The notes beneath the pieces were generated by a model. The model was given only the letters and a program-made list of their open reading frames with translations. It made no database searches and was not told the origin of the DNA. The position numbers and the translations under genes are program-made. Shown in pieces: positions 1 through 37,798 of a stretch of 37,798 nt of DNA; position 1 is the first letter of the stretch; each line of letters starts with the position of its first letter. This DNA comes from an uncultured Pseudoflavonifractor sp. (GTDB lineage: Bacteria > Bacillota > Clostridia > Oscillospirales > Oscillospiraceae): contig CANEAY010000017.1 in assembly GCA_947425785.1 (NCBI GenBank), forward strand, positions 1 to 37,798. Reading direction: 5' to 3'.

Positions 1-24
1 TGGTCGCTGGGGGTGGGGGGTCAA

Positions 25-56
25 GGGGGGAGGGCGAATCGAAACGCCCTCCCCCC
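25..56. repeat. Perfect 12-bp inverted repeat (hairpin)
   Basis: Arms 25-36 (GGGGGGAGGGCG) and 45-56 are exact reverse complements around an 8-nt loop. Only a weak pyrimidine stretch (CTTTCTT) follows on the + strand. It could terminate the transcript upstream of rbfA (infB in the usual gene order, outside this window) or belong to a dispersed palindromic repeat. Confidence 0.6.
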
Positions 57-75
57 TGTGCTTTCTTGGGGGTCT

Positions 76-107
76 GGGGGTCATTCTTTCCAGAAAGAAT
101 GATCCCC
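76..107. repeat. 15-bp inverted repeat (hairpin)
   Basis: Arms 76-90 and 93-107 pair over 15 positions with one G-T wobble. The core CATTCTTTC/GAAAGAATG is perfect and only two bases separate the arms. No T-tract follows, so this is not a classical terminator. It lies between two GC-only hairpins and may be part of a composite repeated element. Confidence 0.6.
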
Positions 108-116
108 AGATGGCAC

Positions 117-179
117 CCACCCCCCAGGGGTGGAACTGGGGAACATCCAGAAAAGATAGTCCCCCACCCCGAGGGTGGG
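117..179. repeat. Two short C/G-tract hairpins upstream of rbfA
   Basis: CCACCCC (117-123) pairs with GGGGTGG (127-133), and CCCACCC (163-169) pairs with GGGTGGG (173-179). The arms are similar enough to cross-pair, so alternative folds are possible. With the two larger palindromes, almost all of positions 25-179 is self-complementary. No start codon with a ribosome site is seen here. Confidence 0.45.
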
Positions 180-205
180 AAAAATACCATAAGAGGTGAA
201 TATCT

Positions 206-544
206 ATGTCCGCTACCCGCATGGGCCGCATCAATGAAGAGATCCAGCGCGCCATGGCGGAGCTTATCCGCAGCGTGAAGGATCCCCGTGTCCACGGTCT
301 CATCTCCGTCACCGCCGTGGAGACCACGCCCGACCTGAAATACGCCAAAATTTATATCAGCGTGCTGGACAAGTCCGATGTGGACCAGGTCATCAAGGGC
401 CTGAAGTCCGCCTCCGGCTACCTCCGGCGGGAGCTGGGCCACACCCTCTCCCTGCGCTACACCCCCGAGCTCACCTTCCTCCGGGACGACTCCATGGCCA
501 AGGGCGCCCACATCCTGGAGATCCTCGAGGGTCTGGACAAATAA
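206..544 (+). CDS. rbfA: Ribosome-binding factor A
   Basis: RbfA is a cytoplasmic KH-like protein that binds the 30S subunit and helps mature the 5' end of 16S rRNA. The 112-residue product has the usual family length, the N-terminal pattern RMGRINEEIQRAMAELI and the central DPRV...VTAVE...LKYAKIYISVL typical of RbfA. The ATG at 206 follows an AGAGGTGAA ribosome site. The downstream order nrnA-truB-ribF is the conserved Firmicutes arrangement that normally follows nusA-infB, so the gene probably belongs to that operon, entering from outside the window. The hairpin-rich DNA just upstream is unusual inside such an operon. Identification is secure. Confidence 0.95.
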   Translation: MSATRMGRINEEIQRAMAELIRSVKDPRVHGLISVTAVETTPDLKYAKIYISVLDKSDVDQVIKGLKSASGYLRRELGHTLSLRYTPELTFLRDDSMAKGAHILEILEGLDK

Positions 545-556
545 GGAGGTCACCCC

Positions 557-1510
557 ATGGACATCGCTTATCGCGAGGCCGCCCGCTGGCTTATGGAGCA
601 CGACGGCTTCCTCATCCTCACCCACAAACGCCCCGACGGGGACACCATCGGCTGCGCCGTGGCCCTCTGCCACGCCCTGCGTTCCCAGGGCAAGACCGCC
701 TGGCTCCTCCCCAACGAGGACGCCACCACCCTCTTCACCCCCTATTTGGGCGGAGTGCTGGCCCCGGCGGACTTTGTCCCGGCGCACGTGGTGGCGGTGG
801 ACATCGCCAGCCAGGGACTTTTCCCCAAGAGCGCCGAAGGATATCGGGACAAGGTGGAGCTGTGTATCGACCACCACCCCTCCAACGAGGGCTACGCCCA
901 GTATAACTGCGTGGAGGCGGACAAAGCCGCCTGCGGCGAGATCATCTGCGCTCTCATCAAGGAGTGGGGCCCCCTCACCCCCCAGACCGCCCTGCCCCTC
1001 TATGTGGCGGTGAGCACCGACACCGGCTGCTTCATGTACTCCAACACCTCCCCCAACACCCACCGGGTGGCGGCGGAGCTGATGGACACCGGCATCGACG
1101 CCGCCGCGGTGAATAAGCGCCATTTCCGCACCAAGAGCTATGTGCGCCTGCGGCTGGAGGGCCGCATCATGGAGACCATGGAGCTCCACGACGAGGGCCG
1201 GATCGCCCTGGCCTCCATCACCCTGGCGGACATGGAGGAGCTCCACGCCCGGGAGGAGGACGCCGAGGACATCGCCGCCTTTACCGGCCAGCTGGAGGGG
1301 GTACAGACCGCCGTCACCATTCGGGAGGTGGCTCCCGGCGAGTGCAAGCTGTCGGTGCGCACCGGAGCGGAGCTCAACGCCTCCAAGGTCTGCGCCCTGC
1401 TGGGGGGCGGAGGCCACGCCGCCGCCTCCGGCTGTACCGTCATGGGCAGCGTGGCGGACGCCAAGGCCGCCATCATGGGCGCCATCCGGCAGGTGCAGGA
1501 CAATGGCTAA
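557..1510 (+). CDS. nrnA: Bifunctional oligoribonuclease / pAp phosphatase (DHH-DHHA1)
   Basis: NrnA degrades 2-5 nt RNAs and converts 3'-phosphoadenosine 5'-phosphate to AMP in the cytoplasm. Of 317 residues, the N-terminal DHH domain shows HKRPDGDTIG (H23, D27, D29), VDIAS (D82) and the DHH triad at about 105-107. The C-terminal DHHA1 domain has the glycine-rich GGGGHAAASGC near the end. AAGGAGGT overlaps the rbfA stop and sits 7 nt before the ATG. The last 8 nt overlap truB, implying translational coupling. Position between rbfA and truB matches the usual nrnA locus. Metal dependence (Mn2+) is family knowledge. Confidence 0.93.
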   Translation: MDIAYREAARWLMEHDGFLILTHKRPDGDTIGCAVALCHALRSQGKTAWLLPNEDATTLFTPYLGGVLAPADFVPAHVVAVDIASQGLFPKSAEGYRDKVELCIDHHPSNEGYAQYNCVEADKAACGEIICALIKEWGPLTPQTALPLYVAVSTDTGCFMYSNTSPNTHRVAAELMDTGIDAAAVNKRHFRTKSYVRLRLEGRIMETMELHDEGRIALASITLADMEELHAREEDAEDIAAFTGQLEGVQTAVTIREVAPGECKLSVRTGAELNASKVCALLGGGGHAAASGCTVMGSVADAKAAIMGAIRQVQDNG

Positions 1511-2411
1511 CGGTCTTATCATCATCCACAAGCCCCAGGACTGGACAAGCATGGACGTGTGCGCCAAGCTCCGGGGGGCCTTCCATGAAAAGCGCATCGG
1601 CCACGCCGGGACGTTGGACCCCATGGCCACCGGCGTCCTCCCTGTCTTTGTGGGCAGGGCCACCCGGGCCGTCCAGTTTGCCGAGACCGGGGAGAAGGAA
1701 TATATCGCCGGACTTCGCCTGGGCCTTGTCACCAACACCCAGGACACCTCCGGGGAAATTCTGGAGGAGAAAAGCGCCCAGGTGACCCGGGAGGCGCTGG
1801 AGGGAGTTCTGGCCCGGTTCCGGGGCGATATCGACCAGGTGCCCCCCATGTACTCGGCGGTGAAGATAAATGGCAAAAAGCTCTACGAGCTGGCCCGGAA
1901 GGGCGTGGAGGTGGAGCGCAAGCCCCGCCGGGTGACCATCCACGCCCTGGAGCTGGCGGAGGGCCTCTCCCCGGCGGAGACCCCCCTCCCCATCGGCCCC
2001 GCCGGGCTGGAGAGCCACCATTTCCTCCGTGTCCGCTGCTCCAAGGGCACCTACATCCGTACCCTCTGCCACGATATCGGCCAGGCCCTGGGCTGCGGCG
2101 GCTGTATGTCCGCCCTGGTGCGCAGCGCCGCCTGCGGCTTTTCCCTGGCCGAGGCCCTGACCCTGGAGCAGGTGCTGAGCGCCCCCCACCCGGAGGCCCT
2201 CCTCCGGCCGGTGGACACCCTCTTCCGGGACCGGCCCGCCCTGGAGCTGAAGGCCGAGGGGGAAAAGAAGCTGCGCAACGGCATGGCCCTCCACGCCCCC
2301 AAGCTCTCCCCCGGCGAATACCGGGTCTACGGGTCGGACAAGACCTTTTTGGCCCTGTGCAGGGCGGAAAAGGGCAAGCTCGTTACCATTAAGAATTTTT
2401 TCGAGGTGTGA
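1503..2411 (+). CDS. truB: tRNA pseudouridine(55) synthase
   Basis: TruB isomerises U55 in the T-loop of tRNAs. The open frame extends further upstream, but ATG 1503 gives MANGLIIIHKPQDWTSMD, the canonical TruB N-terminus, and a product of 302 residues. The catalytic motif HAGTLDPMATG places the nucleophilic Asp at residue 39. Other family signatures are RLGLVTNTQDTSG, VPPMYSAVKINGKKLYELAR and the RNA-binding KGTYIRTLCHDIG. The start lies inside the end of nrnA (8-nt overlap), so translation probably depends on the upstream gene. The C-terminal ~60 residues form the usual PUA-like tail. Confidence 0.95.
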   Translation: MANGLIIIHKPQDWTSMDVCAKLRGAFHEKRIGHAGTLDPMATGVLPVFVGRATRAVQFAETGEKEYIAGLRLGLVTNTQDTSGEILEEKSAQVTREALEGVLARFRGDIDQVPPMYSAVKINGKKLYELARKGVEVERKPRRVTIHALELAEGLSPAETPLPIGPAGLESHHFLRVRCSKGTYIRTLCHDIGQALGCGGCMSALVRSAACGFSLAEALTLEQVLSAPHPEALLRPVDTLFRDRPALELKAEGEKKLRNGMALHAPKLSPGEYRVYGSDKTFLALCRAEKGKLVTIKNFFEV

Positions 2412-2415
2412 CCAT

Positions 2416-3333
2416 TTGAACACAGCAAATCAAAAGCGCGTCATCGCATTGGGATTTTTTGACGGGGTGCACGTTGGCCACCAGGCCCTTTTGAACCTGG
2501 CCGCCCGGCGCTCGGAGGAGCTGGGGGCCATCCCCTCCGCCTTCACCTTCGACGTCCATCCCTCCTCCCTCATCCTCCACGCCCCGGTGCCTCTGCTGTC
2601 CACCCCCGCCGACCGGGCGGGGCTCATGCGCCGCAGCTGCGGCATCCGGGACGTGATCGTGTGCCACTACGACCAGCGGATGATGCACACCCCCTGGCGG
2701 GAGTTCGTCACCGACTATCTGGAGGGCATCCACCAGGCCGCCCATCTGGTGGCGGGCCACGACTTCCACTTCGGCTACAAGGGGGAGGGCAACCCCCAGC
2801 GGCTCCAGCAGCTCTGCGCCGAGCTGGGCATCGGCTGCGACATCGTGCCCAAGGTGGAGCGGGAGGGCATCACCGTCTCCTCCACCGCCATCCGCAACCT
2901 CATCGCCCAGGGGGAGATGGCCCAGGCTGTGCGCCTGCTGGGCCACCCCCATGTCCTCACGGGTACGGTGAACCACGGCAAAAAGCTGGGCTCCACCCTG
3001 GGCTTTCCCACGGTGAACCTCCACCTGCCCGCCGGCCTCCTCCCCCCCGCCTACGGCGTATACGCCGCCCGGGCGGTGTTTGAAAACGGGGACAGCCGCC
3101 TGTCGGTGACCAACGTTGGGGTGCGGCCCACCGTGGAGGATAACGGCACTGTGACCATCGAGGGCTATTTGCTGGACTTTGACGGCGACCTCTATGGCCA
3201 GCAGGTGCGTATGGAGTTCTATGACTACCTGCGCCCGGAACAGAAATTTGACACGCTGGAGCAGCTGCGGGACGAGGTCATGCGCAACGCCCGGCAGACA
3301 AGGGACTTTTTCGCCAGCCACCCCGAGATTTAA
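2416..3333 (+). CDS. ribF: Bifunctional riboflavin kinase / FAD synthetase
   Basis: RibF phosphorylates riboflavin to FMN and adenylates FMN to FAD. The 305-residue product has the N-terminal nucleotidyltransferase motif GFFDGVHVGH (13-22) and FHFGYKGEGN. The C-terminal kinase domain starts near residue 180 with GTVNHGKKLGSTLGFPTVN and includes NVGVRPTVEDNGTVTIEGY, whose Glu is the expected catalytic base. The start is a TTG at 2416, 4 nt after the truB stop. GAGGTG, overlapping that stop, is the ribosome site, and no better ATG is available without losing the nucleotide-binding loop. It is the fourth gene of the rbfA operon. Confidence 0.93.
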   Translation: MNTANQKRVIALGFFDGVHVGHQALLNLAARRSEELGAIPSAFTFDVHPSSLILHAPVPLLSTPADRAGLMRRSCGIRDVIVCHYDQRMMHTPWREFVTDYLEGIHQAAHLVAGHDFHFGYKGEGNPQRLQQLCAELGIGCDIVPKVEREGITVSSTAIRNLIAQGEMAQAVRLLGHPHVLTGTVNHGKKLGSTLGFPTVNLHLPAGLLPPAYGVYAARAVFENGDSRLSVTNVGVRPTVEDNGTVTIEGYLLDFDGDLYGQQVRMEFYDYLRPEQKFDTLEQLRDEVMRNARQTRDFFASHPEI

Positions 3334-3346
3334 GGGAGGGATCGGT

Positions 3347-4726
3347 ATGCCCCACAGCCACCACGAAGGAAAAATGCGCTTTGAGCTGATATTCCCCGCC
3401 ACTTTGGTCTACTGCGCCCTTTTGGCCGCTTTGGCCTTCCTTCTGGACACGCCGGCCAACATCTGGAACGGCTTGGGGCGCATCATTTTTGAGGGGGACA
3501 CCCTCATCACCGACTACATCCAGCTGGCGGGGGTGGGGGCGGCCCTGGTCAATTCCTCCCTGGTGGTGCTCATCAGCCTTTTTGTCCTCCACCTGGCGAA
3601 GGATCCCCTCAACGGCTTCACCCTGGTGGTGCTGGGCCTGATGAGCGGCTTCTCCCTGTTCGGCAAGAACATCTTCAACATCTGGCCCTTCCTGCTGGGC
3701 GCCTTTCTCTACGCCCGCCTGCGCAGGGAGTCCTTTGAAAAGTACGCCAATGTGGCCCTCATGTCCACCTCCCTGTCCCCGGTGGTGAGCTTCCTCTGCT
3801 TTGATGAGCCCTCCCCCTGGGCCATGGCGGCGGGACTGGGGCTGGGCGTGTTCATCGGCTTCATCCTCCCCGCCCTGTCGGCCTACACCTTCAAGATACA
3901 AAACGGCATGAACCTCTACAACATGGGCTTTGCCTGCGGCCTGGTGGCCATGATCCTGGTGCCGGTGCTCATCTCCCTGGGCCACGATCCCACCACCGCC
4001 CGCCACTGGGCCACGGGCTATAATGGCCTTTTTGCCCTCATTCTGGGCATCTTCTGCGGCGGGCTCATCATCGGCGGCCTCTTTTTCTGCCGGCGGCCGG
4101 CCTGGGCGGCCTGGGCGGGCTACCGCTATCTGCTGGGCTCCACCGGCCGGGCCCCCAGCGATTTCCTGCGTACATACGGCGCGGCCCCCACCCTCATCAA
4201 CATGGGCGTCAACGGCCTTGTCGCCACCGGCTATATCCTCCTCATCGGCGGCGACCTCAACGGCCCCACCCTGGGCGGCATCCTCACCATCATGGGCTTT
4301 TCCGCCTACGGAAAGCACGCCCGGAACATCATCCCCATCATGCTGGGGGTGGTGCTGGGGGGCCTGGTGATGGAATGGAACCTCACCGACTGCTCCTCCC
4401 AGCTGGCGGGCCTCTTCGGCACCACTCTGGCCCCCATCTCCGGCTACTTCGGCGCTCCCTTCGGCATCCTGGCCGGGTTCCTCCACTCCTGCCTGGTGCT
4501 CCACACCGGCGGCCCGGTGGCGGGCATCAACCTCTACAACAACGGCTTCTCCGGCGGCATCATCGCCACGGTGCTCTACCCCCTGCTCATGGCCCTTGTA
4601 CGCCGCCGCAGGCCGGTGCTTCAGGATGAGGACTACTTCGAGTCCTTCGAGCATGACGAGCCGGTGGTGCCCATCTCCGCCAAGCACGTACACGAGGAAG
4701 AGCTGCCGGATACACCAGAAGAATAA
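3347..4726 (+). CDS. DUF1576 family membrane protein
   Basis: A 459-residue integral membrane protein with roughly ten to twelve hydrophobic segments, resembling the DUF1576 family, for which I know no established function. The frame is open further upstream inside ribF, but ATG 3347 follows GGGAGGG by 7-8 nt and gives MPHSHHEGKMRFELIFPATL. The two halves look related: GLMSGFSLFGKNIFNIWPFLLG in the first and GGILTIMGFSAYGKHARNIIPIMLG in the second, suggesting an internal duplication. The cytoplasmic tail is acidic (DEDYFESFEHDEP). It is the last gene before a strong terminator, 13 nt after ribF, so it is probably co-transcribed with it. A transporter role is inference. Confidence 0.72.
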   Translation: MPHSHHEGKMRFELIFPATLVYCALLAALAFLLDTPANIWNGLGRIIFEGDTLITDYIQLAGVGAALVNSSLVVLISLFVLHLAKDPLNGFTLVVLGLMSGFSLFGKNIFNIWPFLLGAFLYARLRRESFEKYANVALMSTSLSPVVSFLCFDEPSPWAMAAGLGLGVFIGFILPALSAYTFKIQNGMNLYNMGFACGLVAMILVPVLISLGHDPTTARHWATGYNGLFALILGIFCGGLIIGGLFFCRRPAWAAWAGYRYLLGSTGRAPSDFLRTYGAAPTLINMGVNGLVATGYILLIGGDLNGPTLGGILTIMGFSAYGKHARNIIPIMLGVVLGGLVMEWNLTDCSSQLAGLFGTTLAPISGYFGAPFGILAGFLHSCLVLHTGGPVAGINLYNNGFSGGIIATVLYPLLMALVRRRRPVLQDEDYFESFEHDEPVVPISAKHVHEEELPDTPEE

Positions 4727-4730
4727 CGCA

Positions 4731-4764
4731 AAAAAGGGCAGAGCCAAAAGGCTCTGCCCTTTTT
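4731..4764. terminator. Bidirectional intrinsic terminator
   Basis: AAGGGCAGAGCC (4734-4745), a 4-nt loop and the complementary arm 4750-4761, flanked by A- and T-runs. It lies between the convergent DUF1576 gene and the ABC transporter ATPase and can end both transcripts. Confidence 0.9.
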
Positions 4765-4771
4765 CAGTTCT

Positions 4772-5320
4772 TTACAGCTCCACTGCCCGGTCGCACAGGG
4801 CGGCCAGGGCCCTGTCGTGTCCTGTCAGCAGAACAGGTTTCCCCATGGCCCGCAGACGGGCGATGATGCGGCCTGCGCGCGCCTCATCCACCCCGGCGAA
4901 GGGCTCGTCCAGCAAATAGACCTCCCCCTCCACCGCCAGGGCACGGGCCAGAGCGGCACGCCGGGCCATGCCCCCGGAAAGGGCCCCCGGCAGCTTATGG
5001 TGGGCCTCCTCCAGCTCCACCAGAGCCAGGTATTCCCCGGCCCGGCTTTTTTGCCCCTTGGGCAGCACCGCCTCCACCTGCCCCAGCACGGTGCGGCGGG
5101 GAAAGAGGCGGTCTTCCTGAAAAAGGAGCACCGGCCTGCCGGGCAGCTCCACCGTCCCCGCCTCCGGCTCCAGCAGGCCCGCCATGGCCCGCAGAAGGGT
5201 GGTCTTTCCCGCCCCGGAGGGGCCGGTGAGGAAGGTGACGCCCTCATCAGGCAGGGACAGGCTGTAATTTTCCAGTACCGTTTTACCGCCGAAGCGGACG
5301 GTTAGTCCCCGAACTTCCAT
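4772..5320 (-). CDS. ABC transporter ATP-binding protein (NitT/TauT/SsuB type)
   Basis: ATPase subunit of an importer. The frame is open far upstream, but the ATG at 5320 gives MEVRGLTVRFGGKTVLENYS, follows GAGGAGGG and overlaps the permease stop by 1 nt (TGATG). The 182 residues contain Walker A GPSGAGKTT, Q-loop LFQEDRLFP, signature LSGGMARRAALARAL, Walker B VYLLDEP and the switch histidine in LLTGHD. All catalytic elements are present, but the protein is shorter than the usual 240-260 residues because it ends soon after the H-loop. It is the third gene of the binding protein-permease-ATPase operon. The substrate is not readable from sequence. Confidence 0.9.
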   Translation of the reverse strand: MEVRGLTVRFGGKTVLENYSLSLPDEGVTFLTGPSGAGKTTLLRAMAGLLEPEAGTVELPGRPVLLFQEDRLFPRRTVLGQVEAVLPKGQKSRAGEYLALVELEEAHHKLPGALSGGMARRAALARALAVEGEVYLLDEPFAGVDEARAGRIIARLRAMGKPVLLTGHDRALAALCDRAVEL

Positions 5321-6063
5321 CAGCGTCCCTCCTCTCGCCAGGGCCCAAGAGCCAGGTGGAGAAGGGCCTCCATGGCCAGGCTCAGGGCCACCACCACCGC
5401 CGTCCAGGCGAAAAGGGCGGGGGCGTCCAGATAGGCTTTGGCGCTCTGGAGGGCGCTCCCCGCCGCCCACTTGGGCTGGCAGAGCACCTCCGCCGCCACC
5501 CCCGCCTTCCAGGCAAGTCCCAGGGCGTTTTCCCACCCGGCACACAGGGCGGGCATGGCCCCCGGCAGGTACACCAGCTTCACCCTTCCCCAGAGGTTCA
5601 GGCGGTAATGGCCCGCCGCCTCCAACAGCAGGGGATCGGCGGCGGCGATGCCCTGGCGGGCGGCGCGCCACACCACAGGAAGGGCCATGAGAGCGGCGGT
5701 GGCCACCGGCACCCGGCCGGAGGGCAGCCAAAAATAGAGCAAAAGGATGAAGGAGACCACCGGCACTGTCCGCACCGCCTTCATGGCGGGGGACAAAAGC
5801 AGGTCGCACCAGCGCCAGCTTGCGGTGACCACTCCCAGGATCATCCCCAGGAGAACGCCCAGCAGCACCCCGGCGGTGACCCGCCCCAGGGTGGCGGCCA
5901 CAGCGTGCCAAAAGGCCCCCTCCCCCAGCAAAGTGAGGAGGGTCTGAATGGCGGCGGCCGGGGAGGGCAGGAGCAGTTCCTTGCCCACCACTTGGGCCCC
6001 AAAGGCCCACAGCGCCAGCCAAAAGGCCAGGGGAGCTACAACTTTCAGAACTTTTTTCTTCAT
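5320..6063 (-). CDS. ABC transporter permease (SsuC/TauC-like)
   Basis: A 247-residue membrane subunit of the BPD_transp_1 fold. It begins with MKKKVLKVVAPLAFWLALWAFG and has about six hydrophobic helices. The segment around ATSLGRVTAGVLLGVLLGMILG and MALPVVWRAARQGIAAADPLLLEAAG is typical of the coupling region of nitrate/sulfonate/taurine-type permeases. The start lies 3 nt after the stop of the binding-protein gene, and no Shine-Dalgarno sequence is visible, so initiation probably relies on translational coupling. The stop overlaps the ATPase start. It presumably pairs with the flanking lipoprotein and ATPase. Confidence 0.88.
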   Translation of the reverse strand: MKKKVLKVVAPLAFWLALWAFGAQVVGKELLLPSPAAAIQTLLTLLGEGAFWHAVAATLGRVTAGVLLGVLLGMILGVVTASWRWCDLLLSPAMKAVRTVPVVSFILLLYFWLPSGRVPVATAALMALPVVWRAARQGIAAADPLLLEAAGHYRLNLWGRVKLVYLPGAMPALCAGWENALGLAWKAGVAAEVLCQPKWAAGSALQSAKAYLDAPALFAWTAVVVALSLAMEALLHLALGPWREEGR

Positions 6064-6066
6064 ATA

Positions 6067-7101
6067 TTACTTATTGTAGTCATAATAGAAGGCCCCGTCG
6101 GGGATGGAGCCGCCGATGGAGGCGGGATCGGCGGCGGCCAGCACCTGGTAGTAGCCCTGAATGCCGTCCATCATATCCTCCCCGGTGATGAAGCAGAGGT
6201 TGGCGTCGGGGAGGGCCTTCTTTGCCACGGCGGCCTTGGGGACGATGCCGTACTTCTCCGCCAGTGCGGCGGCGCTGTCCAGGTTGGCGGCGTCCTTCAT
6301 ATAGGCGATGGAGGCCCCATACTCCTCCAGGAATTGCTCCACCGCCTCTGGGTTATTTCTGGCAAATCCGGTGCGCACCACCACGCAGCCCATGGTGAAG
6401 ATGCCCTGGGCCCCGGCCTCTGCCCAGGCGTCGTTCAAGTCCACCGCGGCGCGCACGTCGCCATTCTGCATCAGCACACTGGTGGCGGCGGGCACCGGGA
6501 GCATACAGAGGTCTGCCTCCCCGCTGGCCATCCGGGCAGTGACCTCGTCGCTGGAGAGCCACTCCACCTCCACATCCTCGCCGGGGGTAAGGCCATTCTC
6601 CTCCAGCAGGTAATTCAGCACGAATTCCGGGTTGGCCCCCTGGCCGGTGGCCAGGAGCTTTTTCCCCGCCAGGTCGGCCAGGCTGTTCACCGTGTTTCCG
6701 TTCTCCAGAATATAGAGAACGCCCAAAGTATTGAGGGCCAGGAGCTGAATGTCTCCGTCGGTCTTATGGTAGAGGCTGGAGGCCAGATTGGTGGGCAGGG
6801 CGGCAATGTCCGCATTCCCCCCGGTGAGGAGGGCCACCGCCTCGGTGGGCTCGGCGCAGATGGTGAATTCCATGGTGGCGCTGCCGCTGTGATCGTCCAT
6901 ATACTTGGCCGCCCCCAGGCCAGTAGGGCCCTTCAGCATGGCCACCCGTACCTTCTCGTCCTCCGCCAGAGAGGGGGTGGCGGTGGCCTCCGCCGTGGGA
7001 GCGGGGGTGGGAGTGGCCTCTGGGGTGGGGGTAGGCTTGGGCGTACAGGCGGTAAGCATGGCAAGCCCTAAGCACAGGGCCAGAATACGGTTTCCTTTCA
7101 T
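6067..7101 (-). CDS. ABC transporter substrate-binding lipoprotein (NMT1/TauA-like)
   Basis: Extracytoplasmic solute-binding protein of 344 residues. The signal peptide MKGNRILALCLGLAMLTAC ends in lipobox LTAC, so Cys19 should be lipidated and the protein anchored outside the membrane. It is followed by a 25-residue Thr/Pro/Ala linker (TPKPTPTPEATPTP...) and then a COG0715-like domain starting VRVAMLKGPTGLG, with ADIAALPTNLAS and LLATGQGANPEFVLNYLLEENGL. The ATG at 7101 follows AAAGGAGT. A consensus promoter lies 36 nt upstream. It is the first gene of the importer operon. The ligand could be an aromatic, sulfonate or pyrimidine-type compound, and I cannot choose between these. Confidence 0.87.
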   Translation of the reverse strand: MKGNRILALCLGLAMLTACTPKPTPTPEATPTPAPTAEATATPSLAEDEKVRVAMLKGPTGLGAAKYMDDHSGSATMEFTICAEPTEAVALLTGGNADIAALPTNLASSLYHKTDGDIQLLALNTLGVLYILENGNTVNSLADLAGKKLLATGQGANPEFVLNYLLEENGLTPGEDVEVEWLSSDEVTARMASGEADLCMLPVPAATSVLMQNGDVRAAVDLNDAWAEAGAQGIFTMGCVVVRTGFARNNPEAVEQFLEEYGASIAYMKDAANLDSAAALAEKYGIVPKAAVAKKALPDANLCFITGEDMMDGIQGYYQVLAAADPASIGGSIPDGAFYYDYNK

Positions 7102-7136
7102 CGTTTGGACTCCTTTCCATTTGGCTCTCTTCGTCC

Positions 7137-7165
7137 AGTCTACAATTTTAATCCGGCATTGTCAA
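7137..7165 (-). promoter_or_regulatory. Sigma-A promoter of the ABC importer operon
   Basis: On the minus strand, a perfect -35 TTGACA (7160-7165), a 17-nt spacer and -10 TAGACT (7137-7142). It lies directly upstream of the binding-lipoprotein gene. The leader is short and no riboswitch fold is apparent. Confidence 0.75.
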
Positions 7166-7227
7166 GGAAGAGTGACCCTTCAGGGGGCTTAGCATAGAAT
7201 GGGGTACGAGAAAGGAGGTATTTTTTC

Positions 7228-7515
7228 ATGGCAAGGCCCAAAAGTCGTACATACCAGACCGCCCAGGAGGCCCACAACAAGGTGATGGCCGCCCGGCAGG
7301 CCCTTCTGACCGCAGAAGAGCCCATCCACCGCTATTCCCACCCCATTCCCCAGGCCGCCTCCTGCGCCGCCGCTCCTGTCTTTGAGCCGGCCGGCGAGGT
7401 CTCCACCCAAGTCCTGGAACAGCTCGCCTGTCAGAGCCAGCTCCTGGTGGATCTTCTGGGGGCGGTGAACTCCCTCACCGCCGCCCTTCTGTGCCGCCAG
7501 CAGCAGAGCTCCTGA
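7228..7515 (+). CDS. Hypothetical protein, 95 aa
   Basis: I do not recognise this family. The ATG at 7228 follows a strong AAAGGAGG ribosome site at 8-9 nt spacing, which argues that the gene is real. The N-terminus is basic (MARPKSRTYQTAQEAHNKVM) and the middle is rich in Pro/Ala. The C-terminal third (VLEQLACQSQLLVDLLGAVNSLTAALL) is an amphipathic helix that could oligomerise. There are three cysteines and no signal peptide. A possible -10 (TAGAAT, 7195-7200) lies upstream without a clear -35. It is separated from the LCP gene by that gene's own promoter. Confidence 0.7.
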   Translation: MARPKSRTYQTAQEAHNKVMAARQALLTAEEPIHRYSHPIPQAASCAAAPVFEPAGEVSTQVLEQLACQSQLLVDLLGAVNSLTAALLCRQQQSS

Positions 7516-7548
7516 AAGTTACAAATTTCTTATTTTTTCGACCTTGGC

Positions 7549-7577
7549 TTGCTTCCGGGGTAGCTTTCCGCTATACT
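7549..7577 (+). promoter_or_regulatory. Sigma-A promoter of the LCP gene
   Basis: TTGCTT (7549-7554), a 17-nt spacer and TATACT (7572-7577), 41 nt before the GTG start of the LytR-CpsA-Psr gene. Confidence 0.75.
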
Positions 7578-7617
7578 GGGCATACTGACTTCCAGAAATG
7601 GAAAGGAGAACCACAGC

Positions 7618-8709
7618 GTGGCCAAGCGGAAACACAAGAAAAGACGGCCCTCCTCCCCTCTGCGGCGGCTGGGACGGGGCCTTTACCGAACTTTGGTGGT
7701 CATCTCCGCCCTTATTGTCGGAGCCTGGATCGCCTTCAAGGCCGTCTCCCGGCGGCCCACCACCGCCGAAGGGACTGTCCGTCCCGACCAGCCCATGGTC
7801 ACCGACGACCCCAGTACCCTGGACGTGGACGAGAGCCAGCAGGGCCTCCAGCGCAAGGAGGGGACATGGACGTTCCTCCTGGCGGCGGAGGATCAGGTCA
7901 GCGGCAGTACCGACACCATCATGGTGTGCACCTACGACACGGTGAACCAGAAGATCGGTCTGGTCTCCCTGCCCCGGGACACCCTGGTGGATCGGCGGGT
8001 GGGGCCCTACCACTACCACAAGCTCAACGCCGCCTACCCCAACGGCAACATCGCCTTTCCCCCTGACGGCGGCATCCAGGAGCTGATGGCCGCCGCCGGC
8101 GAGGTGCTGGGCATCCCCATCGACCACTACGCCCTGGTGGACACCCACCTCTTCGTGGCCCTGGTGGACGCGGTGGGCGGGGTGGACTTCAACGTACCCG
8201 TCTATATGAACTACGACGCCCCCGACCAGGATCTTCACATCCATTTTGATCCCGGCCCCCAGCACCTCACCGGCCAGCAGGCCCTGGAGGTGGTGCGCTG
8301 CCGGAAGAACTCCGACGGGCCGGGGGAATATCCCAACAACATCTACGACGCCTACCCCGACGCCGATGTGGGCCGGACGCGGACACAGCAGGAGATGGTG
8401 AAGACCATCGCCAAGAAAGTCCTCTCCAATCCCCAGAAGGCGGGCAGCTATGTGGAGATCCTCTCCACCTATGTCAAGACCGACCTGGAGCTGGGCCATT
8501 TCCTGTGGTTCGTGGGGCCCGCCCTGGGCTTTAACTTTGACGACCTGACCACCGCCACCCTGCCGGGGGACGGCAGCAAGAGCTACGACGGTGTCCGCTC
8601 GGTCTACGAGCTGGACGCGGAGGAGAGCCTTCGCATCATCAACGAGTGCCTCAACCCCTACACCACCGACGTGACGCCGGAGATGACCCGGATGCTCCGG
8701 GCGGACTGA
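7618..8709 (+). CDS. LytR-CpsA-Psr (LCP) family cell-wall glycopolymer ligase
   Basis: LCP proteins transfer undecaprenyl-linked glycopolymers such as teichoic acids or capsule to peptidoglycan at the outer membrane face. This product has 363 residues: a short basic cytoplasmic head (KRKHKKRR), one membrane helix at about 25-42, a linker, and an LCP domain from about 90. Conserved elements include STDTIMVCTYD, the substrate-loop SLPRDTLV and GRTRTQQEMV, supplying the expected Asp and Arg residues. The start is a GTG preceded by AAAGGAG at 10 nt; an internal ATG would lose the basic head. It is transcribed alone from its own promoter to a terminator. Which polymer it attaches cannot be told here. 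Confidence 0.92.
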   Translation: MAKRKHKKRRPSSPLRRLGRGLYRTLVVISALIVGAWIAFKAVSRRPTTAEGTVRPDQPMVTDDPSTLDVDESQQGLQRKEGTWTFLLAAEDQVSGSTDTIMVCTYDTVNQKIGLVSLPRDTLVDRRVGPYHYHKLNAAYPNGNIAFPPDGGIQELMAAAGEVLGIPIDHYALVDTHLFVALVDAVGGVDFNVPVYMNYDAPDQDLHIHFDPGPQHLTGQQALEVVRCRKNSDGPGEYPNNIYDAYPDADVGRTRTQQEMVKTIAKKVLSNPQKAGSYVEILSTYVKTDLELGHFLWFVGPALGFNFDDLTTATLPGDGSKSYDGVRSVYELDAEESLRIINECLNPYTTDVTPEMTRMLRAD

Positions 8710-8712
8710 TAC

Positions 8713-8748
8713 AAAAAGCTCCGAAGGAAATTTCCTTCGGAGCTTTTT
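8713..8748. terminator. Bidirectional intrinsic terminator
   Basis: A perfect 18-bp inverted repeat (8713-8730 / 8731-8748) with A-run and T-run ends, located between the convergent LCP and prephenate dehydrogenase genes. It directly abuts the tyrA stop codon. Confidence 0.92.
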
Positions 8749-9606
8749 TCAATGGAGAAGGTCGGGCCCCGGCAGCTCCATCTGCCGCTTCCGGTCTGAC
8801 GACCAGGTCAGCTTCTCCACCAGCTTGTTCTTGTCCCCGGAGGCGATGGCCTCCCGGTAGTCTTGCAGGTTCTTGATAAATTCATCCAGACAGCTGGTAA
8901 GGGCGGGGGCGTTGAGGGAGAAGAGCTGGGCCCACAGGGACACATCCAGGGCCGCCACCCGGGTGCAGCCCCGGAAGGAGCTGCCCTCAAAGCCCTTGCA
9001 GGTAAAGAGCATGGGATCGTCGCAGACACTGACGGCGATAATGTGCATCATCTGGCTGGTATAGGCCAAAATGGCGTCGTGCTCGGCGGGGGTGGTCTTC
9101 ACCACGTCCTGACAGCCCATGTAGTCCGCCATGCGTTCCATGAGAGCCACATTCTCCTCCCTGCTCTCCGGCCGGGGGGTCAGGATCAAATGGGAGCCGC
9201 GGAACATCTCGCCAAAGGCGTGCTCAATGCCGGAAAACTCGGTGCCCGCCATGGGGTGGCAGCCGATGAAATCCACACTCTCCGGCAGTACCTTGGCCGC
9301 CTCCATAATGGCGGACTTGATGCCGCACACGTCGGTGACCAGGCTCCCCGGCTTAAAGTCCTCCCGGTGCTGCTCCAGGAAGGAAATGATGTCCTTGGGG
9401 TCGATGCACAGGATGGTCACGTCGGCCTGGCGAAGGGCGGAGACGGTGTCCAGGGTGGCCTCGTCCCCTACGCCGTGGGAGAGGGCGTAGTCCACCGTGG
9501 CCTGCCGCCGGGCCACGCCGATGATGCGGAAATCCTCAAAGCCCTTCAGGGCCAGGGCCAGAGAGCCGCCGATGAGACCCAGGCCCACAATGACGATCTT
9601 TTTCAT
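8749..9606 (-). CDS. tyrA: Prephenate dehydrogenase
   Basis: Oxidatively decarboxylates prephenate to 4-hydroxyphenylpyruvate, the committed step to tyrosine. The 285 residues start with a Rossmann motif, MKKIVIVGLGLIGGSLA, and contain DVCGIKSAIM and GCHPMAGTEFSG, whose His is the expected catalytic residue. A helical C-terminal domain follows, and no ACT domain is present, so feedback control is more likely on DAHP synthase or at the leader. The ATG at 9606 lies 3 nt after the aroF stop, with GAGAGG inside the aroF end as ribosome site. Co-transcription with aroF under the aromatic attenuator fits a tyrosine-supply operon. Confidence 0.93.
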   Translation of the reverse strand: MKKIVIVGLGLIGGSLALALKGFEDFRIIGVARRQATVDYALSHGVGDEATLDTVSALRQADVTILCIDPKDIISFLEQHREDFKPGSLVTDVCGIKSAIMEAAKVLPESVDFIGCHPMAGTEFSGIEHAFGEMFRGSHLILTPRPESREENVALMERMADYMGCQDVVKTTPAEHDAILAYTSQMMHIIAVSVCDDPMLFTCKGFEGSSFRGCTRVAALDVSLWAQLFSLNAPALTSCLDEFIKNLQDYREAIASGDKNKLVEKLTWSSDRKRQMELPGPDLLH

Positions 9607-9609
9607 CGC

Positions 9610-10626
9610 TCAAACCTCTCTTCCCACGCACTCCGCCACCCGGGCGGCCTTCTCCATCAGGGCCTGGAACTGCTCCGGGGTGATGGACTGCTGGCCGTCG
9701 CACAGGGCGTGGATGGGGTCGTTGTGTACTTCGATGATGAGGCCGTCGCACCCGGCGGTGATGGCCGCCAGGGCCATCCGCTCCACCATCCAGGCCTGGC
9801 CGCTGGCGTGGGAGGGATCCACCATCACGGGCAGATGGCTCTGCCGCTTCACCGCCAGCACGGCGGAGAGGTCGAGGGTGTTGCGGGTGAAGGTCTCAAA
9901 GGTGCGGATGCCCCGCTCGCAGAGGATGACGTTGGGATTGCCCCCCGCCAGGATGTACTCCGCCGACATGAGCCACTCCTCAATGGTGGAGGAGAGGCCC
10001 CGCTTCAGGAGAATGGGCTTGTTGAGCTTGCCCAGCCGCTTCAAAAGGTCAAAGTTCTGCATATTCCGGGCTCCCACCTGGATGACGTCCACGTGCTCGG
10101 CGAAGTAGTCCACGTCATCGGTATTCATGATCTCGGTGACGATGGGCAGGCCGGTGGCCATCCGGGCCTTCTCCAGCAGCTCCAGGCCGGTGTAGCCCAT
10201 GCCCTGGAAGGCGTAAGGGCTGGTGCGGGGCTTGAAGGCGCCCCCCCGGAGGGCCTGGGCGCCGCTTTCTTTCACCGAGGCGGCGATGCCGGTGATCTGC
10301 CCCTCGCTCTCCACCGAGCAAGGCCCCGCCACCACCAGCAGCTTCTTCCCGCCCACGGTGACGCCGGGGGCCACCTCCACCACCGAGTCATCGGGGTGGT
10401 ACTTCCGGTTGGCCTTCTTATAGGGCTCGCTGACCCGCATGACCCGCTCCACACCGGGCAGGGACTGCATCTTCTCAATGTCGATGTTCTGGGAGTTGCC
10501 CTCGGCGCCCAGAATGGTGGTCTCCGAACCGCGGGAGATCATCACGTTCACGCCGCAGCGTTCCATCTCCTGAATGGCGTGCTCCAACTGCGCCTTGCTG
10601 AAACCGGGTCTCATGATAACGACCAT
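9610..10626 (-). CDS. aroF: 3-deoxy-7-phosphoheptulonate (DAHP) synthase, type I-beta
   Basis: Condenses phosphoenolpyruvate and erythrose-4-phosphate, the entry step of the shikimate pathway. The frame is open 14 codons further upstream, through the leader terminator, but ATG 10626 follows GGAG at 8 nt and gives MVVIMRPGFSKAQLEHA. At 338 residues it has the length of DAHP synthases with an N-terminal ferredoxin-like regulatory domain (about 1-70). The TIM barrel follows with VAGPCSVES, RGGAFKPRTSPYAFQG, QVGARNMQNF, LLKRGL and DPSHASGQ. The N-terminal domain is known in relatives to mediate Tyr/Phe feedback. Upstream lies an aromatic leader peptide plus terminator, so both enzyme activity and transcription are probably end-product controlled. 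Confidence 0.93.
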   Translation of the reverse strand: MVVIMRPGFSKAQLEHAIQEMERCGVNVMISRGSETTILGAEGNSQNIDIEKMQSLPGVERVMRVSEPYKKANRKYHPDDSVVEVAPGVTVGGKKLLVVAGPCSVESEGQITGIAASVKESGAQALRGGAFKPRTSPYAFQGMGYTGLELLEKARMATGLPIVTEIMNTDDVDYFAEHVDVIQVGARNMQNFDLLKRLGKLNKPILLKRGLSSTIEEWLMSAEYILAGGNPNVILCERGIRTFETFTRNTLDLSAVLAVKRQSHLPVMVDPSHASGQAWMVERMALAAITAGCDGLIIEVHNDPIHALCDGQQSITPEQFQALMEKAARVAECVGREV

Positions 10627-10646
10627 AAATAACACTCCTTCACAAT

Positions 10647-10680
10647 AAAAAAACGCGGCTGCCCTCATCGGGCTGCCGCG
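10647..10680 (-). terminator. Attenuator terminator in the aroF-tyrA leader
   Basis: On the minus strand, arms 10670-10680 and 10654-10664 pair over 11 positions with one A-A mismatch around a 5-nt loop, followed by seven T's. It ends 20 nt before the aroF start, inside the 5' leader and downstream of the Tyr-rich leader peptide. This is the position expected of a transcription attenuator. Confidence 0.85.
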
Positions 10681-10690
10681 TCACCTAACA

Positions 10691-10744
10691 GGGACGGCAG
10701 GGCCGGTTCCGGGCATCACAAAAGACCGCTATCCCAATAGCGGT
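10691..10744 (-). promoter_or_regulatory. Competing leader RNA segments (pause hairpin and antiterminator)
   Basis: ACCGCTAT (10725-10732) pairs with ATAGCGGT (10737-10744) to form a hairpin over the Tyr-Arg-Tyr-Trp-Asp-Ser-Gly codons. The segment at 10726-10735 can alternatively pair with GGGACGG (10691-10697). CGGCAG (10695-10700) can pair with CTGCCG (10673-10678), the first terminator arm in RNA order. These overlapping pairings allow a ribosome stalled on aromatic codons to free an antiterminator. The sequence complementarity is seen; the switching is inference. Confidence 0.6.
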
Positions 10745-10781
10745 AAGAATAGGAATACCCGTGCCGGTCAAACTGTCTCAC
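10716..10781 (-). CDS. Aromatic leader peptide of the aroF-tyrA operon, 21 aa
   Basis: A short gene reading MRQFDRHGYSYSYRYWDSGL plus a final Leu. Four Tyr, one Trp and one Phe occur in 21 residues, with Y-S-Y-S-Y-R-Y-W consecutive. It starts at GTG 10781, preceded at 5 nt by AGGTGA (10787-10792), a good anti-Shine-Dalgarno match. A consensus promoter lies about 26 nt before the start, and an intrinsic terminator follows 35 nt after the stop, before aroF. This is the architecture of classical amino-acid biosynthetic attenuation (trpL/pheL type), here sensing mainly charged tRNA-Tyr. The function is inferred from arrangement; the peptide itself is unlikely to have another role. Confidence 0.8.
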   Translation of the reverse strand: MRQFDRHGYSYSYRYWDSGLL

Positions 10782-10806
10782 GTGGCTCACCTGCTTTCTG
10801 TGGCCT

Positions 10807-10835
10807 ACTTTAGCACTTTTTGCTACTAAAGTCAA
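10807..10835 (-). promoter_or_regulatory. Sigma-A promoter of the aroF-tyrA leader
   Basis: Minus strand TTGACT (10830-10835), a 17-nt spacer and TAAAGT (10807-10812). It places the transcript start just upstream of the leader peptide ribosome site. Confidence 0.78.
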
Positions 10836-10847
10836 GAGGGAATTTCC

Positions 10848-10875
10848 TTGAAATTTCAGAGAAGTATGGTATGAT
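10848..10875 (+). promoter_or_regulatory. Promoter of the rrf2 gene
   Basis: TTGAAA (10848-10853), a 16-nt spacer and TATGAT (10870-10875), divergent from the aroF leader promoter 12 nt away. The start codon is 38 nt downstream. Confidence 0.65.
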
Positions 10876-10913
10876 ATAAAAAACCTGTTTTTCCGCTCCA
10901 AGGAGGTACCGCC

Positions 10914-11336
10914 ATGAAAATTTCCACCAAGGGCCGCTACGCCCTGCGGCTGATGCTGGACATCGCCCTTCACTGCGGCGACGGCCCTGTCTCCCTGCGG
11001 GACGCGGCAGGGCGGCAGGAGGTCTCCGACAAATACCTGGAGCAGATCGTCACCCAGCTGGGCCGAAACGGCCTGGTGCAAAGCGTCCGGGGGGCCGGGG
11101 GCGGCTACCTGCTGACCAAAGGGCCGGAGGAATACACCGTAGGAGAGATCCTCCGCTGTTTGGAGGGGAGCCTCTCCCCCGTGGACTGCGCCGAGGACGC
11201 CGGGTGCTGCGGGCGCTCCGGCCAGTGCGTCACGGTGGAGGTCTGGGACCGCATTGCCCAGGCGGTGAACCAGGTGGTGGATAACATCACCCTTGCCGAC
11301 CTGGTGAGGCGGCACCACGAAAAGTTGGGAGGATAA
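10914..11336 (+). CDS. Rrf2 family transcriptional regulator with IscR-type cysteines
   Basis: A 140-residue winged-helix regulator. MKISTKGRYALRLMLDIA and the recognition region VSDKYLEQIVTQLGRNGLVQSVRGAGGGYLL are classic for Rrf2/IscR. Cysteines at 92, 98, 99 and 105 match the spacing of the [2Fe-2S]-binding cysteines of IscR, whereas cysteine-metabolism sensors such as CymR lack them. It therefore probably senses Fe-S status or redox. The ATG follows AAGGAGGT. Unlike many clostridial relatives it is not followed by iscS/iscU but by a GNAT gene 5 nt away. Its target genes are unknown. Confidence 0.9.
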   Translation: MKISTKGRYALRLMLDIALHCGDGPVSLRDAAGRQEVSDKYLEQIVTQLGRNGLVQSVRGAGGGYLLTKGPEEYTVGEILRCLEGSLSPVDCAEDAGCCGRSGQCVTVEVWDRIAQAVNQVVDNITLADLVRRHHEKLGG

Positions 11337-11341
11337 CTATT

Positions 11342-11851
11342 TTGAATATCAGGCAGGAGCGGCCCGAGGATCGCGACGCGGTCTACCAGGTGGTAAAGGC
11401 GGCCTTTCAAAGCGCCGAGCACAGCGACGGCACGGAGCAGGATCTGGTCAACGCCCTGCGGCAAAGCCCCTCCTTTCTCCCGGAGCTGTCCCTTGTGGCG
11501 GTGGAGGGGGATCAGATCGTGGGCCACATCCTCTTCACCAAAGCGCAGGTGGGCGCCGCCCCAGTGCTGGCCCTGGCCCCCCTCTCCGTTCTGCCGGGAT
11601 ATCAAAGGAGGGGCATCGGCCTGGCCCTGATGGAGCGGGGACACTGCATCGCCCGCAGTCTGGGCTACCGATATTCCGTTGTGCTGGGGCATCCGGGCTA
11701 TTACCCGAAGGCCGGCTATGTCCCGGCCGGCACCTACGGCATCCAGGCCCCCTTCCCCGTGGAGGACGAGGTCTTCATGGCCCTGTGCCTCTCTGGTGAC
11801 CCGGTGCCGCTGGACGGCATCATGGAATACGATAAGGCTTTTGGTATATGA
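11342..11851 (+). CDS. GNAT family N-acetyltransferase (YhbS-like)
   Basis: Transfers an acetyl group from acetyl-CoA to an amine substrate that I cannot identify. Among 169 residues the acetyl-CoA motif is LSVLPGYQRRGIGLALME (Q/R-x-x-G-x-G pattern), followed by VVLGHPGYYPKAGYVPA, typical of the COG3153/YhbS group. The start is a TTG at 11342, 13 nt after GGGAGGA; the residues immediately following (NIRQERPEDRDAVYQVV) are the usual family N-terminus, so a later ATG is unlikely. It lies 5 nt after rrf2 and is probably co-transcribed. Confidence 0.86.
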   Translation: MNIRQERPEDRDAVYQVVKAAFQSAEHSDGTEQDLVNALRQSPSFLPELSLVAVEGDQIVGHILFTKAQVGAAPVLALAPLSVLPGYQRRGIGLALMERGHCIARSLGYRYSVVLGHPGYYPKAGYVPAGTYGIQAPFPVEDEVFMALCLSGDPVPLDGIMEYDKAFGI

Positions 11852-11888
11852 CAAAAAAGTCCCTGCGCCGACCTGGAGGAAAGATATC

Positions 11889-12299
11889 ATGAGAAGAGCG
11901 GAAGTTAACGGGACAAAAAAGCGCTCTCCAAATAGAATTTTTCTCTTTGCAATTCTTATTTTCCTCTTGAGTATTGTTTTGCTTAGCATATATGGAATAT
12001 TTTCTTCCAGTCCTATCCGCTTTAACTCCTGGCTATGGAAAGAAGATATCGGCCGGTATCGGATGGTGGATGACCTCATGGATTCCCATATCCTGGAGGG
12101 CATGGACAGAGAGGAAGTCACGAAACTTTTGGGGGAGGGCCAGACTCATATACTAACCGGAGAGTATGCCGAGAAAGGATATTCCATTCGGTACTATACC
12201 CGTGACCCTGATTACCGGCCCTATGCCGTTTTTGTCGTGATCTTTGATTTGGATAATATCTGTATGGGGAGCAGTACCGATATCACCTGCCCCTACTAA
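11889..12299 (+). CDS. Small membrane-anchored protein with a BamE/SmpA-like motif
   Basis: Not a protein I recognise by name. ATG 11889 follows GGAGGAAAG and gives 136 residues: a basic start, one hydrophobic helix at about 16-37 (IFLFAILIFLLSIVLLSIYG), then a soluble part that should face outside. LEGMDREEVTKLLGEG resembles the SmpA/OmlA/BamE-like repeat (GMTxxEVxxLLGxP) found in small Gram-positive lipoproteins and anchored proteins. The gene is visibly more AT-rich than its neighbours, suggesting recent acquisition. It lies 37 nt after the GNAT gene and ends before a terminator-like palindrome. Confidence 0.72.
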   Translation: MRRAEVNGTKKRSPNRIFLFAILIFLLSIVLLSIYGIFSSSPIRFNSWLWKEDIGRYRMVDDLMDSHILEGMDREEVTKLLGEGQTHILTGEYAEKGYSIRYYTRDPDYRPYAVFVVIFDLDNICMGSSTDITCPY

Positions 12300-12315
12300 G
12301 CCTTACATAAATTAT

Positions 12316-12350
12316 GGGAGGGACGCATATGCGTCCCTCCCGCATCTTTT
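12316..12350. terminator. Palindromic terminator
   Basis: A perfect 26-nt palindrome (12316-12341) followed by CATCTTTT on the + strand, between convergent genes. The hairpin can form on both strands, but the T-run is better on +. Confidence 0.7.
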
Positions 12351-12354
12351 ATCC

Positions 12355-12879
12355 CTACCCAAACCACCATCTCACTGCCCAGGCGGCGGCCAGGAAGGCA
12401 GCCACGTCGGCGCAGAGGGCCGCCGGGACGGCATAGCGGGTCTTGCGGATACCCGCCGCGCCGAAATAGACGGCAATGGTATAAAAGGTGGTCTCGGTGC
12501 TGCCCAGCATTACCGCCGCCGTGCGGCCGATGGCGGAGTCGGGGCCGTAGGTGGCAATGAGTTCGCTTCCCACCCCCAGGGCGGCGTTGCCGCTCACCGG
12601 CCGCACCAGGAGAAGGCCCACCGTCTCCGGCGGCACCCCCAGCCGGGTGAGGAAGGGAGCCAGCAGTGCCCCCGCCGCCTCCATGGCCCCGGATGCGCGG
12701 AGCATATACACCGCCGTCATCAGGCCCACCATGGCGGGGACGATCTTGATGAGCACGCCCAGGCCCTCCCCCGCCCCCTGCACCAGGGCGCCGTAGACAT
12801 CCACCCGCTTAGCCATCCCCCACACCGCCGCCAGGGCGATGATGAGGGGGGCCACCATCTGAATGAGCAGCTGCGTCAT
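12355..12879 (-). CDS. spmB: Spore maturation protein B
   Basis: SpmB is a membrane protein of the nucleoside-transporter 'gate' family needed, with SpmA, for proper dehydration of the spore core. The frame extends upstream into spmA, but ATG 12879 gives MTQLLIQMVAPLIIALAAVWG, the standard start, and 174 residues. GSTETTFYTIAVYFGAAGIRKTRYA near the C-terminus is highly characteristic, as is VRPVSGNAALGVGSEL. It overlaps the spmA stop by 4 nt (ATGA), with GGAGGG upstream, so the pair is translationally coupled. Confidence 0.93.
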   Translation of the reverse strand: MTQLLIQMVAPLIIALAAVWGMAKRVDVYGALVQGAGEGLGVLIKIVPAMVGLMTAVYMLRASGAMEAAGALLAPFLTRLGVPPETVGLLLVRPVSGNAALGVGSELIATYGPDSAIGRTAAVMLGSTETTFYTIAVYFGAAGIRKTRYAVPAALCADVAAFLAAAWAVRWWFG

Positions 12880-13460
12880 TTTCCCGCCCTCCATGCTCTG
12901 GCCATGACCTTGGCCGCCAGGATGCCCACCGTCACCGACACCGCCGAAGCCAACCACACCGCCGGCAGGATGTCAAAGGGTGTGGCGCACCCTGCCCCCT
13001 GGCGCACGGCGGCCACCGTGGTGGGCAGCAGCTGGATGGAGGCGGTGTTGCACACCACCAGCATACAAAGGCTGTCCGAGGCCACACCCGGCGTTTTCCG
13101 CGCCATCCGCCGGGCGGCCTGGATGCCCAGGGGGGTGGCGGCGTTGCCCAGGCCCAGAAGATTGGCGGAGACGTTGGCGGAGATGGCGTCCATGGTCTCC
13201 CTGTCCTTTCTGAAGTCGGGGTAGAGCCGGCACAGGATGGGCCGCAGGAGCTGGGAGAGCTTCTCCGCCAGGCCGCACCGCTTCATCACCTCCATGACCC
13301 CCATCCACAGGCACATGACCCCCGCCATGGTGATGCACAGCTCCACAGCGGCGGCAGCCCCCTCCACCGCCGCCGCGGCCACAGCGGCGCCGTTGCCTGC
13401 CAGAAGTCCATATACCACAGAGATGACCACCATCCCCGTCCAGATCACCGTCATGGCCAT
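12876..13460 (-). CDS. spmA: Spore maturation protein A
   Basis: Membrane partner of SpmB in spore core dehydration. The open frame has a long N-terminal extension, but ATG 13460 gives MAMTVIWTGMVVISVVYGLL and 194 residues, matching the family. NVSANLLGLGNAATPLGIQAAR and LVVCNTASIQLLPTTVAAVR are the conserved gate signatures. A GGGGTGG stretch upstream is the probable ribosome site. In Bacillus the pair follows dacB; here no carboxypeptidase gene is adjacent. A mother-cell sigma-E promoter would be expected in 13461-13600, but I see no convincing one. Confidence 0.93.
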   Translation of the reverse strand: MAMTVIWTGMVVISVVYGLLAGNGAAVAAAAVEGAAAAVELCITMAGVMCLWMGVMEVMKRCGLAEKLSQLLRPILCRLYPDFRKDRETMDAISANVSANLLGLGNAATPLGIQAARRMARKTPGVASDSLCMLVVCNTASIQLLPTTVAAVRQGAGCATPFDILPAVWLASAVSVTVGILAAKVMARAWRAGK

Positions 13461-13616
13461 ATCCGCCACCCCTTTCTCCCCCCACTCTATGCGGGACAAG
13501 GGGTGGGTATGTCCATTTCCCGGTGATGGAAAAGGATGGTTTTCCAGTTTTTTCCTTTTAATTCCACCCATTTTTTGAAATAAATAACACATTCTACAAA
13601 ATTTTCCAAATTTTGA

Positions 13617-13644
13617 TTGACAGGGGACAAAAAAGCACTATAAT
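13617..13644 (+). promoter_or_regulatory. Fully consensus sigma-A promoter of the abrB-DUF1934-argS unit
   Basis: TTGACA (13617-13622), a 16-nt spacer and TATAAT (13639-13644); both hexamers are perfect. AT-tracts AAAATTTT (13598-13605) and AAATTTT (13608-13614) just upstream resemble an UP element and could also bind an AbrB-type protein. Confidence 0.88.
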
Positions 13645-13694
13645 TGGGCTTATCCCGTGGCACGTGGGAAATATAAAAAAGGAAGGTATCAGCT

Positions 13695-13937
13695 ATGAAA
13701 TCTACTGGTATCGTAAGAAAAGTTGATGAATTGGGACGCATCGTCCTGCCCATCGAGCTGCGGCGTACCCTGGGGATCGAGATCCGGGATTCTCTGGAAA
13801 TTTATGTGGAGGACTCCTCCGTCGTCCTGCGGAAATACGCCCCCTCCTGCATCTTCTGCGACGACGCCACCGACGTGGTCAACTTCAAGGGGAAGAATAT
13901 CTGCCCCCACTGCCTGAAAGAGCTTCAGGGCCGCTGA
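13695..13937 (+). CDS. AbrB/SpoVT-type transcriptional regulator with C-terminal zinc ribbon
   Basis: An 80-residue DNA-binding protein. The N-terminal swapped-hairpin AbrB domain is MKSTGIVRKVDELGRIVLPIELRRTLGI...DSLEIYVEDSSVVLRKY (1-49). The C-terminal part carries CIFC and CPHC pairs (CxxC-x16-CxxC), expected to bind zinc. In this family the AbrB domain governs transition-state or sporulation genes. The ATG follows GGAAGG, and expression is driven by a perfect promoter. It heads a probable operon with DUF1934 and argS. Whether it represses itself or the sporulation genes next door is unknown. Confidence 0.9.
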   Translation: MKSTGIVRKVDELGRIVLPIELRRTLGIEIRDSLEIYVEDSSVVLRKYAPSCIFCDDATDVVNFKGKNICPHCLKELQGR

Positions 13938-13944
13938 ATCGGGC

Positions 13945-14400
13945 ATGGCCGAACACCACGTACGCGTCACCATCCATACCCTCCAGCGCCGGGACGGGGA
14001 GCGGGACTCCATGTCACAGCGGGCGGAGGGCCGTCTGATACAGGAGGGCGAAGGCTGGCTTCTCACCTACACAACGGAGGAAAATGGCCTTGCCACCCTG
14101 ACCACCCTTCACCTCTCCGGGGAGCGGGCCACCCTGACCCGCAGCGGAGCCATTGGCTCCCAAATGGTCTTTCAGCAGGGGCAGACCCACACCTCCCTCT
14201 ATGAAACGCCCTACGGCAAGCTCCCCCTGTCCCTCCGCACCCAGCGTCTGGAGTGGGAGCTGGAGCAGGGAGAGGGAAAAATATTTCTCATCTATCAGCT
14301 CAGCCTGGGCCCCGCCGATATGGGCGAGACCCGGCTGCGGCTCACCGTGACAAAGAAGGCGGCAGACCCGGCCGCCCAAGCAAAGGAGACATTTCTATGA
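13945..14400 (+). CDS. DUF1934 (YwiB-like) beta-barrel protein
   Basis: A 151-residue protein of the DUF1934 family, calycin-like in structure and without an assigned function. Visible hallmarks are VTIHTLQRRDGERDSMSQRAEGRL at the start, YTTEENG...TTLHL and KLPLSLRTQRLEWELEQGEGKIFLIYQLSL. Its placement directly before argS matches ywiB-argS in Bacillus, which supports the call. The ATG at 13945 is 7 nt after the AbrB stop and lacks a clear Shine-Dalgarno sequence, so it is probably coupled. The stop overlaps the argS ATG (ATGA). Confidence 0.85.
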   Translation: MAEHHVRVTIHTLQRRDGERDSMSQRAEGRLIQEGEGWLLTYTTEENGLATLTTLHLSGERATLTRSGAIGSQMVFQQGQTHTSLYETPYGKLPLSLRTQRLEWELEQGEGKIFLIYQLSLGPADMGETRLRLTVTKKAADPAAQAKETFL

Positions 14401-16157
14401 TAGACAATCTGATCGTGGCCGCCAGAGAGCAGGTCTCTGCCCTCACCCAGGCGGCCTATGAACGTGCCGCCGCCGCAGGGGAGCTCCCCGCCGGGGCGGT
14501 CATTGCCGGCAATGTGGACATCCCCAAGGACGTGAGGAACGGTGACTACGCCTCCTCCTTCGCCCTGGCGGGGGCCAAGGCCCTGGGCAAGCCCCCCCGG
14601 GCGGTGGCCCAGGCCCTGGTGGATCATATGGAGCTGGAGGGCAGCTTTTTCGACAAGGTGGAGCTGGCCGGCCCCGGCTTCCTCAACTTCACCCTGGGCA
14701 AGACCTGGTTCGGCCAAGTCCTCTCCACCATCGAGACCGCCGGTGACCGCTACGGCTCCAGCGAAGAGGGCAAGGGGAAGAAGGTCATGGTGGAGTTCGT
14801 CTCCGCCAACCCCACCGGCCCCATGCACATCGGCAACGCTCGGGGCGGCGTGCTGGGCGACGCCATCGCCGCCATCCTGGAGCGGCTGGGTTACGACGTG
14901 TGGCGGGAGTTCTACGTCAACGACTTCGGCAACCAGATCGCCAAGTTCTCCCAGTCCATCTACGCCCGCTGTATGCAGCTGACCCTGGGGGAGGAGAACT
15001 ATCCCTTCCCCGAGGAGGGCTACCACGGGGAGGACATCAAGGAGCTGGCCCGGGGCTTCCTCCAGCAGGCGGGCGGCCGCTGGACGGGCGGCGGGGAAAA
15101 CCAGGACGCCTGGATGGAGGAGATGGCCCAGTACGGCCTCAAGACCAACATCCCCAAGATGCAGGACGACCTTTTGAAGTACGGCATCCGCTATGACGAG
15201 TGGTTCTTAGAGTCCACCCTCCACCAGAGCGGCTACCTGGAGCAGACCATTCAGCTCCTCACCGGCAAGGGCTGGACCTACGAGAAGGACGGAGCCCTGT
15301 GGCTGGACACCACCGGCCTTTTGAAGCAGAAGTACCTGGCCGAGGGCAAGAGCCAGGAGCAGGTAGACAAGCTGGATCTGAAGGACGATGTGCTGCGCCG
15401 GGCCAACGGCTTCTACACCTACTTCGCCGCCGACATCGCCTACCACCGCAACAAGCTGGAGCAGCGGGGCTACGACACCGCCATCAACATCTGGGGCGCC
15501 GACCACCACGGCCACGTGGCCCGGCTCCAGGCCGCCCTGGACGGCCTTGGGCTGGACGGCTCCCACCGGCTGGTCATCGTGCTCATGCAGCTGGTGAACC
15601 TCCTCCAGGACGGCCAGCCCGTGCGGATGAGCAAGCGCTCCGGCAAGGCCATCGCCCTGCGGGATCTGCTGGACGAGGTCAGCGTGGACGCCGCCCGCTT
15701 CATTTTCAGCGCCAGCAGCTCCAACAGCCCCGTGGACTTTGACCTGGACTTGGCCGTCCGCCAGGACAGCGACAACCCGGTCTACTATGTCCAGTACGCC
15801 CACGCCCGCATCTGCTCCCTCATCGCCCGGCTCACCGCCGACGAGGGTCTCACCGTCCCCGCCGCCGCGGACACCGACGCAGGCGCCCTCAATAGCCCCG
15901 AGGAGCTGGCCCTCATCAAGGCCCTGGCCCGGTTCCCCGAGGAGGTCAAGATCGCCGGCCGGGACTACGACCCCTCCCAGATCAACCGCTACCTCATCAC
16001 CCTGGCGGGGGACTTCCACCGCTTCTACAACGCCCACCGCATCAAGGGGGAGGCCCCCGGCGTGGCCCAGGCCCGGCTCAAGCTGGCCGACGCCACCCGC
16101 AGTGTTCTGGAAAACGGCCTGAACCTCATCGGCGTCACCGCCCCGGAGAAGATGTAA
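14397..16157 (+). CDS. argS: Arginyl-tRNA synthetase
   Basis: Class I synthetase that charges tRNA-Arg. The frame is open upstream inside DUF1934, but ATG 14397 follows AAAGGAG and gives a 586-residue protein with the normal ArgRS N-terminal tRNA D-loop-recognition domain. The catalytic motif SANPTGPMHIGNARGG has its HIGH variant at 144-147, and the KMSKS loop is MSKRSGK from residue 411. The C-terminal DALR helical domain contains YVQYAHARICSLIAR and LAGDFHRFYNAHRI. It overlaps the upstream gene by 4 nt and is followed by a strong terminator. Confidence 0.96.
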   Translation: MIDNLIVAAREQVSALTQAAYERAAAAGELPAGAVIAGNVDIPKDVRNGDYASSFALAGAKALGKPPRAVAQALVDHMELEGSFFDKVELAGPGFLNFTLGKTWFGQVLSTIETAGDRYGSSEEGKGKKVMVEFVSANPTGPMHIGNARGGVLGDAIAAILERLGYDVWREFYVNDFGNQIAKFSQSIYARCMQLTLGEENYPFPEEGYHGEDIKELARGFLQQAGGRWTGGGENQDAWMEEMAQYGLKTNIPKMQDDLLKYGIRYDEWFLESTLHQSGYLEQTIQLLTGKGWTYEKDGALWLDTTGLLKQKYLAEGKSQEQVDKLDLKDDVLRRANGFYTYFAADIAYHRNKLEQRGYDTAINIWGADHHGHVARLQAALDGLGLDGSHRLVIVLMQLVNLLQDGQPVRMSKRSGKAIALRDLLDEVSVDAARFIFSASSSNSPVDFDLDLAVRQDSDNPVYYVQYAHARICSLIARLTADEGLTVPAAADTDAGALNSPEELALIKALARFPEEVKIAGRDYDPSQINRYLITLAGDFHRFYNAHRIKGEAPGVAQARLKLADATRSVLENGLNLIGVTAPEKM

Positions 16158-16167
16158 AAGAAAAACC

Positions 16168-16200
16168 AAGGCCGACGGCTTTTGCCGTCGGCCTTTTCTT
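16168..16200. terminator. Intrinsic terminator after argS
   Basis: AAGGCCGACGGC (16168-16179), a TTTT loop and the complementary arm 16184-16195, then TTCTT. A-rich DNA on the other side makes it usable by the convergent glycosyltransferase gene. Confidence 0.88.
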
Positions 16201-16206
16201 GTACTT

Positions 16207-17490
16207 TTACGCCGCCGTGTCCATCTGGGTCACAGAGGTGTGGCGGATGGGCTTCCACTCCACCTTCTGGAAGAGGGCGGCCACGGTGATGGGTATGTAG
16301 CTGAGCATAAAGAGGGGAAAGAGGGGCAGGAAGCACAGCTTCCGCACCGGGGTGGCCTTGATGGCCCTCCACTCGCTGAGCACGGTGATGAGCCCGTAGA
16401 GGAACATCCCCCGGTAAAAGGCCCAGAAGGCCCCGGCCACAAAGTCCCAGGTCAGCAGGAGCACCTGCTTACTCACCCAGTCGGGAGCGGAGAGGCACAC
16501 CAGCGCTACCACCACCTGGAGGGCGGCCCCCGCTACGGTGAGGAGCACGCCGGGGGTGACGGTGAGGAGGATGTCGTAGCACCCCAAGCCCTGCCGTCCG
16601 CCCCGAAGGATGCCCTTGAGGAGGGAGGGGCCGTACTGGGCGTCCACCTGGTAGAAGCCCTTTGACCAGCGCAGCCGCTGATCCCAGGACTGGCGGAAGG
16701 CGGTGGGCTGTTCGTCGTAGATGACCGCCGCCCCGCAGTAGCCGATGCGCAGGCCCTGGGCGGCGCACTCGGCGGAGAATTGGATGTCCTCGGTGAGCAG
16801 GTGGTAGGGCCAGCCCCCCTTCTCCCGCAGGAACTGGGCGTCCACCAAAAAGCCGGTGCCTGACACGGCGCAGTTGACTCCCAGGGCCATCCGGGCGGCG
16901 TTGACGAACCGGGCCTCCCGCAGGAACCAGATGGAGTACCCGGCGGTGATCCAGTTCTGGCCGAAGTTCTTGGAATTGCGGTAGCCGGTGATGGCGGTGA
17001 AGCCGCCCCGGTCAAAGACCCGGTTCATCTCCCGGACGAAGGCCGGATCCACAATGTTGTCCGCGTCAAAGATGAAATAGCCCTCGTACCGGCTCTCCAG
17101 CCCATCCCGCTTCAGACACTTGAGGAGATAGTCCAGGGCATAGCCCTTGCCCACCTCCACCCGGTCGAAGCGGCGGTACACCCTGGCCCCGGCGGCCTTG
17201 GCCACAGCGGCGGTACAGTCGGTGCAGTTGTCCGCCACCACGTAGATATCCAAAAGCTCCGCCGGATAGTCCTGGCCTTTCAGGCTGGTGATGAGCTCCC
17301 CAATGACCCCCGCCTCGTTCCTGGCGGAGATGAGCACGGCGTAGCGGTGCAGGCGCATAGGCTCCCGGCGATCCCGCCAGGACCGGCGCAGCAGGCCCAC
17401 GCCCAGGTAAAAGACCTGATAAAAATAGAGGGCGGTCATGGTCAGCCCCAATATCAAATTAAAACGCTCTACCAAGTGGATCAGCTGCAT
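16207..17490 (-). CDS. Membrane glycosyltransferase, family 2 (processive, BcsA/NodC-like)
   Basis: Probably polymerises or adds a sugar from a nucleotide-sugar at the cytoplasmic membrane face. The 427 residues have an N-terminal membrane helix (about 10-32), a GT-A domain with VLISARNEAG, DAD (142-144), the TED catalytic base (233-235) and QRLRW (271-275), and then several C-terminal membrane helices. D,D,D/QxxRW is the signature of processive GT2 enzymes. The ATG at 17490 follows GAAAGGA at 11 nt. It is monocistronic, with its own promoter. The polymer cannot be determined; no export or modification genes are adjacent. Confidence 0.88.
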   Translation of the reverse strand: MQLIHLVERFNLILGLTMTALYFYQVFYLGVGLLRRSWRDRREPMRLHRYAVLISARNEAGVIGELITSLKGQDYPAELLDIYVVADNCTDCTAAVAKAAGARVYRRFDRVEVGKGYALDYLLKCLKRDGLESRYEGYFIFDADNIVDPAFVREMNRVFDRGGFTAITGYRNSKNFGQNWITAGYSIWFLREARFVNAARMALGVNCAVSGTGFLVDAQFLREKGGWPYHLLTEDIQFSAECAAQGLRIGYCGAAVIYDEQPTAFRQSWDQRLRWSKGFYQVDAQYGPSLLKGILRGGRQGLGCYDILLTVTPGVLLTVAGAALQVVVALVCLSAPDWVSKQVLLLTWDFVAGAFWAFYRGMFLYGLITVLSEWRAIKATPVRKLCFLPLFPLFMLSYIPITVAALFQKVEWKPIRHTSVTQMDTAA

Positions 17491-17534
17491 GAGGGCTCAT
17501 TCCTTTCTCTCTTTTTCCCCTGTCGTCAGTCCTG

Positions 17535-17562
17535 ATTTTAGCACGGTTTTTCCACAAAACAA
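17535..17562 (-). promoter_or_regulatory. Promoter of the processive glycosyltransferase gene
   Basis: Minus strand TTGTTT (17557-17562), a 16-nt spacer and TAAAAT (17535-17540), 45 nt before the start codon. The rest of the 231-nt gap 17491-17721 holds only this promoter and the terminator at 17660-17694. Confidence 0.68.
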
Positions 17563-17659
17563 GGGCTTCCCGGCGGATTTAAGGGAATGTTAAGAAAGGT
17601 TTTCTTTTTCGTTCACTTTTCCTTTGTTTTCAATGCTTTCCAGCCGCGTCCCCACCCCC

Positions 17660-17694
17660 AAAAAGAGGGCCGGCGGTGGATACCGCCGGCCCTC
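17660..17694 (-). terminator. Intrinsic terminator of the M20 amidohydrolase gene
   Basis: A perfect 13-bp stem (17682-17694 / 17665-17677) with a 4-nt loop, followed on the minus strand by five T's (17660-17664). Confidence 0.9.
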
Positions 17695-17721
17695 TCTCAC
17701 TTTCCAAAAGTCCCCTCTTTT

Positions 17722-18897
17722 TTACAGCCCGATGAGCTCAAAATAGGTGCCCAGCAGCATGTTGAGACCCACCATCAGCCCCCGCTCGCCCAGGTAGAGG
17801 TCACAGCTGTGGCGGGCGCCGCCGGTGCGGGGGTCGTCCTTCTCCCGGGTGCCGATGGTAAAGTAGGCCCCGGGCATCTCCTCCAGCATATAGGCGAAGT
17901 CCTCGCCGCCCATGATGTCCTCGCTTTGGATGTTCTCATAGCCCAGCCGCTGGGCCGCCCGCAGGGCGTACTCATAGGAGTCCCCCCGGTTGATGACGGC
18001 GGGATAGCCCCGGTCAATGCGGATCTCCACCTGGCAGTCGTGGGCCTCGCAGATGCACCTGGCCAGCTTCTGGAGCCGCTCCAGCAGAGGCTCCACCAGG
18101 GTGTTGTCCGTGGCCCGGTAGCTGCCCCCCAGATTGACGCTGCGGCAGATGATGTTGGGGGAGTTTTTGTTGTCGGAGTGGATGTAGCCCACCGTCAGGG
18201 TGGTGGCCGTCTGGGGGGAGGTCTTTTGGGGCACCACATGGTAGATGGCGGAGACCAGCTCCGCCGCCACCGTCATGGGGTCGATGGTGCGCTGGGGGAA
18301 GCCGCTGTGGCCGCCCTTGCCGGTGATGGTGATGTCATAGCCGCCGATGGCGGCGGAGCGGGGGCCGCTCTGAACATTGACCTGGCCCACATCCATGTTG
18401 GTGCGGATGTGGAGGGCGAATACCCGGTCCAGGCCCTTCAGGGCCCCGTCCTCGATCATCATGGAGGCGCCGCCGGGGAGCAGCTCCTCGGCCTGCTCAA
18501 AGATGAAACGCACCTCCCCCCGGATGAACTCCCGGTGCTCGGACAGAAACTCCGCCATGGTCAGCAGGATGGCCGTATGGGCGTCGTGGCCGCAGGCGTG
18601 CATCACCTTGGGATTCTCCGAGCGAAAGTCCAGGTCGTTCTCCTCCTGGATGGGCAGGGCGTCGATGTCCGCCCGGAAGCCGATAGCCGGGCCCTCCGCG
18701 GCCCCCTTCAGGATACCCACGGTGGAGTTGCCCCGGATGCCCTCCATCAGGGGGATGCCGAACTCCTTCAGCTTCTCCCGGATGAAGCGGGCGGTGTTCT
18801 CCTCCTGGAAGGACAGCTCCGGGTGCTGGTGGATGTACCGGCGGTATCCCAGCATCTCCGCCTCAAGGGGGGCTGTCAGCGCGGTGAGTTGTTCCAT
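17722..18897 (-). CDS. M20 family amidohydrolase / metallopeptidase
   Basis: Hydrolyses an N-acyl amino acid or small amide using two metal ions in the cytoplasm (IAA-amino-acid hydrolase/HipO-like group). ATG 18897 follows AGAGGAGAAGG and gives 391 residues. Metal and catalytic motifs are GFRADIDALPIQE, HACGHDAH (Cys102, His104), EQAEE (134-138), GHSGFP and a late GGEDFAYML. These make it an active-looking aminoacylase-type enzyme; the substrate cannot be read from sequence. It is transcribed alone downstream of a LysR gene, with a LysR-box-like dyad in the gap, suggesting ligand-dependent activation. Confidence 0.9.
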   Translation of the reverse strand: MEQLTALTAPLEAEMLGYRRYIHQHPELSFQEENTARFIREKLKEFGIPLMEGIRGNSTVGILKGAAEGPAIGFRADIDALPIQEENDLDFRSENPKVMHACGHDAHTAILLTMAEFLSEHREFIRGEVRFIFEQAEELLPGGASMMIEDGALKGLDRVFALHIRTNMDVGQVNVQSGPRSAAIGGYDITITGKGGHSGFPQRTIDPMTVAAELVSAIYHVVPQKTSPQTATTLTVGYIHSDNKNSPNIICRSVNLGGSYRATDNTLVEPLLERLQKLARCICEAHDCQVEIRIDRGYPAVINRGDSYEYALRAAQRLGYENIQSEDIMGGEDFAYMLEEMPGAYFTIGTREKDDPRTGGARHSCDLYLGERGLMVGLNMLLGTYFELIGL

Positions 18898-18983
18898 AGT
18901 GCCTTCTCCTCTCTTTGTCAAATATCACATTTTTGCCGGGGAACGGAATTTTCTTTTTTAACAGTAGCACGAAAACCCCCGCC

Positions 18984-18997
18984 TTAGAAATGCCTAA
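18984..18997. promoter_or_regulatory. LysR-box-like dyad upstream of the M20 gene
   Basis: TTAG-N6-CTAA, an interrupted palindrome compatible with the T-N11/12-A pattern bound by LysR-type proteins. It is 87 nt upstream of the M20 start and immediately downstream of the terminator of the LysR gene. Binding is inference. Confidence 0.4.
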
Positions 18998-19010
18998 AAT
19001 TTATAAGATA

Positions 19011-19055
19011 TAAAAAGGAAGGCGCAGGCCCCATACGGAGCCTGCGCCTTCCTTT
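19011..19055 (-). terminator. Intrinsic terminator of the LysR gene
   Basis: AAAGGAAGGCGCAGGC (19014-19029) pairs with 19040-19055 around a 10-nt loop. On the minus strand the hairpin runs into a T-run. It separates the LysR transcript from the M20 gene. Confidence 0.85.
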
Positions 19056-19061
19056 GATCCC

Positions 19062-19952
19062 TCACTCATTTTCCATGGTGAAGCCCCGTTTTTCCAGTCC
19101 CCGCAGGAAATAGCTCTGGAACTGCTTCACCGCCTGGCTCATGTACACATCCGCATTCCAGGTCATGCAGATATAGCGGTAATAGCGCTCATCCTTCAAA
19201 GGCCGCAGCACGATGCCCTCCAGATCCTTCTCCGGCCAGGTGTACTGGGGGATACGGGAGATATAGCCCTTGTCCCGCACCATGTTCCGCACCGCCGCCA
19301 TGCCGTCGCAATACAGGGAGATCTCCTTGGGAAACTGGGTATCCCCCCGCCACTTGCTGGTGGAACGGAAGAAATACCGCTTGTCCCCAATGCCCACATA
19401 GGGCCGGTCCGCCAGCTCCTCCCGGGTGAGGACTTCCTTCCCGGCCAGAGGATCCCCTGCCGCCAGGGCCACGAACACCTCCTCCTTGAACAGGACTCGG
19501 TTGGAACGGGAGTCTATGGGCTCCGTGGAGGGGTAGATGAACAGGTCGTAATCCCCGTTATTGATGCCGGTGTCGTCATCCTGGTGGATGTGGAACTCGA
19601 TATCGTCCCGTTCCGACAGGTACTCCCCCAAAATATCGAAGAACAGGCCGAAAATGCACCGCAGCTCTATGGTGACCACCGCCTTCTTCTCCCGGTTCAG
19701 GCTGGACACCTCATCCTTCACGTTGCGCATGGTCTGAAGCAGCACGCGGGCCCTGTCCTGCAGGAGCTTTCCGTTCTCCGTCAGCACGATGCTCTTCCCC
19801 TGCCGGTAAAAGAGCTTGCAGTCCAGCTCCTCCTCCAGCTTTTTGATGGTTCGGGTGAGGGCCGGCTGGGTCACATACAGGACTTCCGCCGCCTTGGAGA
19901 TGTTCTGAAATTCCGCCACCTTGGAAAAATAGGCCAGCTGCTGGATATCCAT
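19062..19952 (-). CDS. LysR family transcriptional regulator
   Basis: The N-terminal winged helix-turn-helix is typical: MDIQQLAYFSKVAEFQNISKAAEVLYVTQPALTRTIKKLE (1-40). It is followed by a linker helix and a periplasmic-binding-like effector domain, 296 residues in all. I chose ATG 19952 over the in-frame TTG three codons upstream because GGAAGGGAG has proper spacing only to the ATG. The effector is unknown. It lies directly upstream of the M20 amidohydrolase on the same strand, and an interrupted dyad between them makes that hydrolase the likeliest target. Confidence 0.92.
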   Translation of the reverse strand: MDIQQLAYFSKVAEFQNISKAAEVLYVTQPALTRTIKKLEEELDCKLFYRQGKSIVLTENGKLLQDRARVLLQTMRNVKDEVSSLNREKKAVVTIELRCIFGLFFDILGEYLSERDDIEFHIHQDDDTGINNGDYDLFIYPSTEPIDSRSNRVLFKEEVFVALAAGDPLAGKEVLTREELADRPYVGIGDKRYFFRSTSKWRGDTQFPKEISLYCDGMAAVRNMVRDKGYISRIPQYTWPEKDLEGIVLRPLKDERYYRYICMTWNADVYMSQAVKQFQSYFLRGLEKRGFTMENE

Positions 19953-19978
19953 TTTCCGCAACTCCCTTCCTCTGCAAG

Positions 19979-20009
19979 GAGAACGCCGGAAGCATCCCCC
20001 GGCGTTCTC
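19979..20009 (-). terminator. Hairpin after the GT2 gene
   Basis: An 11-bp perfect stem (19979-19989 / 19999-20009) with a 9-nt loop, downstream of the GT2 gene on the minus strand. The following bases are CTTGC rather than a T-run, so termination may be weak and read-through into the LysR gene is possible. Confidence 0.55.
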
Positions 20010-20018
20010 TCAAGGCTT

Positions 20019-21047
20019 TTAATTGAATTTGTAGATCTTCCTCGCCATGCGGTAGAGGGACACAGAGATCTTCCTGCCCTGGTAGCCGGGGATGGTGCCC
20101 ACCGCCGACAGGGCCCAATATTTCAGCTTGTGGTGGAGCCGGGGGTCTACCGTGCGCAGGTACTCCCACAGCTCGGTCTTCATCCCCAGCTTCTCCGGGG
20201 AGTTATCGATGTTGAGGAACACGGAGGAAATGGTCATCATCATGGCCAGATAGTTGGTCATGTACCGGCCCAGCTTGGGGCTCGTGGCGCGCACCTTCCG
20301 CAGATCATGGGCGCCGATCATCAGCTTGGTCACCCGCACCTGCTGCTCCACCCGGCCCACCATCACCTTCTCATTGACGCTCTGGTCGGCCCGGCCAATG
20401 AAATAGCGGTAGAGATCCACATCCATATAGTAGATGCTCTTGACAAAGGGCAGAGGCTGGTAGACAAAGATATTGTCCACATAGAAGGTGTGCTTGGGAA
20501 GCTCCAGGCCGCATTGGCGCAGCAGCTGTGTCCGGTAGATCACCGAGTGCATCAGCAGGTACTGGGAGGGGCGGAAGCGGCCCATCTCCTCCCAGGTGAA
20601 GAGCTTGTCCTGGGGGAAGACATTGCGGTAGCGCATGACCTTTTGGGTCTTGTCCTCCACATGCTCATAGACGTAGTTGGCGATGAGCAGGTCAAGGGGC
20701 GCGCTCCACCTGGCGCACTCCCGCAGCTTGGCCATCACCTTCTGCAGGGCCTCGGCGTCCAGCCAGTCATCGGAGTCCACCACCTTATAGTACATCCCCC
20801 TGGCATTGCGAATACCCTGGTTGACGCCCTCGCCGTGGCCCCCGTTTTCCTGGTGGATGGCGCGGATGACGTCGGGATATTTCGCCGCCCAGGCGTCGCA
20901 CTTGGCCGGGGTATCATCCTTGGTGGAGCCGTCGTCCACCAGGATGATCTCAATGTCCTCCCCAGCGGTGAGCAGGGTCTCCACACAGTGATCCATATAG
21001 GCCGCCGAGTTGTAGCAGGGCACGGCGAAGGTCAGAATTTTCTCCAT
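20019..21047 (-). CDS. Glycosyltransferase family 2
   Basis: A 342-residue GT-A glycosyltransferase without obvious membrane helices, so probably peripheral. Motifs are FAVPCYNSAAYMDHCVETLL, IILVDDGSTKDDT and the metal-binding VDSDDW. I place the start at ATG 21047 (MEKILTFAVPCYNS) with AGGAG 11 nt upstream; the in-frame GTG at 21059 is too close to that site. It follows the UDP-galactopyranose mutase gene by 39 nt on the same strand, so it may use UDP-galactofuranose or build the same glycan. The acceptor is unknown. Confidence 0.88.
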   Translation of the reverse strand: MEKILTFAVPCYNSAAYMDHCVETLLTAGEDIEIILVDDGSTKDDTPAKCDAWAAKYPDVIRAIHQENGGHGEGVNQGIRNARGMYYKVVDSDDWLDAEALQKVMAKLRECARWSAPLDLLIANYVYEHVEDKTQKVMRYRNVFPQDKLFTWEEMGRFRPSQYLLMHSVIYRTQLLRQCGLELPKHTFYVDNIFVYQPLPFVKSIYYMDVDLYRYFIGRADQSVNEKVMVGRVEQQVRVTKLMIGAHDLRKVRATSPKLGRYMTNYLAMMMTISSVFLNIDNSPEKLGMKTELWEYLRTVDPRLHHKLKYWALSAVGTIPGYQGRKISVSLYRMARKIYKFN

Positions 21048-21086
21048 TTCGGCACTCACTCCTATTGTCTCTCTGCCTCCGAGCGC

Positions 21087-22277
21087 TCAGAGCAGGCTGT
21101 CCGCCAGCTCCAAAGCCCGCAGGGCGATGGCGTCCATATTGTAATACTTATACTCCGCCAGTCTCCCCAGCAGATAAAGGTTCGGGTACGCCCCGGCCAG
21201 GGCGGCATATTTGCCGTAGAGGGCGTTGTTTTCCGGGTTAATGATGGCGTAGTATGGGATCTCCCCCTCCGCCCCGGTGTAGGCTCTGGAGAATTCCTTC
21301 ATAATGGCGGTCTCCGACTTGACCTTCTGCCCGGTGAGGTGCTTGAACTCGGTGATACGGGTAAAGGCCTCATCCACTGTATAGTTCACCGTGCCGTGGG
21401 TCTGGTAAAAGTACTCCTCCCCGCCGCCCACCGCGTCGCCGCCGTATATCTCGAACTTAAAGTCCAGGGTGCGGTAGGGCAAGGGGCCGAACCGGAAGGC
21501 GAACAGCTCGTCAGCCTGGCCGGAATAGATGACCGGGCCGTCAAAGACTTCTCCGTCCAGCTTGACCACGCCCGACCCCAGCTCCAGCCGCTTCAGGGCG
21601 TCACAGCCTGTTTCCACAGTGATATTGGGGTGATCCAGCATCCGCTCAAACAGCGGAGTGTACCCCTCCAGGGGCATGCCCTGGTAGGCATCCTGGAAGT
21701 AGCGGTCGTCCCGGGAGAGGAACACCGGCACCCGGGCGGTGGTGTTGGGGTCGATCTCCTCGGGAGTCTGGCCCCACTGCTTCATGGTGTAGTGGACGAA
21801 CACATGCTCGTAGACATAGTCGGCCAGGGCGGAGATCTCCGGATCCGGGTTCTGCCGCAGCTCCAGAATGGTGACCTTCCGCTCCGCGCCGTATTCGGCG
21901 ATGAGCTTGTCCCCCAGCCGCTTGCCCTCCCCGGCGCCAAAGGCGGTCTCCAGGCTTGTCAGGTTGAAGGGCACGGGATACTGCAGCCGTCCGCCCTTGC
22001 CGTCAGGGATGTTGGCCACCACCCGGTGCTGGTAGTCCCGCCACTTGGTGAACCGGGACAGGTAGTCATAGACCCGCTTTTCATTGGTATGGAAGATGTG
22101 GGGGCCGTAAAAGTGGATGACGATGCCCCCCTCGCCGGGGCCGTCGTAGGCGTTGCCGCCCACATGCTCCCGCCGCTCCAGCACCAATACCTTTTTGCCT
22201 CCGTCCTCCGCCAGGCGGCGGGCGGTCACCGCCCCGGCAAAGCCGGCGCCGACGACCAAAACGTCATAGTGTTCCAT
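21087..22277 (-). CDS. glf: UDP-galactopyranose mutase
   Basis: Flavoenzyme that interconverts UDP-galactopyranose and UDP-galactofuranose, the donor for galactofuranose in surface glycans. The FAD-binding Rossmann start is MEHYDVLVVGAGFAGAVTARRLAE, followed by VLERREHVGGNAYD and then GGIVIHFYGPHIFHTN, a diagnostic Glf segment. The C-terminal region has EIPYYAIINPENN and YANLYLLGRLAEYKYYNMD-type features. Length is 396 residues. ATG 22277 is 6 nt after AAGGAG; a GTG one codon earlier is less likely. The adjacent GT2 gene suggests a small galactofuranose-related operon. Confidence 0.93.
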   Translation of the reverse strand: MEHYDVLVVGAGFAGAVTARRLAEDGGKKVLVLERREHVGGNAYDGPGEGGIVIHFYGPHIFHTNEKRVYDYLSRFTKWRDYQHRVVANIPDGKGGRLQYPVPFNLTSLETAFGAGEGKRLGDKLIAEYGAERKVTILELRQNPDPEISALADYVYEHVFVHYTMKQWGQTPEEIDPNTTARVPVFLSRDDRYFQDAYQGMPLEGYTPLFERMLDHPNITVETGCDALKRLELGSGVVKLDGEVFDGPVIYSGQADELFAFRFGPLPYRTLDFKFEIYGGDAVGGGEEYFYQTHGTVNYTVDEAFTRITEFKHLTGQKVKSETAIMKEFSRAYTGAEGEIPYYAIINPENNALYGKYAALAGAYPNLYLLGRLAEYKYYNMDAIALRALELADSLL

Positions 22278-22304
22278 CACTTTCTCCTTGCGCGCTTTGT
22301 GCTT

Positions 22305-22321
22305 AAGTCTATCACAGACTT
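22305..22321. promoter_or_regulatory. Palindrome upstream of glf
   Basis: AAGTCT-N5-AGACTT, a perfect interrupted palindrome 28 nt before the glf start. It could be a regulator binding site for the glf-GT2 operon or the remnant of a short terminator for ppa. No T-run supports the latter. Confidence 0.4.
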
Positions 22322-22360
22322 GTCAGAAAAAAAGAAAGATTTCCTTAATTTTGCCGAAAA

Positions 22361-22891
22361 TCAGCAAAAGCAGTCCTTATAGTGGGCAATGGCGGAGCGG
22401 ATGACCTCCTTGGCCTCCTCGGCGCCCTTGGTGTCGCCGGCCACGGTGTCCTTCCCCTCCAGGTTCTTATACACGGTGAAGAAGTGGCTCATCTCCTCGA
22501 AGATATGGCTGGGCAGCTCGGTGATATCCTTATAATTATTGTAAGTAGGATCGGCGAAGGGGATGGCAATGATCTTCTCATCGTTCTTGCCGTCATCCAG
22601 CATGGAGATATAGCCGATGGGATAGCACCGCACCAGGGTCAGGGGATCCAGCTCCTCGGAGCAGAGCACCAGCACGTCCAGGGGGTCGCCGTCGTCGCCG
22701 TAGGAGCGGGGGATAAAGCCGTAGTTGGCGGGATAGTGGGTGGAGGTGTAGAGGATACGGTCCAGAATGATAAGGCCGGTGGCCTTGTCCAGCTCATACT
22801 TCTTCTTGCTGCCCTTGGGAATCTCCACCACGGCCAGGAAATCGTCGGGATTGATCCGCTTGGGATCCACGTCATGCCAGATATTGGTCAT
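22361..22891 (-). CDS. ppa: Inorganic pyrophosphatase (family I)
   Basis: Hydrolyses pyrophosphate from biosynthetic reactions in the cytoplasm. The 176-residue length fits soluble family I enzymes. The active-site signature is [13 protein letters not shown], with [33 protein letters not shown] before it and [14 protein letters not shown] after it, giving the expected Asp, Lys and Tyr residues. The ATG follows AAAGGAG. It has a near-consensus promoter and is probably monocistronic, although no strong terminator separates it from glf. Confidence 0.95.
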
Positions 22892-22933
22892 AGGGAAAAC
22901 ACTCCTTTGTTATTTGATATCAGGTGATATTTC

Positions 22934-22962
22934 ATTATAAACGTTCTGGCGTGGAAATACAA
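22934..22962 (-). promoter_or_regulatory. Sigma-A promoter of ppa
   Basis: Minus strand TTGTAT (22957-22962), a 17-nt spacer and a perfect TATAAT (22934-22939). Confidence 0.8.
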
Positions 22963-23042
22963 GGAAGAAAATACTGCTCCCCCCCAAGGCCCGGCCCAAA
23001 AAGGGCAACGTCCACAAATTTTGCCCCGTCATAACAGTATTT

Positions 23043-23071
23043 TTGTCGAAAAGCCGCATAGTTTGTAAATT
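23043..23071 (+). promoter_or_regulatory. Possible promoter of the nhaC gene
   Basis: TTGTCG (23043-23048), a 17-nt spacer and TAAATT (23066-23071), about 70 nt before the start. The region is AT-rich and other hexamer pairs are possible. Confidence 0.45.
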
Positions 23072-23143
23072 ACTTTATAGTTTTCCCATGTTGTATGTGC
23101 TAAATTATGTCTGTTCCAAAATTAACAAGGGAGGGTTCTTCAC

Positions 23144-24529
23144 ATGGAATTCGGTTTTCTCAGCGTAATTCCGTCTATTCTGGCCATCGTCCTGGCCCTG
23201 GTGACAAAGAATGTGTTCCTTGCTTTGTTCGCCTCTCTGCTGGTGGGCAACTTCATGCTCTCCGGCTGCAGCCTCATCGGGATGCTGGAAGGCACCAAGA
23301 ACATGATCGTCGGTGTGTTCAGCAGCTCCTCCAGCACCTCCATCATCATTATCCTGCTCACCTTGGGCGGTATGTTCTACCTCATTGAGAAGGCAGACGG
23401 CCTGAAGGGCTTCACCGCGCTGATGATCAAAAAGCGCAGCGTGGTCAAATCCCGGGTGGGGGCCGAGCTGTTCACCTGGCTCATCGGCGTCCTGGTGTTC
23501 ATCGACGGCACCCTCTCCGTCATGATCACCGGCTCCATCTCCCGCCCCCTGACCAAGGCCTTCGGCATCTCCCCGGAGAAGACGGCCTGGATCGTCCACT
23601 CCACCGCCACCCCCATGTCCATCCTCATCCCCATCGCCGCCTACGGCCCCTATATCGCCAGCTTCATTGAGGCCCAGGGCATCGACAATCCCACCGCCCA
23701 GATGGTGCAGGGCATCGGCTTCAACTTCTACTGCATCCTGGCCGTCATCGGCGTGGCTGCCGTCATCCTGCTGAAGAAGGACTTTGGGCCCATGAAGGCC
23801 GCCGAGGAAGCCTACATGGCCTCCGCCACCGGCAATGTGTCCGCCGACGCTGACGAGGTGGACGGCGATCCCGCCAAGGCCAAGTTCCTGCTCGTCCCCA
23901 TGATCCTGATGATCGTGGTCACCATCGCCTACATCTTCTACAGCGGCGGCGGCAGCCTCATGGGCGGCGACGCCGAGACCGGCCTCATCTTCGGCATCAT
24001 GGCCGGCTCCATCTATACCATCGTCGCCATGACCCTGGCCAAGATGGGCTCCCTCATGGACAACATCGGCATCTTCATCCAGGGCTGCGGCAACATGATG
24101 GACATCGTCACCGTCATGGTCTTTGCTTACGCTCTCAGTGACCTGCTGGGCGCCCTGGGCACCGCCGGCTACCTCTCCGCCGCCCTGGTGAAGTTCATCA
24201 GCCCGGCTGTCTTCACCGCCGTGGCCTTCCTCTTCACCTGTCTCATCTCCTTCTCCACCGGCTCCAGTGCGGGCACCATCGCCATCATGATGCCCATCCT
24301 GCTGCCCATGGCTCTGACCCTCAACGTCCACATCCCCATGATCGTGGGCGCCATCGCCGGCGGCGCCGTGTTCGGTGACCACACCTCCCCCATCTCCGAC
24401 ACCACCATCATGTCCTGCTCCTCCACGGACTGTGACGTGGTCTCCCACGTAAAGACCCAACTGCCCTACTCCCTGTGCTTCGCGGGTGCGGCCCTGGTGC
24501 TCTATCTGATCCTGGGCTTCGTGCTGTAA
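23144..24529 (+). CDS. Na+/H+ antiporter NhaC family protein
   Basis: A 461-residue polytopic membrane protein with about eleven hydrophobic segments. Family features include FLSVIPSILAIVLALVTKNVFLALFASLLVGNF, the hydrophilic GVLVFIDGTLSVMITGSISRPL with an intramembrane Asp, and the C-terminal GAIAGGAVFGDHTSPISDTTIMSCSSTDCDVVSHVKTQLPY, very characteristic of NhaC. It may exchange Na+ for H+, or an organic acid or amino acid as in relatives such as malate/lactate antiporters. The ATG follows GGGAGGG. A terminator separates it from the C-S lyase gene downstream. Confidence 0.9.
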   Translation: MEFGFLSVIPSILAIVLALVTKNVFLALFASLLVGNFMLSGCSLIGMLEGTKNMIVGVFSSSSSTSIIIILLTLGGMFYLIEKADGLKGFTALMIKKRSVVKSRVGAELFTWLIGVLVFIDGTLSVMITGSISRPLTKAFGISPEKTAWIVHSTATPMSILIPIAAYGPYIASFIEAQGIDNPTAQMVQGIGFNFYCILAVIGVAAVILLKKDFGPMKAAEEAYMASATGNVSADADEVDGDPAKAKFLLVPMILMIVVTIAYIFYSGGGSLMGGDAETGLIFGIMAGSIYTIVAMTLAKMGSLMDNIGIFIQGCGNMMDIVTVMVFAYALSDLLGALGTAGYLSAALVKFISPAVFTAVAFLFTCLISFSTGSSAGTIAIMMPILLPMALTLNVHIPMIVGAIAGGAVFGDHTSPISDTTIMSCSSTDCDVVSHVKTQLPYSLCFAGAALVLYLILGFVL

Positions 24530-24551
24530 GGCTCAAACCGCATCTGAACCG

Positions 24552-24590
24552 CAAAGCCGCCCGGCCCGTCCGGGCGGCTTTGTTCCTTTT
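24552..24590 (+). terminator. Intrinsic terminator after nhaC
   Basis: A 13-bp stem (24552-24564 / 24570-24582) with a 5-nt loop, followed by TTCCTTTT. The C-S lyase start is only 28 nt downstream, so that gene needs read-through or a promoter overlapping this element. Confidence 0.8.
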
Positions 24591-24609
24591 GTGAAAGGAG
24601 GAGTGCCCC

Positions 24610-25773
24610 ATGACATACGATTTTAACAAGGTCATCGACCGCCGGGGCCGCAACAGCGCCAAATGGGATCGCCGCTTCATCGGCGAGGGGGAAAAGGCCC
24701 TGCTCCCCTTCTGGGTGGCGGACACCGACTTTGAGACCCTGCCCGAGGTAAAGCAGGCCCTGGCCGCCTGCGTGGAGCACGGCATCTTCGGCTATACCCT
24801 GCCCCCCGAGGGCTGCGCCGCCGCGGCCGCCCGCTGGCAGCAGGTGCGCCACGGCTTCCATGTGGAGGAGGAGTGGGTGAGCTTCCTGGCGGGCATCGAC
24901 TGCGCCATCGCCACCACCGTCCAGGCCTTCACCCAGCCGGGGGATACCGTCCTCATCAACACCCCCATCTACGACCCCTTCTTCAAAATGGTCGAGGGCT
25001 GCGGCCGCAAGACCGTGGCAAGCCCCATGAAGCTGGTGAACGGCCGGTACGAGTTCGATTTTGACGACTTCGCCCAAAAGGCCAAGGGGGCCAGGCTCTT
25101 CCTTCTGTGCAACCCCCAGAACCCTACCGCCCGGTGCCTGACCCGGGAGGAGCTGGAGAAGATCGGAGCCATCTGTGCGGAGAACGACCTGCTCATCCTC
25201 TGCGATGAGATCCATGCCGACATGGTCTTTGACGGCCGCAAGCACATCCCCCTGGCCTCCCTCTCCCCGGAGCTGGCCCGGCGCACCATCACCTGCACCT
25301 CTCCCAGCAAGACCTTCAGCGTGGCGGGACTGGTGGCCTCGGTCATCATCATCCCCGACCCCGCCGTCCGGGAAAAGTTTATCGAGGTGCGGGAGCGCAA
25401 CAGCATCAATACCGGCATCCTGGGCCTGGTAGCCATGGAGGCGGCTTACCTCCACGGCGACGCCTACGCCGACCAGGTGCGCAGCTACCTCCAGGCCAAC
25501 CGGGACTACGCCGTGGACTACATCCGCAAAAACGCGCCCGCCATCACTCCCATCGTGCCGGAGGCCACCTTCCTGCTGTGGCTGGACTGCTCCGGCCTGG
25601 GCCTTTCCAAGGAAGCGCTGGAGGCCTTCTTCCCCGCCGCCGGCCTGCGGCTGTCCATGGGCTCCGCCTACCGGGAGCCCACCGGCCAGTTCGTCCGCTT
25701 CAACCTGGGCTGTACCAGGGCCACCCTCACCGCCGGCCTGGAACGGCTGTCCGCCGCCGTCAAGGCCCTGTGA
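24610..25773 (+). CDS. PLP-dependent C-S lyase / aminotransferase (PatB/MalY family)
   Basis: Fold-type I pyridoxal-phosphate enzyme of 387 residues. MalY/PatB members cleave cystathionine and other cysteine conjugates to a thiol, pyruvate and ammonia. Signatures are MTYDFNKVIDRRGRNSAKWD, LLPFWVADTDFETLPEV, CNPQNPTAR (167-175), CDEIHADMVF and TSPSKTFSVAGL with the Schiff-base Lys at 234. The ATG follows GAAAGGAGGAG. It lies after nhaC, separated by a hairpin. Whether it serves methionine synthesis or cysteine-conjugate breakdown cannot be told here. Confidence 0.9.
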   Translation: MTYDFNKVIDRRGRNSAKWDRRFIGEGEKALLPFWVADTDFETLPEVKQALAACVEHGIFGYTLPPEGCAAAAARWQQVRHGFHVEEEWVSFLAGIDCAIATTVQAFTQPGDTVLINTPIYDPFFKMVEGCGRKTVASPMKLVNGRYEFDFDDFAQKAKGARLFLLCNPQNPTARCLTREELEKIGAICAENDLLILCDEIHADMVFDGRKHIPLASLSPELARRTITCTSPSKTFSVAGLVASVIIIPDPAVREKFIEVRERNSINTGILGLVAMEAAYLHGDAYADQVRSYLQANRDYAVDYIRKNAPAITPIVPEATFLLWLDCSGLGLSKEALEAFFPAAGLRLSMGSAYREPTGQFVRFNLGCTRATLTAGLERLSAAVKAL

Positions 25774-25785
25774 GATAAATGTAAG

Positions 25786-25821
25786 AAAAAGGGCTGTCAC
25801 ATTTCTGTGACAGCCCTTTTT
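25786..25821. terminator. Bidirectional intrinsic terminator
   Basis: AAAAAGGGCTGTCACA (25786-25801) pairs with 25806-25821 around a 4-nt loop, with A- and T-run ends. It serves both the C-S lyase gene and the convergent SASP gene. Confidence 0.92.
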
Positions 25822-25840
25822 CCATGCCCGAAGGGGCAAT

Positions 25841-26032
25841 TTACTTCATGCCGTTCTCGTAGGACTCGATCATCTTCTTGACCATCTGGCCGCCCACGGA
25901 ACCGGCCTGCTTGCTGGTCAGGTCGCCATTGTAGCCCTGCTTCAGGTTGACGCCCACCTCATTGGCGGCCTCCATCTTGAACTTGTTCAGGGCCTCACGG
26001 GCGTTAGGGACAACAGACTTGTTGCTAGACAT
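25841..26032 (-). CDS. Alpha/beta-type small acid-soluble spore protein
   Basis: SASPs coat spore DNA in the forespore, protect it from UV and heat, and are degraded at germination. The 63-residue product begins MSSNKSVVPNAREALNKFKMEAANEVG and contains LTSKQAGSVGGQMVKKMIESYE, the near-invariant DNA-binding segment of the family. ATG 26032 is chosen because AAGGAG lies 9 nt upstream; three extra in-frame codons before it have no site. A forespore-type promoter is visible upstream and a strong terminator downstream. With spmAB, it indicates a spore-forming organism. Confidence 0.95.
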   Translation of the reverse strand: MSSNKSVVPNAREALNKFKMEAANEVGVNLKQGYNGDLTSKQAGSVGGQMVKKMIESYENGMK

Positions 26033-26089
26033 AGTTCGCATCTCCTTTTTGTTTTTGTCTTGAACTTTGTTGGATCGAGAATCCGAGCA

Positions 26090-26118
26090 TAGTTTGGCCC
26101 CGGCACAGGGAGATATGC
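26090..26118 (-). promoter_or_regulatory. Sigma-G-like promoter of the SASP gene
   Basis: Minus strand GCATA (26114-26118), a 17-nt spacer and CAAACTA (26090-26096). This resembles the forespore sigma-G pattern GHATR / CATWMTA rather than sigma-A, as expected for a SASP gene. The remaining DNA to 26232 is AT-rich and shows no further feature I can support. Confidence 0.5.
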
Positions 26119-26232
26119 AAAAATAAAATTAGCAATTTCAGGAACTCATATCCCAAGCTTTTTTCTCTCCCAACTATTATAGATCAATTTCATGTTCCCA
26201 TCCCGCAAAGCGGCTCCAAAGGCCCGCACAAT

Positions 26233-26268
26233 AAAAGGGCCTCAACGCTTTCCCAAGCGTTGAGGCCC
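26233..26268 (-). terminator. Intrinsic terminator of the 137-aa gene
   Basis: A 14-bp perfect stem (26237-26250 / 26255-26268) with a 4-nt loop, followed on the minus strand by TTTTAT. Confidence 0.9.
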
Positions 26269-26281
26269 CGTTTCCTCTCTT

Positions 26282-26695
26282 TCAGCTCTCCGTATCCACC
26301 AATATATGATCGGTGCCGTGCTGCTCAAACTCGGCGATATAGGCCTCGATGCGGGAGGCCAGCTCCTGGTAGTTGCTCTCGTCGATGGGCACGTCGTCCA
26401 TGTCCCGCCGGGCCAAGTCCTCGGCCAGGATATCGAAAAAGACGTTGTTTTCATATTCAATAATGGCCTCGTGGATACCGCCCTCGGCAAAGGCCTGGGA
26501 GGGCACGGCCGCGCCCTGCCAGTACTCGGTGAGGGCGTCCATCCCCAGCTCCTTTGCCTTTTGAAAGAGAAGGCTCTCCACCTCGTCATAGTCGGCGAAG
26601 CGATCCTCCCCCCGGGTGGAATTCAGGATCCAGTTGCCGATATAGGCCATATCCAGCAAGCGGCGAAACTGCTTGCGTGTCAGCTCCAAGCGCAT
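26282..26695 (-). CDS. Hypothetical acidic protein, 137 aa
   Basis: I cannot assign a family. The product is soluble and acidic, with MRLELTRKQFRRLLDMAYIGNWILNST at the start, then mostly helical, Glu/Asp-rich sequence (DEVESLLFQKAKELGMDALTEYW...EDLARRDMDDVPIDESNYQELASRIEAYIAEFEQH). The gene is certainly expressed-looking: an AAAGGAGGTG ribosome site, a fully consensus promoter and a strong terminator. It lies between the SASP gene and murI as a single-gene unit. No catalytic motif is evident; a regulatory or adaptor role would be a guess. Confidence 0.82.
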   Translation of the reverse strand: MRLELTRKQFRRLLDMAYIGNWILNSTRGEDRFADYDEVESLLFQKAKELGMDALTEYWQGAAVPSQAFAEGGIHEAIIEYENNVFFDILAEDLARRDMDDVPIDESNYQELASRIEAYIAEFEQHGTDHILVDTES

Positions 26696-26739
26696 AATGG
26701 GCGCACCTCCTTTGGGTCAGGATATCTCTGATACTTCAT

Positions 26740-26767
26740 ATTATAATCCCACCGGCGAAAATGTCAA
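26740..26767 (-). promoter_or_regulatory. Fully consensus sigma-A promoter of the 137-aa gene
   Basis: Minus strand TTGACA (26762-26767), a 16-nt spacer and TATAAT (26740-26745). Confidence 0.88.
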
Positions 26768-26811
26768 ACCGCCTTTGCCGCCGGTTTTTGGAAAGGGGCG
26801 AAAAAATCCCC

Positions 26812-26840
26812 TTGCCTTTCCCGTCAAAAGGACATATCAT
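26812..26840 (+). promoter_or_regulatory. Sigma-A promoter of murI
   Basis: TTGCCT (26812-26817), a 17-nt spacer and TATCAT (26835-26840), 56 nt before the start codon. Confidence 0.65.
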
Positions 26841-26896
26841 AAGAAAGCGGCCCATTCATAAAATATTTCCATAGCTTCGGTAAAGGAGTGGAGAAC

Positions 26897-27709
26897 ATGG
26901 ATCCACGCCCCATCGGCGTTTTTGACTCCGGCCTGGGCGGCCTCACCGCCCTGCGGGAGCTGCGGCGGCTCCTGCCGGGAGAGGAGCTCATCTATTTTGG
27001 CGACACCGGCCGGGTACCATACGGCGGCAAGGGCCGGGAGATCATTCAGCACTATGCCCGCCAGGACGTGGCCTTCCTGCGCTCCTTTGACCCCAAGGCC
27101 ATCATCATCGCCTGCGGCACCGTCTCCGCCAACGCCCTGACGGAGCTGTCGGCGGAAAACGACCTGCCCATCTTCGGCGTGGTGGGCCCCGCCGCCCAGG
27201 CGGCGGCCGGGGCCACCCGCAGCGGCAAGGTGGGGGTCATCGCCACGGCGGCCTCCATCCGCTCCGGGGCCTATGAGCGGGAGATCGCCCGGCTGGATCC
27301 CAGCCTGACGGTCTTTCCCCAAGCCTGTCCCCTCTTCGTCCCCCTGGTGGAGAACGGCCGCTTCCGCCCCGGCGACCAGGTGGTGGAGCTGGTGGCGGAA
27401 GAATACCTCGCCCCCCTGCGCCATGCCGGGGTGGACACCCTGGTGCTGGGCTGTACCCACTACCCCCTTCTCCGGGACGTGGTGGGAAAGGTCATGGGCG
27501 GCAATGTGACGCTCATCGACACCGGGGCGGCCTGCGCCGCCGCCGCCGTTCAGTGCCTGGAGGAGCAGGGCCTTCTGGCCCGGCGGGAGACCGGCTCCTG
27601 CCGTTACTTCGTCAGCGACTCCCCCCAGGATTTCGCCCGTCTGGCGGGCATCTTCCTGGGCGAGGAGGCCCAGGGCAGCGTAGAGCGCATCGAAATTGAA
27701 AAATACTGA
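26897..27709 (+). CDS. murI: Glutamate racemase
   Basis: Converts L- to D-glutamate for peptidoglycan. ATG 26897 (MDPRPIGVFDSGLGGLTALRE) is favoured over the in-frame GTG at 26888, because AAAGGAG sits too close to the GTG. The 270 residues carry the two catalytic cysteines: Cys73 in IACGTVSAN and Cys186 in VLGCTHYPLL, plus Asp10-Ser11. The first motif has Gly where the textbook enzyme has Asn (ACNT). The gene ends exactly where the convergent rsmI gene ends, with no terminator between them. Confidence 0.94.
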   Translation: MDPRPIGVFDSGLGGLTALRELRRLLPGEELIYFGDTGRVPYGGKGREIIQHYARQDVAFLRSFDPKAIIIACGTVSANALTELSAENDLPIFGVVGPAAQAAAGATRSGKVGVIATAASIRSGAYEREIARLDPSLTVFPQACPLFVPLVENGRFRPGDQVVELVAEEYLAPLRHAGVDTLVLGCTHYPLLRDVVGKVMGGNVTLIDTGAACAAAAVQCLEEQGLLARRETGSCRYFVSDSPQDFARLAGIFLGEEAQGSVERIEIEKY

Positions 27710-28537
27710 CTACTTCACCGCCGCGGCGTAGAGCTCGTTCCGGGAAAGGCCCAGGGCCTTGGCGGTCTGCTTCACTGCGTCTTTGCGGGAAAGGCCCTGT
27801 CCGCACAGGGCCTCCACCTGCTCCAGGGCCTCCTCCAGGGAGGCCCTTTCCTCTTCCCTGGGGGCGGCCCCCTCCACCACCAGTACGAACTCCCCCCGGG
27901 GGCTCTGGCTCTCGTAGCGCTCCGCCGCCTCTCCCAGGGTGGTGCGCACCACCTCCTCGTGGAGCTTGGTCAGCTCCCGGCACAGGGAGATGCGCCGCTG
28001 CGAACCAAAGGTCTCCCTCAAGTCTGCCAAAGTGGCCAGGAGCTTGTGGGGGGCCTCGTAGAAGATCATGGTCCGCTCCTCTGCCGCCAGACCCTCCAAC
28101 TGGGCCCGGCGGTTTTTCTTGTTCATGGGCAAAAAGCCCTCGAAGGTAAAACGGGCGGTGGGCAGCCCCGACACGCTGAGGGCGGTGACCAGGGCGCAGG
28201 GCCCCGGCAGGGCGGTGACCTCCACCCCGTGCTGGGCGCACAGGGCCACCAGCGCCTCCCCCGGGTCGGAGACGGCGGGGGTGCCCGCGTCGGTGACCAA
28301 AGCCACGTCCTCCCCGGCCAGAAGCCGCTCCAAAAGCTGCTCCCCCGCCTGGTCGGTGTTGTGGCGGTAGTAGCTCACCATGGGCTTTTTCAGCCCCAGA
28401 TGACTTAGAAGCTTCAGAGTGACCCGGGTATCCTCGGCGGCGATGAGGTCCACCTCCCCCAGCACCTGGGCCGCCCGGCGGGAGATATCCCCCAGGTTGC
28501 CGATGGGGGTGGGCACCAGATAAAGCGTTCCGGCCAT
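27710..28537 (-). CDS. rsmI: 16S rRNA (cytidine(1402)-2'-O)-methyltransferase
   Basis: SAM-dependent tetrapyrrole-methylase-fold enzyme that 2'-O-methylates C1402 in the ribosomal P site. The 275 residues start MAGTLYLVPTPIGNLGDISRRA and contain AAEDTRVTLKLLSHLG, LVTDAGTPAVSDPGE and FEGFLPMNKKNRRAQLEGL, all diagnostic of RsmI. The ATG follows AAGGAGG. It is the last gene of the thyA-dfrA-nudix-nudix-methyltransferase operon, 15 nt after the methyltransferase, and its stop directly abuts the murI stop. Confidence 0.95.
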   Translation of the reverse strand: MAGTLYLVPTPIGNLGDISRRAAQVLGEVDLIAAEDTRVTLKLLSHLGLKKPMVSYYRHNTDQAGEQLLERLLAGEDVALVTDAGTPAVSDPGEALVALCAQHGVEVTALPGPCALVTALSVSGLPTARFTFEGFLPMNKKNRRAQLEGLAAEERTMIFYEAPHKLLATLADLRETFGSQRRISLCRELTKLHEEVVRTTLGEAAERYESQSPRGEFVLVVEGAAPREEERASLEEALEQVEALCGQGLSRKDAVKQTAKALGLSRNELYAAAVK

Positions 28538-28552
28538 GGCTCGGCCTCCTTT

Positions 28553-29185
28553 TCAGGTATTTCCAATGCGGTCGGGCAGTACCGCCAGTCCCGGCCTGCC
28601 CCCCTTCACCGCTTCCGCCAGGACAGCATAGGGCTCCTTCTCCGGGCTGTGGCGGCAGAATTGGAGCCGCTTGGGCTCCAAGCCCTCCCCACGGAGGGCG
28701 GTCATCAGCTCTGCAAGGCGTTTGGGGTCGTGGACAAAGGCGAAGCGCCCCCTGTGGGCCAGTGCCCGCCCGGCGGCGGCACAGAGCTGGGAAATGGTAC
28801 AGCTCTCCATCCGGCCCGGGCCGCCCTCTTTTCCGCTTCTCTGGTCGTACCAGGGCGGGTTGGACACCACCAGCTCCGCCGGGGGCAGCTCCGCTGTCCC
28901 CAGGTCGGCATTGGCGATCTCCCCCGCCAGGCCGTTCTCCGCCAGGTTCTCCCTGGCCAGCCGGGCGGCCTGGGGCTCTATCTCCACTCCATAGAGGGAA
29001 ACAGAGGGCTCCCGCCTCTTGCACAGCAGGAGGAGAAGCCCCGCCCCACAGCCCAAGTCCAAAACACGGTCTCCCTTTTTCAGGGTGCAGAACTCCCCCA
29101 GGGCCAGGGAGTCCGGGCCCAGGGGAAAGCAAGTCTCATCCCAGCGGTAGGTATACTCCCCCAACCGCTCCGCGCCGCCCCTCAC
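28553..29185 (-). CDS. tRNA1(Val) (adenine(37)-N6)-methyltransferase-like protein
   Basis: Class I SAM-dependent methyltransferase of the TrmN6/YfiC group. The frame is open well upstream through the nudix gene, but GTG 29185 overlaps that gene's stop (GTGA) with GGAGG just before, giving 210 residues beginning MRGGAERLGEYTYRWDETCFPLG. SAM-binding motif I is VLDLGCGAGLLLLL, and the base-flipping active site is VVSNPPWYD, as in N6-adenine methyltransferases. RsmI next door is also an RNA methyltransferase, supporting an RNA target. TrmN6 assignment is by motif and context. Confidence 0.82.
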   Translation of the reverse strand: MRGGAERLGEYTYRWDETCFPLGPDSLALGEFCTLKKGDRVLDLGCGAGLLLLLCKRREPSVSLYGVEIEPQAARLARENLAENGLAGEIANADLGTAELPPAELVVSNPPWYDQRSGKEGGPGRMESCTISQLCAAAGRALAHRGRFAFVHDPKRLAELMTALRGEGLEPKRLQFCRHSPEKEPYAVLAEAVKGGRPGLAVLPDRIGNT

Positions 29186-29781
29186 AGCGCCTCCACCAGG
29201 GAGCGCACCATCCGGGCGGTAAGGCCCCAGATGGGCCGTCCCTGCCACATCCAAACCAGCACCGTGCGCTTCCCCTTCCGCCACTGATAGCCGCCGGGAA
29301 AGCCCAGCTTTTCGTGGGGAAAGTCCGCCGGGGGCACCGTGACCACCTCGCAGGTATACTCCTCCGGCGGAGTCTCCCGGAAGAAGTCCAGGGGCACGGT
29401 AAAGACCTCCCCCACCTCGGCGGCGTTGGGCTTCAGCGCCTCCCGCCAGCCGGGCAGGATGTGTCCCACCACCGGCCTGGTGTAAAACCCGGCCTGGTGC
29501 CGCTGGCGGGGCAGCCGTGGCCCCAATTCCACCTTTTCCCGGCCCAGGCCCAGCTCCTCCGCCGTCTCCCGCAGAGCAGTCTCCTCCGGGCTCTCCCCCG
29601 GCTCCGCCGCTCCCCCTGGAAAGCACACCTCCCCCGGCTGATGGCGGAGGGTGGCGGCGCGCACCTCAAAGAGGAGGGAGAGCTTGCCCCCCTCCTCCAC
29701 CACAGGCACCAATACGGCATAGTCCCAGCCGGTCATTTCCTCCCGGCCGGAGAGCCGGCCGGTCAGCTCCTCATAGGTCAT
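29182..29781 (-). CDS. NUDIX hydrolase (CoA pyrophosphatase-like)
   Basis: The 199-residue product has an intact Nudix box from residue 57 (GAAEPGESPEETALRETAEE then LGL), preceded by RHQPGEVCFPGG. The latter resembles the UPF0035-type CoA/ADP-ribose pyrophosphatases (LxxHxGQxxFPGG). It would cleave a nucleoside diphosphate linked to another moiety. The ATG follows GAGAGGAA. It sits 12 nt after the preceding nudix gene, and its stop overlaps the methyltransferase start. Given the position after dfrA and thyA, a nucleotide clean-up or pterin pyrophosphatase role is possible but inferred. Confidence 0.87.
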   Translation of the reverse strand: MTYEELTGRLSGREEMTGWDYAVLVPVVEEGGKLSLLFEVRAATLRHQPGEVCFPGGAAEPGESPEETALRETAEELGLGREKVELGPRLPRQRHQAGFYTRPVVGHILPGWREALKPNAAEVGEVFTVPLDFFRETPPEEYTCEVVTVPPADFPHEKLGFPGGYQWRKGKRTVLVWMWQGRPIWGLTARMVRSLVEAL

Positions 29782-29793
29782 GGCGTTCCTCTC

Positions 29794-30360
29794 TTATCCC
29801 AGCAGTTTTCTCCCCCGCTCCAGGAGCTTGGTGTAGATGGGATCCATCTGCCACTCGTTGGTCTTTTCCAAAAGTCCCTCCACCGGCAGCCAGTCCACGG
29901 CGGTGTTCTCCCCCTCCCGGGGCTTTAACGGCCCCTCCCGGTCGGCGGTGAGCAGGTAGGACACGTTCAAATGCAGGTGGCTGGGCACATATTCTCCCCG
30001 CTTCACGTGGCCCCAGACAGGCAAAATCTCCACCGAGGCTATGGCGGCAGACAGCGGCCGGATGCCCCTGGCCCCCGTCTCCTCCTCCGCCTCCTTCAGG
30101 GCCACCTTCAAAAGGTCGCCCTCGCCGTCGGCGTGTCCTCCCGTCCAGGCCCAAACCCGGTAGATATTGTGGTGGGCCATGAGCACCCACTTCCCGTCGG
30201 CGCTCAAAATAAAGCCGGAGGCGGTCATGTGGGCCGCCCTGTTCTCCCGGAGGAGGATGGTGTCGGGATAGCGGCGGATATAGTCCAGGATGATCTCCTT
30301 CTCCGCCGCCTCCGCCTCACTTTGGGGCAGGTAAGCGGCGATGTCCTCCACGTAGCTCAT
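29794..30360 (-). CDS. NUDIX hydrolase
   Basis: A 188-residue Nudix-fold protein; the box region is TGGHADGEGDLLKVALKEAE followed by EETG. The terminal glutamates (E90, E93, E94) that bind metal are present. However, Lys replaces the usual Arg and Gly81 replaces the first Glu, with Glu80 one position away, so the motif is slightly degenerate. An N-terminal helix of about 40 residues precedes the fold. It starts inside the dfrA stop (ATGA). The substrate is unknown; coupling to dihydrofolate reductase suggests a folate or nucleotide link. Confidence 0.85.
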   Translation of the reverse strand: MSYVEDIAAYLPQSEAEAAEKEIILDYIRRYPDTILLRENRAAHMTASGFILSADGKWVLMAHHNIYRVWAWTGGHADGEGDLLKVALKEAEEETGARGIRPLSAAIASVEILPVWGHVKRGEYVPSHLHLNVSYLLTADREGPLKPREGENTAVDWLPVEGLLEKTNEWQMDPIYTKLLERGRKLLG

Positions 30361-30839
30361 AGGCCCCTCCGTCCATAGGTCACGTACTGGAATTGCAGTC
30401 CATTTTCCTCCATGACCGGCTCCGTCCGGGTGACCTCCCAGGCCGGGTCAGCGTCTAAATCAGGAAACCAGGTGTCGGCCTCACAGGAAGCAAAGACCTT
30501 GGTAACGTACACTGTATCGCAGAGTTTCAATAACTCTTTGTATATACTTCCTCCGCCAATTACAATGGCATCATCAATTTCTTCCCTCAAAAGGGCGGAG
30601 ATATCGGAAAAGACCTCTCCCCCCTCCACCCGGAAACCGGGGTCACGGGAGAGGATCAGGTTCCGCCTCCCCGGCAGGGGACGCCCCCCCGGGAAGGTAG
30701 CCAGTGTCTTTCTCCCAAGGACAACAGGGCGACCCATGGTCAGCTCCTTAAACCGCTTTAAGTCGGCGGAGATGCGGAAGAGGAGCTGCCCCTTATTGCC
30801 GATGGCCCAGTTCTCATCCACCGCCACAATGGCCTTCAT
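30357..30839 (-). CDS. dfrA: Dihydrofolate reductase
   Basis: Reduces dihydrofolate to tetrahydrofolate with NADPH, regenerating the cofactor oxidised by ThyA. ATG 30839 gives MKAIVAVDENWAIGNKGQLL and 160 residues. The catalytic acid is Asp26 in ISADLKRFK, followed by TMGRPVVLGRKTLATFPGGRPLPGRRNLILSR and IVIGGGSIYKELL. The usual active-site Trp before the ADLK helix is Phe21 here, a small deviation. The start overlaps the thyA stop (ATGA) and the stop overlaps the nudix start, so three genes are translationally chained. Confidence 0.94.
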   Translation of the reverse strand: MKAIVAVDENWAIGNKGQLLFRISADLKRFKELTMGRPVVLGRKTLATFPGGRPLPGRRNLILSRDPGFRVEGGEVFSDISALLREEIDDAIVIGGGSIYKELLKLCDTVYVTKVFASCEADTWFPDLDADPAWEVTRTEPVMEENGLQFQYVTYGRRGL

Positions 30840-31666
30840 ACAGCCACCTCGATCTTCCCCTCCAACTCGTGGGCCTGGTAGCCCTCCAGCTTGAAGGAGT
30901 TCTTGGTGAAGGCGTAAAAATCCTTCACATCGGGATCCATCCACAGCCTGGGAGCCTCATAGGGCTCCCGCTTCAAAAGCTCCTCCACCACGGGCACGTG
31001 CCGGTCGTAGATGTGGCAGTCGGCAATGACGTGGACAAGCTCCCCCGGCACCAGGCCGGAGACCTGGGCGAACATCATCATCAGGGCGGCGTACTGCATC
31101 ACGTTCCAGCCGTTGGCGGTGAGCATATCCTGGCTCCTCTGATTCAAAATGCCATTGAGCACATTCCCCGACACGTTGAAGGTCATGGAGTAGGCGCAGG
31201 GCTGGAGCCCCATCTCCTTCAGGTCGTGGTGGTTGAAAATGTTGGTCACCATCCGCCGGGAGGCGGGGCTGTGCTTCAGGGTGTGGAGGATCCAGTCCAC
31301 CTGATCCATCCGCCCCTCGGGGAAGTCGTACTCCACTCCCAGCTGATAGCCGTAGGCCTTGCCGATGGAGCCCTGCTCGTCGGCCCAGGCGTCCCAGACG
31401 TGGCTGCCGAGATCACCGATGTTATTGGACTTCTTCTGCCAGATCCACAAAAGCTCGTCAATGGCGCTTTTCAGGTACTGCCGCCGGAGGGTGAGGATGG
31501 GGAACTCCTCTTGCAGGTCGTAGCGGTCTACCACCCCGAAGAGCTTCACCGTGTGGGCGGGGGCACCGTCCTCCCACCGGGGGCGGACGTCTTGGTCGGT
31601 GTCCCAGACCCCCTTTTCCAGGATGTCCCGGCAGTTTTTGATGAACAGTTCGTCGGCACGGCTCAT
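30836..31666 (-). CDS. thyA: Thymidylate synthase (ThyA)
   Basis: Methylates dUMP to dTMP using methylenetetrahydrofolate. The frame is open upstream past the promoter, but ATG 31666 follows AAGGAG at 9 nt and gives 276 residues. The nucleophilic Cys157 is in LQPCAYSMTFNV; the PCA form rather than PCH resembles the Bacillus ThyA subgroup. NQRSQDMLTANGWNVMQYAAL and HVIADCHIYDRH supply the dUMP-binding residues. It is the first gene of a six-gene operon and is divergent from the ferritin gene. Confidence 0.95.
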   Translation of the reverse strand: MSRADELFIKNCRDILEKGVWDTDQDVRPRWEDGAPAHTVKLFGVVDRYDLQEEFPILTLRRQYLKSAIDELLWIWQKKSNNIGDLGSHVWDAWADEQGSIGKAYGYQLGVEYDFPEGRMDQVDWILHTLKHSPASRRMVTNIFNHHDLKEMGLQPCAYSMTFNVSGNVLNGILNQRSQDMLTANGWNVMQYAALMMMFAQVSGLVPGELVHVIADCHIYDRHVPVVEELLKREPYEAPRLWMDPDVKDFYAFTKNSFKLEGYQAHELEGKIEVAV

Positions 31667-31700
31667 GGCGGCAGTCTCCTTTTTTGTTTTTCTGTCCTCT

Positions 31701-31729
31701 ATCATACCAGAAAGGCACGGTGAGCGCAA
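31701..31729 (-). promoter_or_regulatory. Promoter of the thyA operon
   Basis: Minus strand TTGCGC (31724-31729), a 17-nt spacer and TATGAT (31701-31706), 35 nt before the start codon. Confidence 0.65.
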
Positions 31730-31736
31730 GGCGGCC

Positions 31737-31765
31737 TTGACATTCAAAAAGCGCAATACTATAAT
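31737..31765 (+). promoter_or_regulatory. Fully consensus sigma-A promoter of the ferritin gene
   Basis: TTGACA (31737-31742), a 17-nt spacer and TATAAT (31760-31765). It is divergent from the thyA promoter with the two -35 elements only 7 nt apart. Confidence 0.9.
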
Positions 31766-31808
31766 GACCATGCTATACCAAAAAAAGACAAAAAAGGAGT
31801 GCTTTATC

Positions 31809-32321
31809 ATGCTGGATAAGAAGGTCATCAAGCTACTCAATGACCAGGTCAACAAGGAGATGTATTCCGCCTACCTCTACCTGGATTTCTCCAACTACTT
31901 CAAGCACGTGGGCCTGGACGGCTTCGCCAACTGGTACGAGGTGCAGGCCAAGGAGGAGATGGATCACGCCATGCTCTTCGTCAAGTACCTGCAAAATAAC
32001 AACGTCCCCGTGGAGCTCTCCGCCATCGCCAAGCCCGACGTAAAGCTCACCGACACCATGACCGTCCTGAAGGCCGGCCTGAAGCACGAGGAGTACGTCA
32101 CCGGCCTCATCCATACCATCTACGCCGCCGCCCAGAAGGTGGGTGACTTCCGCACCACCCAGTTCCTGGACTGGTTCGTCAAGGAGCAGGGCGAGGAGGA
32201 GACCAACGCCAACGACATGATCTCCAAAATGGAGCTCTTCGGCGGCGACGCCCGGGCCCTGTACCTGCTGGACAGCGAGCTCAAGAGCCGGGTCTACTCC
32301 GCCCCCTCCCTGGTGCTGTAA
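31809..32321 (+). CDS. ftnA: Ferritin (FtnA type)
   Basis: Forms 24-mer cages that oxidise Fe(II) and store iron. ATG 31809 follows AAAGGAG and gives 170 residues. Ferroxidase ligands are in place: Glu17, Glu50, His53, Glu94, Gln127 and Glu130, within LNDQVNKEMYSAYLYLDFS, EVQAKEEMDHAM and FVKEQGEEE. There is no haem-binding Met of the bacterioferritin type. It is strongly expressed-looking (consensus promoter). A 4Fe-4S membrane protein follows after a hairpin. Confidence 0.95.
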   Translation: MLDKKVIKLLNDQVNKEMYSAYLYLDFSNYFKHVGLDGFANWYEVQAKEEMDHAMLFVKYLQNNNVPVELSAIAKPDVKLTDTMTVLKAGLKHEEYVTGLIHTIYAAAQKVGDFRTTQFLDWFVKEQGEEETNANDMISKMELFGGDARALYLLDSELKSRVYSAPSLVL

Positions 32322-32360
32322 ATAACATTTCAGGCCTCTATCAGAGGCTGGGGATCCAAA

Positions 32361-32397
32361 GCAGCAGGCGCCATCAAATGGTGTCTGCTGCGCGTTT
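32361..32397 (+). terminator. Intrinsic terminator after the ferritin gene
   Basis: A 14-bp stem with two G-T wobbles (32361-32374 / 32378-32391), a 3-nt loop, then GCGTTTT. A smaller hairpin (32334-32339 / 32343-32348) precedes it. The next gene begins 13 nt later, so partial read-through may feed it. Confidence 0.72.
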
Positions 32398-32409
32398 TCG
32401 GGAGGACAA

Positions 32410-33231
32410 ATGAAGAAAAAATATTTCTTGCCGGTCGCTATGCTGGCGGTCTTCGAGACCATCGCCATCACGCTCTGGCTCACAAAAGACAACCTGTTTT
32501 ACCTATTTAATTTCAGCTATATCGGCCTTTCCATCGCCCTGGGCATTTTTCTCTTTATCCAAAATTACCGCCACGCAAGACGGGTAACGCAGCTCCTGGT
32601 GGGACTGTATATGCTCGTCTATCTGGGACTGATATGCGGCGAGAATATGCAGATCGAGGGCTTCTGGTATTATCTCTTTACGGGCGTGTTTGAGGCGGCC
32701 ACCATCCATTACGCCGTGGCAAAAATATTTGGGCCGCTGCTCTTTGGAAGAGGCTGGTGCGGGTATGCCTGCTGGACCGCAATGATCCTTGACCTTCTGC
32801 CCTACAAAACGCCGGAGCGGGAAAGAAGGCCCATTGGATGGCTCAGATATATCACCTTTGCCGCCTCCCTGGTTTTTGTATCGGCCCTCTTTCTGGCCCA
32901 TGTGGAGAATATGGAACGGATCATGTTCTGGGCGTTCCTTGTGGGAAACCTTCTCTACTATGCCGTGGGGATCGGTCTGGCCTTTCTTTTCAAAGATAAC
33001 AGGGCTTTCTGCAAGTACATATGTCCCATCACTGTATTCCTAAAACCAATGAGCTATTTCTCCCTGCTTCGGGTCACCTGCGATGAGAGCAAATGTGTCT
33101 CCTGCGGCAAATGCAAGCAAATATGCCCCATGGACGTAGATGTCACCGACAATTCAAGAAAGCGGAAAAACGGGACGGAATGTATCCTTTGCCATGAGTG
33201 TGTCAAGCACTGCCCCAAAAACGCGCTGTAA
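32410..33231 (+). CDS. Membrane 4Fe-4S ferredoxin-type protein (NapH/CcoG-like)
   Basis: A 273-residue protein with about five membrane helices and a C-terminal cytoplasmic dicluster ferredoxin domain. Cysteine pairs occur in the membrane part (Cys117/Cys121 in WCGYAC; Cys201/Cys205 in CKYICP), as in NapH, NosR and CcoG-like electron carriers. The ferredoxin motifs are CVSCGKCKQICP (229-240) and CILCHECVKHCP (258-269). It is probably an electron conduit between membrane and cytoplasm; the partner is unknown. The ATG follows GGGAGGAC. It is more AT-rich than its neighbours. Placement after ferritin could mean an electron source for iron handling, but this is inference. Confidence 0.85.
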   Translation: MKKKYFLPVAMLAVFETIAITLWLTKDNLFYLFNFSYIGLSIALGIFLFIQNYRHARRVTQLLVGLYMLVYLGLICGENMQIEGFWYYLFTGVFEAATIHYAVAKIFGPLLFGRGWCGYACWTAMILDLLPYKTPERERRPIGWLRYITFAASLVFVSALFLAHVENMERIMFWAFLVGNLLYYAVGIGLAFLFKDNRAFCKYICPITVFLKPMSYFSLLRVTCDESKCVSCGKCKQICPMDVDVTDNSRKRKNGTECILCHECVKHCPKNAL

Positions 33232-33240
33232 TATCGTAAA

Positions 33241-33282
33241 GAAAGCGGGACAGCTTCATCAGCTGTCCCGCTTTCTTTTTTA
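33241..33282. terminator. Bidirectional intrinsic terminator
   Basis: A perfect 15-bp stem (33241-33255 / 33261-33275) with a 5-nt loop, then a 7-T run, between the convergent 4Fe-4S protein gene and ilvE. Confidence 0.93.
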
Positions 33283-33303
33283 TATGCGCCGGGATATCAA
33301 AAG

Positions 33304-34371
33304 TCAGCACACCTTCACTGTCCAGCCGTGTTCGTCGGGGATGATCCCCCACTGGATGCCGGTCAGGGTGTCATAGAGCTTCTGGGTCAGCGCTCCGATC
33401 TTGCCGCCGCTGACAGCGATATGCTTGTCCCCCCAACCCATCTCGCCGATGGGGGAGACCACAGCGGCGGTACCGGTGCCCCATGCCTCCTCCAGCTTGC
33501 CCGCCTGGGCGGCGTCGAAAAGCTCCTGGGCGGAGATGAGCCGCTCCTCCACCGGGATGCCCCAGCTCTTGATGAGCTCGATGCAGCTCTTCCGGGTGAT
33601 GCCGGGCAGCACCGAGCCGGTGAGCTTGGGGGTAATGACCGTGCCGCCCAGCTTGAACATCACGTTCATGGAGCCAACTTCCTCAATATACTTGCGCTCC
33701 ACCCCGTCCAGCCAGAGAACCTGGGCATAGCCCTGCTCCTCGGCCCGCTCGCCGGCCCGGATGGAGGCGGCATAGTTGCCGCCGCACTTGGTGAAGCCGG
33801 TGCCGCCCCGGACAGCCCGCACGTCCTCGTCCTCCACATAGATGCGCACCGGGTTGATGCCCTCGGCATAGTATGCGCCTACAGGGCAGAGGATCACGGC
33901 GAAGAGGTAGCTGTGGGAGGCATGGACTCCCAGAGTGGGGTCGGTGGCAAAGACAAAGGGCCGGATGTAGAGGCTGGTGCCCGGCTCGTTGGGCACCCAG
34001 TCCGCCTCCAGAGCCACCAGCTGCCTGACGGCGCTGACAAAAAGCTCCTCGTCCATGGCGGGCACGCACATCCGCTCGCAGGAATTTTGGAACCGGCGGG
34101 CATTCTCATAGGGCCGGAACAGCTGCACGCCGCCGTCGGGGGTACGGTAGGCCTTCATGCCCTCAAAGACCTCCTGGGCGTAGTGGAGCACCATGGAGCT
34201 GGGATCCAGGGCAAAGGGGCCGTAGGGGACGATGCGCCCGTCGTGCCAGCCCTTTCCAGCGTCATAATTCATCAAAAACATATGGTCGGTAAAGCTCCGG
34301 CCAAAGACCAGGGTCTTGGAGTCTGGCTTGGGTTTCAGCGCCGCGGCTCGGGTGATGGGAAATTCCTGCAT
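33304..34371 (-). CDS. ilvE: Branched-chain amino acid aminotransferase
   Basis: PLP fold-type IV enzyme for the last step of Val, Leu and Ile synthesis and the first of their breakdown. The frame is open upstream, but ATG 34371 follows GAGGAGG and gives 355 residues, the length of the class II-type bacterial/eukaryotic BCAT. LHYAQEVFEGMKAYR, RPFVFATDPTLGVHASHSYLFAVILCPVGAYY and GTGFTKCGGNYAASI with Lys195 as the PLP Lys are diagnostic. It is monocistronic with a near-consensus promoter. Confidence 0.94.
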   Translation of the reverse strand: MQEFPITRAAALKPKPDSKTLVFGRSFTDHMFLMNYDAGKGWHDGRIVPYGPFALDPSSMVLHYAQEVFEGMKAYRTPDGGVQLFRPYENARRFQNSCERMCVPAMDEELFVSAVRQLVALEADWVPNEPGTSLYIRPFVFATDPTLGVHASHSYLFAVILCPVGAYYAEGINPVRIYVEDEDVRAVRGGTGFTKCGGNYAASIRAGERAEEQGYAQVLWLDGVERKYIEEVGSMNVMFKLGGTVITPKLTGSVLPGITRKSCIELIKSWGIPVEERLISAQELFDAAQAGKLEEAWGTGTAAVVSPIGEMGWGDKHIAVSGGKIGALTQKLYDTLTGIQWGIIPDEHGWTVKVC

Positions 34372-34430
34372 GATATTTGCCTCCTCTTTCGCGTTCAGAT
34401 CCTCTTTTGCAAGGAAAACTGTTATCCGCA

Positions 34431-34459
34431 TTATACGCCCATCATAGGGGCGATGCAAG
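34431..34459 (-). promoter_or_regulatory. Sigma-A promoter of ilvE
   Basis: Minus strand TTGCAT (34454-34459), a 17-nt spacer and a perfect TATAAT (34431-34436). Confidence 0.8.
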
Positions 34460-34500
34460 AGGCAATTTACCTGTTTGCGGTGGTAAAGCGCCCCTTTCCC

Positions 34501-34529
34501 TTGCTTTTTTCCCTCAGCTATGATACAGT
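34501..34529 (+). promoter_or_regulatory. Promoter of the CorC/HlyC-type gene
   Basis: TTGCTT (34501-34506), a 17-nt spacer and TACAGT (34524-34529), 58 nt before the chosen start. Confidence 0.55.
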
Positions 34530-34586
34530 AAATTTCAGCACCCACGCGGTGCAATAACCATTCAAATGGAGTGTGATCCTTCCTTT

Positions 34587-35840
34587 ATGGAACCTGACAG
34601 TATTGCCATGATATGCATCCTCGCCGTCCTGGTGCTCTGCTCCGCCTTCTTCTCCGCCACCGAGACCGCCTTTACATCCCTCAACCGCATCCGTATGCGC
34701 GCCAAGGCCGATGGCGGCGACCTCCGGGCAGAGCGTGTCCTTCAGCTCAGCGAGGACTACGACAACCTCATCTCCACCGTGCTGGTGGGCAACAACATCG
34801 TCAACATCCTCGCCGCCACCCTCTCCACCGTCCTCTTTGTCCAGGGGCTCCAGCTGCGGAACGGGGCGGCCCTGTCCACCGTGGTAATGACGGTGGTGGT
34901 GCTCATTTTTGGCGAGGTAGCCCCCAAGACCATGGCCAAAGAGACCGCCGAGTCCTTCTCCATGTTCTCCGCCCCCCTGCTGCGGGTGCTGATGGTGCTC
35001 CTGAAGCCGGTCACCGCCCTGCTGGCCCTCATCCAAAAGGCCCTCAAGCACTTTATCCATCCCAAGGACGAGGGCATCACCGAAGAGGAGCTGGTGACCA
35101 TGGTGGAGCAGGCCGAGACCGAGGGCGGCCTGGATCGCCACGAGAGCGAGCTCATCCGCTCCGCCATTGAGTTCGGCGACATGGAGGTACAGGAGATCCT
35201 GACCCCCCGGGTGGACATCGTGGCGGTGGAGGACACCGACACCATGGAGGAGGTGGCCCAGGCCTTTGCCGAGAGCGGCTACTCCCGCCTGCCCGTCTAC
35301 CACGGGGACATGGACGACATCGTGGGCGTCATCCACGAAAAGGACTTCCACGCCGCCCGTTACCGGGGCCAGGCCGACCTGGCCGCCATCACCGCCCCGG
35401 TGCTCTACACCACCGGCAACACGAAGATCTCCGACCTTCTGCGGGTGCTCCAGCGGAAAAAGGCCCACATGGTAGTGGTGGTGGACGAGTACGGCGGCAC
35501 CGAGGGCCTGTGCACCCTGGAGGACATCGTGGAGGAGCTGGTGGGTGAAATTTGGGATGAGCACGACGAGGTCATCGAGGAGTTCAAAAAGCAGCCCGAC
35601 GGCAGCTACCTCATCGCCTGCCACGCTGCCCTCACCGACCTCTACGACCTCTTCGCCCTCAAGGGCGACTGCGAGGCCAATACCGTCTCCGGCTGGGTCA
35701 TGGAGCAGATCGGCCGGGTGCCCGAGGAGGGCGACCGCTTCCAGTCCGACGGCCTGGACGTGACCGTGACCAGGGTAGACCACCGCCGCGTCCTGGAGAT
35801 CAAGGTCATCGTCCTCCCCGAGGAGGAAAAAGAGGAATAA
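34587..35840 (+). CDS. CNNM/CBS-domain membrane protein (HlyC/CorC family)
   Basis: Family linked to Mg2+/Co2+ export and resistance. The 417 residues comprise a CNNM transmembrane domain (about 1-190, with [18 protein letters not shown] and [15 protein letters not shown]), a CBS pair (from about 205, [18 protein letters not shown]...[23 protein letters not shown]) and a C-terminal CorC_HlyC ion-transport-associated domain. The start is uncertain: ATG 34566 adds seven residues but has no ribosome site; ATG 34587 ([12 protein letters not shown]) matches usual family N-termini, with GGAG 14 nt upstream. 'Hemolysin' in older names is historical. Confidence 0.9.
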
Positions 35841-35851
35841 GCATAATTGAC

Positions 35852-35895
35852 AAAAAGGCCCGCCGCCGGGGTACTTCCCGGCAGCGGGCCTTTTT
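35852..35895. terminator. Bidirectional intrinsic terminator
   Basis: A 19-position stem (35852-35870 / 35877-35895) with one C-A mismatch, a 6-nt loop and A- and T-run ends. It closes both the CorC-type gene and the convergent mini-protein operon. Confidence 0.9.
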
Positions 35896-35902
35896 CTGCT
35901 GT

Positions 35903-36019
35903 TTACTCTTCTCTGCGGATAATGGAATGACAGCGCTCACACCGATATACGGCCACGGTGCCATCCATGCACACAGGGTGGGCAATAAATCCGCAGTAAG
36001 GACAAGTTATATTCTCCAC
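35903..36019 (-). CDS. Zinc-ribbon mini-protein, 38 aa
   Basis: A very small gene: GTG 36019 with AGGAG 8 nt upstream, reading MENITCPYCGFIAHPVCMDG then TVAVYRCERCHSIIRREE. Two CxxC pairs (C6/C9 and C27/C30) form a likely zinc ribbon; Cys17 is extra. It is the last gene of a four-gene unit on the minus strand, starting 11 nt after the 50-aa gene ends, and is followed by a terminator. I do not recognise a specific family; a nucleic-acid or protein-interaction role is only a guess. Confidence 0.68.
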   Translation of the reverse strand: MENITCPYCGFIAHPVCMDGTVAVYRCERCHSIIRREE

Positions 36020-36030
36020 AGTGCATTCTC

Positions 36031-36183
36031 CTATTGCTGCTTTTTCCAAAACTGGTAGATAGGACATACCTCTTTGCGGTCACAATAGCAATACTCTTTA
36101 TACTGCGTATAGCTGACTTCCTCGCCCTTCAAGGCGCAGAGATCCCGTCCGCTCCGTTCTATATGATAATCACACTTGCTCAT
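36031..36183 (-). CDS. Cys-rich mini-protein, 50 aa
   Basis: ATG 36183 lies 3 nt after the stop of the 40-aa gene, with only a weak GGAAGAG site, so translation is probably coupled. The sequence begins MSKCDYHIERSGRDLCALKG and ends YCYCDRKEVCPIYQFWKKQQ. Five cysteines (4, 16, 32, 34, 40) and a C-terminal CPIY motif resemble small unnamed Cys-rich proteins of clostridia, probably metal-binding. Function is unknown. The base composition is more AT-rich than most of the window. Confidence 0.7.
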   Translation of the reverse strand: MSKCDYHIERSGRDLCALKGEEVSYTQYKEYCYCDRKEVCPIYQFWKKQQ

Positions 36184-36186
36184 AGC

Positions 36187-36309
36187 TCAGCTCTTCCGAA
36201 ACGTACCGCCGCATGGACACTTGTCCTGCAGCACTTTTACCCAGTCAGGTACAAGGACCTTCTTTGTCTCCCCGCATTTGTCACATCTGAACCATCCGTC
36301 ATTTGCCAC
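36187..36309 (-). CDS. Zinc-ribbon mini-protein, 40 aa
   Basis: GTG 36309 follows AAAGGAGAAGGTGA, a strong ribosome site. The product starts MANDGWFRCDKCGETKKVLV and ends with KCPCGGTFRKS. CxxC (9/12) and CxC (31/33) give a compact zinc-ribbon or rubredoxin-like knuckle. It follows the 153-aa gene by 29 nt and precedes the 50-aa gene by 3 nt. With the 38-aa protein, three metal-binding mini-proteins lie in tandem. No known function; too short for routine gene callers. Confidence 0.7.
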   Translation of the reverse strand: MANDGWFRCDKCGETKKVLVPDWVKVLQDKCPCGGTFRKS

Positions 36310-36338
36310 TTTTCACCTTCTCCTTTCTTGCTTTGAAT

Positions 36339-36800
36339 TCAGCCCAAGGTCTCATCGATCAACGCATCCAGCATATCGTAATATTGATACTCCGCGTCAT
36401 AGGCCGCCTGATCTACGCCAGAGATGGCATTCATCAGCATCCCGCCCAGAGAGCCTTTTCTCTCCTCGCTTTGGCGGCGTTTTGCGGTCAGTGTGCTCAT
36501 ACCATAATAGTAAACGGAAAGATAGGCCATCTTCCCCTGCTTTTGTATGGTCAAACAATAACTGAAATAGTCTGAAGAATGCTCGTTGTTTCTAATGATC
36601 ACGCAGTCCTCTACGGATGAGTTGAACAATCCCCCGGATTTGACTTGATCGATCATGACTGTAATAGGAAGACCATATTTTTCTTCGTTTACATCCTCCA
36701 ACAGCTTTTTGGCGACTTCAACGCTCAAAATTTGCGCATTCTCTGCAGAATAGCGAACACTGGGTTTTCCCGACGGTGTCAGAACATCTCTCTTTATCAT
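36339..36800 (-). CDS. Hypothetical protein, 153 aa
   Basis: Not recognised. ATG 36800 follows GAGGAGG and gives a soluble mixed alpha/beta protein (MIKRDVLTPSGKPSVRYSAE...). The middle part has beta-rich segments (ITVMIDQVKSGGLF, YFSYCLTIQKQGKMAYLSVYYYGM), then a basic stretch (TAKRRQSEERKG) and an acidic, Tyr-rich C-terminus (YDAEYQYYDMLDALIDETLG). The gene is clearly more AT-rich than the window average. It heads a minus-strand operon with three Cys-rich mini-proteins and is divergent from an XRE regulator, the layout of a self-regulated accessory cassette. Confidence 0.75.
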   Translation of the reverse strand: MIKRDVLTPSGKPSVRYSAENAQILSVEVAKKLLEDVNEEKYGLPITVMIDQVKSGGLFNSSVEDCVIIRNNEHSSDYFSYCLTIQKQGKMAYLSVYYYGMSTLTAKRRQSEERKGSLGGMLMNAISGVDQAAYDAEYQYYDMLDALIDETLG

Positions 36801-36834
36801 TTTAGTTCCTCCTCTTTTCAGCGCTTCAAAAGGG

Positions 36835-36901
36835 TATCTTATAGATACTGTTATAGCATACTTTAAGAGCATTTGCAAGTGTTATTTTGTACTATAAGAT
36901 A
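36835..36901. promoter_or_regulatory. Divergent promoter/operator region of the mini-protein operon and XRE gene
   Basis: TATCTTATAG (36835-36844) and its exact reverse complement CTATAAGATA (36892-36901) flank the promoters; TTATAG recurs at 36851-36856. The minus-strand promoter is TTGCAA (36873-36878), a 17-nt spacer and TATAAC (36850-36855). TTGCAA is its own reverse complement, and on the + strand a 16-nt spacer leads to TAAGAT (36895-36900), inside the right-hand repeat. This is a plausible operator for the adjacent XRE protein. Binding is inferred. Confidence 0.6.
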
Positions 36902-36922
36902 ACCAAAAAGGGGGCTGAAAGT

Positions 36923-37222
36923 ATGGCAGACTCAGATTGGCTCTTGGGCAACACTATTCGAACCGCCCGAATGAAAAAGGGCTATACCCAAGAGGAGTTG
37001 TCTGAAATGCTGGACATTACGCCCGGACACTTAAAGCATATGGAAAGTGGTAAACGAAAACCCTCCATTCCCATTCTGTTCCAAATGATGAAAATTTTGG
37101 ACTTTTCAGTCGATGAGCTTATTTTTCCTGACCGTCAAAAAGAGGAATGTATCTATCTGGATGGGCTCAGTCAAAAGCAAAAAGAGGCCGTGATCCATCT
37201 GATCGATTCCATGAGAGATTAA
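36923..37222 (+). CDS. XRE family helix-turn-helix regulator
   Basis: A 99-residue DNA-binding protein. The HTH_3 domain spans about 7-65: LLGNTIRTARMKKGYTQEELSEMLDITPGHLKHMESGKRKPSIPIL, with the recognition helix around TPGHLKHMESG. A C-terminal helix (LSQKQKEAVIHLIDSMRD) may dimerise. ATG 36923 is preferred over the upstream in-frame ATG at 36887 because AAAGGGGG lies at suitable spacing. It is divergent from the 153-aa/mini-protein operon, with repeats in the shared promoter, so it probably represses both. It is AT-rich compared with the core genes around it. Confidence 0.9.
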   Translation: MADSDWLLGNTIRTARMKKGYTQEELSEMLDITPGHLKHMESGKRKPSIPILFQMMKILDFSVDELIFPDRQKEECIYLDGLSQKQKEAVIHLIDSMRD

Positions 37223-37261
37223 AAGAGCCCGCCGGTACATTAGGTACCGGCGGGCTCTTTT
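37221..37261. terminator. Bidirectional intrinsic terminator
   Basis: A perfect 18-bp stem (37221-37238 / 37244-37261) with a 5-nt loop and A/T-run ends, between the convergent XRE and thrS genes. Its first bases overlap the XRE stop codon. Confidence 0.93.
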
Positions 37262-37270
37262 TCATCTATT

Positions 37271-37798
37271 TTACTTGATCTCCTTGCTGTCCACTTCCGC
37301 CTTGAGCATAGCGGCAAACTGCTCCAGGCTCATGGCCCCCAAGTCCTCGCCGGAGCGGTGCCGGACGGAGACGGTCTTGTTCTCGATGTCCCGGTCGCCC
37401 ACCACCAGCATATAGGGCACCTTCTCCATGGTGGTCTCCCGGATCTTCTTGCCGATCTTCTCGTTGCGCTTGTCGGTCTCCACCCGGAAGCCCATGCCGT
37501 CCAGGGCGGCGGCAAGCTCATCGGCGTAGCCGTCGGCCCGGTCGGTGATGGTGAGCACCTTCACCTGCACCGGGCTGAGCCAGGCGGGGAAGGCCCCGGC
37601 GAAGTGCTCGGTGATCACGCCGATGAACCGCTCGATGGAGCCCAGCACCACCCGGTGGATCATAACGGGGCGGTGCTTCTGTCCGTCCTCGCCGGTGTAC
37701 TCCAGCTCAAACCGCTCGGGCAGCTGGCTGTCCAGCTGGATGGTGCCGCACTGCCAGGTCCGGCCCAGGGAGTCGGCCAGATGGAAGTCCAGCTTGGG
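37271..37798 (-). CDS. thrS: Threonyl-tRNA synthetase, C-terminal part (truncated by window end)
   Basis: The frame is open to the right edge of the window, so the visible 175 residues are the C-terminal end of a larger gene whose start lies outside. PKLDFHLADSLGRTWQCGTIQ and HRPVMIHRVVLGSIERFIG are the end of the class II catalytic core (motif 3 with its Arg). From VKVLTITDRADGYADELAAAL onwards is the anticodon-binding domain, ending with KTVSVRHRSGEDLGAMSLEQF. The enzyme charges tRNA-Thr. No sign of disruption. Confidence 0.95.
   Translation of the reverse strand, partial: PKLDFHLADSLGRTWQCGTIQLDSQLPERFELEYTGEDGQKHRPVMIHRVVLGSIERFIGVITEHFAGAFPAWLSPVQVKVLTITDRADGYADELAAALDGMGFRVETDKRNEKIGKKIRETTMEKVPYMLVVGDRDIENKTVSVRHRSGEDLGAMSLEQFAAMLKAEVDSKEIK

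Follow-up and report, generated by a model that had tools for sequence, protein, structure and literature searches.

A probable ribosome-mediated, tyrosine-specific attenuator in the leader of an aroF-tyrA operon from the Oscillospiraceae

The interval between aroF and its promoter in an uncultured Pseudoflavonifractor sp. raises the question of whether an operon for tyrosine synthesis is controlled here by the translation of a short peptide and, if so, which amino acid that peptide would sense. In this interval the first-pass annotation of the window (the whole stretch of 37,798 nucleotides analyzed) had placed a promoter, a ribosome site, a 21-codon open reading frame (ORF), complementary segments and a terminator, and all of these were found in place when the sequence was re-read. 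The genes and the leader are as follows.

8713-8744, minus strand: hairpin with a T-run 3' of tyrA, read from the sequence
8749-9606, minus strand: tyrA, prephenate dehydrogenase (Pfam PF02153, PF20463)
9610-10626, minus strand: aroF (aroF1), DAHP synthase with an N-terminal ferredoxin-like domain (Pfam PF00793, 1.2e-79, and PF18152; NF006421)
10716-10781, minus strand: leader peptide ORF, 21 codons, GTG start, VRQFDRHGYSYSYRYWDSGLL (sequence; conserved Tyr-rich frame)
10737-10757, minus strand: Tyr codon cluster, the proposed stall sites (sequence; alignments A1/A2)
10787-10795, minus strand: Shine-Dalgarno-like AGCAGGTGA of the leader ORF (sequence; displayed upstream sequences of the relatives' ORFs)
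10807-10835, minus strand: promoter TTGACT-N17-TAAAGT of the leader/aroF-tyrA transcript (sequence; promoter scan)
10914-11336: Rrf2-family regulator gene, divergent from aroF (Pfam)

The first gene under the proposed leader control is aroF, which starts at 10626. The second and probably last is tyrA, since the hairpin with its T-run at 8713-8744 probably marks the operon end; the operon would thus consist of aroF and tyrA only. Because the upstream Rrf2 gene is divergent, the terminator ahead of aroF most simply belongs to the leader transcript. The Rrf2 product is CymR/IscR-like, yet falls under the cut-offs of those equivalogs, and such a gene was found upstream of aroF in 14 of the 16 genus genomes.

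The enterobacterial trpL and pheL attenuators combine a Shine-Dalgarno sequence, a leader ORF rich in codons for the product, a 1:2 pause hairpin and a terminator ahead of a biosynthetic operon. The logic and layout of the present locus are the same, although those leaders sense Trp or Phe. A short ORF with its own ribosome site lies between the promoter and aroF and is kept in relatives, its codons are enriched for the amino acid made by the operon (Tyr before aroF-tyrA), the regulatory codons sit in the 5' arm of a 1:2 hairpin, and an intrinsic terminator lies between the ORF and aroF. The RNA elements are listed below.

10725-10744, minus strand: inner 1:2 hairpin, ACCGCTAT-TGGG-ATAGCGGT, followed by a conserved CTTTTG (fold, alignments, terminator scan)
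10703-10767, minus strand: outer 1:2 structure (fold; covariation and swapped-arm tests)
10695-10705, minus strand: proposed antiterminator 5' strand, CGG..CTGCCG (alignment of kept pairs)
10669-10678, minus strand: proposed antiterminator 3' strand, CGGCAG.CCG, overlapping the terminator 5' arm (alignment)
10647-10681, minus strand: intrinsic terminator ACGCGGCAGCCC-GATGA-GGGCAGCCGCGT plus T7 (sequence, fold, compensation across species)

In the model that we propose, RNA polymerase would start at the promoter and transcribe the leader ORF with a ribosome loading behind it. The CTTTTG that follows the inner 1:2 hairpin appears to resemble a pause site, and hairpin and motif together may pause the polymerase and keep the two machines in step. 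With ample Tyr-tRNA the ribosome would reach the stop codon, the 1:2 structure would form and the terminator at 10681-10647 would halt transcription before aroF. Were Tyr-tRNA scarce, the ribosome would stall on the Tyr codons, which belong to the 5' arm of the 1:2 structure. The 3' arm and CGG..CTGCCG, left unpaired, could then bind CGGCAG.CC in the terminator 5' arm; this antiterminator pairing would let the polymerase proceed into aroF and tyrA.

The leader ORF runs from a GTG at 10781 to a TGA at 10718-10716 and encodes four Tyr, one Trp and one Phe, the Tyr codons being TAT (10757-10755), TAT (10751-10749), TAC (10745-10743) and TAT (10739-10737). Its frame is open upstream, where a same-frame ORF (11318-10716) runs antisense through the rrf2 gene, so that the size of 21 codons rests on the promoter and the ribosome site. 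In the window sequence alone the Tyr cluster does not reach significance (best aromatic ORF p = 0.085, 200 dinucleotide shuffles), and comparison with relatives decides.

This aroF is present in all 16 genus genomes, and an intact Tyr-rich ORF precedes it in 14 of them; 17 of 19 further related loci (L006-L024) likewise carry an intact leader, which is absent from L008 and L024. Loss of the Tyr frame beside a kept terminator, the pattern that the first-pass annotation had named as refuting its reading, was looked for in the relatives, and the outcome did not refute it: frame and terminator occur together, the exceptions being L084, with an in-frame TAG in the leader, an intact terminator and ambiguous bases in its contig, and L097 (the same sequence in L005), where leader and terminator are both lost and the promoter with its dyad (see below) lies directly before the aroF ribosome site. 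L005/L097 represents a naturally occurring form of the locus that would escape attenuation. Over 31 homologous ORFs of 20-31 codons, selected as the Tyr-rich ones and with L084 dropped, the mean number of Tyr per ORF is 5.06 in frame versus 0.10 and 0.16 in the other frames, and both Tyr codons are in use (TAT 97, TAC 60). The alignments A1 and A2 leave out L097, L003-L005, L008 and L024.

A covariance model (R1) built from 32 leaders and run on 200 family genomes matched 52 of them at E <= 0.001, with an unreliable weak end to the list, the second-best match in the source genome having E = 0.003. From the best 30 of these 52 matches, 27 loci (L128-L154) were taken, five of which repeat known leaders (one of them, L129, is genus member L095). 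Among these best matches, 21 of the 22 new loci precede aroF, each with an ORF of 3-8 Tyr, a generous count because the ORF with the most Tyr was picked automatically. With the exception of L142, tyrA was seen in all of these aroF-preceding loci. The remaining locus, L154, shows no aroF within the fetched sequence, the only such case of the 22. Three of these 21 leaders, L149, L151 and L152, have at least as many Phe as Tyr.

The outer 1:2 structure pairs CCGG (10767-10764) with CCGG (10706-10703) and GGGTAT (10760-10755) with ATGCCC (10716-10711), and the terminator consists of a stem at 10681-10653 with one A-A mismatch and a T7 run at 10653-10647 (-23.6 kcal/mol). A simple terminator scan did not list this stem and gave the 10744-10725 hairpin instead (1 found; shuffle mean 0.8). 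Across species the terminator helix is compensated, with 95.5% of alignment cells paired. On A2 (32 sequences) the 1:2 structure and the terminator together reach a covariation score of 0.175, attained by 0 of 500 shuffles and compared with at most 0.100 in slid controls, and two-sided changes occur in 13 of 29 pairs (0/500 shuffles). As one slid control (-3) gives 14 such pairs and so rivals this count, a further test was added in which the duplex energies of each leader's own arms are compared with those of arms exchanged between species. The swapped-arm tests drew on 44 leaders, 26 from the 32 of A2 and 18 from the 22 new loci, all but one of the tests being run on 43, with the terminator arms picked by eye; among the 32 folded leaders, the terminator hairpins picked for L019-L021 are doubtful. 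The 1:2 arms fit their own partner better than a swapped one (z = -3.6, p = 0.0006; negative control p = 0.39), and on these sequence comparisons the 1:2 hairpin co-evolves. The terminator gives z = -13.4, partly by construction because its arms were chosen as hairpins. For a pairing of the terminator arm with the 3' half of the ORF the result was negative (extended region p = 0.49; this part by itself p = 0.99).

These data also bear on the idea that the ORF encodes a Tyr-rich microprotein acting in trans, whose transcript the terminator merely ends. In its favor, a YRYxDSG core of the leader peptide is conserved within the genus. However, this core falls on the arms of the 1:2 hairpin, the peptides of different genera differ strongly except for Tyr, and most sequences retain TGCCC, be it translated (as CP codons) or 3' of the stop codon. 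Since TGCCC is kept in both contexts, an RNA function is indicated and conservation appears to follow the RNA; we regard the microprotein as very improbable.

The alternative pairing by which a stalled ribosome would disarm the terminator is plausible. The first-pass annotation had proposed to examine whether the alternative pairing covaries in relatives; covariation was found for the 1:2 structure and the terminator, and for the antiterminator the changes are one-sided. The core CTGCCG (10700-10695) is complementary to CGGCAG (10678-10673), and in the genus the pairs of 10700-10691 with 10678-10673 are formed in 95.6% of cells, with no two-sided change. The duplexes of individual sequences are no stronger than those of shuffles (combined Fisher p = 0.07 over all 32 leaders, 0.45 over the 17 from outside the genus), and own arms do not significantly outmatch swapped ones (p = 0.09; outside the genus 0.20). 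In folding of truncated transcripts the probability of the antiterminator within the genus is 0.74 at the best stall, 0.74 with the ribosome at the stop codon and 0.58 with no ribosome, so that by static folding there is no clean switch within the genus. A competing helix in the window, formed by GGGAU..AGCGG with CUGCCGUCCC, would hide the antiterminator strand at an early ribosome stall. We therefore take both the antiterminator and the direction in which transcription would respond from what is known of such attenuators.

A peptide attenuator could also do without a 2:3 antiterminator, termination being decided kinetically by the stalled or terminating ribosome or by the paused polymerase, or the terminator being opened by some other pairing. 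It would explain why the 2:3 pairing is the sole element that shows no covariation and why the static model fails to switch in the genus. Set against it, the extended pairing CGG..CTGCCG:CGGCAG.CC is kept in 93.3% of genus cells, corresponding changes on the two strands are present in L015 and L148 (TTGTCG with CGGCAA), and the 17 leaders outside the genus do differ between best stall and stop codon (derived means of about 0.71 and 0.37, with about 0.57 for no ribosome). We judge such a mechanism unlikely, but it is the strongest competitor of the antiterminator model. As an additional switch, pairing of the Shine-Dalgarno sequence with the antiterminator (GCAGG with CCTGC) was considered and rejected: the pairs are kept in 96% of cells with no two-sided change, a conservation attributable to the constraint on the Shine-Dalgarno sequence.

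An indication of which amino acid would be sensed comes from a second DAHP synthase (aroF2, 61% identical) in the source genome, located in the following operon.

L124 52-7540, contig C3, minus strand: aroF2-aroB-aroA-aroC-pheA-unknown-aroK-aroQ (shikimate kinase, dehydroquinase), all on one strand

In the genus the aroF2 leader is rich in Phe, typically LTTASFF..YARF.GMG. Leaders of aroF1 contain 4-7 Tyr and 0-3 Phe (n = 14) and those of aroF2 1-2 Tyr and 3-6 Phe (n = 14; the full-length copies in 16 genomes, G014 holding fragments and G015 none, with start codons chosen by hand), and the difference between Tyr and Phe separates the two groups completely (U = 196, p = 5e-6, uncorrected for kinship). 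A terminator scan of the 14 aroF2 loci found a strong hairpin in ten, a weak one in one and none in three. This contrast between paralogous operons supports, at the level of leader sequences, the first-pass view that the aroF1 leader would sense mainly tyrosine.

On a wider scale, 109 aroF loci were scored and reduced to 105 by dropping L003, L004, L005 and L074, treated as duplicates; L052, with 27 nt upstream, was dropped from the shuffle scoring of aromatic ORFs. At p <= 0.05, a short aromatic-rich ORF was found in 56 of the 105 loci versus about 5 expected, the p-values being optimistic because the loci are related. By next gene, significant ORFs were found in 29 of 43 loci with tyrA, 20 of 46 with aroB, 7 of 14 with another gene and 0 of 2 at a contig end, and Tyr outnumbers Phe in 20/29, 0/20 and 1/7 of the tyrA, aroB and other cases, respectively. 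The Clostridium-type aroF leaders L025, L026, L042 and L076 encode a long and remarkably similar peptide, about FYSFFYFxFWGFYFSAGYxF; their likeness beyond the aromatic codons could stem from RNA structure or from nascent-chain effects.

It could be argued that the leader is a general aromatic attenuator, responding to a shortage of any of Tyr, Phe or Trp. The leader in the window does hold one Phe and one Trp, L149, L151 and L152 are mixed, and among the 11 tyrA-first loci listed outside the window's clade eight are significant and none of these eight has more Tyr than Phe, so that strict Tyr dominance is confined to this clade. Within the genus, however, Trp is absent from 12 of 14 aroF1 leaders and Phe from 8 of 14, and the single Phe codon of the leader in the window precedes the 1:2 structure. 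A general aromatic response therefore seems improbable to us. In the source genome (93% complete) no match to Chorismate_bind (PF00425) was found, and this organism perhaps does not synthesize tryptophan from chorismate.

Sensing of tyrosine or tRNA-Tyr directly by a T-box or another RNA switch, with the ORF fortuitous, has to be weighed as well. The source genome has nine T-box matches at E <= 0.001, three of them above the cut-off, and in one of 20 loci scanned against Rfam (L060) aroF stands directly behind a T-box. None of the nine matches adjoins either aroF, and the reading frame is kept while its Tyr codons vary synonymously, which argues against a fortuitous ORF. A T-box or other known RNA (RF00230, Rfam) was sought in the window with no match at gathering score. 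Likewise, none of the Rfam amino acid leader families (Trp, Phe, His, Leu and Thr leaders) reached gathering score in the window. We give direct sensing by the RNA the least credence of all the readings. The T-box of L060 (2732-2965), from an Erysipelotrichaceae MAG, shows a sensing system exchanged at the same gene.

The promoter carries a second candidate layer of control.

10808-10831, no strand assigned: 24-bp dyad CTTTAGTAGC-AAAA-AGTGCTAAAG over the promoter (symmetry across loci)

The promoter is one of two promoter-like sites in the scan (shuffle mean 0.3), and a pattern search located one with equal spacing in 32 of 35 related loci. In the same number of loci a dyad of the type CTTTARYRCC-N4-AGYGCTAAAG spans the -35 to -10 region, with a mean symmetry of 6.9 of 10 versus 2.3-3.3 for slid positions, although the pattern used to pick the sites itself fixes a few of these bases. 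The source genome contains one perfect match and two with three mismatches, and the dyad is kept in L097, where the leader is gone. From its sequence, it is a probable operator of a repressor. Two assignments were considered and set aside. The Rrf2 regulator is not supported as its owner, since the dyad persists in loci with no rrf2 match upstream (L096, L097, L007 and others, some on short contigs), and the HisR consensus cacTTTAnnnnnnTAAAgtg, as given in the accessible part of PMC9413887, is spaced differently.

Among known systems, the nearest in design that we found is aroR-aroF of the actinobacterium Corynebacterium glutamicum, in which a Phe-Tyr-Phe leader precedes a DAHP synthase gene (Neshat et al. 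2014, as described in the available text of PMC11802643 and PMC4046766). Both loci thus place a leader peptide with aromatic codons before this gene, but here the genus leaders have 4-7 Tyr codons and little Phe, and tyrA is the second gene; moreover, the accessible part of the review (PMC11802643) describes attenuation at aroR-aroF as experimentally supported and Tyr availability as without effect. The same portion places E. coli aroF under TyrR control. A predicted uORF of aroF, uORFC-13-1, is reported in the available text of PMC8632094 for Acholeplasma and environmental sequences only (24 representatives). It resembles the present leader in having at least one aromatic codon and a terminator before aroF, in a prediction that is computational only, and differs in its Phe codons and its structure, a comparison made by description only. 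The first-pass annotation had called peptide attenuation textbook for Gram-negative operons; outside these it is better documented than that annotation supposed, given the His, Leu and Phe-type leaders elsewhere: the accessible parts of the respective papers describe His peptide attenuators in Firmicutes, including Eubacteriales (PMC2965389, PMC9413887), and a Leu peptide attenuator of ilv in S. aureus (PMC5794164). These are peptide-based as here, serve other amino acids and genes, and in those parts include no aromatic case. In the open-access library searched, no Tyr-sensing leader peptide came up, although Lopatovskaya et al. 2010 or Neshat et al. 2014 possibly contain a prediction.

Taken together, the sequence comparisons back a conserved ORF rich in Tyr at this position, together with its 1:2 structure, a terminator and an association with aroF-tyrA; that the ribosome stalls, that charged tRNA is sensed, that an antiterminator forms and that a shortage raises expression are inferences. 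We therefore hold with considerable confidence that a ribosome-mediated transcription attenuator sensing charged tRNA-Tyr controls aroF-tyrA, and this confidence was kept after the adverse results of re-checking because it rests mainly on the conserved frame and on the contrast between aroF1 and aroF2. On the sequence record, the element is real and conserved, and very probably a ribosome-mediated attenuator with tyrosine specificity.

A broader proposal, to which we incline with more reserve, is that the Oscillospiraceae hold a Tyr-specific class of peptide attenuators, paired within the cell with a Phe-type leader that precedes the duplicate DAHP synthase operon. The supply of each end product would then be set by its own charged tRNA and not by a TyrR-like repressor, and across Clostridia and Negativicutes aroF-type DAHP synthases would usually be controlled by peptide leaders retuned in their codons. 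Leader genes of 20-30 codons are easily overlooked by annotation, and no Rfam family reaches its cut-off here. If the reading is correct, tyrosine would join the amino acids sensed by leader peptides, and gut clostridia would split the shikimate pathway between tyrosine and phenylalanine by means of two DAHP synthases, each preceded by a leader in which the codons of its own end product abound. That a Tyr leader and a Phe leader are paired on the two copies of the DAHP synthase operon is the most interesting aspect of the finding, and would provide a natural test of how the codon content of a leader sets its specificity.
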